Source: Rhododendron vialii (taxonomy: Eukaryota; Streptophyta; Magnoliopsida; Ericales; Ericaceae). From it: DNA of 64,000 nucleotides. The stretch is from contig NC_080560.1 of assembly GCF_030253575.1 (NCBI RefSeq), positions 43,167,001-43,231,000 on the forward strand, given 5' to 3'. A program made the position numbers and the translations under genes. Shown here one piece after another: positions 1-64,000 of this stretch. Numbering within the stretch: the stretch's first letter is position 1; each line of letters opens with the position of its first letter. The notes under the pieces are model-generated. The model was not told the DNA's origin. It searched no databases and saw nothing but the letters and a program-made list of their open reading frames with translations.

Positions 1-260
1 GGTCGGCCAGGTAAACAAATCATATATTGGAATATTTTTTTTGAAACTCTTAAGCTTTCAAACCAAGCTCGGACAAGCTAATCATCTCGTTCGGCTTGTG
101 ATGTATAAAAATTCAAGCGACTCGAGAGTGGCTGTGTTCAGCTCGATTGAAACTCGTTTGAAATCAGCTTGCTTTATAAACAAGTTGAAGCTTGAACATA
201 TTTGTAAAACTCGTTAAGTTTTCAAATTGGACTTGGAAAATGAACTACTCGGCTCGTTTA
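1..260. repeat. Relic of an AGCTCG-rich dispersed repeat
   Basis: The stretch is full of variants of 'agctcggctcgttt' and 'aaactcgttaagttttcaaa'. Similar wording returns at about 36970-37460 and 54960-55230, so these look like three decayed copies of one dispersed element. The two later copies end near '..atcacccctag' or '..atcacctctaa', which would suit a hAT-type terminus. This copy is cut by the window edge and no target duplication can be read. No coding content is seen. Confidence 0.4.
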
Positions 261-1590
261 TCTTGACTAGTGATTGGTTCGAGATACAAATCAAATTATG
301 ATTGAAAAGCTCTTAATTACATTTTCAAACTTAACATGAATGACTCACTATTCGTATCGACTCGTTTACCGTCACAATCAAATTTGCATTTTTTTTTTTT
401 CACAACGCGGAGGTTGAAAATTTCTTGGTTCTCATCTCAGAGTGAAAGAAGAAACTGAAACCAAACCAAATAGAAAAAAGAAAGAAAGGATGTTATGTTT
501 CAATTGTTGCAAAAGGAAAAGAATGCCCCATTGAGCCCTTGCCTATCATTTGTTGTATGGCCCAAATTTGTCCTTATCAATTTCTGGAAGCCAGGTTGGG
601 AATACATTGTTTTATCTCTTATCCAAAAACAGAAAATTCAAATTAATGAGGTGGGCTCATACTCATTTATGAAATTAAAAATTAAAAAACGTAGATTTTT
701 GGAAATTTATCATCAATGCAGCTGGCATCCAGTCTTAGAGAAGGTAATGAAGGGGAAGGGGGACCTCATTTAGGTTGTATTTGGGGAGTACTTATTAGTT
801 ATTAATAAGCACTTCAATTGGGCTAGTGTTTAAAAGCACTTTGTTAAGGTTTCATGGCTGCATGTGCTGTAACGAGTTGTGCAATTCAATTTAAGGCACA
901 TGGCAAAGGGTCTGAGGAAAAATCCTAGAGCTATCCCAATCACACATTTGTGGGCCAGGGCTAATAAAAGTTTCGAACGAGCTTTAGAATATGTTCAAAG
1001 CTTGACCGGTTTATCAAGCGAGTCGATTTCGAAAGTAATTCAAACGAATCTATCACGTGTGAATTTTTTACCCGTCGTATGCGAGTTGAACAAGACGTAC
1101 GATAGTTTGTTTGTGGACAAACTTAACTTTAATTGGGCATGCAAGTGTTAAAAGCACCATTTTTTTAAAGGTAATTCATGTCTGGGCTATAATTAACTAG
1201 TTGTTTAATTATACTTATTAATGCACATGGCAAAGGGACAACTAGTCACCTCAGCAACTGCGTTGCAACATTTCACTGCCTCACTGGGGCTCTCATTTTC
1301 TTGGACCTGAATTTATTGTGCTCATGGACCACAGTTAATTAAGTCAAGAAAACTCAAAACTGTCTTTCAATAATACTCTCCAAATCACATGAGTGACCGG
1401 TATGGAATTTAAATCCAATTCAAAGCAATTTTAATGAGTACACATGGTGCTATATGAATCCGGGGTCCCTGTAGCGCCTCAAAGTGCTACGGGGTGTAGC
1501 GCTAGCGCTTAATCTTAACTATCCAAAAATATTTTGGATAGTCCAGATTTTAAAAGAACTCTTGCAAGGAAGAGTTGGAAGAGTCTTTTT
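261..1590. other. Intergenic, no gene recognised
   Basis: The stretch is AT-rich. The short reading frames (around 495-773 and 879-1151) have no recognisable domain, splice context or composition shift. At about 1459-1500 a short GC-rich hairpin with 'ggggtccctgtagc' resembles the end of the MITE at 20588-20766 and is probably a relic of it. Confidence 0.5.
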
Positions 1591-1592
1591 TA

Positions 1593-1942
1593 AGGGGTTG
1601 TTTGGCCTAAATAAGCCAAATTTTTATGTCCTTATTCAATTTTTTTGCGCATTTGTTAGCTTTTCGTCATTTTTTTTAAGGATTATTGCTTCGTCATGAC
1701 GAGAGGAATTTAAAAAGTAAAAAATCACGATTGAAATCCAATTTTTTTTTGAATAAAGACAAAAATATTTATTCAAAAAAATTGGATTTCGATTTTAAAT
1801 TTTTACCTTTTAGATTCCTCTCGGCATAACGAAGCAATAATCTACAAACAAAAATTGACGAAAACTAACAAATGCGAAAAAAAAATTGAATAAAAACAAA
1901 AAAAAAACAAACAATTTAGCTTATTTAGGCCAAACAACCCCT
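1593..1942. mobile_element. Fold-back MITE with TIR AGGGGTTGTTTGGCC
   Basis: The left end reads aggggttgtttggcctaaa and the right end is its reverse complement. The similarity continues inward for about 170 bp on each side, so nearly the whole 350 bp folds into a hairpin. The element is flanked by TA on both sides (1591-1592, 1943-1944). The TIR wording is like that of Tourist/Harbinger MITEs, though those normally show a 3-bp TWA duplication, so the superfamily is not settled. It encodes nothing. Confidence 0.7.
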
Positions 1943-2079
1943 TATGCGTCGTATTCTACTTGCGATCGACCCTTTCCCTCCTCTGTTGAAGTCACCCGAC
2001 GTGCTTCCTTCATGAAATTTGGTTTGGGTTCTCTATATCCTAAACAACCGGACCTTTTCCCTGAAAGTACTAGTACTAA

Positions 2080-2840
2080 GGCTCCGTTCCGGAAATCTTC
2101 TTAAAAAATAAGTACTTATTTTGTTACTTTTGATTCAAAAATAAGAAGGGTCATTCCACAAAATTCAAATAAAAAGTTTCTTTCACATTTTCAAACTCAA
2201 AAATAATGCAAATGAAAAAAAAAAGTTCAATTTTTTTTGCACCGTATTAAAGATCTCAATGAGATTTATCAAACAAGATCCATAGTGATAGGAAAATTAT
2301 TTGCATAAACACATAATTTTTGAGTTTGAAGTTGCCTTATACAAAAAATAAGACTGTTGCTATGATAATGGGCGCCGGCGGAGAGAAATCGTACCGGCAG
2401 CCATGCCGGGCCGTATCCGGCCACCGGACGGCCGATCCGAGCCGTCCAAAAATTCTAAAAAAAAAAATGAAGGGGCCTTCAGGAGAATCAACGGCATCCG
2501 AGGTGTGTAGAGTGCTTGATCAGAGCACTCCTTTTCCGTGTAGGGTGCTTGATCATATATACGCGGAAAAGGGGTGCTCAGATCAAGCACCCTACACACC
2601 TCGGATGCCGTTGATTCCATCGCGAGCCCCCTCATTTTTTTTTTTAGAATTTTTGGACGGCTCGGATCGGCCGTCCGGTGGCCGGAGACGGCCGAGCGCG
2701 GCTGCCGGTATGATTTCCCTCCCCGGCTGGTCGGTACCTATATAAATTCTTTTAAAATAAGTAGCAGCCTTCTTATTTTCAGGAACAAACCTTCTTATTA
2801 CACAAAAAATAAGTTTTTATTTCGTTTCTGGAACGGGCTC
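2080..2840. mobile_element. Tourist-like (PIF/Harbinger) element, interrupted
   Basis: The left end ggctccgttccggaa pairs with the right end ttctggaacgggctc, and TAA flanks both sides (2077-2079, 2841-2843), the duplication expected for PIF/Harbinger. Subterminal 'aaaataag'-type motifs recur inside both ends. Its middle is occupied by a second element (2353-2753), so the original host copy was about 360 bp. Related ends occur near 8250-8297 and at 14133-14388. Noncoding. Confidence 0.65.
2353..2753. mobile_element. Palindromic GC-rich MITE, copy 1 (nested)
   Basis: An inverted repeat of about 180 bp per arm carries 'ggccaccggacggccgatcc' in one arm and its complement in the other, around a short loop near 2545-2560. 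It is the most diverged of three copies; the others are at 30052-30457 and 54487-54899. The 8-bp direct repeat aaaataag flanks it (2345-2352, 2754-2761). It lies inside the Tourist-like element 2080-2840, so it inserted later. Open frames on both strands here are by-products of the palindrome. Confidence 0.75.
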
Positions 2841-2884
2841 TAATTTACTCTTTCATTAACGCATTATCCAAGCAACTTGTATTA

Positions 2885-3119
2885 CTCCCTCCGTTCCAAA
2901 ATGAGTGGTTTTTTTTGAGATTCCGTGTCATTTTAAAATACTTATATCTTTCAATTTATGAAGTTTTATGTGATTTTAAAAATTTTGTTTAATAGAACTA
3001 ATTAAAATCTATTAAACAAGATTCATATTGCATATTTTTTAATACTCATATTGAAATATATAAGCAATTGAAAATGACACGTTTTTCCAAAAAGGTCACT
3101 CATTTTGAAACGGAGTGAG
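2885..3119. mobile_element. Stowaway-type MITE
   Basis: The left end ctccctccgttccaaaatga and the right end tcattttgaaacggagtgag are inverted repeats, flanked by TA at 2883-2884 and 3120-3121. This is the textbook Tc1/Mariner-derived Stowaway signature. The interior is AT-rich and noncoding. Confidence 0.85.
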
Positions 3120-3226
3120 TATTAGTTATTGCCAAACTCGATCAAGCTGGATTAATTCTTAACGACTTTTGATATTAGTTATTGCCCAAACTCGATCAAA
3201 TTCTTAACGACCCTTGATATTTGAGA
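3120..3226. repeat. Two-copy tandem duplication
   Basis: The phrase 'attagttattgccaaactc' followed by 'cgatcaa...ttcttaacgac..ttgatatt' occurs twice head to tail with a period of about 55 bp. It sits between the Stowaway MITE and the peroxidase promoter. Confidence 0.6.
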
Positions 3227-3442
3227 CCATCACGTAAAATTTTTGGCTCCGGCCCCTTTTGTACTGCTTTAGCGTTTCGTTCTCGTTTTCATATATTGTG
3301 CAAGCATATTACGAGTACTTCTTTTGTGGTGAGAAGCTTCGGTGTCTTCACATTCTTTCAAACATCACATTTAAGTGGACCAAACAGGCCCCTTGACTAC
3401 GCAAAGGTGTTTCAACCGTACAACAGTGATACTTCTGATCTG

Positions 3443-3453
3443 CATTTAAATAG
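3443..3453 (+). promoter_or_regulatory. Possible TATA element of the peroxidase gene
   Basis: The string catttaaatag lies about 55-65 bp upstream of the peroxidase start codon. It is the only TATA-like string in the expected interval. The assignment rests on position alone. Confidence 0.35.
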
Positions 3454-3506
3454 GTATCAGAAGTCAAGGAGCTTACTCACACACAGGTTTCAGGGGAAGA
3501 AAAGTA

Positions 3507-3731
3507 ATGGGTTTTTCCAGAACCATGTTTGGAGTGATCTTTGTGTTTGCATTGTGGTTTGAGGTACTTGAAGGAGGAGGAGGAGGAGGGGGTCTGTCTT
3601 ATGATTTCTATGAGGGAACATGTCCACAAGTTGAGGACATTGTTAGAGCTGGACTTAAATCTGTCTCTCTCACTGATCCCACCACCCCTTCAGCAATGTT
3701 GAGGCTCATGTTCCATGATTGCCAAGTTCAG

Positions 3732-3778
<47 letters not shown>

Positions 3779-6466
3779 ACTTCTGTGGCTGAGCTCATGG
3801 CTCTTGACTTGCATTAGCTTCAAAAGCTTCAAACCAAGCATAGGGTTTGTGTTTGATTTGAGAGAAAACAGAAAGGAAAATAATAAAACGAAGAATTAAG
3901 CGCAGTGAATTTTCCTCCACCCTCTCCTCAAAATTTATTTTCCTTTATTTTTCTCAAGTTTCAGACGGGCTTTTAGTTTCTGCTTATGATTAATGAAAGT
4001 GAAAATCAGTGCCATTTGTGTTACTGATGGCTATTTCAAAAGTGATTTTAGATCAATTTTCCCCACTTCAATTAAAGTAAAGTAAAAGCAGCTCAAATTA
4101 AAGCCGAAATGCGATATGTCCAAAAGATGCCTAAGAATACAATATGAAGAACTAGATTTATTTTGTGCATGGCCTAGTGAAATTTCCACCATATGGTTCA
4201 TGTCTTTTCGAACTCTTTAGGTGTTCTCATTTAAGAAAAGTGCTTTTCACCCTCGCAATTTTTTGAAAAGAGCAAGGAGAATTCCTATTTCTCTGTTCTT
4301 CAGTTTACTAATTTGCCCTGTCACTTGTTGAGAAGGATATTTGACAATAAGGATTGTCCTGTAATTTAGCTCAACAAACATTAGATCAAAGTGTGTTTGG
4401 TGACCAAAAAAAAATAAAAAATGGGAAGTTATTTATTGAGATGTCATATTTACAAATCATTGGAATCACTCAAAAATTGCATGAACAAATCAAACCAAAA
4501 TTTATTTTCCAACCAACTCCACTAAAATCACCACAAGTCCACAAGTCACGCCTAAACGAGAACCAAACTGATGAACTAAAACTGCGCATTTTGGACTGGA
4601 CTTACTATGGACGATTTTTTACTTCATCCACTCCTTTCGGCTAGTGTGTTTATTCCGGTCTAGTTATTGAGACAATTAATGGGTTTTTTTTTCCCATTCT
4701 GGTGACTTTATTTCTTTCTATAAAATCACAGGGCTGTGATGCTTCAATCCTGATCGATACCGTAACAATGCCATCAGAAATGGACTCAACAAAAAACTTT
4801 GGGATCAGGAAGAGAGAAACAATCACCCTGCTGAAATCAATGGTGGAAGTAGTCTGTCCACATCGAGTTTCTTGTGCTGACATTCTCATCCTGGCCGCCC
4901 GCGATGCAGTGGCAATGTCAGGCGGCCCATGGATACAAGTGCCCTTGGGAAGAAGGGACTCCATTTCCTTTCCTAGCTATAGCCTGGCTGATTCTCTGCT
5001 TCCTGCAGCAGGTTTAGGAGTTGATGGTATGCTGAGGATTTTTGGCAGCAAAGGGATGAGCATTGAAGAATCTGTTGCCATTATGGGTATGGAACTGAAC
5101 TTGGAACCCTCTTACACATGTTTATTTTACATGGAACTCACAGAGTCCGGTTTCCGGCCAACTTGAGTAATTCTTGGGAGACCAATTCGACCATCTACTA
5201 GCAAGGGACTGAGTGCACCGACATGGATACTGATTACCCATATGCATCAACACATGCAACAATGAAATGTACAGAATATATGTACCTAAATAACCCAATC
5301 TGCGAAGAATTAACCGTAGAGAATTATGTGGCCTTTATGATCCTATATATGATTTCAAATCGAAACACTCACCCTTGTGGGGTAATGATTTGAAAGGGCC
5401 ACGGCTTCTCTGCAATCGGAAATTCAAGTGAACTAGACGGTACGGTTTTTGATTACAGGCCCACCAAGAAATTTCAATTAGACGAATCAAAGCATTCAAA
5501 TTGAAAAGAGAACCAAAAAAAAAATTGCCGTTACAAATCTCCAATCAATTTTCATTTTAGAGGATGATCTTCTTGGGAGGTCTTCAAATTAAAGAGCTCA
5601 GATTCATCGACAAGTCAATAGCCATAAGTGGTGGGGCCCAATGAACGGCTCAGATTTATCGACAAGCTGCATAAGTACTGGTGGGCCCAAATAGTACATT
5701 TCGCAGAGAAAACTCATCACAAATGATATGCCAATATTGAGGATTTGGAACGGGCGTGTTAGTGACACATACAAAACGCACGCATACTTGCACACACTCA
5801 AAATGGCCGGGTCCACCCACTACACAGTGTGGACAAACCGCAGTGTGCATTGGGCCCTTGGCCATTGTATCACACGGTGTATTGTACTGTGTCACCATTG
5901 TCCATGTATGCAAAAGAGAAGTGTCTCCGGTTCTTCCCACCCATACTCTTATCGATTGAGAATTACATAGGTACTATCATTGTTGTTATTGCGCGTCCCC
6001 CATATGCATAGCATATCATGTATGGTTTTTGACAAAGTTGTGCCCTTTGCACACCCTTTTTGCAGGATCCCACACTCTAGGAGTCTCGCATTGCTTCAAC
6101 ATCTTCACTCGTCTACAAGCCCCACAACAAGGCAAGGCTGAATACATAGAACCAGGGCTCGAAACGCTTCTGAAATTAAGCTGTCCATTAGGCTCATTGA
6201 CCCCAAACAGTAGCTTTGTTGTGAATGACCCTACCTCATTAACCTTTGACAACCAATACTACCTCAACGCAATGAGAGGCCGCGGGATCCTGAGAGTCGA
6301 TGCAGAGTTGCCTTCGGACCTGAGGACAGGTCCTTTTGTTCGGAACTTTGGGGAAAATCAAGAGGATTTCTTCCGGGCTTTTTCTTCCGGTTTTGTGAAA
6401 TTGGCCTCTTCGGGTGTTCTGACTGGTGACCAAGGTGTTATTAGAGGGATTTGTAGTGTTATTTGA
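3507..6466 (+). CDS. Class III peroxidase, peroxidase 29-like
   Basis: Secreted haem peroxidase that oxidises phenolic substrates with H2O2 in wall, apoplast or vacuole. Exons are 3507-3731, 4732-5086 and 6066-6466, joined by GT-AG introns into 326 residues, the usual length. After a signal peptide and an unusual run of seven glycines the mature part begins LSYDFYEGTCP. The distal site is LRLMFHDCQVQGCDAS, with catalytic Arg and His. VSCADILILAARDAV and GSHTLGVSHC (proximal His) follow, and the conserved cysteines are present, ending at GICSVI. The Gln after FHDC, where most family members have Phe, is also found in Arabidopsis PER29, as I recall it. NFGIRKR and KGMSIEESVAIMG also match that clade. 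Many plant peroxidases have three introns; here the middle one is absent. Intron 1 carries a long CT microsatellite and intron 2 small tandem repeats. No lesion is seen. Confidence 0.93.
3733..3776 (+). repeat. (CT)n microsatellite at the start of peroxidase intron 1
   Basis: About 20 CT units begin directly after the 5' splice site, within the first few intron bases. The pyrimidine tract is at the donor end rather than near the acceptor. Confidence 0.9.
5590..5700 (+). repeat. Tandem duplication in peroxidase intron 2
   Basis: Two diverged units share 'gctcagatt.atcgacaag' and 'ggtgggg.ccca', with a period of about 58 bp. It is noncoding and inside the second intron. Confidence 0.5.
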
Positions 6467-6617
6467 CAGATTGTGCTGTCATTGTTCTTTGTTTAAGCTG
6501 ATACACAGTCATACGGATATGTACTCATCTTACGTATCAATTGGCTGCTTCTTCTTCTTCTTCTTTTTTATTTTTTATTATTATTATAGAGGAAGTAACC
6601 AAGAGAAGTGGTAATAG

Positions 6618-6682
6618 TATGTTGAAACAGTCAAAAAATAGGGCTCAGGATATGTTGAAACAGTCAAAAAATAGGGCTCAGG
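6618..6682 (+). repeat. Two perfect 34-bp tandem units
   Basis: The unit beginning 'atgttgaaacagtcaaaaaa' and ending 'gggctcagg' is present twice back to back, just downstream of the peroxidase stop. The copies look identical, so the duplication is recent. Confidence 0.8.
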
Positions 6683-7008
6683 TCTGCATCGCTTTGCGTA
6701 GTGTCAAGTGTGTTGTGTGTTTTATGGATTTTGATTTTCGCGTTCCACTTTGTTCGTGAGTTCACATTAAAAGTGGAGTGCCATTAGTAAAAAGTGGAGC
6801 GCGAAAATCAGTTTCCGTATTTTATATATGCAGTTATATGATAGTTGAAAGTTCTCTCTCTCAATGATGAATACCCATATGGTTCTTTTGTTCAACCCAA
6901 TTTAGTCTTGTAATAATTAGGTCCTTTTGGAGCAAAGAAAAGAGTGCAAAAATCAGTTACACCAAAATTAACACCAAAAGTTAGGGATTCTTTCGAGCCG
7001 ATCCTATG

Positions 7009-7231
7009 GAGACCAGATCCCCTGTCCGAGTGAAATCCGGACAGGGGTTTATCCCACTGCTCGGAGCCGTTGATCTCGCAAATCAACGGTCGAGATCTGT
7101 CGAACACTTTCTGATCCAAAATGACGTCGTTTTAACTCGGCAGATTTCAACCGTTGATTTGCGAGATCTACGACTCCGAGCAATGGAATAGGCCCCTGTC
7201 CGGATTTCACTCGGACAGGGGGTCCTCGGCG
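7009..7231. mobile_element. Mutator-like fold-back MITE
   Basis: Long arms carry 'cccctgtccgagtgaaatcc' on the left and its complement on the right, followed by 'gccgttgat.tcgcaaatcaacg'. The 9-bp direct repeat gatcctatg flanks it exactly (7000-7008, 7232-7240), the target duplication length of Mutator-like elements. The element is 223 bp and noncoding. The preserved 9-bp duplication suggests it is fairly young. Confidence 0.85.
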
Positions 7232-7240
7232 GATCCTATG

Positions 7241-7440
7241 TTAGTGGATTATGTCTTACTAGATCTTTGGCACAAATACGCACAAGTATTTTTTCACAAA
7301 GTCCTGTTACACGCGCGCCCACTATTTGTCACTTGTTTCTCCGCTGTGTTGTATCCCACGCGCATCCTAGTGAGACAAGACTCAAGAGTGACGCGGAGTC
7401 GCGGACAGGTTGATTTTCTTCCCTCCCCCGCCCCGCCCCC

Positions 7441-7471
<31 letters not shown>

Positions 7472-7998
7472 TGCAACGTGCTTTTCTCCCTCCCTCCCTC
7501 CCTCCTCTCTCCTCTCTCTTCCATCACTCTCTATTATTTCTCATTTTTATTTTAAAGTTTAAAATCTTCATAACTTTTTTTCTACACAATTTTTTTATAA
7601 AATTTATATATCTGGAATGTAATCGTAGAGATCTAATTAATGAGAGAAATACTGAATATAATATTAAAAAATAAAATTTTTAATTGTAAATTTTTTAACA
7701 TTTTTAATTTAACATTGTTAATAATGAATTTGCATTATTAATTGTGAATTTACATAAAAATTAGACAGAAATTAGACATTGTTGTTAATTTACATTGTTA
7801 ATTTCTATCTAAATTTATAATTAACAGTATAATTTCAGGATATTAATTTGTTTACAAAATAAAAATACAATAAAATTTGTTGTGAAAAATAAAAAATGGA
7901 AGCCTACAACCAAAAAACTTTTTTTTTGAAACATAATTTTACATTTAATATGGAGCTTGTTTTATAGATTTTGTCAAACATATTTCAAATATATATTC
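7241..7998. other. Intergenic, no gene recognised
   Basis: It contains a C-rich and CT microsatellite stretch at about 7425-7520, then a strongly AT-rich tract with repeated 'taattgtaaatt'-like phrases. No domain or splice structure is visible. Confidence 0.5.
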
Positions 7999-8297
7999 AA
8001 AGGCAAATGCTAGAGACAACCTCGTGGGTTATCAGGAGTGGGGGTCATGCGCGCGTGAATGTGCAGATTCTGACTTGGCTCAGTACCTGCATGTTTGTAC
8101 ACATTCAAGGGTCTGCTGAAATGATAAATGCGAAGAGTAAATTACGAAAGTAGCCCCTAAAAGTTTTTCCAGATTTTAGTACTCCACTGGACCACTACTC
8201 AACAGGAGCAAAATTATGAGGGGCAATCTCTCTCGGCCTCTCTCTCACATCCCGTTCTAGTCTTTCAGAACGGGAAATAAGTCCTTATTTTTTTAAG
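7999..8297. repeat. 300-bp dispersed repeat, copy A
   Basis: The stretch starting aaaggcaaatgctagagac is repeated at 13885-14184 in the same orientation with only a few substitutions. The final 50 bp ('cgttctagtctttcagaacg' then 'aataagtccttattt') are like the ends of the Tourist-like elements. Here the copy stops, whereas copy B continues to a matching right end, so this one is probably 3'-truncated. Confidence 0.75.
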
Positions 8298-8825
8298 ATT
8301 TGAAGAACTTTTCATTTGTGAAGATTGGTCTTCGTATTCAGCTTCAAAGATTAATAAAATTCTTTTTTTCTTTTTTTCAAGAAATGAAATGAAAGTCTTA
8401 CTAGATTTGAAGAAGTTTGGATTTCTCAAGACTTAGAGTAGCTAATTAAAGCTATTTATAGAGTCTAGAGGCTGGCTTCAATCTACTCTATCTACTTATA
8501 AAAACGTGAAGCACCAAAAGTGTTTCCCACACTTTTCACTTCTAAAAATACCCCTCAAAAAAACCTCAAATAACTGACCAAGCCCCAACTGGAAACAATA
8601 CCACACCTTTCTGAATCACAGAAAACTCGAAACGTCACATTCCAACTGTAGCATTTCTAAAAAAATCTCTAAAAAATCACATTCCCCAATGAACTGTGTT
8701 CTCTTCACAACTCCCCCAGACCATTTGAAGCCTCTCGAATGTCCTTCCTCTCAACTCTCCAACAGTCAAGAGTTCTCTTGAATTAGGCGCTCGATTTTCC
8801 TCTGTTCTAATTTCAAGATTGAATT

Positions 8826-8895
8826 ATGGGGAAGAAATTGCCAAAGTCATCCAGACTCTTGGTTTCCAAATTAAAAGTTCACGTAGAATCCATTG
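8826..8895 (+). other. Possible first coding exon, unidentified
   Basis: An ATG opens MGKKLPKSSRLLVSKLKVHV and runs 23 codons to a good donor, ATTG|GTAAGG. A TATA-like 'cttataaaaac' lies about 330 bp upstream, followed by a CT-rich leader-like stretch. No following exon could be recognised in the next 2 kb and the peptide matches no family known to me. It may be a relict or chance. Confidence 0.2.
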
Positions 8896-8899
8896 GTAA

Positions 8900-10170
8900 G
8901 GTTCCGAAAAAATGTGTATTGTTCTCTCTCTTGAAGCTTTTCTTGCTTATATGTTAAATATCATGCTCAGAAGTTCGACAAATACTCATTGCACATAAGG
9001 TGTTTGATGAATTGCTCATGTTGCCCTTCCATTTACTCCACCTGTCGATATTCATGAGAAAAGTTCATGAAATATACAAAGTGGATGTTTGAAACTTGGA
9101 ACATACAAAGTGGATATCCAACTTGAAAAAAAAGGAGGAACAAATATAGCACAATTGAATTATGGCCAAATTCCAAACGCCATTGTAATGAACGGGCTCG
9201 TATAGTTTACAAATATGATGGACATCTCTATTATAAAACAGAAGGGTGCGGGGACAAGTTGTTAGAATGTCTCAGATTCATTTGATCCATAGGCTATAGT
9301 GCATCCTCCCACTTTCTGGTTAAGTGTGTGGTTTTCATTTAAATCACACAACTGTCATCTCCTTTCACGTTTATTTCTAGGGTTTTCACGTTTATTTCAA
9401 ATTTCACACCCCCGTCTTCTCTGTTTTCTTCTGTTCAACCATCGCCATGCACGCCGGAACTTCGAATCGCCACCGTATCGCCACATCGGTCCATATATGG
9501 TTGAAACCCCACTCACTCTCTCTCTCTCTCAGCAAAAGGCAGTCCCAAGACTCAAATTTTGAAACCCCACTCACGTTTTTTGATCTACCTTACATCTCTA
9601 GTTTTGATAAGTATTATCAAATAGCAACATAAGTCCTTTTTTTTTAATGGGTACTTGTATATAAATTGATTGTTGTGCTCCTTTCCCAACTGTGTTGGCA
9701 ATTCGTGTATTCTGCCAATATTTTTTTTACTTAATTTCTTGCTTTGATTTTATTTTGACATTGTGTTATCTATCAAATGGGACCAAATTGGAAAAGTACT
9801 GTAGAACTCTGGAATGGTAAACAGTGAAGGGGGTTATTGCAAGCAGGGCTGGGCTTTGCCTTTGCCTTTGCCTAGAGTCTTTTTTCCAAAAATCTGAAAC
9901 ACCAGACATGGGTTCCCTTCTCTTCTCCTTTTTAATGAAGGGCATGAGCCTTGGTCCATGTGGGCTGTGCATGTTCTCTTTACAGGAGGACCTAACCATT
10001 TAAAGGGGGCTGTGATTCGCAACTTTTGCAAGGTTTTGACTTTCAAAAAAATTTGCATCTACCCCCTTCTTAAAGAAAGAAAAAGCTAAGCAAGAATGCT
10101 ACGACAAGAGGTCCAAATGTGAGCAGTGTAGCTTAGGGTGCAAAGGCCATTTTGCATTTCTTTCCCTTTA
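8900..10170. other. Intergenic, no gene recognised
   Basis: The short frames (9299-9562 and others) have no recognisable product. A CT tract lies at about 9515-9530. Confidence 0.45.
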
Positions 10171-10179
10171 AACAACTTT

Positions 10180-10400
10180 TTTTTTTTTGGTAACTTCTCT
10201 TCGAATAAGTTCTTGCTTCACTCCTTTATTTTTTGGTTCGACAGTCAGGGATGTCTGGGCCAACTTATGTGCACCTCAACTAATCTCATTTTTTATTCAA
10301 TCAAAGGCAAACCATCTATGGTACCAAAACGATGGTATTCACAATGAATTACTTTCTTGTGGCATGACTCCCAAGAAATCGAACCTTGATTGATAGAGGG
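10180..10400 (+). mobile_element. Au-type SINE relic
   Basis: A phrase 'ctgggccaacttatgtgcac' followed by 'ctcaactaatctc', then a block with 'aaatcgaacc', is the wording of plant Au-like (tRNA-derived) SINEs. Comparable pieces occur at 16722-16930, 17281-17350, 18865-19085 and 63493-63570. Ends are indistinct. Confidence 0.4.
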
Positions 10401-10944
10401 TCCTAAACTACCTTAGTGGTGCTAGAGAGGGACCACTTAATTTATATTTTGTCAGCATCATTACATCTGGTGGGTCCTTATCGATTTGCATTATTTCCCT
10501 ACATATGAAAAAGTGAGATGGCAAAATCTATGAGATTGACTGTATTCAAGAAACCAATTTTAAAAATATTGAATTTGTTACTTCACTATATGTAAGAGGA
10601 GTGAATTTGTTAGGGTGTTGTGAAGATCTTTGATGTTGATGGTGTACATTTCTGCTCTATGTTGAGTGTATTTTTACTGCTAATTTGCTTCTCTGTGATA
10701 TGATAGTGTCTCTACCCATATTTGAAGAAATCCCATCTCTCTATTAGAAATATGCTTATGTTTGTTGCTGCTTTGGATTTGTTGCTGCTGTTTGCTGCTT
10801 GGTTTTAACTTTTACCTGGTATTTATTGGGATTCCATAAGCAAATTGATAGTTCTTTGTAGCTAGCTTAAAAGTTTAGTTGAGAGAGTACCATCAGCAAG
10901 GGTAAGAAGAAGATCACATACTACACACTAATGAATCGATTTAA

Positions 10945-11029
10945 TGTTTGAGCCACTAGCTAGCAAGTGCCGTAGGCACGGGCAATTCCATCTGGGGTGC
11001 GTAGTACCGTAGACACGGACAAGCACTAG
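10945..11029. mobile_element. Possible Helitron-type 3' end
   Basis: Two short hairpins of the type 'gtgccgtaggcacggg' and 'accgtagacacgg' precede the terminal phrase aagcactag followed by T. A GC hairpin a few bases before CTAG resembles Helitron 3' ends. No matching TC-initiated 5' end could be found by eye. Confidence 0.25.
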
Positions 11030-11113
11030 TATAACAATAAAGACAGAAAACATATCATTAATAAAAAAAAGAAAAGAAAAGAAAAGAAGAACGCCAAATA
11101 GTTTACCGATGTA

Positions 11114-11384
11114 CTCCCTCCGTCCCTTTTTTAGAGTTCAGTATTCCATTTTGGGCTGTCCCTTAATAAGTGTCAATTTTGTAAAGTTAGTGAGTAAAAA
11201 TTGGTGCATTGCCTATTTTGTCCCTAAAAGTAGATTCCATTTTGAAAAGTTAGTGAGTAAAAGTGTAATGATGATGGGTAAGTAGGGAAAGTGGATGAAA
11301 AAGTTGATGTGAAAGATATAATGATGATGTTGTTTTAATAAGTTGGAGTTACGAAGCAGGACACTTAAAAAGGGACGGAGGGAG
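11114..11384. mobile_element. Stowaway-type MITE
   Basis: The TIR ctccctccgtccct on the left and agggacggagggag on the right are perfect, flanked by TA (11112-11113, 11385-11386). It is 271 bp and noncoding. The perfect ends suggest a younger copy than the one at 2885. Confidence 0.9.
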
Positions 11385-11444
11385 TATTTTATTTGGGGAG
11401 AATTAGGTTCCATTTGTTTTGAAGTAAAATATTTTCGGGTAAAT

Positions 11445-13481
11445 TGTCAAGCCCCGTTCCGGAATAGCACCTCATCGGCCTATCCCGATACGACACGTGA
11501 CAACCAGCTACTAGCAAATCCAAGAATAACAAACAACTACAGTTCAACAGCCACATTTTATTTACATAAAAAAAAAAATTTCATTTACAAACTACAGCGG
11601 AAGTCTGTCAAGAAATAAACTTTACATAACCAACTATTATCCAAAACTAAACTAAGCAAAATCATCTACGGACCAGGAGACAAAGACTCCCACAGGCCTC
11701 AACTACGCACTTCTCGAGCGAGTCACAAAATGCAAAACGCGACCTGTAGTGGACACCGACCTATACCTGCAAAACTGGTACCCCAAACGAGTTCCAGGAG
11801 TGTATATGAGACATGGATGTTGTTCAATATAAGCAATAAATCCAAGTTCATCATTAATTAAGCATTAAGCAAATAATCGACACAAAGTCTTTAATCCGAC
11901 ACAAAGTCACTAGCTCGACACAAAGTCATAATTTTGGCATAAAGCCATTGAATCGACACAAAGTCAAAGGCACGACACAAAGTCCGGCCGTTGGCCGTTG
12001 TTGCCCACCGACACGAAGTCACAGTGCAATATCACAAATTCAATCCAATTGAAGAACATTTATGAATCGAACACTCACCTCGGTCTCCAACAAAAAGAAA
12101 ACCAACGCAGTCACTCCCTACGTGGAGCTGCGGTACTCGTTGTCGTCTCCGAACCTAACAAATATTCCGCACATATGAGCTCAAAGTTTAATTCCAAAAG
12201 CAAAGAAGTAAATTCATCAATTTGTACCTCAAAGCCAAAAATCTCACAAACACACACTTTCTAGCAGAACCATTGATCGAATTCTGACTATAGCATTCTA
12301 TAGGTTTCAAAGAATACTACAAGACCACCACCACTGGCAAGAAGACTTCTAGTACATCAATCTAGATATAAAATTTGCCCAAATTGGACTCCGAATGACT
12401 AAGATATGCTCAATTGAAATTACACATCTAAAACAGAAACTACAGACCCGGCAGAACAGTCTGCGATCGAATGCTCATTAAAAATCACATACTCAATCTT
12501 TTCCAATAATTCCAACACCAAAACTTCACCAATTGATCAATGTTTAAGACTCAACAGCATCCATAGTCAGTAAGCATATTCAACTATGACAAAATTGATG
12601 AAGAACACAGCTACAAAACCTGCCCAGAATTTCAGAATCACCAAACTATTAACTTTGGAACCAAAACTGATTTTGCTCAGACCAAACTAAGGCACGATCT
12701 TTACAGATTCAGAAAGATATACAAGTCTAGTTTCGGAATCAAGAAACGGTGCGTAAAACCGATACCCGAGCAAGAAGTTATGCCCGTTTTTCCAACATGT
12801 GTTTGGGCTGTCAGCACAGACGCGAATCTGACTGCAGTCCGGTTCAAGATTTTTATCTTTTTCCAGGTTTCTCAGAAAATTCTGAAATTTTTACAGCATA
12901 AACTACACACAAAGACGCATCTACAGTAAAAATACCAGAGAAATAACATGATCGGTATGTCAATGGTAAAAATTCGTCAAAAACAGGACAGGCTCAACTC
13001 TGCTCAAAACACAGTTATGCATATTCATATGTTATACACGAATTTTCAGGAATAAACTCAACTCCAAGCTCAAAAACCTTCTGCTATGGATTCAATCCAT
13101 CTCTAATTACTTCAATCAAGTACATACTAGATGTAAAACATGAAACCTAACATGAAAAACGTGAAATTCAGCCTTGAAGGAGATGGAAATCACCTAATTA
13201 AGCTTCAATCAACCTAACTCTAATTTTCTTCTTCTTTTCTCCTTCTTCTTCCTCTTCTCCACGCTGCTCTCTCACTCACTCTCTCTCTCACGTTGGAACA
13301 ACCTGATGGATTTTCTTGTTTTTGTTTTATTTTTCTTTTCTTTGTTTTGAAGAAACCCACACACACTCAACACATCAGCACACACACACGGCACACATGC
13401 ACAATTTAAAAAAAATTGCACTTTAGCCCTTAAATTATTAAATTTAGCATTTAAGCACCTCAAAGATAAAATGATGTTACA
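11445..13481 (-). mobile_element. Solo LTR, Ty3/gypsy-like, about 2.04 kb
   Basis: Read on the minus strand it begins TGTAACATC and ends GGGGCTTGACA, and it is bounded by the identical 5-bp repeat taaat on both sides (11440-11444, 13482-13486). TG..CA ends, a 5-bp target duplication, no internal coding region and a length of about 2 kb together indicate a solo LTR left by recombination. Length and style suit large gypsy LTRs such as the Tekay/Del group, but family assignment is inference. A run of spaced 'cgacacaaagtc' repeats lies inside at about 11877-12025. The intact duplication suggests moderate age. Confidence 0.8.
11877..12025. repeat. Spaced CGACACAAAGTC repeats inside the solo LTR
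   Basis: At least seven copies or variants of cgacacaaagtc occur at about 20-bp intervals with variable spacers. This is a short-period degenerate tandem array within the LTR. Confidence 0.7.
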
Positions 13482-13669
13482 TAAATATTCTACCTATCTG
13501 GCGTTGTTTGGTTGCACAAAATGACAAAAGTGAAAGTTAAATATTTTTCAAGTAGAATATCTTCCATCGGAATGGTGAAAATGTTTTCTCCATTATAATT
13601 CCGTAAGTTGTTTTTTGGATTGTTCACTGACAGAATGTCAATGCTATAGATATATAAAAAACAATAATT

Positions 13670-13823
13670 CTAGGGACACACTCACTCTCACACTCAAACA
13701 CACACCCACACTCACATGAGTGGTGGGCCCCATACACACACTAGAGTGTGTAGTGTATGTGGGACCCACCACTCATGTGAGTGGTGGGTATGTGTTTGGG
13801 TGTGAGAGTGGATGTGTCCCTAG
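13670..13823. mobile_element. Fold-back MITE with CACACTCAAACACACACCC arms
   Basis: The left end ctagggacacactcactctc pairs with the right gagagtggatgtgtccctag. The arms continue through 'acacccac' and 'catgagtggtggg', so almost the whole 154 bp folds. A relative lies at 62229-62362 in the E2 gene intron. Confidence 0.75.
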
Positions 13824-13884
13824 CACCACTCTATAAAAAAAAGGCTCTATCATACATGTAGCGAAGTTCACATGCTCATTAACT

Positions 13885-14184
13885 AAAGGCAAATGCTAGA
13901 GACAACCTCGTGGGTTGTCAGGAGTGGGGGTCACGTGCGCATGAATGTGCAGATTCTGACTTGGCTCAGTACCTGCATGTTTGTACACATTCAAGGGTCT
14001 GCTGAAATGATAAATGCGAAGAGTAAATTACGAAAGTAGCCTCTAAAAGTTTTTCCAGATTATAGTACTCCATTGGACCACTACTCAACAGGAGCAAAAT
14101 TATGAGGGGGCAATCTCTCTCGGCCTCTCACTCACGTCTCGTTCTAGTCTTTCAGAACGGAAAATAAGTCCTTATTTTTTTAAG
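13885..14184. repeat. 300-bp dispersed repeat, copy B
   Basis: This is a direct copy of 7999-8297 with scattered substitutions, for example g/a in 'gggttgtcagg'. Its last part doubles as the left end of the Tourist-like element 14133-14388. Confidence 0.75.
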
Positions 14185-14388
14185 AAAATAATTTTAAACT
14201 AAAAAAATAATAGATTTACTAAATCTAAAATATGAAATATGGATATTATCTAAAAGATCTCATCAAGATCTTTTATACTATGTTAAAAAAATTTAAAAAT
14301 TATTTTTTATTTACATTATTTTAGAATTTAAAAACGTGAAATAAATATTTACTATTTTTTAAGAAGGTGTTCTGGAACGGGGTCTCAC
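14133..14388. mobile_element. Tourist-like element related to 2080-2840
   Basis: The left end contains 'gttctagtctttcagaacgg' and 'aataagtccttatttttt'. The right end is 'aagaaggtgttctggaacgg' then 'ggtctc'. AT-rich inverted subterminal blocks lie between. The ends share the cgttcc.gaa core of the element at 2080-2840. The exact start is uncertain because the left side merges with the dispersed repeat. Confidence 0.5.
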
Positions 14389-15600
14389 TCTCCAATCTTC
14401 ATAGACTCAGCCATAATTACCGGAACTAAGCCATCACGGCCAATCACATCGCCGCCAGGGCCATCATCGTTGCAAACATTACCGAAAAAAAATTATAGAG
14501 TAAATTGAAAAATATAAACAAGATAAAAACCATGAGTTTACGAAAATAAGTAGTACTTATTTTTTAAAAATTGAGACTAAAGGAGAAACTCTTGATAGAT
14601 GATTTAGATTTGAAGAAATGAAAAAAGTGCATTACTCTTGTCTTTTTGTGGATGCCCACCGGACAGTTTCTAGCAAAACCCGTATTCAAAATTGGATGTG
14701 TAAAATAAAAGTTATACTACTAGTATATATGCTGATGATTTCAATTTTTTTAGATTTAAGAGAGAGAGAGAGAGAGAGTTGTGTGCTGGGAAGAGAGACA
14801 GAGGACGGATTAAAAGGAAAAGTGTGTGGAGAGGGAAGAAGGAAAGTGACAGGTTATGAATGCGTGGGAGAACGAAAAGAAAAAGAGAGAAAGGGATACA
14901 ATACTCAGCGCATTAAAAGAGAGAAAGTGACAGCCTGACAGGTATAAATGTGTGCGCGTGGGATTACAGGGAAGGACCCCGCGAGACATGCATTTGGAAA
15001 AATGGAAAGGGATCCGCCCAGCCATGAAACAAAAAACTAGGAAGGTTATTTTCTCCAAAATTAATCTCTCAATTAATGAAGAGGTGGCCCTCCAATTAGA
15101 GGTTTTTGTGTGTGTGTGTGTGTCCAATTACCTTTTAGCAGTTGAATTGAGATAATTAGAAACATGGTTTGAAAAGCCCACTTCCATTAAGAGCAAGCCT
15201 TGTGTTGGGTTGGGCTAACCTTGGTGGCTTGACCATTTTCTAGGTTGGCTTATCCAAAATCTACGAAACAACTCTTTCCTTTTTATTTTTGGGTACAACC
15301 CACTTCACTGTCAATAACATACGAAAATGAACACTTTTCAATACACTCACTTACGTTTATATATTTTTCACACATTTCAATACATTTTTTGAACCTTAGT
15401 AACAGCTCACTCGGATGTTTGTAGCATTTTCTTTTATTTTTTGGTTGGAAGAAAATAAGGGAACGGAACTGCGGAGTTCTCAACAATAAGACTTGAATTC
15501 CAAAAACGCACCTGAAAAAAGAGCGCCCTCAACCACTTTTAACTTGAACTTGTTGGTCTTGAATAGAAAAAAATTCACCATATACAATTTTCAAGTATAC
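14389..15600. other. Intergenic, no gene recognised
   Basis: It holds AG tracts (about 14761-14780), a GT tract (about 15107-15123) and AT-rich filler. The frame at 14618-14938 is low-complexity (RERERES-type) and not credible as a gene. Confidence 0.5.
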
Positions 15601-15607
15601 ATAAGTC

Positions 15608-15985
15608 TGAAAGTACACGGAGACCCTCTCAATTATCACTTTTTCTCACGGAGATCTCCTAACATTTAAAATCGTCTATACAGACCACCTCAACTATAAC
15701 CGTCAACCAATCAGCACCCTTTTGTCAGAAAGACCGTTAAGATGAAGGGATTAGCGTGGATAATATTTTTTTATAGATAAGGAGGTCAATGTGGGCAAAT
15801 TTTTAGTGGTAGAATCGTTATTTTTCCACAATCCGTTAATAGAGTTAGCCAATTTTTCATTTCATATAGTTGAGAGGGTTTGTATGGGCAGTTTTAAAAG
15901 TTAGGGGGTCTACGTGAAAAAAAAGGCATAATTGAAGGGGTCTCCGTGTATTTTTTTGAAAATGGTCTATGTGTACTTTCACTTA
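15608..15985. mobile_element. Inverted-repeat MITE, about 380 bp
   Basis: The left 'gtacacggagaccctctcaa' and right 'ttgaaggggtctccgtgta' are inverted, as are 'accacctcaactata' and 'tatagttgagagggttt'. The arms are about 100 bp around a spacer. The right end has a second partial copy of the terminal phrase ('tgtgtactttca'). No clear target duplication was read. Confidence 0.6.
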
Positions 15986-16203
15986 CTAAAAAATTACCAA
16001 TAGGGAACCCACTTTTTAGTTTCTTTTCTGTTTCATTTACCAAAAAAATTCTAAACCTAAAAGCCTTAGCCTACAAATAGATAATCCTAAGCCTTGCCTA
16101 AAAGGCTTAAAGCTACCTCCATGGTCGACCCTGGTCATCTATGATCTATCTATATCTATACCATCTCTTAAAGAGGTGCAATCCACTTGATATTACCTCT
16201 TTT

Positions 16204-16285
16204 TTCTTGAAAAAAAAAACACACAAAAACCCCAAATGATTATACTAGCTTGAAAAAAAAAACACACAAAAACCCCAAACGATTA
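16204..16285 (+). repeat. Two 42-bp tandem units
   Basis: The unit 'cttgaaaaaaaaaacacaca' followed by 'aaaaccccaaa.gatta.' occurs twice in a row with minor changes. Confidence 0.7.
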
Positions 16286-16721
16286 CTGGCTAGACTTTAA
16301 GTTTTGTGGACAAACTTAACAAGGTGAGAAGTATTAAGATGAAATTAGTCCATCATAATTTATGTTTTTCTCATGAATTTTATTTTTTTAATATGCTAAG
16401 CATTGTAAGAGAAAAATGATGAGTTGTGGTGGTATTAAGACAAAGCTAGATTACAAGGAAAATGAGGATAGTGCAGATTTTTCTTCTCAAAATACTTTAA
16501 TATGGTCAGTTCAAAAAAATATTATTTAATATGGTTAGACTCTACACTTTAGTCCAAACTGCATACTATTAGAGTAGTTCACCTTTTAACTAGATTACGG
16601 TTTCTTTTGACCAAACCAAACGTAGACTTGTGTTGCAGTTAATGATACAGATTGATAGTCAGCTCCATTTTAGTGTATCTCAAAAAAAATTTAATTTTTG
16701 ATTATGGCATCTTTTTTTTTC

Positions 16722-16930
16722 AGTAATGAAGAGTGATCCACGGGCCAGCTTGCACGCATTACAGGACTAATATCTCCAGCCCTCCACCAGCCTTTGCTAA
16801 CCCCAAAGGGTTTTTACGTATGGGGTGGCCCCAAGGACTTTTAACAGTACAAAAAAGTAGAATCTGAAACTTCGGGATGGTTAGTCCTTTCGTTCTGGCT
16901 GAGCAACCAACTGCACTACCCCACTATATG
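16722..16930 (+). mobile_element. Au-type SINE relic
   Basis: The phrase 'gggccagcttgcacgcatta' near the start and 'ggtggccccaaggac' then 'aatctgaaacttcgggatgg' later are the Au-SINE layout: a promoter-like head, then a block ending in a decayed 'gaacc..agacc' motif. The ends are eroded. Confidence 0.4.
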
Positions 16931-17280
16931 GGCACTACCCCACTGTCCATATAGTGCAAAGATTGTAGGATTATTTAACTCCACTAGGAGCCCAAAATTT
17001 CAGTGTCATTGGATAGATTCCTTTCTATTCGGAAGTTACCATAAGGACAAATGGCAAGTTCTTTTTTTTATAATCGGGCGTTAGCTGGATCAACTTATGT
17101 GCACATTAAAGTAATTTAATTTGGTGTTTTGAAGTAAACGATTGCATAACATTCCGGTAACTAACATTTTTGGGAGAGAATAAAATTTGAAAACTATTAT
17201 AAGATCCTTAACGGCTATTAAGTGACTGAAGATTAATAAAGGGCCCAAGTTAAAAGGTTTAGAGAATTTAAGATAATCAA

Positions 17281-17350
17281 GTGTAGGATATCTGAGCTAG
17301 CTTGTGCGCACCTCGACTAATTTCGGAGCCGTGAAGGTAACGACCGGGCA
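17281..17350 (+). mobile_element. Au-type SINE 5' fragment
   Basis: The phrase 'gagctagcttgtgcgcacct' then 'cgactaatttcggagcc' is the best-preserved copy of the Au-SINE head in this window. Only about 70 bp remain before the hAT MITE begins at 17389. Confidence 0.45.
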
Positions 17351-17388
17351 TAAAAAAAATTAATAGTCATTGTAATAATCCTAGAAAC

Positions 17389-17697
17389 TAGGGGTGTGCA
17401 CGGGTCGGACGGGTCGTGTATCAAAAAAAAAAAAAATTGGCCCTGAACCCGAACCAAACGAGTGTGAATAACCGTCCGCGTACCCATTTTTTTGGTCGGG
17501 TCGGGTCCGACCAAAACCGAAGTAATCTATATGAATTGGTCGGGTCGGGTAAGAAAAACAGCACCCCGAGCCCCGAACCGAAAACTGATTTTTTTCAAAA
17601 TATGGATCCGTACCCGACCGAACCACATGTTCGGCCTGCCCAAAACCCTTCGGGTCGGGTCGGGTCCGTCGGGCCACGGGTTTTTTGCACACCCCTA
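17389..17697. mobile_element. Non-autonomous hAT MITE (CGGGTCGGGT type)
   Basis: The ends are perfect 12-bp inverted repeats, taggggtgtgca and tgcacaccccta. The 8-bp direct repeat ctagaaac flanks it exactly (17381-17388, 17698-17705), the hAT target duplication length. The interior holds repeated cgggtcgggt motifs on both strands. The element is 309 bp and noncoding. Perfect ends and duplication suggest recent insertion. Confidence 0.9.
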
Positions 17698-17705
17698 CTA
17701 GAAAC

Positions 17706-18860
17706 CATATCAAACTGAAAATTTTATATGGATAGGTTAGTTGTATAATTAAATTTGAATTGTTGCTACTACCATTATTGTAAGTACTTGTCGATGATCT
17801 TCATTTAACAGAATTTAATGATCATGGACAACCTCATTACCAGATTAATGCTGATCACTACTAGTAGTACTTTCTAAGAGTTGCGGATTAATTTGTTATT
17901 TTAGAATTACTTTCTTTTTGACAAGGTAAATTCTATTCTACTAGAAATAATCTAAGGGAAAGGGGATGGAGCTGGTGGCGTTTGAACCCTCACCCAATGC
18001 AATGAGTATTGGGCTGCCACTCCATTTAGCATTTCAGAATCATTTTTTCAGAGAAAGCATTGTTAATGATTATGGAAACTTGTTTGGAAACTTTTTTGAA
18101 AACAATCGATTTACAAGAAAAATATTTTCTTAGATTCTGAAAATTAGTACCATTAAAAACTAAAATCGATAAGCTATGAAGATTATCAGTGTCTGTATTT
18201 CAAAATAATAAAAATATTTTCTTATATGTCTACTCCCATTTTAGCATGTTTGGGCATCTGATTTTGGATTTTGTAGTATGCATTTCTGTAATTTGCTTGT
18301 ATGACCGAAATTTTCAATGTCTATTATACTCAAATGCCGAAAATTCAGATCTAGAATTAGCAGTCTCAAAAGAGATAAAATTTGTCAGGCATAGGTCTAC
18401 GTTGGGGTGAAAGACATCGGTTGCCTTGTGTTTTTTTCGTCTTGCATTAGTTAGATGATATGTTTGGCTTTGTTCAAGATATTTATAATGAATTACGTTA
18501 TGTAAATGCCATTGGGCTTTTATTCATATAATCTTAATTGTTGAAAAAAAAAGTATACCAAAATGCATTCTGGATGATGAATTGGAATAAGGAATCCAAA
18601 AATACCCGGAACGGCTTTTTGGATTTCAATTGCACTTCCTATAATCATTCATCAAAAATCTATTTTGCACATGTAATTCAAATAATTTTGTAAATAAATT
18701 GTAATAATAATTGAAGAAGTTATATTCTATCATTCAGACTTCAAAATTGAGAAAAACAATGAGCTCCTAAAACACAACCACAAGTCTTTGAGTTTGTGGT
18801 TTAAACCTGCACCATCTTTACGTTTTCAGAACATTTCACTAATGAGTTGCCAAAAGTTGA
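17706..18860. other. Intergenic, no gene recognised
   Basis: AT-rich. The frame 18189-18410 has no recognisable domain or splice context. Confidence 0.45.
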
Positions 18861-18864
18861 GCAA

Positions 18865-19085
18865 TTTGTTTTTTGGTAATGCAAGGTGTCACGGGCCAAT
18901 TACATGTACCTCGGAATAATCCTTACAGCCTCTCTCATAACCGTTTCACACGCTTACGCGATGGGACCGGTGAGGTGGCCCCAAGAGTTGTTGGCAAAGA
19001 GAATTGAACCAGAAACCTTAAGATGGAGCAAACACCTAAGTTTCAGGCCAAAGCACTTGGCCAACCCTTCGGGTTAGTTCAGCAA
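18865..19085 (+). mobile_element. Au-type SINE relic upstream of the GDSL gene
   Basis: The phrase 'cgggccaattacatgtacct' then 'cggaataa', later 'aattgaaccagaaaccttaa' and 'ggccaacccttcggg', follows the Au-SINE layout. It sits about 190 bp upstream of the presumed GDSL TATA box. Confidence 0.45.
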
Positions 19086-19273
19086 CTTTCATTGTTACAT
19101 GGTCCGTGGTTTTCAAATTTTTTTTTTCCGTATACGTCTTGATCGCAGATTTTAATTGCTACAATCCGATTCCAAATGGGTAATCTAGTTCACGGCTTGT
19201 TTTCGATTTTGCAGTACATTTAATGAGATTCTTTTGCTCCTCACCAACTAATATTTTCCTAACACAATCTCAT

Positions 19274-19283
19274 CTATAAAAAG
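19274..19283 (+). promoter_or_regulatory. TATA box of the GDSL gene (probable)
   Basis: The string ctataaaaag is a strong plant TATA sequence, 317 bp upstream of the start codon at 19600. The intervening stretch would be a long leader, possibly with an intron. Confidence 0.5.
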
Positions 19284-19599
19284 GGTAAGCCTCTAACACA
19301 AACTCTGCTTCTGGTTCCTTACTTTCCATCAGATTATTGGTATTTTGATTTGTCTTTGTGCATGCGTTTCAATGAAAACCCATGAGTGTAAATGGTTCAC
19401 AAAAGCTAAGGCTATTTTTGGCCAAATTCATTGTTATTTGCTCATTTGAGATTCATGATCATATCCTGTAATTCTCTGTTCTTCAATAGGTCTCTTGCCT
19501 CAGTTCATGGTCACTTCAATATAGGATAGAACGAAGAAGAACACATCAATTTCCTATCTCGAAATCGTTCTGCTATTCATTTATCTTGTGTTCTTTGAT

Positions 19600-21892
19600 A
19601 TGGGTTTTCTTCGGGGAAAGCCGGTTGTTAGGATCGCATTTGGAATTATGATAGTCTTGATCATACTCTGCGGGATTTGCACGGCGAAAAGAGTTCCTGC
19701 CAATTTTGTGTTTGGTGATTCTTTGGTTGAGGTAGGAAACAACAACTACATTGCTTCTCTATCTAAATGCAACTACGTTCCGTTCGGAATAGATTTCGGT
19801 GGGCGGCCAACGGGACGATTCACAAATGGAAGAACCATAGTAGATATTATAGGCAAGTTCTTGTCCTTGTTACTTCTGCTTTTCATCTCATCTTCTATAG
19901 AAAAAAGTAGCTAAGTTTTGGTCAAGGTAAATGTTGCAAACTACTATTTAATTTATCTGAAATTTTGTCTAATTTTCCTCTTAAACCAGGACAAGAAATT
20001 GGTTTGGAAGATTTTACTCCTCCTTATATGGCTCCAACAACCACCGGAAATGTAACTCTGAAGGGTGTGAATTATGCTTCTGGTGGAGGTGGAATCTGTA
20101 ATGAAACTGGGATAATTTTTGTGAGTTGTATTTTTTTTCTTCATTTAATAGGCTACTGGATTTACCAATTTATTGAATCAGACATATATGTTTAATCTGG
20201 TTGTCTTTTGCTTACAATTTCATATTCAAAACTAGAAGCAAAAATTTCAGAAAATGTTTGGTTGATTGATTTTGAAACTTGAAGAAATTTTAAATGATAC
20301 GAAAAAGAGCTTAGTTTCGGAAAAACAAATGTTGTTAAATTTCTTTTATCGACGAAATTTTTATTGTTAGAATATATAGTTAGATTAATACCTTAGAGGA
20401 GGAGTTACTCCTGAACAAATTTCTCCTAGCACTTAAGTGCACCCCTGATGTTATTGAACCAAAGGCCTCTTGGCAATGTTGTTAAATTCTTGGAAAAGAT
20501 TTCAGCCAGAAAAATGAATTACAATGTGAAATGATGAGTTTATAGAGTCATAAATAGTTTTTGAAAAGTGTTCATAAAAACCTAAAGCCGGGTCCCTGTA
20601 GCAACCTCAAGTTGCTGCAACCTGTAGTGCGCCATCCGAACCTTCTATTTCAACAATCGATGGTTCAGATTCGCTGAAGCATTCTTACAAATAAGGTTTA
20701 ACAAACATACATGAACGTTTGATTACCAAGATGGCAGCTCGGATGAGGTCGCTACAAGGACTCGGAATCCAAAAATCTATCGCCTTTGGGTTGTGTTTTT
20801 TCTTATAGCTTGTGTTTTCCGAATTTTGACACATTGGACATAGATATTCCTCTTGGTTCGATTTACGCAGATCACTCACCAGATTGGAAGGTTAGAAGCA
20901 AATTGATCTAACTGTGCTTTTTGACTATTTGCTAGGGTGGTAGATTCAACATGGATGAACAAATAGACTACTTTGCAAACACCAGGCAAGACATAATCTC
21001 GAGCATAGGTGGTCCTGCGACAATGAGGCTGCTAAGAACTGCACTCTTCTCGGTCACAATGGGCTCAAATGATTTCATCAACAATTACCTTACGCCTGTT
21101 CTCTCAACTCCTGTGCAACAAACGGTTCCTCCAGAGAAGTTTGTGGGCTTCTTAATCGCAAGATTTCGGTCACAACTTACGGTAAATTTTTCTTAAAGAC
21201 AACGTGGTACTCTGAGGCTAACTCCGGTCATTACTCTTTTCATCAGTTTTGGGTAAAAGTTTGGTATAACACATTGAAAACGTGTCTCAGAGACTCTACA
21301 AGTTGGGAGCTAGAAAGATCGTTGTGTCGAATGTGGGGCCTATTGGGTGTATTCCATATCAAAGAGATCTGAATCCATCAGCAGGAGAAACCTGTGTTGC
21401 GTTGCCAAATCATCTAGCCCAGTTGTTCAACGGCAGGCTGAAGAACCTTGTACCAGAGCTTCGCAAAAACCTCAAGCGATCCGAATTTCTTTACGCGGAT
21501 GTTTATCGTATCGTAGACGATATCATTCAAAACTACGAATCCTATGGTATGTCATATTGAGGTTTTTTTGTAACGCTCCATTTCTTCCGATCAACAGGGC
21601 GTTTATATCACAAAGTTGTTCAAAGTTGGTTTGATCTGTGCTTATATATAGCTCATTTTGTGATCCAGGATTCCAAAATTCGAATACAGCTTGTTGTAAG
21701 ATCGCCGGCCAGTTCGGGGGTCTGATACCATGTGGTCCTCCCTCCGACATTTGTCCGGACAGATCCAAGTACGTTTTCTGGGATCCCTACCATCCAACTG
21801 ATGCTGCCAATATAATCATAGCTATGCGCTTGATGGATGGTGGTTCTGATGATATTTCGCCGACGAATATTCGACAACTTGTTCAATCTTGA
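19600..21892 (+). CDS. GDSL esterase/lipase (SGNH hydrolase), secreted
   Basis: Ser hydrolase of the plant GDSL family, acting on lipid or acyl esters in the secretory path or apoplast; the substrate is unknown. Exons are 19600-19852, 19990-20120, 20936-21181, 21291-21546 and 21669-21892, giving 369 residues, the usual length. The start is the ATG of MGFLRGK, which opens a hydrophobic signal peptide ending near CTAKR. Block I is FVFGDSLVEVGNNNY with the nucleophile Ser. The oxyanion-hole Gly and Asn lie in GRPTGRFTNGRT and MGSNDFINNY. DPYHPTDAAN supplies the catalytic Asp and His. The first intron is GC-AG: its donor is AG|GCAAGT, and only this donor keeps the frame into GQEIGLEDF. Intron 2 holds a MITE. 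The closest relatives I recall are Arabidopsis At4g16230 and At5g41890. A broken partial copy of exon 3 lies just downstream. Confidence 0.93.
20588..20766. mobile_element. Inverted-repeat MITE in GDSL intron 2
   Basis: The left 'ccgggtccctgtagc' and right 'cgctacaaggactcgg' are inverted, with 'catccgaacc' and 'gctcggatg' as further matching inner parts. It is about 180 bp and noncoding. A related end is at about 1459. Confidence 0.5.
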
Positions 21893-21989
21893 ACTGAAGA
21901 CTAGATTGAGATGGCTTCAAAAGATGGTTTCACGTAGAACTTTATGAAGTAGTTTTTCCTTCTCTTTTTCTTGATAAAATCTTTAAGTT

Positions 21990-22450
21990 AATTTCGTGCC
22001 TAGTGACTGTGCCGTACCATGTCAAAAATAAATTCGTAAAAACTCCTCCGTAGAATAGTGGCCAAGATCGAGTGTCGATCCTCAGGGATAGTGAGGCTGA
22101 GTTACTATAATTTCGATTAATTTTTAGATTAATTTGAAGAGAAAAGATGTTTGATTGTAGAAAACTGAATAAATTAAGAAAGCAACTAATTAATTGATTT
22201 AGCAACTAGTGGAAAAAAGACTTAGGGTTTCGAATCCACCCCAACCGCATAACAACGATATGCATAGGCTAGGTTTAACATGCGAATCATTAAAGACTAT
22301 CGTTAGAGCTTGCAATCACTTCCGATAATCGTCAAAAAAATATATTTAGTTGTCAAAAGACATAGACTATCTCATAGCACGAACCGTCTCACTAGCCCGA
22401 TTTAGCCGTTTAACGGCACAATCCATCTTACGAGCATAATCCATCTCAAT
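21990..22450. repeat. Repeat-like spacer, unclassified
   Basis: The phrase 'gtgtcgatcctcagggatag' followed by 'cgaatccacccc' has the style of noncoding parts of plant LTR retroelements, but no terminal structure was found. It separates the GDSL gene from the copied exon fragment. No gene is seen. Confidence 0.3.
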
Positions 22451-22452
22451 CG

Positions 22453-22725
22453 GCGAGAGGGCTGTTAAGAGCTGCACTTTTCTCAGTCACATTGGGTGCA
22501 AATGATTTCATCAACAATTACCTTACGACTGTTCTCTCAACTCCTGTACGACGAACGGTTTTCTCAAGAAACGTATGTGGGCTTTTCTTAATCGCAAGAT
22601 TTAGGTTACAACTTACGGTACATTTTTCTTATAACTGCAGATTACTTTTTAACGTATTTTATTTTTTAAGGCCACAACCAATTTATATTCTTTATTTTTA
22701 TCAGTTTTTAGTCAAAGTTAGGTGA
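22453..22725 (+). pseudogene. Partial duplicate of GDSL exon 3 and intron 3
   Basis: It matches 21020-21260 of the GDSL gene: 'aagagctgcacttttctcag' corresponds to the gene's 'aagaactgcactcttctcgg', then LGANDFINNYLTTVLSTPV is readable. The similarity continues past the exon's donor site into the intron ('tttttatcagttttt..tcaaagtt'), so it is a DNA-level duplication, not a retrocopy. It lacks the rest of the gene and its frame is broken after the STPVRRTV part. The hAT transposon begins 55 bp further on. Confidence 0.85.
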
Positions 22726-23246
22726 AAAGCCTATTTTGATTTGTCATCAATTTTGATAGAAGAGTTGAGTACATCAAAGCATAGTTGTCAAATCGTGAAC
22801 CGAATCGAGAATCGAAAAGGCCCAGTAGCGAATCGTGAATCGCTTCGATTCGGTCATGATTTTTAAAATGCATACAAAATGTATATTTCATGTTTGAATC
22901 AATAAAGATAGTGTTTCAAAAGATAAATAGATGATCACGTGGTCTAAATAGGCAAGACAGTTGCTTTTATTGCAAGAGATGTGGGTCCGAATCCCTCCGT
23001 GGTCTATATTTCTACATAAATGGCAATAAAAAGTTCAAAAACCAATATAGTTATGCCATACATGCAATTATAATCAACACAAGATCCACAAGTTTCAAGA
23101 TTTCAAATACCTAATAGCATAACGTAAGCCCTAGCAAATAACGATAGTACTTGCAACTTGCAAGTTGAATAAAAAAAGAACATTCAAAGTTTCAAACACA
23201 ATTTAACTAGTAAATAAGCTCTAAGATAGTTTTGATTGATCATTCC

Positions 23247-25778
23247 TCAATCATCTTCAAGGTCAAGTTCCTCCACATCATCATCATCATCATCCGCCAT
23301 AGTCGCTTCATCAAACTCTTCTTCCTCTTCTTCTCCCTCGAGTTCAATGACTTCATTGTCATCAAACACTTCAATTTCATCTTCATCATCCAACTCACTT
23401 GCTTTCTTTTTTCCTTTTTTTCGGCCATAAGCATTCAAGTTCCTTGGCCCTACATTTAAAGTAGTTCTTTAAGTAAAATTGTACTCATATAAACTAGAAG
23501 TTCATAATAATATAATATAGATCTTAATTATACCTCTCTTTCTCTTTTTCCCAACCATTCCATCATCTTTAAAGCACTCTTCAATGTCCATCCATGGATG
23601 ATCTACGGGTAGTATTGGACCTTCTTTTTCAGTGATCCATTCATCATCAGACTCCATATCAGATAAACAAATTGGATCATATGTATCACCCCTCTCTTGC
23701 CTCTTCTCTTGCCTCAACTCAAGTTGAATGTTGTATTTTACAAACACCAACGCATTCATCCTTTGAGTTTCCAAACGGTTCCTCCTTTTTGAGTGTACAA
23801 TATCAAATATGCTCCAATTTCTTTCACATCCAGTTGCACTACAAGTGCCGCTTAGCACTCTTATTGCTAACCTTTGGAGCTCCTTGCACTCTTCTCCAAA
23901 ACTCTCCCACCATAATGCTATGATATATTTTCATTAAAAATAACTTATTAGAGTACAATTCATAATCATTTGAAATGAAAATATAGATGTAACTTGTAAG
24001 TAAGTAACTGAATAAGTATTAAAACTTTAAAATTTACCGGGTTGCTTCTTATCTCTTGTCAACTTGGCCATGTCCATACCAAACATACCCTCGGCATTTT
24101 TGAACTTCTCTAGTTGCTCGTCAATGATAATCCTTGTGTCCATATCCGGGTACATCCTCTCAATGGTGGTGTACAAGCCCTTTCTAACTTCTCTATCGGC
24201 TTTAAATGTTTCACTATATTGAAACCTACAATAACGACCAAACCAACAAGCGAGAACTCTTCAATAAAAAAGCAAAAATATACATGAAACAAAAGTAAAA
24301 ATGAACAACTTACTTGGGATTGAGGTAGTAAGTCGCCGCATGAAGGGGTCTATGGAGTTGATAATCCCATCTCGTATCAATGACATTCCATATTTTCTCA
24401 TACCTTCTCTTTTGTTCCCCCAAGTTTTTGGCGATTTGTTCTTTCGCCCTATCCATAGCCTCATAAATGTACCACATGGCCGGCTTGGAATCACCGTCCA
24501 CAAGCCTCAATACTTTAACCAAAGGCAAAACACACTTCATGCAAAATTTGATTCCTTTCCAAAATCTGTGATCATCTAAAATTATGCTTTCCACTTTATT
24601 CCCCACCGCACTTTTACCATAAGAGCTTGTAGCCCACTCCACCGATGCAAACATAGCTCTAATTTGAATCTTTAAGTCATCAAATCTTTTCAAGGTGATA
24701 TAAGAGGTAGCAAATCTAGTAATTGCTGGTCGTGCCAATTCCTTCTTTTTTGTGTATTTTCTAAACATGTCAAGTACCCATTGATGCCTATAGATGAACA
24801 CGGTGACTTCCTTTGCTTTTGCTAAGGTGTCCTTAAAGACTATAAACTCGCCAATGTCACTAAGCATCAAATCAAGGCAATGAGTGGCACAAGGGTTCCA
24901 AAACAAATTAGGCCTTTTCTCCATTAGCAATTGTCTGGCACTTACATAAGCTGATGCACTATCGGTCACCACTTGGACTACATGCTCTTCCCCAATTTCT
25001 TTCACCAAGTCATCAAGCAAGTCACACAAATTATCCGCATTCTTGATAATGCCAGATGTGTCAATAGATTTGAGGAAAACGGTACCCCGTGGACTATTGA
25101 CAAGAAAATTTGTAATGCTTCTATACTTTCCATCGCTCCACGCATCGGACATTAGGGTACAACCCGTTTTCTTCCATTCTTTTTTATACACCTCTAATCC
25201 CTCTCGCACAAGATCCACCTCCTTTTTCAAGTATGACACCCTAGCCTCATGATAAGTAGGGGGTTTTAACCCTTTCCCATATTCACCAATTGAAGCTACC
25301 AATCTCTTAAATGTAGGGCATTTAACACAATTGAAAGCTATGGCGTTCTGAAAAACCGACAAATATCTCTAATCACGGGTTCCCTCTACTTTACCATTTC
25401 ATTCAAAGTAAGTTGTTTCTCTTTCTTCTTACCTTTGGTAACATAAGCATCCATCGTTCCCTTACTTTTGGAATTAACTCTCACATCTTCCTCCTCATCA
25501 AAAGATTCAAAACATTCCAAATTTGTGGCTTTTTTTTGGTTCTTGCCTTTTAGATACTCAAGGAAAAAATCTTTAACTTCCTCGGAAACTTGAGGACATT
25601 CGCATGCCTCGTTGTGAGTTCCCGCCAAGTGATTTTTCATGCGAATGACCCCACCCCAAAAAGTTTGACCACAATAATTGCACATTAAATGCATTCGATT
25701 GTCCTCACTAACCCAAGTACAATGTTCCCATGTAGGGTCTTGAACATTGCGAGGTTTGCCCCCTTTCTTTTTCCCCAT
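23247..25778 (-). pseudogene. hAT transposase (BED finger, DUF659, hAT C-terminal), interrupted
   Basis: Part of the transposon 22780-26835. The first part (25386-25778) starts MGKKKGGKPRNVQDPTWEH and has a BED-type finger (C..C..H..H in MCNYCGQTFWG to HLAGTH). The next part (about 24314-25347) has SDAWSDGKYRS, VVTDSASAYVSARQ and NPCATHCLDLML, DUF659/RNase-H-fold motifs. Exons 24038-24213 and 23534-23917 follow, the latter with the dimerisation motif CERNWSIFDIVHSKRRNRL, and then an acidic tail exon 23247-23449, all with good GT-AG borders. Between the first two parts a 47-bp stretch still reads like coding sequence (REPVIRDICRFF) but holds a stop and a frame change. Splicing it out would restore the frame, yet 47 bp is shorter than normal plant introns. 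It is probably a recently damaged gene. Confidence 0.85.
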
Positions 25779-26200
25779 ATTCCCTAAGTCACAAAGTAAA
25801 ACTCAAATTTAATAATACGAAAACAATAAAATACTTTGTCAAAGCATTAATGTTGACTGGTTTACAAGTGGCATATCTTTATGAGTGTGTAAAATACTCT
25901 ATAAATTGTATACTGTATAGTGGAATCAGTCACAAGAAAGTAGGAAAAAAAAAACGTGTCTTGAATCTTAAAAGTGGACAAAAGGCCTATTAAATTTGGT
26001 GGTCCAAGTGGAGCACATATAATACTCTACATTCTGTAAAGTGTACAAAATACTCACTGTATAAGGGTGGAATCAGTCAAAAGAAAGAAAAAAACAAGTC
26101 TTGGAAGTGGACAAAACTCAAAAGGCAGTGGTCCAAGTGTACCTGCTACTTCCACTACAAAACCCATGCCATATACTACTCTATTTACCCATAAAAAACA

Positions 26201-26201
<1 letters not shown>

Positions 26202-26239
<38 letters not shown>
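26202..26239 (+). repeat. (AG)n microsatellite
   Basis: About 19 GA units lie inside the hAT element, with a second short AG run at about 26267-26278. The flanking phrase 'cctgttcggcacttcga' is itself repeated nearby. Confidence 0.85.
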
Positions 26240-26242
<3 letters not shown>

Positions 26243-26552
26243 AAAAAAAAACCTGTTCGGCACTTCGAGAGAGAGAGAAAAACCTGTTCTGCTGTTCGGC
26301 ACTTCGACTATAATCAGTACGGCGACTACGCAATGAAAAGCTTCGATCGAATCAAAATCTTTCAAGAACAGAAGCAAATAGCAGTTCAAGCAAGATCCAT
26401 GGTGAAAATTGGAGAGCAGATCAAGGTTGAAAAATGCAGGTTAGCATCTGTCGAACCCTAGAAGATGGAATGAGGTTGGACCAGTTCGATTTAATTTTCG
26501 TCGTGTGTTTTTAACTGGGTTTCGACCCATTTTGAGGGCTGAAATCACAGAG

Positions 26553-26554
<2 letters not shown>

Positions 26555-26599
<45 letters not shown>

Positions 26600-26601
26600 A
26601 A
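26555..26601 (+). repeat. 35-base C homopolymer followed by an A run
   Basis: Cytosines run without interruption from 26555 to 26589, followed by about 12 adenines, inside the hAT element. On the minus strand this is a 35-G run in the 5' region of the transposase gene. The exact length may be affected by sequencing or assembly. Confidence 0.9.
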
Positions 26602-27219
26602 TATATATGTTTTTTGCCTTTTGGGTTCGACAGACACGACCCAGATCCGTCGGTAACCGAATCGTACATGAATCGTATGTATCGTACGATTCAGCGATTC
26701 CTGAATCGATTCGATCTATTCCGTTCACGATTCTACCCCATTTGCGATTCTCAATATCGGTTCGAATCGATTTTACCCCGTATTGAACCGAATCGTACGA
26801 TTCAAATCGCGAATCGTACGATATCGACAACTATGCATCAAAGCTTATTTCTTAAACATTTCATTATAATTCATTCTCAGAAGTAAGTTTCTTTCACCCA
26901 AATTTGGTAGAAAACTTGGCTGTCCCTTGGTTCAATGGAAATTTAGATTCCTCTCTGATTTGGTGATGATCTAGGTTGGGTTAGACCTCGACGTCACGTA
27001 CGATGAATGCTCCACAAAGTCGGAAGTATAACAGGTCTCAGACCGCCGCTCACAGCGAGTAACCCGCCATCTCTCTAAGGCAAGCAGATGTGTTATTGCC
27101 TCAGATCAAGAGGCGCCCCTCAAATCTAGATCATCCTCACTCAAATCCAATGTCTTCCCACTCCGATCTGAGTGCTTTCTCTCAAATTTGAGCACTTTTC
27201 TAACAGATTTGGGTGCTCC

Positions 27220-27420
27220 ATCTGACCTGTCGTCTCTCCTGCAGTGGTCCAACCAACCCGACGTCTCTCATTCGGCGGTCCGACCGACCCATTGTCTCTC
27301 CTACGGCGGTTTGACCGTTCTGCAGTCTCTCTTGCACGGTTCAACTGACTCGCCATCACTCCTACAGCAGGTCTAGCAGTCCAACAGACCTGCCATCTTT
27401 CCTACGCGGTTCAATTGATT
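27220..27420. repeat. Degenerate ~42-bp tandem repeat
   Basis: Four to five units share the scheme 'cggcggt..gaccgac' then 'gtctctcctacgg' with heavy divergence. No coding interpretation is convincing in any frame. Confidence 0.5.
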
Positions 27421-27471
27421 AATAAAATATACTTCAAGAAACTTCTAAAATAAGACACAAATAATTCATAA

Positions 27472-27708
27472 TTACTCACATAACTCTTTGCCTCCTTGCC
27501 TTTGTGCTTGATCACATAACTCTACCAATAGCTTCAAACATGTTGGCACATAACTGACACTATGAATCATCATGGCCAAACCCTTGAAATCATCAATATC
27601 TTTCTTCAAGCCTATTTCAAATGCAATTGTAGCCTTTGGGTTGAAGTTGAGAAGGGTGAACACTTGTCCACCAGAAACCTCTATGTTAGCCCTTGTAGAG
27701 TTCACCAT
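27472..27708 (-). other. Unidentified open frame, possibly an exon relic
   Basis: This is a 78-codon frame with balanced composition (FNPKATIAFEIGLKKDIDDF, then LVELCDQAQRQGGKEL). It lies in an otherwise repeat-filled stretch. It looks more protein-like than its neighbours but I recognise no family and see no reliable splice partners. Confidence 0.25.
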
Positions 27709-28194
27709 GGTACACTTTGTTTTGCATTTTTTCTATCAACTGGAGACCAACTTGTCCAAACATGGACCAAACAATGGGTGCAACTCCGAATACATGTTTC
27801 CCAAGGGGATCCCATTCAAGTCTGTTGGACCGTTTTTTCATCATCTCTCCTAAAATTAATTGGCTCTCTTAAAACTAATTGGTGGTATGAATGGGTTCAA
27901 TTAAGTCTTTTATGGCAATCGATATCGCACCCGCATGGTCTGTGTTTAGAGCGGTCGCAGGGAGTGGCATTGTGTAACCAAATCCATGGGGGCACTACGG
28001 GCCCAACAATCCCTCCCTCATGATGACGCTCCCGCGACTCGAACCCATGACTTCTTGGCACTGATACCACTTGTCGGACTTCTTTTCCACCATCTCTCCT
28101 AAAACCAATTGGTGGTAGGAAGGGTTTCAATTAAGTCTTTTATGAGATTCGACATCGCACCCGCATGGTCTATTTTTAAAGCGGTCGCAGGGGG

Positions 28195-29614
28195 TAGGGC
28201 TGCAAACGAGCCGAGTCGAGCCGAGCCTCAGCATGTTCAAGCTCGGCCCGATCAATTATAGGGAGGCTCGAGCTCGGCTTGAGCTTGAATCGAGCTGGAA
28301 AATATGGGCTCGAGCTCGGCTCGTCTAAACTCGGTAGTATATGAACGAGTCAGCTCGGCTCGAGCTCGAGCTCGTTAAAAGGTTCCACATTCATTTTTCA
28401 AAATCCAACTTTCACATTCGATTAAAACCACCACCTAATTCCATCAGTCCATCATTTTTAAGAACCAAAGTAAGAACATACATGAAGCACCATTCACAAA
28501 AACAATGGTGCAAGCCTGGAACAAATAAGATCCCCTAATATATCAAAGTTCACCAAAATATGGGATCTTACAAAAAAAAAACCAGTCAGTCAGCCACCAA
28601 ATGTCTTTGCTTCCAATCTCTAAACATATAACTACATATCAGTATTCAATAGCATCACAAAATAGAACAATCCTTCAAAAAACCCCAATGCCAAAATGTC
28701 TTGAGTCAATAGTTAGAGAGGTTAAGGCAGAGAAAGAGGTAACAACTAGAAATTGACTCTCACATGCTCACAGCATGTTTGTGCAGAGAAAGACGTTGAG
28801 AGTTCGATCTTGCAGAGAAAGAGAGAGAGAGAGAGATCACCCATGCAGAGAAGGAGGAGGTCCAGGAAGATCGGCGATCGGTGGTGGAAGATCGGAGACG
28901 GGTTCATTGATTTGGGTGGTGCGATCGTCGACCTTGGGGCGGGGTTGTAATGTTTTCCGTCGCATCCTTGTTTACTGCAGAGTGGAAACAGAAAACTCTA
29001 AGCATATGAAATAAACCTAAACTTTATATATACCCCCAGATAAAATATATATACAGTCAGGTTCCGGTGAGGGATCCCGTATTTTATTAAAATGCGGGAC
29101 TCTCCTTCCCGATTGAATTTTGATGATCCGAGCCGCTCAAAGTGATCAGAACGTGATTTTAAGGGTCTTCGCGAGAAATCAGCAAAAAAAAATGACCGGG
29201 AAGGGCTTCATCCCAGCAGTTTTCATTGTACAGTTCAAAAAAAACTGTTCGGATGAAGCCCTTCCCAGTAATTTTTTTTTGCTGATTTCTCGCTGGGACC
29301 CCTAAAATCACGTTATGCACACATTGAACGGTTCGGATTTTCAAAATTTGATCGGGAAATAAGAGTCCCGCATTTTAACAAAGTGAGGGATCCCTCACTT
29401 GATCCGTGGGTGAATACATATATATCTAAATATATATATATATATACTCGACTCGCGAGCCGACTCGAGCCGAGCTCATCGCAACTCGAGCTCGGCTCGT
29501 TTATGAAACGAGCTTATAAAACCGGTTCGAGCTCGTTCGTTTATCTTCCGAGCCGAGCTTGAACGAGCCAATAACGAGCCGAACTGCGAGCGACTCGGTT
29601 TGTTTGCAGCCCTA
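28195..29614. mobile_element. hAT-like non-autonomous element inside the TRIM LTR
   Basis: The ends are tagggctgcaaacgagccga and tcggtttgtttgcagcccta, imperfect inverted repeats. The 8-bp direct repeats gcaggggg (28187-28194) and gcagggag (29615-29622) differ at one base. The sister LTR at about 27957-27964 still shows the unoccupied site with a single gcagggag, which fixes the insertion point. Subterminal zones are rich in gagctcg and cgagccg motifs. It is 1420 bp with no transposase; the interior holds an AG tract and a fold-back MITE. Confidence 0.9.
29060..29405. mobile_element. Fold-back MITE nested in the hAT-like element
   Basis: The left 'tgagggatcccg' and 'ttaaaatgcgggactc' are mirrored on the right by 'gagtcccgcattttaa' and 'agtgagggatccctca'. 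The inner arms 'agaaatcagcaaaaaaaaa' and 'gggaagggcttcatcc' are mirrored too. It is about 346 bp with arms over 150 bp. No clear target duplication was found. Confidence 0.7.
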
Positions 29615-29671
29615 GCAGGGAGTGGTATTGTGTAACCAAATCCATAGAGGCACTCCGGGCCCAACAAAGTC

Positions 29672-30051
29672 TTTTATTTAAGATAAAAGAGTGGGGAGAG
29701 AGATTTGTGGAGAGAGAAAGAGTTTTTACTACAACTTGAATTGCAAAGTTTATACATGGTTCGGGCAAATGAGACATCACCTATTTATACACTAAGGAAG
29801 AAGTCTAGAACATTCACTAAATGCTTCCAAACTATTTCAATCTAAAATTCTCTGAGAATATTTATACAAGTCTAGGATTATGTACAATAATCTAGATTAT
29901 TCTAGGAGATAGTTCTAGAAAGTTTCTAGAATTCTCCAGGCTTTCACACTGCTCTAGAGACTGGTAAATTTAGCTTTTTAAAAAAAAAAATCAAATTGAC
30001 CAATTTAGTTTGTTTTTAAAAAAACATATTTTAATGGTGATTTTTAATATA
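29672..30051. other. Intergenic, no gene recognised
   Basis: AT-rich, with several 'tctagaa' or 'ctagattattctagg' phrases around 29870-29945. No coding signal. Confidence 0.4.
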
Positions 30052-30457
30052 GAGTGTTGCTATATGTACCGACCACGGGGAGGGAAAACGTACCGACGGC
30101 CGCCGGCGGGCCGTCTCCGGCCACCGGACGGCCGATCCGAGCCGTTCAAAAATTCTAAAAAATAAAACCGAGGGGGTCAACGCGGGAATCAAGGGCATCC
30201 GAGGTGTTTAGGGTGCTTGATCAAAGCACCCTTTTTTCGTGTATATATGTACACACACATATATACACGAAAAAAGGGTGCTTTGATCAAGCACCCTAAA
30301 CACCTCGGATGCCCTTGATTCCCGCGTTGACCCCCTCGGTTTTATTTTTTAGAATTTTTGAACGGCTCGGATCGGCCGTCCGGTGGCCGGAGACGGCCCG
30401 CCGGCGGCCGTCGGTACGTTTTCTCTCCCCCAATGGTCGGTACTCATAGATTTTTCG
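30052..30457. mobile_element. Palindromic GC-rich MITE, copy 2
   Basis: Arms of about 175 bp around 'gaggtgtttagggtgcttga' and its complement appear perfectly matched, with a 30-bp AT/GT loop (about 30240-30269). The 10-bp repeat ttttaatata flanks it (30042-30051, 30458-30467). Nearly identical to the copy at 54487-54899. The outermost 25 bp differ between the two ends ('gtgttgctatatgtacc' versus 'gaaaaatctatgagtacc'). The 9-10 bp duplication favours a Mutator-like origin. Reading frames here are palindrome by-products. Confidence 0.85.
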
Positions 30458-30467
30458 TTTTAATATA

Positions 30468-32870
30468 CATAGAATGGTGGCATAGTACATTTACAAACCA
30501 TGCTAGTTTCACTATGTATTATTATTAAATGAAAAAAAATACAAACATCTGTCTATGAAGATTGGAGCGAAGATTAAAAACAAAATCAACCTTCACAATC
30601 CCAACGTGCATGTCGCGGGCCTATTCTGGACTCCACTACCATCGTTTTTCATCGAATGACCGGATAGTGTAGAGTAAGACAAACAGATGATCCCTATGTA
30701 ACAAAGTCAAGTTCATGCAGTACAATATCAAATGAGGAGCTCGAGAGCTTCTCCCAGAGACTTTTGGCACTCCATTGGCGACTCTCTTTCTGGGAGTTCC
30801 AACAACAATCTCATTAGGTTAGGTCAATTCATGATTGTTATGTTAGAACTGTTATTCACAAATATTATTATATCACAAGAATTAGTGGTACACATAAACA
30901 TAGAAACACAAGTAGTAAATATGAGAGAATATGAAAATAGTGAAAGTATGAAATATATTGTCTGTGAGAATGAGAGTCGTAACCGTATTTGATAGCGTGC
31001 TTACTACTAACGCTTTTCATTGTATCTTGGCCACAAACTTTTGTATATTAGACGCAAACTTTTGCGTTATGGCCGCAAGCTTCACAAACTTTTACCTTTA
31101 AATTAAAACCATGCTTACTGCTAACGATTTTGGTTTGTTGCGGCCACAGCAGGGCCTTTTGGGTTTCTTAGACTTGATTGGGCTGGAGGTAGACCTACCT
31201 TCATTTTAAGTCCAACAAAAACTTCGAATAGGCCCAAACCAATTTTAATGACCCCAAAATACTTTCTTCCAAAAGTCTCTGAGATAAATATTTTCAAAAA
31301 AATATTTTTTTTACAATTAATTTATAAAAAATGCTTGTAATTGTGACCATTAGTTGTATCTTTTAGTAATCCACCCATGAAGATCTTCCTGAAATTCAAT
31401 CAATAAAAATTCAAAACAATAAAAAGTGCAACTGAATCTATCCCAGGACTAGCACAATAAAAATTACCGTACTACTTTTGTTTTCAATAAATAAACAGGA
31501 AAAAGGATTATAAAAAATCCACAGCAGAAAATTTTGTTGTTTACTGCATTAATGATATTCGATTGACTTTATTTTTCCTTGTGCATTTAACGACTAGTTC
31601 AGATCATATTTTTCAGCTCAAAACAAGGTCCTTCAGGATGACACACCTATCGCGTCCCTCAAAAAGACGATGTTTAGGCTTGGATACTATTCATTTGAAC
31701 ACAAATCTCAAATAATCTTTTGTTGCATCTTGGTTTGGCGTTATTAGCTGTCGTTGCATCTTAGTTTTTTCCATACTCGAACAAATACAAACAGAAGGTC
31801 TTGTATCAAATTGTAAGGAAAATGTAATTTAGAATTACTTTAGGGAGCAGCTAATAAGAGTGATGCTTAAGGCAAAAGCATAGATTGGCTGATCGTGATC
31901 TCGGCACACAGCGACTCCCAGAGCCAGCACCGGACATCACTGGCACGTTGCAAAGCACAACGGAATCAAAATGCTGCCCACGAGCTTATTGATAATGCAG
32001 TCCCCCTGAGATATTCTTTTATTCATCATCGAAAAGAAAACCCTAATGATAACGAATGATTTGAAAACGGCAAAAGGAGGGCAATACCAACTAGCGATAG
32101 GAGCGAGAGGTTATACTCAAAGGAGATGCGACAAATACCACAGCAATTCGGACCCAACAGAAACAGCAGTGGAAACACAGCAGTCTATTGGCAACAAGCA
32201 CAATAAGACACTAAAAAAACGGAACAAGCAGCTACTGGAAACGCAAGAAACCCACACACTCTGTAATCATTTACTGGCATTGGAAGAACAAGGGAACACA
32301 AGAAGAACCAGCTGTTTCTTAACAGAACTTGGTAAGAAATTATCTCGGTTCAATTAATTTAATTTTTGGCATGATTGTTATCCTTGACAAGCTTCGCAAA
32401 ATGGAGGCAGCTACTGCACTACATGGTGTAGTGCGAAGGGTGCACTATAGCACCCCCAGATCCACTTGGCTATTACAACTTTGAGACGCCGATTGTTTAT
32501 GTGGATTAAAGCATCTGATGGAACTATGAAGATTAAAGGAGGCACATATCTGGTTCTTGGTTGAAACTTTTGAATGAGCACATTTTATGTTTATCCTAGT
32601 CAAATTTTGATTCACATTTTCCCATCTCACATACCACCCTTACTGAACAACTTGTTCATTCCCATAGGAGAATAGTGAAAAAGAGCATGCCAAAAAAGCA
32701 TTATCAGTTCATTCTTACGCGAAAATTCGATGGCAAAACACAGCATCATTGCATTTCATAAAACATTTACCAGAATTGGGCCACCGCAACCATAAATCTC
32801 TTTTCATTCCTTCAACTTTGCGTCTTTCCGCCAGATTTATTGTACAAGAAAAGTAAATTTCGTAAACGAT
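30468..32870. other. Intergenic, no gene recognised
   Basis: This is a 2.4-kb AT-rich stretch. The frame 32046-32357 is rich in Thr, Lys and Gln with no domain. A short hairpin 'gcactacatggtgtagtgcg' at about 32418-32437 recurs at the window's end (about 63880-63900), suggesting a shared MITE family. Confidence 0.4.
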
Positions 32871-32875
32871 CAAAC

Positions 32876-35800
32876 CTAGAGCTTAGACGGAGGTTTCTTT
32901 CGATCGCCTATGAATTCCTGCATTTTCTTAAACTGCTCCTTGGTCATTCCATCATAATATTCATGAGCCCTTTCCTGAGAAACAGCAACAGCAAATAAGG
33001 GTGAATGTCAATAAGACATCAAAATCCAGGGCCAACAATTTACTGTAATGCTAGAATGAATTTTCCAAACTTGCTCTTTTCCTTGCCAATTTAACTCCTC
33101 CAGCAATGCTTATCAGTATCCCAGCTTAAATTGGTAGACTAGCAACCAGAGTCCCAGACGCGGCCACATAAAACGTCAATCTATGCATACTGCTAGCATT
33201 AAACAAGATTTTGAGCAGATAATTTTCAAATATACGAACCTGTAAGTTACTTGGTAGTTAGTTGGTACTTATAGCAACATAATAAAAATTAGTCCCAGTT
33301 GTTAAATGGTCCAAAAAGAATGCCATTTTTCGATATCTAGTTCTACGCTGACCCCATGATTGCACAAGATTGTCACGTTAAGTAAAAGTTGCTTCTAAGT
33401 TCCCAGTGTCAAAGGTCACAAGATTTTCAAGGTCGTAAAATCAGTCATCAACGAGAAGGAATATCACGAAGCACTTTTACATATGCAGTTGGCCTAAACA
33501 AATGCCCCAAAAGGGTGAAGGGACTGCAAGGAGGCAGAAGCAGATCCAAAATGTGGGCAACAATTGTTACCTTATCAAAGAGGTTTTAAAAAGTAACTAA
33601 AAGAGGTAAGGGGACCTTCTAGGTATGTTATACCAAGTCGTGAGACTTGATTAGAATCAAAAGTCATGAAACACCTAACAGGTTATAGTTTAATGTTAAA
33701 CAAGATTGCATGAAGATTGAAACTACCTTTTCTAATACGAGGGCGTGACCCAGGTCCAGCTTGAGGCCATCATTAATAACTGACTTGTACCTCAACACCA
33801 AGTCCTGGTTATTCTTTAAGATAGCCTCTGCAACTTCGCGGGCTTTCTTTAGCAAGTCGCTTTCGTCAACAAGATGATTCACCAAACCCCACCGCTCAGC
33901 TTGTTCTGCAGTTAAGGGCATCGCTGTCAAAGACACTTCACGAGCTCTGTTGGGTCCTATAATGCGTGAAAGCTTCTGAGAAAGACCCCACGAAGGAAAT
34001 ATTCCAAACCTGAAAAAATCCAGAAAAAAGTACATTAATCTTGGTTAGATTAGAAGAACTAAAACACCAAAAAGGCAAAAAGAGTTTCAACTTTCCACAA
34101 ACAGACTCCTCTCTGCAAGATTTCAGTCAGATTAAAGAAACCACGATTTCAATACCCAAAGAGAACCATCGATTGCAAATTTGCAAAACACAGTAGAAAG
34201 AACCATAAAAATTGTTTGGGGAAAAAAAAGAACCAAATCACATCAATGAATTTCAAACTCAACTGTAAGTGGAGACCCTCTGTTTAGTTGAAATTTCTCG
34301 CCAACATACACACATGCACAACCCCCCAGGAAGTTTTCTTTCCTTCCACAAGCCCATTTCAACACAAAGACACTACTAATGTTATCAAAGCAACAGCCTA
34401 CGACGCACTTGAACATAGCAACAAGGTAAATGTCCATACAATTGTGCAAGACACACATTATCAAGCCATCCTCATGCCACCCACGCTATGTTCATATGGC
34501 CCCATAATTCATTACCAGTGTCCCATCCCCTGCAACTACAACATAAAATTCAATCACAAAAACCACCATTAGGCAAAAGAAAAATATGTGCTTTCCAAAT
34601 CAATCCCAATCAAGACTCTAATTTCATATTAGAGCATCTCCAAAGCCATTTGGCCCATTTCCTTTGCCAATTGCCATAGCTATAATTTGGCACAATCTCT
34701 CAACACACCTCCCCGCTAACCAAATTCTAGCTTGGTCCTTGAGCCAAATCTTGTGTCAATTTCTATCCCCATGACCCATCAAAAACAGTTCAAGCCACAT
34801 CCTTCTAAAAATGTCTCTTTAAGCATTGGAGCAACACAATCAACCAATGCATTTGCACACTGTAGCAACTAGCACCTTATTCCATAATGATAGTCCATTA
34901 CCAAAAATCGTGCCATTTTTCAAATAAACAAGTAATTCTGCACATAATATTTGGAACCTTTCATACCAATTTAACTAAGTATTATTGGTGCCAAAAACAA
35001 AGTTACAGACAAGAATACTTGATTTTTTCCCCAAAAAATGACAACTTTTCACGATGGATTCTCATTGTGGAACTGAGGACTAAATGTCCTTGGCTTTGAA
35101 AAATCATTACAGATGCTTGTAGAGCATCTACAGCCTGTATGTACCTCTATTCTTGACTCAACCTCCAAATTTGAGTAGAAAACCATTAAATTCATCACCA
35201 ATCATTTTACTCAAACTCCTACGGTCCTACCCAAATCAACAAAGACCCCTTTTATTTGCTGAAATCCTATGCAACCCAAACAAGACACTTGTCATATACT
35301 ATCTAACATTCTCTCCATAGAAATGAGTTATATATCAAATGGAATTTCTACTCAAATGTGGATTAAAAAAAAAAACCGAGTAAGGGCTGGAGTAGAGCTT
35401 GCTCTTAGTAATTCTTTGCAGGTTTCAATGTACTATTCATAGTTGTTTTGAATCAAGCAATTACTACAATTTCAGCTAGAAAAATAAATGCATTTCGATA
35501 ATGTGTGTGTGTGTAGACATAAATTTTGAACCGTAGAATTTATCCACGCTTCGAAATCCATATCTCAAATATCCACTGTTCAAGCGAACAGTGTTGATTT
35601 TTTATATGTAGGCTCCTATTTCCGATTTGGATTTCAAATCGTTAATTACATACTTAAAAAAAAGTAAAACCTCCGATTAATGAAGAATAAAGAACAAGAA
35701 ACAGACTAGAATAATTTAATTTTATTGATGATTGAGGTTTAAAACCCTTGTTTACATCAAAACAGAGAATATTCGATACATTTAGAGGGATTGGAACCCT

Positions 35801-37924
35801 TTACCTATCACTTGGTACGCTTACTCTTGCTGATCTTCGAAGTTTGCTAAAGATTGTAGATGGTAGTGAGCGGATAGGTTGCTTGGTGGTTGTAGATTGT
35901 AGTGGTTTTGCTTGAATGGAATATATTTTCTTTCTCTCTGTATATTTTCTACGTTGAGGGAAAAGAGGTGTGATGGTGAAGAGTTGAGAGATGAAGTATG
36001 AGATCTGAGGTTTGAGATCTTAGGGTCGATGAGAGATAGATGAGAGATGTTAGGTCTGATCTGAGATTGAGGTCCCCTTCCTTTGATGACGGACCTCATA
36101 TTTATAGGAGCTTCATTCATCATCAGATGCTTGGCCGCCAAATAATTCATTTGAATTTGAATAGTTGTTGCCAGAGAACAGATGCTATCATATCTTCTCA
36201 GCCTCTTCAAATTTTGAATATTGGTTGCGTCAGATAACATCTATCCTATAAAATTCTTCTGCTTGCACAGAAGTATTTTCTTGGACTCTACATTTTATTT
36301 GATTTGAGACGTTAACCCATATTTGGTTTGTAGGCCTTGCGAAATGCGGGCCTATATGGTTTAAACCAATATTTGATTTGTAGGCCCTGTGAAATGCAGG
36401 CCTACATAGTTCAACTAATTTGTAGTCCTGCCACTTCTTCCGCAGGCTCATACATTCGTTAGGCTTGTCGGGCCAACATATGTTTGTTGATTTGCGGGCT
36501 TGCTGGGTCAACATGCCTTTTAGTCTGCAAGCCCAACATATGATACATTGATGATATTCATCAATCTTTGGTTGAAATTTATGTGCCAACAGTGTGAGAG
36601 AGAGAGAGAGAGTATCAATAAACATCGCACCCGTTAGAAGCAACCAAGACACCACAAGCAAGAGTAACCTCAAACCCGGCCGTAACAGCCCGTTTAGAAG
36701 ACTACGTTGTGCCTCTCAAATTTACAATTATGCATCTCTGACACTTTTACCAAATTTATGCTAAGATTCTTATTTGTTTACTTCACAATAAATGAAGTTT
36801 ACTCAATTTTTTCACTCCAAATTGAGTAAAATAAAACTAAATGCTGGAGATGCTCTAACAGATTCTCCTACTAGTTCTTTTCAGGTTTCAACGTACTGTT
36901 CATAGTTTCTTTGTACCACTCAAAGAAAATTCTACAATCTCAGCAAGAAAAATCAATGCTTTTCGATACTTCATAAGTTGAACGCGAGCCAACGAGCAGT
37001 AGCTTGTTCGAGCTTGATTTGAAATCTTTACAAGCCTCAAAAAACTAATCAAGCTCGACGTGTGTATGTAAAAAACTTATCTCAAATGAGATTTTAATGA
37101 GCGAACATGGCTCAAAAGTCAAGTAGCTTGTTTCATCTAGAGCTGCTTAACGAACCAAGCTACTCGAGCTCGTGTTTGTTCTCTAAAAAGCTTGTTCAAG
37201 ATTGATTTGTTACAAGCTTAAACATTTTCTTCAAACTCAGTTAATATTTCAAACCAAGCTTGAACTAGCTATTGCTTGGCTTGTTTGACTAATTATGGTA
37301 TAAAAAATTCACGTTACTGGAGATTGGCTCATGTATTTAGCTTGATTATACAGCTCGTTTGCGATCAACTCATCTTATAAACAAGCTAAGCAAGTATACA
37401 TTTTTAAAGCTCGTTAAAGTTTCAAACCAAGCATGATCAACTGGTTTGGCTCGTTTATCACCCCTAGTTTCATCTAGCAGCCCTACAGATAGAAAGAGAA
37501 ATAAGTATTATTACCTAGCGTGAGTGTCAATAAACTTGGCACCCTTAGCAGCCACCAAAACATCACAAGCAAGAGCAATCTCGAACCCGCCCGTAACCGC
37601 AAACCCGTTGACCGCCCCGACAATCGGCTTCCTGCACCGCTCCATCTGCGCCACCGGGTCGGCCTCCGCGTCCTTCACGTCCCCCTTGAACACGTCCTCG
37701 GCCGCCGTCAGGTCCACGCCCGAGCAGAACGCCCGGCCCGACCCGCACAGGATCACGACCCGGACCGACTCGTCGGCGTCCAGGGACCTGAACGCGCGCG
37801 CCAGGTCCGTCATCATCGGCTTCGTGAGCGAGTTGAGGGATTTCGGACGGTTGATCGTCACGTGCGCGATCCCGGTCGGGTCTCGGGTCACGAGTATGAG
37901 GTTTTCCGGCGACGATCGATCCAT
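32876..37924 (-). CDS. ECHIA: Monofunctional enoyl-CoA hydratase 1, peroxisomal
   Basis: Adds water across trans-2-enoyl-CoA in peroxisomal fatty acid metabolism. Exons (minus) are 37924-37515, 34009-33727 and 32974-32876, with GT-AG introns of 3.5 and 0.75 kb, giving 263 residues. It opens MDRSSPENLILVTRDPTGIA. ITINRP-type VTINRPKSLNSLTKPMM, the oxyanion-hole pieces GSGRAFCSGVDL and NGFAVTGGFEIALACD, and FGIFPSWGLSQKLSRIIG are crotonase motifs in order. The Glu of GGFEIAL is present, while the second catalytic Glu of mitochondrial enzymes is replaced in the FGIFPSWG stretch, as in Arabidopsis ECHIA. The protein ends PPSKL, a canonical PTS1 signal. Exon 1 is much more GC-rich than its surroundings, which creates long antisense frames without meaning. 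Intron 1 holds a solo LTR and an AGCTCG relic. A broken copy of exon 2 is at 46690-47340. Confidence 0.95.
35512..36591 (-). mobile_element. Solo LTR, 1.08 kb, in ECHIA intron 1
   Basis: Read on the minus strand it begins TGTTGGCACATAAATTT and ends AATTTATGTCTACA, giving TG..CA with imperfect inverted ends. The 5-bp repeat gtgtg flanks it (35507-35511, 36592-36596), though the left copy lies in a GT run, which weakens that evidence. A TATA-like 'cctataaatatgagg' and a downstream 'caataaaatt' suit LTR promoter and polyadenylation signals. No coding region. Superfamily is uncertain, perhaps copia. It has the same transcriptional direction as the host gene. Confidence 0.65.
36970..37465. repeat. 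AGCTCG-type dispersed repeat in ECHIA intron 1
   Basis: Repeated 'agcttgttcgagcttgattt' and 'gctcgttt' phrases, ending 'ctcgtttatcacccctag' just before the first exon's donor side. It shares wording with 1-260 and 54960-55230. Its left end is eroded. Confidence 0.5.
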
Positions 37925-38008
37925 TTTCTCTCACTATACATGCGTATGCGTATACAATTGCAGTGGTATTATACTATGCTCGTGAATATGGGACTGTGTG
38001 CCGATCCG

Positions 38009-38016
38009 TGACGTCA
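38009..38016. promoter_or_regulatory. TGACGTCA palindrome in the ECHIA promoter
   Basis: A perfect 8-bp bZIP (CRE/C-box type) site lies 85-92 bp upstream of the ECHIA start codon, between the gene and the fold-back element starting at 38047. Its position is suitable for a proximal promoter site; function is inferred. Confidence 0.45.
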
Positions 38017-38046
38017 TGGCACGTAAAACTAGCGAGGTTTATCTAC

Positions 38047-39793
38047 GAGACCCTTTTCTCGCACCCCCTGACACACCCCCTCCCCCGGCCCCACTGCCTT
38101 TCCACCTTTGCCCCTTCTTTTTCGGTTTTTTTTTTTTTTATTTTTTCACTTTGACTAATTTTTTTTATTTTACTTTTAAAAGTAAATAATTACTGTTTTA
38201 TTTTTTTTACTTTTACTAATTTTTTTTATACTTTTAAAAGACTTTAATTACTGTTTTATTTTTTTTGTTTACTTATAAAAAATTTTAATTACTGTTTTTG
38301 TTTTTTTTTTTTAAACTTTTACCGGCTTTTGTTTTGTTTTACTTTTAGTAGTTTTTTGTTTTACTTTTAAAAGATTTTTTACTATAATTTTAATTAATAA
38401 ATGAATAATTAAAATATAACTTATACTAACATAACTTGTACTAATGTTAATTAATTAAACCAAACATAATTTGTACTAATTTCATCGAAGAGTGAAAATA
38501 CATAAAAATACATGAAAATAATTTAAAAATACATATAAAGAGTAAAAAAATAAGTGTTCCGATTTTTAATTCGTTTGAACCAGTGCGAAGATCTTATTTT
38601 TCTTATCATTTCATCCTAAATTGTCGTAATTAATTTTTGGCTCTAAGGCCTTTCAATGAGCACCCTAAGAGAGACCTGAAACTAAATAATAAGTCTTAGG
38701 ATACTTGTTGAAAGGCCTTCGAGCCAAAAATTCATTATGATCATTGAAGACAAAATGATAAAAAAAACAAGATCTTTGCATCGATTCAACCGGATTGAAA
38801 ATTTGAACACTTAAATAATATTAAATAAATAAAAATGAAAAAAATATAAAAGTTATTAAGTAAATAAAAAATTAAAAAAAAATGCCGTGGGTTTAGTGGG
38901 TTGAATTATTGCCCGGGTATTTTGGTCTGGGGGTGGGGTCGGGCGGGGTGGTGTCAGGGGGCGCGCAAAGAGGGACCCGGGGGCTCTGCTGCCCCAGGGG
39001 CGCAGGAGCCCCTGCCCACACCCTGCGCCCCTGCCCACACCCACAAAACGGCAACGTATTGGTTAAATTAAAAATCACAACCACCAATTTGCAATCCTAT
39101 GAAGCAGAAACGTGATTATAAAAGTTTTAGAGACAAAATTTGATTATGTCTCTTTAGAATAATATGATCAGAATAGTAAGATCTTCACACCCGTTCAAAC
39201 AGATTAAAAATTGGACCACTTAATTTTTTAACCATATTTTTTAATATATAAACGGTATAAAAAAAAATTAGTGCTCAGTGCAAAAATTTTGTTATTTCTT
39301 ATCATATTATTCTGAAGGGTGGTAATTCATTTTTATTATTAGGGCTCTCATAATCACATTTCTGCTCCATATGGTCCTAAATAAAGAATATATACTTAAT
39401 ATGAGAGCTCTAGAGATAAAAATGAATTACGACCCTTCAGAATAATATGATAAGAATAACAAGATTTTTGCACCGATTCAAACAGGGTGAAAATTTGAGC
39501 ACTAATTTTTTGAGACCGTTTATATATTAAAAAAATATGGTTAAAAAATTAAGTGGTCCAATTTTTAATCTGTTTGAACGGGTGTGAAGATCTTACTATT
39601 CTGATCATATTATTCTAAAGAGACATAATCAAATTTTGTTTCTAAAACTCTCATAATTACGTTTCTGTTTCATAAGATTGCAAATTGGTGGTTGAAATTT
39701 TTAATTTAACCAATACGTTGCTGTTTTGTGGGTGTGGGCAGGGGCTCCTGCGCCCCTGGGCCAGCAGAGCCCCGGGTCCCGCAAAGAGATTTA
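38047..39793. mobile_element. Outer fold-back element upstream of ECHIA
   Basis: The left 'ctcgcaccccctgacacacc' and right 'ggtggtgtcagggggcgcg' are inverted, as are the inner 'cgaagatcttattt' and 'aaggcctttcaa' blocks around 38700. Nine-base flanks tttatctac (38038-38046) and cttatctac (39794-39802) match at eight positions, suggesting a Mutator-type target duplication. The second fold-back element 38973-39779 has inserted near its right end. Noncoding, with an AT-rich interior. Confidence 0.5.
38973..39779. mobile_element. Inner fold-back element, Mutator-like, 807 bp
   Basis: Ends ggacccgggggctctgctg and its mirrored ccagcagagccccgggtcc lead into arms of nearly 400 bp each ('ggcgcaggagcccctgccca', 'atcttcacacccgttcaaac' and their complements). 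The centre is near 39380. The 9-bp repeat cgcaaagag flanks it perfectly (38964-38972, 39780-39788). It is one of the longest hairpins in the window. Confidence 0.85.
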
Positions 39794-39802
39794 CTTATCT
39801 AC

Positions 39803-41150
39803 TCACAAATAAAATGAACAACCTGTTGTGTGGGACGAATCTCGGAGTTCCACGCGAAAAATGATTGAAGTCGTTTAATTTATTTAAAATATATTTTTAA
39901 GAATTTAAAAAAGTTTGATCAGTCGGATATCGGATGTCAAATACAGATAAGGGCTTGACAGTTTTGTGCTCAATTTTGCTAATAGAAAATTAAGCTAAGA
40001 ATTGATCAAATTCTTATCGTTATTACTTATTCGATTAAACTTATTCTTTGCATGAATTCTTAAAAAAAATTCCAAACAAACTGAGCAGATGATTTGTATG
40101 GGATCCCGAGGCGGGGTTCCACATAATGTGGTGTACAAATGGTATATCCCAGTTGGTGTACCCAAAGAAGGACTCACTACGCACGCAACCAAAGAACTAA
40201 CCACGGATAGATTTGCAATCATTCGATGCACGCGAGACCCAAAACATCCAACTGTTGGAGTCATTTGTAGTCGATGTCTGTGTGCATGTCATTTTTTGAA
40301 TATATCTTTTGATGCATGTAAAACATACATCACGCACGCAAGATTCACACATATTAAATGGTTTCACATGTACCAAAAAAAAAAAATTAAATGGTTTCAC
40401 ATACATTTGTTTATGAACTTGTCCGAAAATTTGTATTCCTTTTATTTTCTATTTTTTTAACAGCAATAATTAATTAGGCATCGGATAAGCCACGTGATGC
40501 CCCAAAGTCCTTTAAACGCATAATCATATGGGAGTCGAGTAATTCTACCCACACATTCGACCGCACTTGTGCATATCCTTATATTAATGGAACCTAACTC
40601 ACGTGAGAGTTTATGCGAACATGTATGTGAGCAAGGTATTGTGTTTCGATCATCTATTTGTGAAGACAATGACAGTGAAAATACTACTCTCCCGTCTCAT
40701 AATGTTTATCCGGTCTGCAAAATGGAGATGAAAAATAAATGGTAAAAGGTGGTGAAGTTGTGGGCAGACCCGATCCATAGTACGGGAAAAAAAGAGAGAG
40801 AAATTAAAATAGGAGTGTCGATGTAATTTTTCTTTCCACATGTAAAAGAATTCAGAAAATCCCACATTTCATGCCATTTTAGAACACCAACGAAGAGATT
40901 AAGGAAGCCCAGGAAATAGTTAGCCAAGCAACAGAAAGGAATAAAAACAGAACATTACCCACAAGGAGAAATTAGGGCACATATAAAACCAACCCAGGTA
41001 GGAGTATAAATTGCTAAACATACATTTGTTGTGTCTGAGCACCATGTACATGAACCTAACCAGTTCTAAAGATAAGCAACTAACTATTTCCATGCTAAGA
41101 CTATCCTATATTGGACAAGGAATATTTACAAGCATTTGATCATAACTTCT
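39803..41150. other. Intergenic, no gene recognised
   Basis: Short frames only, none with a recognisable product. No clear terminal repeats were found. Confidence 0.4.
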
Positions 41151-41156
41151 CTTCAT

Positions 41157-41588
41157 TTATCGGTGAAGCAAAGCAAGGAAAAGGTTGATAATGTCCAGAT
41201 AAAGGGAGATTGCAGCCCAGATGTACTCATTGTAGTTGAAGCGCTTGATGAGATTATCTGTACCCTACGCGATAAATGCAGAAAATAAGATTGCTTCCAA
41301 TCCTCCATATATGGTTGACCCCAGTTTTCCCATAGGCATGAAGACCTGTTGATTGAAAACCCAATTCTTAGAGAAACACAACTAGATAAGTGTAGTTCCC
41401 CTGGAATGAGGAAAAGACAGTTCCACAAACCTGAATCAGAGCAACAGCAATGAGCACCAAGAGGGAGGTGAAGAGAAACGGCCCCATGAAATGGAAGTCC
41501 CAGCCGTTTTTAGCAGCCCAGAACGTGTATAGCGTCGAGGAAATGACCACAATACTAGTTAGAGTCCCAGCTAGCAAAACGACTCTCC
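41157..41588 (-). pseudogene. LIFEGUARD/Bax-inhibitor-1 family, 3' part, broken
   Basis: Two exon-like blocks on the minus strand, 41588-41431 and 41345-41157, have good splice borders. The first reads GRVVLLAGTLTSIVVISSTL then YTFWAAKNGWDFHFMGPFLF, membrane helices of the LFG family. The second reads MPMGKLGSTIYGGLEAILFS and, after a TAG in place of the family's IVYD, TDNLIKRFNYNEYIWAAISL then YLDIINLFLALL. LFG proteins are seven-helix anti-death membrane proteins of ER and Golgi. Only the last third or so is present; no upstream exons were found to 43.8 kb. The stop lies inside the conserved YDTDNLIKR motif, so this is read as a truncated pseudogene. Confidence 0.8.
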
Positions 41589-41599
41589 CTGTTAAGATA

Positions 41600-43100
41600 A
41601 TGAGCAACGTTTAACATAAAATTGGGCAATGAAGAAATTCTTAACCAACTTGTAGCTTAATTTGAATCCTCCCTCAAGTATGCTTCTGTCAGTCTTATGC
41701 CCAGACATGTTACAAGAAGATTGGTTTTAAGAGTGTCTAAATGTTTAAACAAGCTTTTGCCAATCTTAGAACAGTACTAGTCACTTAGAACAGCAGTAGT
41801 CCCAGGAAAAAAAATCCCCAAGACACAAAAGCACTGCTGAGAATCCAGAAACTTCAAAAGAGGATGCACAATATAAGTATGCCACAAATAGAACCACTGG
41901 CAAGAACAGTTCCTAGACAAGCATAGATGAGATCCGTTCCTAGACAACTACAGGCATGATTTTTGGTTTTTACTTGCAAGTTCATATTAGAACAAGCGTT
42001 TTTCAACACACCACTTAAGTTTTCAGGAACAAGTTTTCTCCATCACTTTTCACAATATTATTGTCTACACGGCCAGTCTAATTTCAAGCTCTGGCATTGG
42101 AACTGGGTTCCGGTTAAGAAATCTCAATGCTCACACAAGCTCTACCCATCTGACTTTAACAACCAAAGTGACAATAAGTAGATTAACATCCACAAAGCTT
42201 TTATGGACCTCTGTTTGATCCACTAGCTTAATAGCTTTTTATCCACTAGCTGCACCCATGTCAATGACTTAATAGCACACTTTATATGTACAAGCCTCCA
42301 AGAGTTATAGTAGACTACTATAAGTTATCCAAGCCAAATAGCAGAAGCAACAAAAATCAGAATTTCAGGTTTCCACAGCAGCAGTTGAGAATCAGTGAGA
42401 GTGGGCCATAAGACCTCCTAATTTGATTGATAAGGAGCCTTGGAATGAAATAACATAACAGACAATTCAAGCTAACAAACAACTCAACACTCACCTAATC
42501 CTTATCAATTACAGATTGAGACAGACACAAGAAGCCCCACCCCACAGCAACAATCCCCACCGGCCCACCCTCCCCCTACTTTATATAACTTGACACCCCA
42601 AGACAACCCACAACCAAAGCAAGACCCCCATTCCCGCTCGTCCCAAAACTCCTAACTTTTTAACAATTCAGACACCCCAACAGTGATCGCACCCACGTCT
42701 TTTTTTTTTTGATCTCACCCACATATCCAAAACAGTAGATTCCCCAATAGTATGAATCACCCACTGTACAACACAAACACACGCACACACTGTTACACAC
42801 GACACGCACACACAATTACACAAAACACACCCATTCAGTCACTCACTGATGCACCACACACCCACCCACTGCTACACAACACACACCAATAAAGTCTCTT
42901 GATCGAAGCCCTGCAACTTCAACAGCATACCCTCGAACTCCATTAGAGAGATTCCTTTATTGCCTTAAGAAGTCATTGCTGCTAAAGTCATTCGTTCCCA
43001 CTTACCCAAAAAAAAGTCATTCGTTCCCCACTTCATTTTCACCCCAAAAACTATTCTAATCTTGATAATCTCCAGAATCTCATCCCATTGTGGTTCTGAG
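41600..43100. other. No gene; AC-rich tracts
   Basis: The stretch contains CA-rich imperfect repeats at about 42770-42890. No upstream exons of the LIFEGUARD fragment could be identified here. Confidence 0.4.
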
Positions 43101-43102
43101 TT

Positions 43103-45560
43103 TCAAAAAAAACATCCATTAGCCATGTTGATAGGTGCCATATTGCCATCCCTATCAATTGTGTTTGAAAATTCTCATTTCCATCCAGCCATGATTGGGC
43201 AAGAAACATCAGCTCTTTTTCCATATAAAAGTTATAGAGATTGTCAATTTAAATTCTGTCAATCAACAACAAAGCCCAATCTTGATCTTCACTTCAAATT
43301 GTAGACAATTCAAATTGTAGACAATTCAAATTGTTGGATCGTAGGTTTTTAACAACTTCATTAGAGAGATTCCTTTTTTGAAGGAGACAATACAAATTGT
43401 AGAATTGTAGGTTTTTAACGACTATGCTCATATCACTATCGAGCTCTGTCGTGAGAGAACCGAACATAGCAAACATCCAGCAGCTAATCAATACAGGGCA
43501 ATAAGACTTCCAAATTCACCGATACGGACACTTATCCAAACACTCAGAGATGTTCCATAAAGGTACATCTAGAGAAAGGGAAAATTATAGTTTTGGTGGC
43601 AATAAAAAGAATTGCAAAAAAGGAATAAAAATCCAAGTACCGAAAAAGAAGATAGACCTGAATTAATTAGGTAGTATGAAGTGATGAAATCGATAGCCTC
43701 ATTTGAATCATACACAATCCGGACGAAAATTGAGATTTTGCATACCCGAAAATGTGAGGGCGCAGTCAGTTTGGAGAGGACTGACACCCGTTTGTGAACG
43801 AAGATTCAGTGAAATAACAGTATGTACACACACCCAGAGAGAGAGAGAGAAAAATCATGGGGGAAATGGGGACGACGACTGGTGTTCGGTTCGGATATCT
43901 GCATGTATTGGCATTCATTGGAAACTCGCATATAACAGACGCGAGCTTTATCTAAATGGCGACGACTCGGTTCCATTTAAAACTCGCATCTTGATCACGG
44001 GAGGTATCTCGAAAACGACGTCGTCTGTATTTGTAAGGACTTCGCACGTTGAAACTGAGAAGTCAATTGAAACATGAATTTGTCGAATTGTGAACCCGTT
44101 CCAGCTTATTACCGTGATCGAAACCCTTCATGTTGCAGAGATTGTCAAGAACATAAACCAAATCAAATATCCTTTGAATCGAGTACTCATTGATACATAA
44201 TCGGGGACGATAAGTGTGAATTGTTTTTGTGAAAATAGACTTGGCCATACCCTATCAAATCGATTGTGTCAACGACGGAGAGGAGTTGTTCAAGAAAGCG
44301 ACGTCGCCCGTAATTTATTGGATCTGCATTGTGAATTCGTTAAATTGTGATCTCATTTCGATTGATCTTCATGATCGAAATCGTTCAAATTTTAGAGCTT
44401 GCAAAGAAGATAAACTCTGTGAAAGATCATTTGAATCGAATTCTGAAAGATACATAATCGAAGATGATAAATGTGAATTTATTTTTATGAAAATAGGTTT
44501 GGCCACACAGTATCAAACCCATTATAGCGAACAATAGGTTCACTCCGAGTCTCCCACGAAGGGACGTCCCCGACGAAGAGAGAGAGTGTGTGGTTGTTCA
44601 GCGGAGAAGTAAGTGCAACTACTCGGCTGCTCACTACTCCATTGTAAGTTGTAACAGGTCCGTTAATTTCAATTTTGTATAGCTTTCATTTCATTGTTCT
44701 TGGCAAAAACAAAAACTGCTCGATCACTACTCCATTGCTAGTTTGAAAGCTATTTTGTTTATACAGTATGATATGAGATTTAATGGTCTCACTTGGATTT
44801 TACCTTAATCTGTTGATGATCTTTTGTACACCTATTAACCTGCGACAACGAGAAATTTTAATTCTTGCTCCATTGCATGTTCAAATTGAGGCGATTGTCA
44901 ACTACTTTGCGTGTATTACTGTAGGAGCTGTTGCGAGCATTGGTTTTTGCTAAGGATTTAGGTTCTTGGAATGGAAATGGTTGCTTTCTGTTTGGATTCT
45001 GGACCTTCTGAAGTTGTGACTTCACCGTTCACTGCAATTGATCAATTGAATGGAAATGGTTGCTCCAAAGGGGTGTCATGGGGTCATTGAATTTGACATG
45101 GGGGGTGGGTTCAAAGCTGCAATTCTGATCAGAAGGGGGGTGTTTTGAGTAATGGGTCTGAGTTTATTGGGGTTAAATTGAGGTGGTGTAAGTTCTGCAG
45201 GGTGTGCCAGCATGGGTATTGTCTTTTGGTCATTGAGTTATGTGTCAAGTCTTTGGTAAGTGAAATGTGGATGTATGAGTCAGGGAGTATTTGGGGTACA
45301 CAATATTTGCTCAAGGATTGCTTGATGAAATGGATTCTCACTATCAAGGAGTTTTGCTGTCAAAAAGTGTTACTTACTGTCAAGGGATGCTGCTTTGGAC
45401 TCTGCATATCATGTCATGGGGCATTTGGATTGTGGTTTATATCTGCATGTGGGTGTGTAATTCTGCATAGCATGGGTGGTGTATATCTCAAGGGTCATTT
45501 TGTCTATTTATATTGCATCTCCATAGACAACGGGAGCATGTCAAAAATTGAGTTGTAACT
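43103..45560 (+). repeat. Segmental duplication, unit A
   Basis: A long stretch matches 52180-55920 in the same order: 'ccattagccat', 'cttcacttcaaat', the 'gaagatagacctgaatta' and 'gggggaaatggggacgacga' parts, then 'ctcggctgctcacta', 'ggtgtcatggggtcattgaa' and 'gtgtgccagcatgggtattg'. Identity looks like 85-90 percent with indels. No open frame is conserved between the two units, so it seems to be a duplicated noncoding or long-dead gene region. Confidence 0.8.
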
Positions 45561-45736
45561 TGTATCCTCTAAAGCTATGTGTATCTAGGAAGTTGTGAAG
45601 TTTTAGATTTCAGCAGTGGCATAAAGCCACCGGTAAGTTTTTTCTCTAGAATTCTTCCATCCTTTTCGGCCATTGCCTGTATTGAGCCTAAGGACAATGG
45701 GGTTCTTCGAACCTAAAGGGTTTCTGGCTTTTTTTC

Positions 45737-45972
45737 CCCCTTGTAATTTCTGCTATAGTTTCCATTGCTTGGCTCGTTTTGCTATTGCCCTGGAACTTAT
45801 GCTTCGAAATTCAATTAACCTTTGCATTATAGATACTGAGCATCTAAAATTCCATTAACTTGACTACCACAACCTAGAAATTACTTTAGGTTTATGCCCA
45901 TCCTCATTTACTGTCCATTTGGCAAAATTGGTGAGTAAAGAGAAGAGAACAAGAGAATGTGAAGGATAATGA
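45737..45972 (+). repeat. 230-bp direct repeat, copy 1
   Basis: The stretch with 'cttgtaatttctgctatagt', 'ttatgcttcgaaattcaa' and 'acttgactaccacaacctag' is found again at 47730-47950 with scattered changes. Confidence 0.75.
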
Positions 45973-46689
45973 TATCTTTCTGGTGATTAGGATGAGAGTG
46001 TCCCACTGTCCCTACTTATTCTTCTTTTTCTCAGGTAATTCATGAGAATTCGGAAAACACATTTTGGAACTACGATTTTGCTTAAAATTGATGACTTGGC
46101 TGTGCTGCCACGGCAATCAGACGAGCCGATATCCAACTTGGAATCACAGCAGGGTGAAATCCCTGGGTCCAACCTCTATTTTCACATAATACATGATCTG
46201 AAAGAGAAGGGAAAACCATTAATTATAATATCAGCATTCTGTGGGGGGTTTGTGTGGGTTTTTTTGTTGTTCCTTGTATGGGGGAGATTAGGATTTTTCT
46301 TGTAGCTATGTTCAAGTTCTTCTTAGTTTATCTGAGCATTGCTTGAGAACATGAGTAGTGGCTTCTTCGTCTTGACATGGGTTTGTGGAAGAAAAGGAAA
46401 AACCATGAATTATAGTATCAGCTTTCTATGGGGTTTTGTGTGTTTTTTTTTTCTTTGGATGTGTGCATGTGTGTCAATATTTTAGCTGACGCTCTAGTAG
46501 TTTCCCTTGATGCCAGCTAAGTTGGTTTGAGTGAGTGTTGAAAACAACTTTCAAAACTCTGATATTGTATGGTGCATGGGTCATTTTACAGTTGAAGCTA
46601 TGCTCATGGAAATATTCCAAATTGAGAAACATTCTAACTAGTTTTCTAGCCTGGGAAGAGGCATTTTGATTCTCCGCCCCACCTCTGTG

Positions 46690-47340
46690 TTTTGAAATTG
46701 ATTGGTTTTAATTTCACTGAAATATGGCAGGTAGAATTCTTGTCGTTGAAACATTTGGTGTTTTGGTTCTTCCCATCTAACGAGGATTCATGTATTTATT
46801 TGTTTTTATTTTTTCAGGTTTGGAATATGTCCTTCGTGGGGTCTTTCTCAGAAGCTGTCACGCATTATAGGACCCAACAGAGCTCTTGAAGTTGAAGTGT
46901 TTTCAACAGCCATGGCCCTTAACTGCAGGACAAACTGAGAGGTGAGGTTTGGTGAATCATCTTGTTGATGAAAGCGAATTGCTGAAGAAAGCCCGGAAGT
47001 TGCAGAGGCTATTTTGAAAAATGATCAAGACTTAAGTTTTGAGGTATAAGTCGGTTATCAATAATGGCCTCAAGCTGGACCTGGGTCACACTCTTGCACT
47101 TGAAAAGGTTGTTTACAGTGTTTTTCCCATTTTTCATGTTTCAGATTGAACTAAAACCTGTTAGTGTTTCATGGATTTTGATTCTAATCAAACCTCACAG
47201 CTTGGGATTCATATCTAGAAGGTCCCCCTCTAGCTTGTTTAATGACTTTCTTTTTACCTTTAGTGATGGAACAATTGTTTCTCACATTTTGGATCTGCTA
47301 CTTCTTTCCTTTTAGTCCCTTCACCTTTTACAGTCTTTTT
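46690..47340 (+). pseudogene. Broken duplicate of ECHIA exon 2 with flanking introns
   Basis: On the plus strand 46819-47109 reads SWGLSQKLSRIIGPNRA, then GLVNHLVDESELLKKAR and RYKSVINNGLKLDLGH, ending LEK at the donor, as in ECHIA exon 2. Several frame breaks and at least one stop interrupt it. Similarity runs on into both introns: the pyrimidine-rich acceptor side ('tttttcag') and, downstream, 'gtgtttcatg.attttgatt' and 'cattttggatctgct'. It is therefore a DNA-level duplicate in inverted orientation to the parent, not a retrocopy. Exons 1 and 3 were not found nearby. Confidence 0.9.
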
Positions 47341-47700
47341 ATTTTTTGGTAATTTTGATTTTATTGAACCAGAACTGAAAAACAGGAGCACAGAGGCATC
47401 CCCCAGAACTAGAATGCAAACAGCAGGACTAACAAGTAAACTAGGGAACAAAGCTGCAAACAAAACTAGTAAAGGATAGCTTTTTAGAGCTTATCAACCG
47501 GCTGAGGCTGACAACAACAGAAGTTTAGAAGACTAAAGTACAAAGAACAGATACATACATCAACCAGAGGCAAACACATTAGCATATATGTTTTGCTGCC
47601 AATCAACACACACAAGTCTATTCTGATCTGACTTCTTGATATTCTTCCACGTATGAATGCAGCAACTCAAGATATTCTTTGTATGTTCTTGGTTTTCTTG
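47338..47700 (-). mobile_element. Probable LINE 3' end
   Basis: On the minus strand the piece ends '..ttctggttcaataaaatc' then 'aaaattaccaaaaaataaaa', a typical A-rich LINE tail. Upstream lies a low-complexity 3'-UTR-like stretch. It interrupts the ECHIA pseudogene intron. Confidence 0.4.
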
Positions 47701-47729
47701 TGAGAAGTAGCCTGCTTAATTGATTTTTT

Positions 47730-47950
47730 TTTCTTGTAATTTCTGCGATAGTTTCAATTGCTTGGCTCTTTTTGATAGTGCTCTGGAACTTTTGCTTCGA
47801 AATTCAACAAACCTTTGTGTTAGAGCATCTAAAATTCCATTGACTTGACTACCACGACCTAGAAATTCTTATTCATGTGTACTTTGGGTTTATGCCCCTT
47901 ATTTACTGTCCATTTAGCAAAATCAGTGAGAAAAGAGAAGAAAGGATAAA
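47730..47950 (+). repeat. 230-bp direct repeat, copy 2
   Basis: Second copy of 45737-45972, about 2 kb downstream, with the same order of phrases and an extra 'tgtgtactttgggtttatgc' variant. Confidence 0.75.
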
Positions 47951-49690
47951 GTTTGGGACAAAAGAAGAGAGAACAAGAGAATGATAAGGATAATGGTTTG
48001 TTTCCGCCTTAGTTGAGTAATTCATAAGAAAAAGAAGAGCAAGAAATGTTATCCTTGATATTGTCTTGTTCGGAAAATATAAACGAGAGATTGTAGAAGA
48101 GAAGATAGTTGTATTTTGCGAGTAAGAGGGGGGAAGACTGAAATAATTGCAAATCTCTGGTTTGTTCAAAAACTGAACAAATGGACTAGGAATGAGAGAC
48201 GTCAAGTGTATGAGCTATGAATTTATTTGAACCAGACCTTTCAATGTATTTTCAAACTGAGCTAGCTATTACAGTTTTGTTGTTTACAGTGATATACTAC
48301 ACACATTTTTGTTTGGGACGTAATATTAATCTTCTCTTATGATTTCCAGTGTGTAAGTTATGCAATTTATGTTGTAGGTTTTGTTAAACATCTATCAACA
48401 ATGACAAGGATAGGCTCAAGCTGTGGTTGCGCCTGCAGCAATTTGTCTTACCCTTCTTCCGATCGTCCAATCAGGTAATCTGATCCTTACTTTTTTGAAC
48501 TCATCTTTATCATCTATTTTTGTCGACTTGGGATCCATGGGTAGGAAGGAATGGGGAAAGAAAATTTTGCAACTGGCAGCAATGAGACTTAAACCCAAAT
48601 ATCATGTCCCGTAAAAGAGCACCAGGTCTAGTTGTCTATTTGGAAGTTCAAGTTCTGATCCTGTAGATGATATTTACCTCTTGACTCGTAATTGGCTATG
48701 GGTTTGGCTTGGCCACCTATGAGTATTAGCATTGAAAGTAATGCTGCTTTAGATCTCATACAAATGTGGTGTTCACTTGGAAAGTTTTTGTCACTTCCCT
48801 CTGGATCCTCTCGCAGGTGAAGAACAATACCATGTGGAACAATCCCAAATCTAATGTGATGCCACGAGCATGAGATCTGACTTACCTTGATTGATATTGT
48901 AGTGTACTTCTTTGGATATTTGATCTGATTCATTACTCAATATAAGCATACATGTGACTATTTTTCATTCTTGAAAAGTTTTTTTCTGTTTAAGGCTTGT
49001 TTTAATGTTTTGAACCAATTAGGTGCCTAAAAATGCTCAGCACAGGAGAAAAATGGAGGATGCTTTTCGAAGAACAAATAGTATGCTGTTATGGACATGA
49101 ACTGCCCTCTTTGGTTCAAATAAGACTTGCCTTTGGAAAATCACTACCACGATGGACTTCATACCAATAGGAACCATCTTAACCATGAACCAAGTCTGAA
49201 ATTAATTTGACTAGTTTTTCAATTTTCTCATTTTTATGCGATACAATATTTCGAAAAATCAATCATCATAAACGGAAAGTTGTGGCGGATGGTTGAAATT
49301 TTATTTCTATTTTTTGGAACTTGTTTGACATTATTGTCATTCTTGAACTCTCCAGGATCAAAGTAGTCAAGGATATAACACTTGTTCGCTGGAAGTTAAT
49401 GAACAAACATTAAGCTACTTGTTGAAGCAGGAGAGATACCTTCTTTGCTTGAAATGACATCTAGAAACAGCGAGTCTAAGAGTTGGCTTTATCTGCATTG
49501 GTTAAGTGACCAGGTTGCCATGAAAACAAGAACTGCATCTGCGCAGCTGGTGGGGTTCCTCTTTATCTGAAGTTAACCTTTTCGTTCCATCTACGCACGT
49601 CATAGTCGCAAAATGCTATGGAGTCCTTGAAAAACTTGCTTCAAACAGCAATGGAACTAAATTCTTTGTTGATGAAACTGGGCAGGGAAG
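47951..49690. other. No gene recognised
   Basis: Frames are short and disrupted. Phrases such as 'aatgagacttaaacccaaat' (about 48582) hint at an old SINE. Confidence 0.35.
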
Positions 49691-50140
49691 TTGCTGCAGC
49701 TTAGCTCAAGCTGTATTAGTGCAGATTAGTTAGTTTTGGCAGGGAAGTTAGCTAGCTCGTTTTTTATATATAGTGGAGAGCGGTTAGTGTGTAAAGATCA
49801 GGGAATTGAATTTTCTAGAGTTCTCTTTTAGTATTCCATTGGTTTAATAAAGATTCTTTCCTTCTCTATTTTTGTTTTGTTCCACCGTCGTCTTCTTCTA
49901 TGATTTTTTGTACTTCCTCTCATATTACCCTACTTATCAGAGGTATCAAAGCATTCTACCCTTGGAGCTCACTACCATGGTGTAAAACCAGAGCACGGGA
50001 ACAGAAGTGTACTGAGGAAGCCATTAGGCAATTGAAGGAAAATATAAATCAACAAGATAATTCCTTGAATGAAATCATGGATTTCATTGCAGCTTTACAT
50101 GATGGAATGAAAGGGTACATAGATAAAGGGAGGAGCTGAA
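49690..50140 (+). mobile_element. LTR-retroelement relic (LTR end, primer site, gag start)
   Basis: An LTR-like tail ('ggtttaataaagattctttc', a CT-rich end) is followed at about 49938-49955 by a decayed initiator-Met primer-binding motif (aggtatcaaagc). A short stretch then resembles the start of Ty3/gypsy gag (KTRAREQKCTEEAIRQLKEN). Everything beyond is missing, replaced by a LINE piece. A broken fossil, probably old. Confidence 0.55.
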
Positions 50141-50149
50141 CTAAGCGAA

Positions 50150-51480
50150 AGCCCAAGAAACTGCTAAAAGAAGCCTACATGATCCAACCAAAGGATGTAT
50201 AAGAAAAGGAAAAAGAAAAACAATGAGAGCAAAAACACGGGGGAAACCGATAGAGTACAAGAATCAATTTTTTTTTCTTGCATAATCCCCTCCAAACATC
50301 CCTTGAAGTCCTCGTTAAGATAGTCCTTCAGATTGAACTTGCTCTTGATCCAGACAGCTATCCTGGTCTTCACCAGATCCATAACGTCACATGCTTCTAT
50401 AGCCTTGTTATTGAACACTATCTCATTCCTTGCCAAGGATAATGACCACAAGATAACATAGAAACTGATATTCCAGATGTGTTTCTCTAGATTTTTGAAT
50501 GCAGGGCTAATCCAAAGAATATTCCACCAACGCATAAAATTCGACAATACCTGCCAAGAGAAGGAGCAAGTCAAGAGTAGGTGATCAGGAGTTCTTGTAT
50601 CTTTGGAACAAAGAGGGCACCCAGCTTGGTTTGAGTCCAGAATAATATTCCTCCTCAAAAGTTCAGATCTTGTTGCAACTCTACTGTGGATTGCCTGCCA
50701 TACATATACCTCCACTTTCAAAGGACAGGTTCTGCCATAATGAGAAAAGACAGGGATTTCCAGTGTAGGACCTGGATTCCCATGCGCTATATGCAGACTT
50801 TACTGAGAACAACACCCCTGGATCATCTATTCTGGAATTCTGTATCTTGTGCAGCAAGAGTCCTAGCTGTTCAATTTCCCAAAACAAAGAGAGACCTTCT
50901 AAACTGCAAATTCCAATCCCCATGGCTGTTGGAATTAGCCACTTGACAGATCAAGAAGTTCTTTTGAGTTGATAACATGTAGATCTAGGAAATAGAAGTT
51001 CTTTTGAGTTGATAACATGTAGATCTAGGAAATTCGTCTCTCTCAGGGATTGTTCACGTGACCATGTATCAGTCCAGAGTTTAACAACATTTCCTGCAAA
51101 CACCTTTATGCATAGTCCGTCAGGAATAATGTTACCAAGATCAGATTGTTCATTACCAACTGAGAGTATATCATGCCAAATTCTGTATGGATTTCTAGTT
51201 GAAGGTAATGCAGGTAGCCAACTGTCTTCCCCATACCTATATTTGCTTTTAAGAACCTTTACGCATAGGGAATTGTCCTCCTTATTGTATCTCCACCTCC
51301 ACTTAGCAAGCAAAGCACAATTATGCTCCACTAGTTTCTTGACACCCAAACCCCCATATTTTTTGCCTCTTGTGATGGAACCTCAGTTTACCTTGTGCAA
51401 TCTCTTTTTGTCAGCAGAATCACCCCATAGAGAGTTTCTTTGAAAGTGCATTCTTGACAACATAAGCTAAGGGAGATTTG
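50150..51480 (-). mobile_element. 5'-truncated LINE (L1-like), 3' part
   Basis: On the minus strand the order is the post-RT region (KYGGLGVKKLVEHN-type sequence, WRWRYNKEDNSLCVKVLKSK, KLWTDTWS) and then the zinc-finger-like reverse-transcriptase tail (VYVWQAIHSRVATRSELLRR, CPLCSKDTRTPDHLLLTC). Endonuclease and RT domains are absent. Reading shifts between frames near 50700-50950, and a 45-bp tandem duplication lies at 50955-51031. Dead copy. Confidence 0.85.
50955..51031 (+). repeat. Tandem duplication of about 45 bp in the LINE
   Basis: The phrase 'agttcttttgagttgataac' then 'atgtagatctaggaaat' occurs twice in a row, apparently identical. Confidence 0.8.
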
Positions 51481-51755
51481 TCGTTCTTCAAATTGATCAG
51501 CAATCCACCCATGAGCTGTAGCGATGGCCAATGCTATCTTTAAGTCACACCGTAAGGCGCGGGTTTGAGCTTGTCATGACTTCCTTTCCTCTAGGGAAGT
51601 GGTGTAGGCATGGTTTGAGTCAAGATTATTAGCTTCTCCGAAACTAAAACCAAAGAAGCGGGAGTAAAATTGCCTGCCTAGTTCTTCAAACCGTGTGCAA
51701 GCAGGAAGAGCCTTATGTACAGGGTACAAGCTTTTTTGGAAGAGGTTAGTAGTAC

Positions 51756-51860
51756 CTGAATTATTTCCTTTCGCAAAGGTTTTGTGCCCAACAAGGATAG
51801 CTCGGCCATTGTCGTGTAGAGCTCCAACCAAAATCTCACTTGCGCTTGCACTTCATTCAC
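51756..51860 (-). pseudogene. Single exon of a CtpA-type S41 peptidase
   Basis: A 105-bp block on the minus strand is bounded by an AG acceptor and a GT donor. It reads SASASEILVGALHDNGRAIL then VGHKTFAKG. This is the active-site exon of plastid carboxyl-terminal processing peptidases (D1 processing, thylakoid lumen), with the nucleophile Ser in SASASE and the general-base Lys in GHKTF. The Gly before SASASE is lost with a frame change, and no other exon was seen around it. A stray exon of a host gene. Confidence 0.75.
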
Positions 51861-52412
51861 CTGTTTAAGTGCAGACAAGTAAACAAAGTGGCACTCAATC
51901 TATAAGATCACTATACCTAATACTTTCATGTTTTAGCATTATAGCCACAATTCAAAGAAGAGCCTGCTCAAACAGAGACTTTTTTGAAAAAAACATGGCT
52001 TTTTCCTGGATGACATCAAAATTGGATTCTATCTATGTAGAATACAGGATGGAAATGGCATATATTCCAGGTAATTCGCTCATATATGCTCCTTGAGTAA
52101 AATGGTTTCCTAGAAAAGGGAACTTTAAGCAGAAGGTGAAGACTTACGAGCACAATAAGTGGATCATGAGTTAAGGCATGGCCATTAGCCATATTGCCAT
52201 CCCTCAATTGTGTTGAAAAGTGTCTCATTTCCATCAAGTCGTATTCGCGCAAGAGACATAAAATTTTTTTCCATATCAAATAAACTGAGATTATCAATTT
52301 AAATTCCTTGTCATAAGAAATTATCATTACCTACATGTATAATAATAACTGATAACAAAAATGGGTCATTAAAACAACAAAGCCCGATCCTGATCTTCAC
52401 TTCAAATCTCCC

Positions 52413-52658
52413 TTACATTTTCCCTGTCTCTATGACTACTACACTGTACTCTCCCCCAAGGCCATCAAATTGGTGACCCTTTAGCCCATCACGCAACATC
52501 CTCTGCATTTGATATTTCGAAGATAAAAACTCTAAATATTCAAAGATATCCTCCTTATGCGCTATGGGTATAGTATTAGAACTACCTATGAATGGATACT
52601 CGTTAACATGTCCATGTAGCAAAGCCATTGTTTTGCACATAGTCCAGCTTACTTGCAA
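52413..52658 (-). other. Unidentified coding-like fragment
   Basis: An 81-codon frame including HVNEYPFIGSSNTIPIAHKE, DIFEYLEFLSSKYQMQRMLR and GLGGEYSVVVIETGKM, then a stop. Composition and flow look like a genuine protein C-terminus. I do not recognise the family, and no upstream exon was found. Absent from the matching position in unit A. Confidence 0.35.
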
Positions 52659-53970
52659 TAATTAGAGAAATAGTGATATGGAGGAAAATTATTGATCGAG
52701 GCATGCATGCAGCGCTCTTCTTAGAGAAGATATGTCCCCTATAGCACCGGGTTGATTGAAATTCCACTCATATCACTATTGAGGTCATATTTATTGTCAT
52801 CCAGAATAAAATAAATGGGATTTACAAATATGTTCAACCGATTTTCCTTATTCTACAGTTAATTCAGCTAATAAACCTTTTTAAAGAGGTTTTAAAAGCT
52901 TTTTCCTAACACACGCACATCTATATTGCGGGATACCCCATCGTATCTTAGAAATTTCTACACAAAAGGGACATGGGTCATATATTTTTAGTTTATGAAA
53001 GAGAGGATACAAATTGTAGGATCATAGGTTTTGGCAACTATGCTTTATCGATCTCTCTTGTGAGAGAACCGACTATAGTCAAAGATCCAAGTATCGAAAA
53101 AGAAGATAGACCTGAATTACATAGGGTAACATGAAATGATAAAATTGATAGCCTTATTCTAATTGTACACAATTCAGACAAAAATTAAGCTTTTTTGCAA
53201 ACCTCAAAATGTGATGTCATCAGTTTTCTGAAGATTGACGCCGTTTATGAAGGAAGATTCAGTGAAATACAATGTATACACACCCAGGGAGAGAGAGATC
53301 GTGGGGGAAATGGGGACGACGACTGGTGTTCGGTTATCTGCTGGCATTCATTAGAAAGTCGCATATGACAGACGCGAGCTTGGTCTCTACTGGGGTCCAT
53401 TTAAAAACTCGCATCATGACCACGGGAGGTATATCAAAAACGACGCCGTCCGTACTTGTTAAGACTTTTTAGTTTCAACCTGCGAAGTACTTGAAAACAT
53501 AGAATTTGGAAATTGTGAGCCCATTCCAGTTTATCGTCATCATCAAAACCCTTAATGTTTTAGAGATTATCAAGAACATAGACCATGATCAATATCCTTT
53601 GAATCGAGTACTCATTGATACATAATCGCAGACGATAAGTATAAATTTTTTTTTGTAAAAATAGACTTGGTCACACTCTATCAAATCCGTTTCCGTGAAA
53701 CGACGTCGGATGCGTGCATTTTTGGATTGCAACGTGAGTTCGTCGAATTGTGATCTCATTTCGATGAATATTCACGATCGAAGTCGTTCAAGTTTTAGAG
53801 CTTGTAAAGAAGATAAACATTTTTAAAGATCATTTGTATCGAATTCTGAACGATGCATAATCGGAGATGATCAATGTGATTTTGTTTCTATGAAAATAGA
53901 ATTAGCCACACAGTATCAAACCCATTATAACAAAGATTAAATTCACTCCGACGAAGGGACGTCCCCGACG

Positions 53971-53979
<9 letters not shown>

Positions 53980-54007
<28 letters not shown>
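53980..54007 (+). repeat. (GA)n microsatellite
   Basis: About 14 GA units in duplication unit B. The matching place in unit A (about 44577) has only three or four units, showing post-duplication slippage. Confidence 0.8.
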
Positions 54008-54009
<2 letters not shown>

Positions 54010-54486
54010 TGTGGTTGTTCAGCAGAGAAGCAACTACTCGGCTGCTCACTATTCCATTGTAACAGGTCCGTTGATTTCAATTTTGTATAGCTTTCATTGT
54101 TCTTGGCAAAAACAAAAGTTGCTCACTACTCCATTCCTAGTTTGATTTCTATTTTTTTTTGGAAAGCAAAGGATTCGTTTTGATTTCTATTTTATTTATA
54201 TGAGATTTCATGTTCTCATTTGATTTTACCTTAATCTGTTGATGATCTCTTGTACACCTCTATTAATCTGCGACAACAAGGAATTTAATTCTTGCTCCAT
54301 TCCATGTTCAAATTGAGGCAATTGTCAAGGACTTTGCGTGTATTACTGTACGAGCTGTCGCTGAGCACTGGTTTTTGCTAGGGATAAATCCTTAGAATGA
54401 AATTGATTGCTTTTAGTTTGGACTTGCAACCCTTGAAGATATGTTTTGTTGTGAACTTGCGGTTTTTCTTCTACATACATAATTAA

Positions 54487-54899
54487 CATTAACGAAAAAT
54501 CTATGAGTACCGACCATTGGGGGAGAGAAAACGTACCGACGGCCGCCGGCGGGCCGTCTCCGGCCACCGGACGGCCGATCCGAGCCGTTCAAAAATTCTA
54601 AAAAATAAAACCGAGGGGGTCAACGCGGGAATCAAGGGCATCCGAGGTGTTTAGGGTGCTTGATCAAAGCACCCTTTTTTCGTGTATATATGTACACACA
54701 CATATATACACGAAAAAAGGGTGCTTTGATCAAGCACCCTAAACACCTCGGATGCCCTTGATTCCCGCGTTGACCCCCTCGGTTTTATTTTTTAGAATTT
54801 TTGAACGGCTCGGATCGGCCGTCCGGTGGCCGGAGACGGCCCGCCGGCGGCCGTCGGTACGTTTTCCCTCCCCGTGGTCGGTACATATAGCAACACTCC
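54487..54899. mobile_element. Palindromic GC-rich MITE, copy 3
   Basis: Almost identical to 30052-30457. Its left outer end matches copy 2's right outer end and vice versa, so the element is inverted relative to copy 2, yet the loop (about 54681-54712) reads in the same direction in both. The 9-bp repeat cataattaa flanks it (54478-54486, 54900-54908). Arms appear perfectly paired over about 175 bp. Confidence 0.85.
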
Positions 54900-54959
54900 C
54901 ATAATTAATATGAACAGAAAAATACATAAGAAAAGAGGGAGAGTAAAGCCTTCGCTCTT

Positions 54960-55230
54960 TGAAGCTCATGAGAGGCTCAAACCAAGCTCGATTAAGCTAC
55001 TACTCAGCTCGTCTAGCTTATGAGATATGTAAAATACAAACTACTCAAGATATATGAAAAAATCAAACTACTCATGATCGGCTCATGTTCGGCTTGATTA
55101 AAGCTCCTTTGAAATCGGCTCGTCTCATAAACATGCTATGCTTGAACATATTTTTGAAGCTTGTTAAGCTTTCAAACAAAACTTGATCAACCTCTTGCTT
55201 GGCTTGTTCGACTCATTAATCACCTCTAAT
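54960..55230. repeat. AGCTCG-type dispersed repeat
   Basis: Phrases 'aaaccaagctcgattaagct', 'gctcatgttcggcttgatta' and 'ggcttgttcgactcatt' parallel those in 1-260 and 36970-37465. Decayed. Confidence 0.5.
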
Positions 55231-55969
55231 CTTGAGTTTGTCCAAAAATTTTCTGAAGGTAAGATGTATCAATATGTCATGGGGATTGGTTTCACTGTTG
55301 GGTGTGTCTGAATGTGTCATGGGAGCTATCTGTATGTGAAGTTCGTTTCATTCTGTTTGTGTCATGCGGGTGCATCTTACATGGGAGGGATGTCATGGGA
55401 TCATGTGTCATAAGATGTAGCTTCAATGTTGGTATCCTGCTCCAAAGGGGTGTCATGGGGTCATTGAATTTGACATGGGGGGTGGGTTCAAAGCTGGGAT
55501 TCTGATTAGAATGGGGTGTTTTGAGTAAGGGGTCTGAGTTTCATTGGGGTTAAATTGAGGCGGTTTAAGTTCTGCAGGGTGTGCCAGCATGGGTATTGTC
55601 TTTTGGTAATTGAGTTATGGGTCAAGTCTTTGGTAAGTGAAATGAGGGTGTATGAGTCAGGGAGTATTTGGGGGTACACAATATTTGCTCAAGGATTGCT
55701 TGATGAAATGGAGGGTCACTATCAAGGAGTTTTGCGGTCAATAAGTGTTACTAACTTACTGTCAAGGGACTCTGCATATCACGTCATGGGGCATTTTGGA
55801 TTGTGGTTTGTATCTGCAGGTGGGTGTGTAGTTCTGCATAGCATGGGTGGTTTACATCTCAAGGGTCATTTTGTCTATTTATATTGCATCTGCAAAGACA
55901 TTGGGAGCATGTCAACTGCTGCAATTGTGGGCATCTTTTGGGTCTTGTTCTATTGTCGTGTTGGTGATT

Positions 55970-56340
55970 CCAATTTCGATTTTGTATAGCTTTCATTGGT
56001 CTTGGCAATAATATTTGCACATGGAAACAAAAACAAGAACGAAACTGCTCACTACTCCGTACCTAGTTTGAGACCATTTGTGTTTATTTGAGATTTCATG
56101 GTCCCTTGAATTTTACCTTACTCTGTTGACGATCTTTCCATGCCTATTAATGCGCAACAACAAGGAATTTCTTGCTCCATTGCATGTTTAAAATTAGGCA
56201 ATTGTCAAGTGCTTTGTGTATTACTGTACGAGTTGTTCGGAGCACTGGTTTTTACTTGAGATTTAGGTTCTTAGAATTGAAATGATTGCTTTCAGTTTGG
56301 ATTTCATCCCTTGAAGATACATTTTTGTGTGAACTTCCCT
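55970..56340 (+). repeat. Third partial copy of the duplicated segment
   Basis: Phrases 'tttgtatagctttcattggt', 'ctgctcactactccgtacct', 'gttgacgatctt' and 'ttcttgctccattgcatgtt' repeat the order seen at 44670-44990 and 54080-54410. It follows directly on unit B, so the block is partly tandem. Confidence 0.75.
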
Positions 56341-56779
56341 TTCCTATTTGCGGATGACTGATTTTTGTTTATGGAGTATAATCTCGATCATTACTGGTAT
56401 TCAAAATGGGTCCTTGATTTATATTGTCAACAAGCAGGCCAACACATGAACTTTTCAGATTTTGAATTATTTGTGAGTCCAAATATGGTGCATGTTGATG
56501 TTGATTTACTTCAAAGGATCATAGGAGTTTGTTGTGTGGCGAAACTGGCATTTACTTGGGGTCCGATTTAGATCTCACTAAAAGTAAGGGGAGTTTATTT
56601 CCAAGTGTCTTGGATCGAGTTCAATCCAGGTCGAGTAACTGGAAGGCACCCCTTTGCCCTTTTATCCTTTGCTTGTCACCTGATTTTGGTTAAACATGTG
56701 TTGTTGACTATTTCAAGCTATCAGTTTGGTTAACAGATACTCAGCATCTAAAATTGACATGAACTTTACTGTTAAACGC

Positions 56780-57470
56780 TACTGTTTCTTGTAGAATTTG
56801 AAGTCCTTAAGTTGCTTGGATTGTACAAAGCCAACCCAGCCTTGAACTCTACTTTCCTCCCCAAATTCCTTCACCTTGTCGATAAACCCCAGATGAAGAA
56901 ACCACTCATTGAAGGATTTGAAAGGCTTAGGATGCCAATCCGTCCCATCCCCCTCCAACAAAATAGGGCAGTGATCAGATAAAAATCTGGGAAGACCCCA
57001 TCGTTTCGATTAAACCACTCAAGCCATTCTGGATGTATCAAAAATTCAACTGACCTGCAGCATTTTTTTTTTCCACAACTGCTTGCCCCAATCATTCATC
57101 CTTATTCCACGCTAACCTGTATAGCCTGGGAAAGGTATTGATCAAATTGACTCCATTCACCCAGGAGTGTCTCCAGAAGCAGATTTTTAAACCATCTCCA
57201 ACTCTGAAATTTGCATTATTGGAAAAGGCACTGCATAGAGCATGATTCTTGAAAATGTCCGAACACCGCTTTGATTGATGTCTGGTAACCCCTGTATATG
57301 GTAACCAACTCTCTTGAGAAATTTTATATTTGTCACAAACCGTTCTTCTCATCGTGAGTCTTTTTCATTAGCAAATCCCCACCATCATTTCACCTGCCTC
57401 ACCTTTCTAATCCCCAACCCACCCTTCTCCTTCCTTTCGGTCATAGAATCCCAACTAATTAAGTAGTAAG
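56780..57470 (-). mobile_element. LINE fragments in non-native order
   Basis: On the minus strand 57470-57090 is post-RT sequence (GGLGIRKVRQV, then RRTVCDKYKISQESWLPYTG and FRVGDGLKICFWRHSWVNG). It is followed by 57060-56780, the end of the endonuclease domain (LSDHCPILLEG-type reading, FKSFNEWFLHLGF). In an intact LINE the endonuclease precedes RT and post-RT, so two fragments have been joined out of order or came from separate insertions. Frames are broken. Confidence 0.75.
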
Positions 57471-58269
57471 AATTGAGTCGAATATGGGAGCTCGAGGGGA
57501 TAAGCCCTTATCATGGAAGTCACACTCTTTTGTTGGATTCTCAATGAATTAGATATCTTTCAGGGGGGAAAATATAAAGTTCATACATGTGTTGTTATCC
57601 CTAGAAAAGAAAGATGGACGCAGTGCTAAAAATGGAGAAAACAGACATTTGATCAGGTCTTCATTTCTTCTATCAATTTTCCATCTGTGTATCACCATTA
57701 ACTCTAGGAAAAAGCTATATGTGTGTATATATTCAATGGTGATAATGTTGCATGTGTGTTTGATGAATAATGTTGATTATCTAACCCCAGCAGTTGACAC
57801 AGTTGTAGGCCCATGGAAGCCAGGGACCCCGGAACCCACCCGTTATTACTTCCTATTGTTGGACCAATCCATATGACACTTTCCTCCGACTTTAATTTTC
57901 CAATTGAGATTCAAAGACAGTGCCAACTGCCAACCAAATTGTTGTCAGGAGTTGGGATGGAATCTCTCTTTCATTTGATTTGAGATGGTTAAATTTTCAG
58001 ATTTGGTCATTAGTGTAATCACCATATAAACCTTTCTGTGATTAAGAGGACTAAAGAGTACCTTACTTATGTTTGTGCTTTGTAAATTATTGATATCTGG
58101 CCATCTCAAACACTGTAGTATGAGACTTACAGAAACATCTGCTAATCATTCTGGTGAAAAAAGGGAGCTGGTGTCGAATAACGGTTCGAGATTGTCTCAG
58201 ACCCTTCGGATCAGTACTACTAAAGCCCTCTAGGTTTGATTGGTCAAAACAAAGGTTGTTTCGCGAATG

Positions 58270-58890
58270 AAAAGAGTGTTGTCCACAAGAAGATCATGGA
58301 ACAGTGGAAAATCCTCCAAAAAAAGTCTTCCTGAATCCGTCTACGTCTGAGCATACAAAGACTGGATTGACCTACTTTGAGCTGTGATCGTTGGAACCCA
58401 CAGGACCCACTACCATGACTGCCTCTTCTTCCTCGACATCGCCTTCCCTTCCAATTACCTGAATGTCCCTCCAAAAGTCTATTACCACTGCCCTGGCCTG
58501 TGACTGAATCCCGACCTATATGCAAGCGGGTGCATGTGCTTGAGCCTAATCAACAATTGGCGTGGCTACACGAAAGAGAGGTGGACCCGTTCTTCATCCT
58601 CCATTCTTCAGTTACTGTTTCCATTCAAGGGCTTGTGCTCATTGAGAGACCCTACTTCAATGAGTGAACCTGTGTACACTGACGATTGGTTTGAGGTCTC
58701 TAAATAATGAAGATGACATCACTTGGTCGTGTATGACTATGCTTTTTGTATTGCATGAAACGCCCAACAATTTTCAGGACATTGTTTCTGAACACTTTCA
58801 TAGTCGCGCATGTGAGACATTGAACACGGTCGGTGCTTATGGGGTGGTCGTGCTATTGTTGGTTGGTATCAAGCGATACGATAGGGTCTA
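58270..58890 (+). pseudogene. Intron-less broken copy of a PHO2-family UBC
   Basis: Readable pieces in order match the E2 gene at 60729-62919: KKIMEQWKILQK, YHDCLFFLDIAFPSNYL, NPDLYASG.MCLSLINNW, FKGLVLIERPYFNE, DDITWSCMTMLFVLHETPNN and DIVSEHFHSRACETLNTVGA. Several stops and shifts interrupt them. Where the intact gene has its 1.1-kb intron, the copy runs straight through, so it looks like a retrotransposed copy. Divergence is high, so the parent may be another family member. Opposite strand to the intact gene, about 2 kb away. Confidence 0.85.
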
Positions 58891-58899
58891 ATTCATCAT

Positions 58900-60720
58900 C
58901 TTTGGGTGAGCATGCCGGCTAGTTTTAAGGGTACTACTATGCACTACTTTTTTCTGGGAACTACTACTTGAGGACCTCAGCTTTCTTGTCCTGAGCCTCG
59001 CACGGGTTACGGCGGCAAGGAAGGAAGGAGAGAAGCATATGCCAACCAATACGTTGCCTCAACCGGTGGTGCAAAAGAACACCAAAGAGTGTGATTTGAC
59101 TGAGATCCAGATTAACTTAAATTGTGTTACTGACAGGTTTATAAATTGATGGAACAAGAGAGGGTGTGAAGGAAGCCAGAAACGCACTTGGAGTTTTAAC
59201 TTTTTAGCTTTAGGCCCGTTGAAATAGGCAGCGAGTCTGTATCTCTCAACAGTCAACTCTGTTTGGACCATGTTCACCACCTAATATCTTTATGCTTCTG
59301 TAGCTTACAATTGGGTTCTAGTATGTAGATTTCTCATTTAGTCTTGTCTCTTACAATCAGTAAATGCACATGCTTTTTTTTAATATTCGGGTGTTGTAGC
59401 CAGTTTACGTACACCTTTGACAAGTAATATGAAATTGTGAAGATGATGATTGGGCAAACATGCAATCTTCCCTAGAATTTGTGATTTTTGATGGGAGTAG
59501 AACCAACAAGCTTACGATAAGTGCACGTGAATTGATGAACACTTTCGGTGAACTCTCTTTTGTTAATATTTGCTGGCTCTTATTTTGGTGATCTTTTCAA
59601 TGCATAGGAAGATATCTATAGCACCCACTCATTTACCAAGAATTTGGGAAACTCCATATGCTACTATTGTGACAAACAAAGATACAATTATTGGACTCAT
59701 GTGAGGCATGGTTGATTGATTAGGTTGAATTACGTATCTATGAAGGTAATATTTGTAATCAAACAGAGGTTGGGTAAAATAGAGGCAATAACTCCAGTAC
59801 CATAGTACCACATTATAAATACACGCAAAGGTACACATGCATCCATATGAATGTAAAGGGTTCCGCGCCATACGAGTTTGTGGTGGTAGCATTTATTATT
59901 ATTTAACGAAAACGACATAAAGATTTTCCATAGGGTCCCACGCCATACAAGTTTGTGTAAGTTTGTGATTGTAGCATTTATTATTATTTAACAAAAATGA
60001 CATAAAGATTTTATATATCAGAAATGTGAACCAAACAGAAATTTAGTGTGGGAATTGCAATTCCATTTTCCACTAATGATCCCAGACACAAGCGAACAAG
60101 AAATCTGACGACTTTACACAAGAAAAAGAGAGCTGGAATTCTGAATTCAAAGCAGATAGTGGAATATCAATCAATGCTGTACCACATTTTGCTCCAATCA
60201 CTCAACTATGCACACTAATGATTACTTCTTTTGTTAGAGTCTATACATCCCCTGTTCAACCAGAAAAAGAAAGTCTTTTACTTTACTCTTCCCCCCTTTG
60301 ATTTTTACCAAAGCAAAAAGAAACTACCCAAGTGGCCCCACTCCTTCCATGAAGCTTCCACCTCTCTTCGAAGAACCAGGCTCCAGTCCAATTTACCAGT
60401 GGTCAGTTTTTGACCCGTCCCACAACGTTTCATTAATAACTCTATCAGTCATTAATAGCTATGTGGAAGACAATTCGTTTTGGCTTCCACAAAAGTTCGT
60501 TCATTGTGTCTTCCACAGAAGTGAACTATTGACATAGCCATGAATCTCCGATCGAGCTAATTTTTTGCCTGACAGTTCTTCTTCTCTCTATCTCTTTTCC
60601 ATTCGCTTAAATATCATTGCACGGATGTTCTTCTCACAAAAGACCAAAATAAGAACATATTTAATCATGGTTATTGACTCGGTTCAAAACTGGAGGATAG
60701 GAAACTGGACCAAAGCCTTG
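58900..60720. other. Intergenic, no gene recognised
   Basis: Contains an Au-SINE head fragment at about 59375-59430 ('gttgtagccagtttacgtac') and the tandem duplication below. Frames are short and not credible. Confidence 0.4.
59861..60015 (+). repeat. Two-copy tandem duplication, about 75 bp
   Basis: The unit 'gcgccatacgagtttgtg' then 'gtagcatttattattattta' then 'gacataaagatttt' is repeated once with small changes and a short extra phrase in the second unit. Confidence 0.7.
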
Positions 60721-60728
60721 GTCCCTTT

Positions 60729-62919
60729 TCAAGAGGAAGAAGAATTCAACTTGATCCCCTTTTCAGTACCAACTTTCTTGACTCCCAAAAACCCCTTCAC
60801 TATCCCAATCAACTTCCAAAACCCAGATGATTTCTCCTTCTTCTGCTGCTTCTTCACATCAGAATAATTTCCCTTAGACGACGTTGTTTTCTTCTCAACC
60901 ATCAACTGTTCGAAACTCCCCAGAGAAGCTCCAGTCCCTTTAAAAACCACCACCATATGTGGATACCACGACTTCATCAACACCTTGAAATTTTTGGAAA
61001 CTTTAAACACCTGATCCGAACCGGTTTCCCCATAGCACCCTACCACAGCTCTAGAGTTCATGTAGGCATCACAGGCAGATAAAATGTGGGTTGATCGGTC
61101 TCGAAAATGGGTCGAAATAAATGTTTCGAAGTTCTTGGGGGGTTTTTTGAGCAAGTAGACCATGGTCATGCAGGAGTAGATGAAGGTGTTTTCGGTGTAG
61201 GCCATGGATTTCTTGGTTTTTCGACCCGTGAAGAGACCAGCACCCGGTTCGTTGAAGTATGGGTTTTTGTTGAGGACTAGGCCTTGGATTGAGACTAGGA
61301 TTTGAAGCATTGTGGACTCACCTGCAGTCATGGCACAATCCAAGAATTAATTAGTGTAGTCAGTTACAAACGTAAACTCATGTTCTTCCTTAAAAAAAAA
61401 AAAGGAAGCTTGTAGGAGTATTAAACACAAGCACAACTATAAAGATTATGGTAGTGAAAATTTTGGACTGAATCAGTTAATACGACTCGAAAATAAAAAA
61501 TGGAGAGGGAGAAGGATGGATTATTACCAAAAATTAGGAACTCATTGTATTCCATATTAGTACTATTTGTCTTTTTTAAAAGTCGTATTCTGCTTTTGAA
61601 TAATAAATTTAAAAAAAAGGTACTTCCATAACTTTTTTAACTATTGAAAACTGAAATTACCACTGAAAAATAACAAACAAAAACAATCTGAGATGGAATG
61701 CGTAAGGGTTTGGGTTGATGTTGAATTTAGTCTTCAAAATAACAAAGTGGGGTAAGACTAACAACACATTTTAAGATAAAGTAAACAAACCACTGACATA
61801 GTGACATTCCTAGTGGTGATTTTAAAGTATGTTGCAAGAGAGATATGAGTGTGGTGCGACAGATAAATCACACATCACACCATACGATACTTATCTCTCG
61901 TGCCACATACTTACCTCAAGCCTTTTAATTCATTGTTCTCACAACTCATGGTGACTACTTCACTTCACCCACACGTTGATTACTTTTGGGAGCCAATTCA
62001 CCGTCTACTATTGAAGAGCTCGATTAAGCTCAAACAAAGTTCCGTAAAAATTAACCCAGAAGAATTAGGTCTCGATTTTAGACCTAGGAGAAAACAAACC
62101 CTTCGGATAAAATCATGTGTACACATTTGTACATACACATATACAGATACATTTACTCGTACAGTGACATGTGATAAGATATAGAAGCCGAAGGTAAATG
62201 ACCTTTTATAGAGGTCAATTTTTCTAACACCACACTCAATCACACACCCAAATACACACCCATACCCACAATAAAGGTGGGGCACTGGATGTGTAGTATG
62301 TGCGGACTCCTCCATCCCTATTGTGAGTGTGGGTGTGTATTTGGGTGTGTAGTTTGGTGTGGTTGAAGAATGACTCTTATAGAGGGTGGTTAAAGAGTGG
62401 AAGCCACTGCTAACCTGGGTTCCACTTCTCATTCCGACTGCCAAACCACGTGTTAAGCAAACTGAGACACACCTTCCCGTTCGCGTACAGGTTCGGGTTG
62501 ATCCTGATCCCAAACGACCTGTAATGGACAAGCGGCGGCCGGGCCGGGTAATCCGGCGGGAACGCCACGTCGAACACGAACACCCCGTCGTGGTACGGGG
62601 TGCCGGCGGGGCCCACGATCGCCGCCCGCAGGAGATCGATGCGGCGCTCGTAGACCCGCACGTAGATGTCCTCCGGGAGGTTTCTCTCCAGTACCTTCCA
62701 CTCCTTGATGATCTTCTTGTGGACCCCGCTTGACGGGTTTGCAAACCAATCCGGGCCGTCGGTTTTCGCGTCATTAGCGTTGTTGTTATTATTAGTAGTA
62801 CTAATGCCCTTTTTGCTCTTGGCGGGTTTGTTCCAGTAGTTGAGGTAGCTGTGGTCGGAGTGGTCGCTGACCACGTCGAATTGCCGGAATCGCTCCGGTT
62901 CTTCAATGATGAGAGACAT
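60729..62919 (-). CDS. Ubiquitin-conjugating enzyme E2, PHO2/UBC23-26 family
   Basis: E2 enzyme that carries ubiquitin on a Cys and passes it to targets. Two exons (minus), 62919-62415 and 61321-60729, with a GT-AG intron of 1.1 kb give 365 residues. The N-terminus (MSLIIEEPERFRQFDVVSDH) is short compared with PHO2. The UBC fold follows: KIIKEWKVLERNLPEDIYVR, GTPYHDGVFVFDVAFPPDYP and NPNLYANGKVCLSLLNTW, where the Cys is catalytic and NPN stands in for the usual HPN. The second exon (ILVSIQGLVLNKNPYFNEPG, SCMTMVYLLKKPPKNFE) is the helical extension typical of the PHO2 group, ending in a basic Lys/Ser-rich tail. Exon 1 is GC-rich, with long antisense frames of no meaning. The intron holds a fold-back MITE. 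Closest to the small members (UBC25/26, PFU-like); the target is unknown. Confidence 0.92.
62229..62362. mobile_element. Fold-back MITE in the E2 gene intron
   Basis: The left 'ccacactcaatcacacaccc' and right 'gggtgtgtagtttggtgtgg' are inverted, followed by matching 'aaatacacaccca' and 'tgggtgtgtattt'. It is about 134 bp, related in wording to the element at 13670-13823, and sits about 50 bp from the 5' splice site. Confidence 0.65.
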
Positions 62920-62974
62920 TTGAGTTACAATTTTGTAGAGAGAGGGAGGGGGGAGGAGACAGCGTAACGGAGTT

Positions 62975-62983
62975 TAGGGTTTT
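62975..62983 (-). promoter_or_regulatory. Telo-box-like element upstream of the E2 gene
   Basis: The minus strand reads aaaaccctaaac about 55-65 bp upstream of the start codon, preceded by ccaataaa. Telo boxes (AAACCCTA) near the transcription start are common in broadly expressed plant genes. Confidence 0.35.
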
Positions 62984-63106
62984 ATTGGCGTGTGAAATTT
63001 TTTCTCTGAGGGGGAAGAGAGCAGTGAAATTGTTGTGAAAAGGGATGGGGATGGAAATTTGTTAAGAAAAGCGAGTAAAAGGGTCCCACTCTTTAAGCTT
63101 ACTTGA

Positions 63107-63306
63107 CCGTGATGGATACACCAACTTTTTCATCATCTACCGTTCGATCAAAGACTAGATTAATCGAGATGCAAATAAAATCGTAAACTGGCTCGGACAT
63201 TCCTGATCGTGATGGATACACTATCTTTTTCATCATCTAGCGTTCGATCGAAGACTAAATTAATCGAGATGCGCGTAAAATTATAAACTGACCCAGACAC
63301 TCCTGA
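63107..63306 (+). repeat. Two-copy 100-bp tandem duplication in the E2 promoter
   Basis: The unit 'cgtgatggatacac' to 'gacattcctgat' occurs twice head to tail with exactly 100-bp spacing and about 10 differences. It lies about 190-390 bp upstream of the E2 start codon. Confidence 0.85.
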
Positions 63307-63492
63307 AAAAAGAGAGAGCAATTTAATTAGTAGTCTTTGCCACATGGTGTGGTTAGGGATTTTTGGATAGCACGCGGTTATGTCTCCAAATTAATTAATC
63401 CTCCTAATGGTCCGAATCGAATTTAATAGCGAATTTTTTTGAATCCAATTCGAATTTAAGCTTGTGGTAGAAATTATAAGAAGCACGTTTTT

Positions 63493-63570
63493 TTATAACC
63501 GGATGTCTTGGTCAGTTTGCAAGCGCATCTCGATTAATTCAGGGCCCAAAAAGTAACGACCGAGCATATA
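63493..63570 (+). mobile_element. Au-type SINE 5' fragment
   Basis: The phrase 'ggtcagtttgcaagcgcatc' then 'tcgattaattcagggccc' is the Au-SINE head. The body is not recognisable. Confidence 0.4.
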
Positions 63571-63864
63571 TCTTAGTGACCCCAAAATTTAGAATGTTTG
63601 GTCTCCGTGGAAATAAAACTTGCGTATAACGTATTGTTTAGAAGTTTTCTTAAGATGTTCCAAGAACTTATGGCAAGTCTAATTTTGAATTCTAGTAGAA
63701 GTCCTACAATGTATCCAAGGGGTTCCTACAATGTATCCAAGGGGTTTCCCTTAAATTTCAGGAGAATTTCCTTTGTATTTCTGAATGGAAACACTAGTTT
63801 ACCAAATTCTTATGCAAGTATGTATGTACATATTTCAAGTGTACAAAAAGAGGGATTGGGAGTT

Positions 63865-64000
63865 GCTATAGTGCGGGAGCCGCACTACATGGTGTAGAGC
63901 GGCGGATCTGACCGTCCATCTCGATATGAAGGTCTCGGATTTAATTCAAACTCCTACAAATCCGAGTCGTCCATCGTTTGGATAAAAATCCGAGCCGTCC
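63865..64000. mobile_element. Left part of a MITE cut by the window end
   Basis: A GC-rich stretch with 'gcgggagccgcactacatgg' and repeated 'aaatccgag.cgtcc' phrases resembles the arm of a fold-back MITE. A matching hairpin 'gcactacatggtgtag' occurs at about 32418. The right arm is outside the window. Confidence 0.35.

Follow-up and report, generated by a model that had tools for sequence, protein, structure and literature searches.

A TRIM retroelement of Rhododendron vialii with a hAT element in one LTR and a fold-back MITE inside the hAT

Organization of the locus

The window, that is, the whole stretch of 64,000 nucleotides of the Rhododendron vialii genome analysed here (C4:43167001-43231000), almost certainly contains three transposable elements of three different kinds that are nested, with a fold-back MITE located within a hAT element that is itself located within a TRIM retroelement. 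The outermost of these, a non-coding TRIM on the minus strand (27823-29666), is bounded on both sides by a 5-bp target duplication, with AAGTC found at 27818-27822 and again at 29667-29671. Alignment of the two LTRs delineates an intact 3' LTR (27823-28008), which contains a 19-bp tandem duplication at approximately 27851-27869, and a 5' LTR that is split into a part adjoining the internal domain (28072-28194) and an outer part (29623-29666). The internal domain of 63 bp (28009-28071), defined from the sequence and from other copies, includes a polypurine tract that borders the 3' LTR (28009-28019; GAGGGAGGGAT when read on the element strand) and is similar in other copies, and a primer-binding site (28056-28069); all these features are on the minus strand.

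The 5' LTR is interrupted by a non-autonomous hAT element of 1420 bp, including the MITE (28195-29614), which is recognizable by its inverted ends (28195-28218 and 29591-29614) and by copies elsewhere. This element is flanked by GCAGGGGG on the left (28187-28194) and by GCAGGGAG on the right (29615-29622), whereas the empty site in the sister LTR contains a single GCAGGGAG (27957-27964), as noticed previously. The innermost element, a fold-back MITE of 359 bp (29054-29412) probably belonging to the microsatellite-targeting Mutator-like type, is defined by its fold-back arms and by other copies and lies between AATATATATA, in a TA-rich tract (29044-29053, identified from the sequence and from copies), and AATACATATA (29413-29422). 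The boundaries given in the preliminary description are correct to the base when checked against the sequence. The duplications of the window itself are short or imperfect, with 5/5 matching bases for the TRIM, 7/8 for the hAT and 9/10 for the MITE, the last of these in TA-rich sequence.

Both flanks were searched against the assembly (13 contigs, 532.6 Mb), which yielded no paralogous version of the whole site in the empty state. The left flank matches only itself; in this region, overlapping minus-strand open frames that look gene-like and have no Pfam match are present at 27472-27868. To the right, a dispersed repeat begins at about 29680 (29680-29960); several of its matches elsewhere start at about the same base, end near 29960 and are 71-85% alike. 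The right TRIM duplication together with the next six bases (29667-29677, AAGTCTTTTAT) forms an 11-base word that is found inside both LTRs as well, these three being its only occurrences on the plus strand of the window. A link between this flank and the LTR word was considered and discarded, given that no such pattern is seen in the five bases directly flanking other TRIM copies, and the coincidence is taken as chance. A second fold-back is located beside the TRIM at 30060-30449; its arms (30077-30250 and 30257-30430), which are separated by 6 bases, are 99% complementary, so that this element is probably young.

The TRIM retroelement

The assignment of the outer element to the TRIMs, initially proposed from the 5-bp duplication, the primer-binding site and the purine tract, is supported by the sequence as well as by genome copies. 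On the element strand, the primer-binding site starts two bases past the LTR and is complementary in 13 of its 14 bases to the 3' end (including CCA) of a tRNA-Met of the same genome, and the internal domain ends in the purine tract. A tRNA-Met that serves as primer in this way is the initiator form. The primer-binding site fixes the minus orientation of the element and hence identifies the split LTR as the 5' LTR; the same designation in the preliminary description is right only because of this orientation.

The LTRs of the window copy differ in 22 of the 167 aligned bases (14 transitions and 8 transversions; K2P 0.147), and the single 19-bp gap in their alignment is due to the tandem duplication in the intact LTR. 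In the genome search, 40 of 474 first-look candidates were scored and 29 copies beyond that of the window were fetched, in 22 of which both LTRs extend to the outer ends. These two-LTR copies are 392-404 bp long and span a range of LTR divergence from K2P 0.031 to 0.212. At the nominal ends, the 5-bp duplication is exact in 11 of the 22 and has at most one mismatch in 17, compared to 0.4% and 2.2%, respectively, of the flank pairs taken from different loci as a chance control; the other 5 copies (more than one mismatch) have no convincing duplication. The boundaries of the TRIM are thus confirmed by 17 of 22 copies. The 11 exact duplications represent 10 different words; the one shared word is that of L032 and L033, which also have common flanks and probably reflect a local duplication.

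We treated as TRIMs those LTR elements that are shorter than 1500 bp and lack a retrotransposon protein, and the present family falls in this class because its copies are 392-404 bp in size and the 63-bp internal domain is too short for such a protein. The primer-binding site and the polypurine tract expected of TRIMs are both present. One account of TRIMs (PMC4717578) further asks for two or more complete copies whose duplications, of 4-6 bp, are not the same, in agreement with the 10 words among the exact duplications found here.

The hAT element in the 5' LTR

Copies elsewhere in the genome support the originally described hAT-like element of 1420 bp within the LTR. Its 24-nt inverted ends are 92% complementary. 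As hAT elements make 8-bp target duplications, such a duplication is expected around the element; the one that had been claimed is indeed present, but it is not a perfect match in the occupied LTR, where the two words agree in 7 of 8 positions. The copies found in the genome search stop at the same end bases. Target duplications matching in 8/8 bases flank the copies L068, L072 and L074, and those of L065 and L067 match in 7/8. Among the remaining copies, the fit is loose in L071, L073 is devoid of the final hAT bases and has no 8-bp duplication, L066, L069 and L070 have one clear hAT end only, and L075 matches weakly and in part. The 3' end has many relatives in the genome, with 684 candidates of which 40 were scored; among the 20 that were fetched, 14 finish exactly in TTTGCAGCCCTA and 6 differ by one base, and the next 8 bases are different in all 20 places.

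Two of the copies, L065 (4800 bp) and L066, are long relatives that encode transposase domains. The hAT RNase-H domain (PF14372) is above the Pfam cut-off in both (E 1.1e-20 and 8.9e-26, respectively), the hAT dimer domain (PF05699) is above the cut-off in L065 (E 2.4e-24) and below it in L066, and a zf-BED match in L065 is just below the cut-off; the domains fall in separate open frames. In the window element the ends are retained and the middle part of L065 (approximately 2057-5091) is absent. Because of these features and the transposase domains of its longer relatives, it is a non-autonomous hAT deletion derivative. In its 5' part, L065 (1432-2200) repeats a 258-bp unit three times in tandem; the window hAT has the matching part of 116 bp once.

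The hAT site is uninterrupted in 54 LTR matches from the 29 other TRIM copies. Five TRIM copies have only one such crossing LTR, the other LTR being missing or broken at a different position; the non-crossing LTRs are those of L022, L023, L024, L028 and L036, and pieces are present in L021 and L035. This pattern bears on the possibility that the occupied and empty LTRs were brought together by a rearrangement, for instance conversion or unequal crossing over, involving two TRIM copies and a hAT that was present in one of them beforehand. Such events have a counterpart in a maize TRIM, where a tandem arrangement points to unequal crossing over according to the description in PMC4528315. For the present locus, this origin appears highly improbable in view of the identical AAGTC on both sides of the TRIM, the 8-bp duplication (7/8) around the hAT, and the LTRs of the other copies, which either cross the site or are missing or broken at other positions. 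Insertion of the hAT into a TRIM that was already in place is the reading followed below.

The fold-back MITE

The fold-back arms span 29060-29405, and the ends of the MITE, for which the preliminary description gave no positions, were placed from other copies. As already proposed there, the MITE inside the hAT is a separate element. The hAT copies L065, L066 and L068 run through the respective tract without the MITE; L067 lacks it too, which is no test of the site because part of the tract is lost in this copy. It might be surmised that the fold-back is an integral part of the hAT, given that L073 and L074 also contain one inside the hAT ends. This is nearly inconceivable, however, because the same fold-back recurs elsewhere with 93-94% identity at no fewer than 39 places (those scored among 3331 first-look candidates, which makes for a large family), 17 of the 19 aligned MITE copies have no hAT match in the flank (approximately 75-110 bases checked for 16 of these and 1.5 kb for L008), with only L073 and L074 matching, and the MITE is absent from L065, L066, L068 and all 20 sampled hAT 3' ends. 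A mere segment of the hAT is thus ruled out by hAT copies without the fold-back and by fold-backs without hAT sequence in the flanks compared.

In 18 of the 19 aligned copies, the MITE has 356 bp between CAGTC and AATTTGTG (355 in L073), and most copies have (TA)n flanks, which are only partial in L080, L085 and L091. At the extreme ends, CAGTCAGG and AATTTGTG do not form a clear inverted pair. An exact 10-bp duplication is present in 13 of the 19 copies compared to 5.1 expected from cross-locus pairs, an expectation that is high because the flanks are TA-rich. Where the left flank is not pure TA, 5 of 7 copies have an exact 10-bp duplication against none expected from cross-locus pairs, and these 7 copies show no match at any other length from 5 to 12; L092 and L073 show no duplication match at any length from 5 to 12.

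The window MITE departs from the common form at its 3' end. The terminal 17 bases, CACTTGATCCGTGGGTG, have a single exact occurrence in the genome, and the last 26 bases are matched within 3 mismatches at 44 other places. For this second 3'-end type, 14 loci were fetched, of which 7 with a full core were used for identities and 6 for the count of private changes, L105 (81% alike) being left out of the latter. The core of the window MITE is 81-92% identical to these 7 copies and on average 94.4% identical to the common group, within which the copies share 98.3% identity, so that the window MITE is not part of the young burst. The two types also meet at L106 (1-921), where one family MITE of each 3'-end type adjoin each other with the 3' ends facing across TA and TG repeats.

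Order of insertions

The order originally proposed for the three elements was TRIM, then hAT, then MITE. The first half of this order stands: the hAT is present in one LTR and the site is empty in the other, so that the hAT must be later than the TRIM. The divergence of the sequences supports the same order, with 6.6% per lineage for the LTRs (22/334) vs 2.0% private changes in the hAT (18/912), the latter being an upper bound because private changes include the time before the last move (Fisher p 0.00016). The window hAT, L067 and L068 are related in a star-like manner, with pairwise divergence of 3.9-4.0% and, over 912 columns, 18, 17 and 18 private changes, respectively.

In contrast, the second half of the order, hAT before MITE, was based on nesting only. 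As nesting shows entry into the hAT, which moves as a whole, the MITE as a third step is plausible but unproven. The private changes of the MITE (10/342), again an upper bound, do not differ significantly from those of the hAT (18/912; Fisher p 0.29), and a count restricted to differences from both of the MITE groups (14/342) deviates towards an older MITE (p 0.04). The divergence of the MITE does not separate its arrival from that of the hAT. The succession of TRIM and hAT is clear, and for the timing of the MITE at this locus there are two readings.

Under the second of these readings, the hAT already held the MITE before jumping into the TRIM, and the jump of the MITE itself occurred elsewhere and earlier. 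hAT elements are cut-and-paste transposons, and whatever lies inside them travels with them. The private changes of the MITE (by either count) are proportionally no fewer than those of the hAT, and two other hAT-related copies, L073 and L074, contain a MITE of the same family. Nevertheless, we consider this course of events rather unlikely, if by no means negligible. The hAT-MITE junction of the window is found in no other copy among 39 scored of 4648 candidates, and the private changes of the MITE give an upper bound only. Furthermore, L073 and L074 look like separate events: both have the common MITE 3' end, and the MITE lies in another TA tract in L074 and near the same tract with a different left side in L073. 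These two copies are also biased for the presence of the MITE because the search query contained it, whereas among the 20 hAT 3' ends (of 40 scored) that were chosen by the hAT alone, none holds a MITE in the approximately 500 bases upstream, where the TA runs are short (0-10 bases). Enrichment of MITEs in hATs is not claimed, the unbiased sample being also a weak control given these short TA runs; recurrent targeting of hATs by these MITEs, without a demonstrated excess, is possible. That the TA-rich tract near the hAT end serves as a landing pad, with MITEs hitchhiking and the present one entering the TRIM as a passenger, seems unlikely.

Proposed history and implications

The succession of events was almost certainly as follows. 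The TRIM integrated on the minus strand, producing the AAGTC duplication; its priming from tRNA-Met is suggested by the primer-binding site, and its copying presumably depended on the enzymes of another element. Later, the non-autonomous hAT inserted in the 5' LTR with an 8-bp duplication, the empty site being kept in the sister LTR; mobilization by the transposase of longer relatives appears likely, as relatives with transposase domains are present in the genome. The fold-back MITE, of a microsatellite-targeting and probably Mutator-like family, entered the TA-rich tract near the hAT 3' end with a 10-bp duplication (9/10, in low-complexity sequence), either at this locus or in the previous home of the hAT.

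The locus makes a clean worked example, as the empty-site control and a rough internal clock are both provided by the sequence itself. A limit of nesting is illustrated as well, namely that a passenger inside a cut-and-paste element is not datable as a later arrival. Beyond that, the region is routine annotation material for a plant genome.

Comparison with known elements

A layered insertion of this kind is ordinary for a plant genome, and all three elements are of known kinds. The outer element resembles TRIMs in its small size, the two LTRs, the 5-bp duplication, the tRNA-Met primer site, the polypurine tract and the many copies with different duplications; the window copy is peculiar in that one of its LTRs has the 19-bp duplication and the other contains the hAT. 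All the features by which membership in the hAT superfamily was assessed from sequence were found, namely 8-bp duplications, short inverted ends, which here begin with TAGGG, and transposase domains in longer relatives. There is no difference of note from this superfamily; the ends of the window element are continued by imperfect repeats of the GAGCTCGGCTCG type.

The MITE fits, by analogy with published descriptions, the microsatellite-targeting Mutator-like MITEs (SaTar, mMITE). The SaTar families of guayule and rice are described as 380-425 bp long, with long arms, 10-bp duplications and (TA)n targets (PMC5907723). The window family is similar, with a size of approximately 360 bp, long arms, flanks of (TA)n, duplications of 10 bp outside pure TA and, in at least one place (L106), side-by-side neighbours neither of which interrupts the other, as in the SaTar arrays described there; going by that description, it differs in that its outermost bases are poorly inverted. 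The targeting of TA microsatellites is shared with MuTAnT of Medicago (PMC4486113) and with the Ac-mMITEs of pineapple, copies of which outside microsatellites have 9/10-bp duplications (PMC8449440), again going by the descriptions; in the window family, a duplication of this size outside the pure microsatellite is found in 5 of 7 copies.
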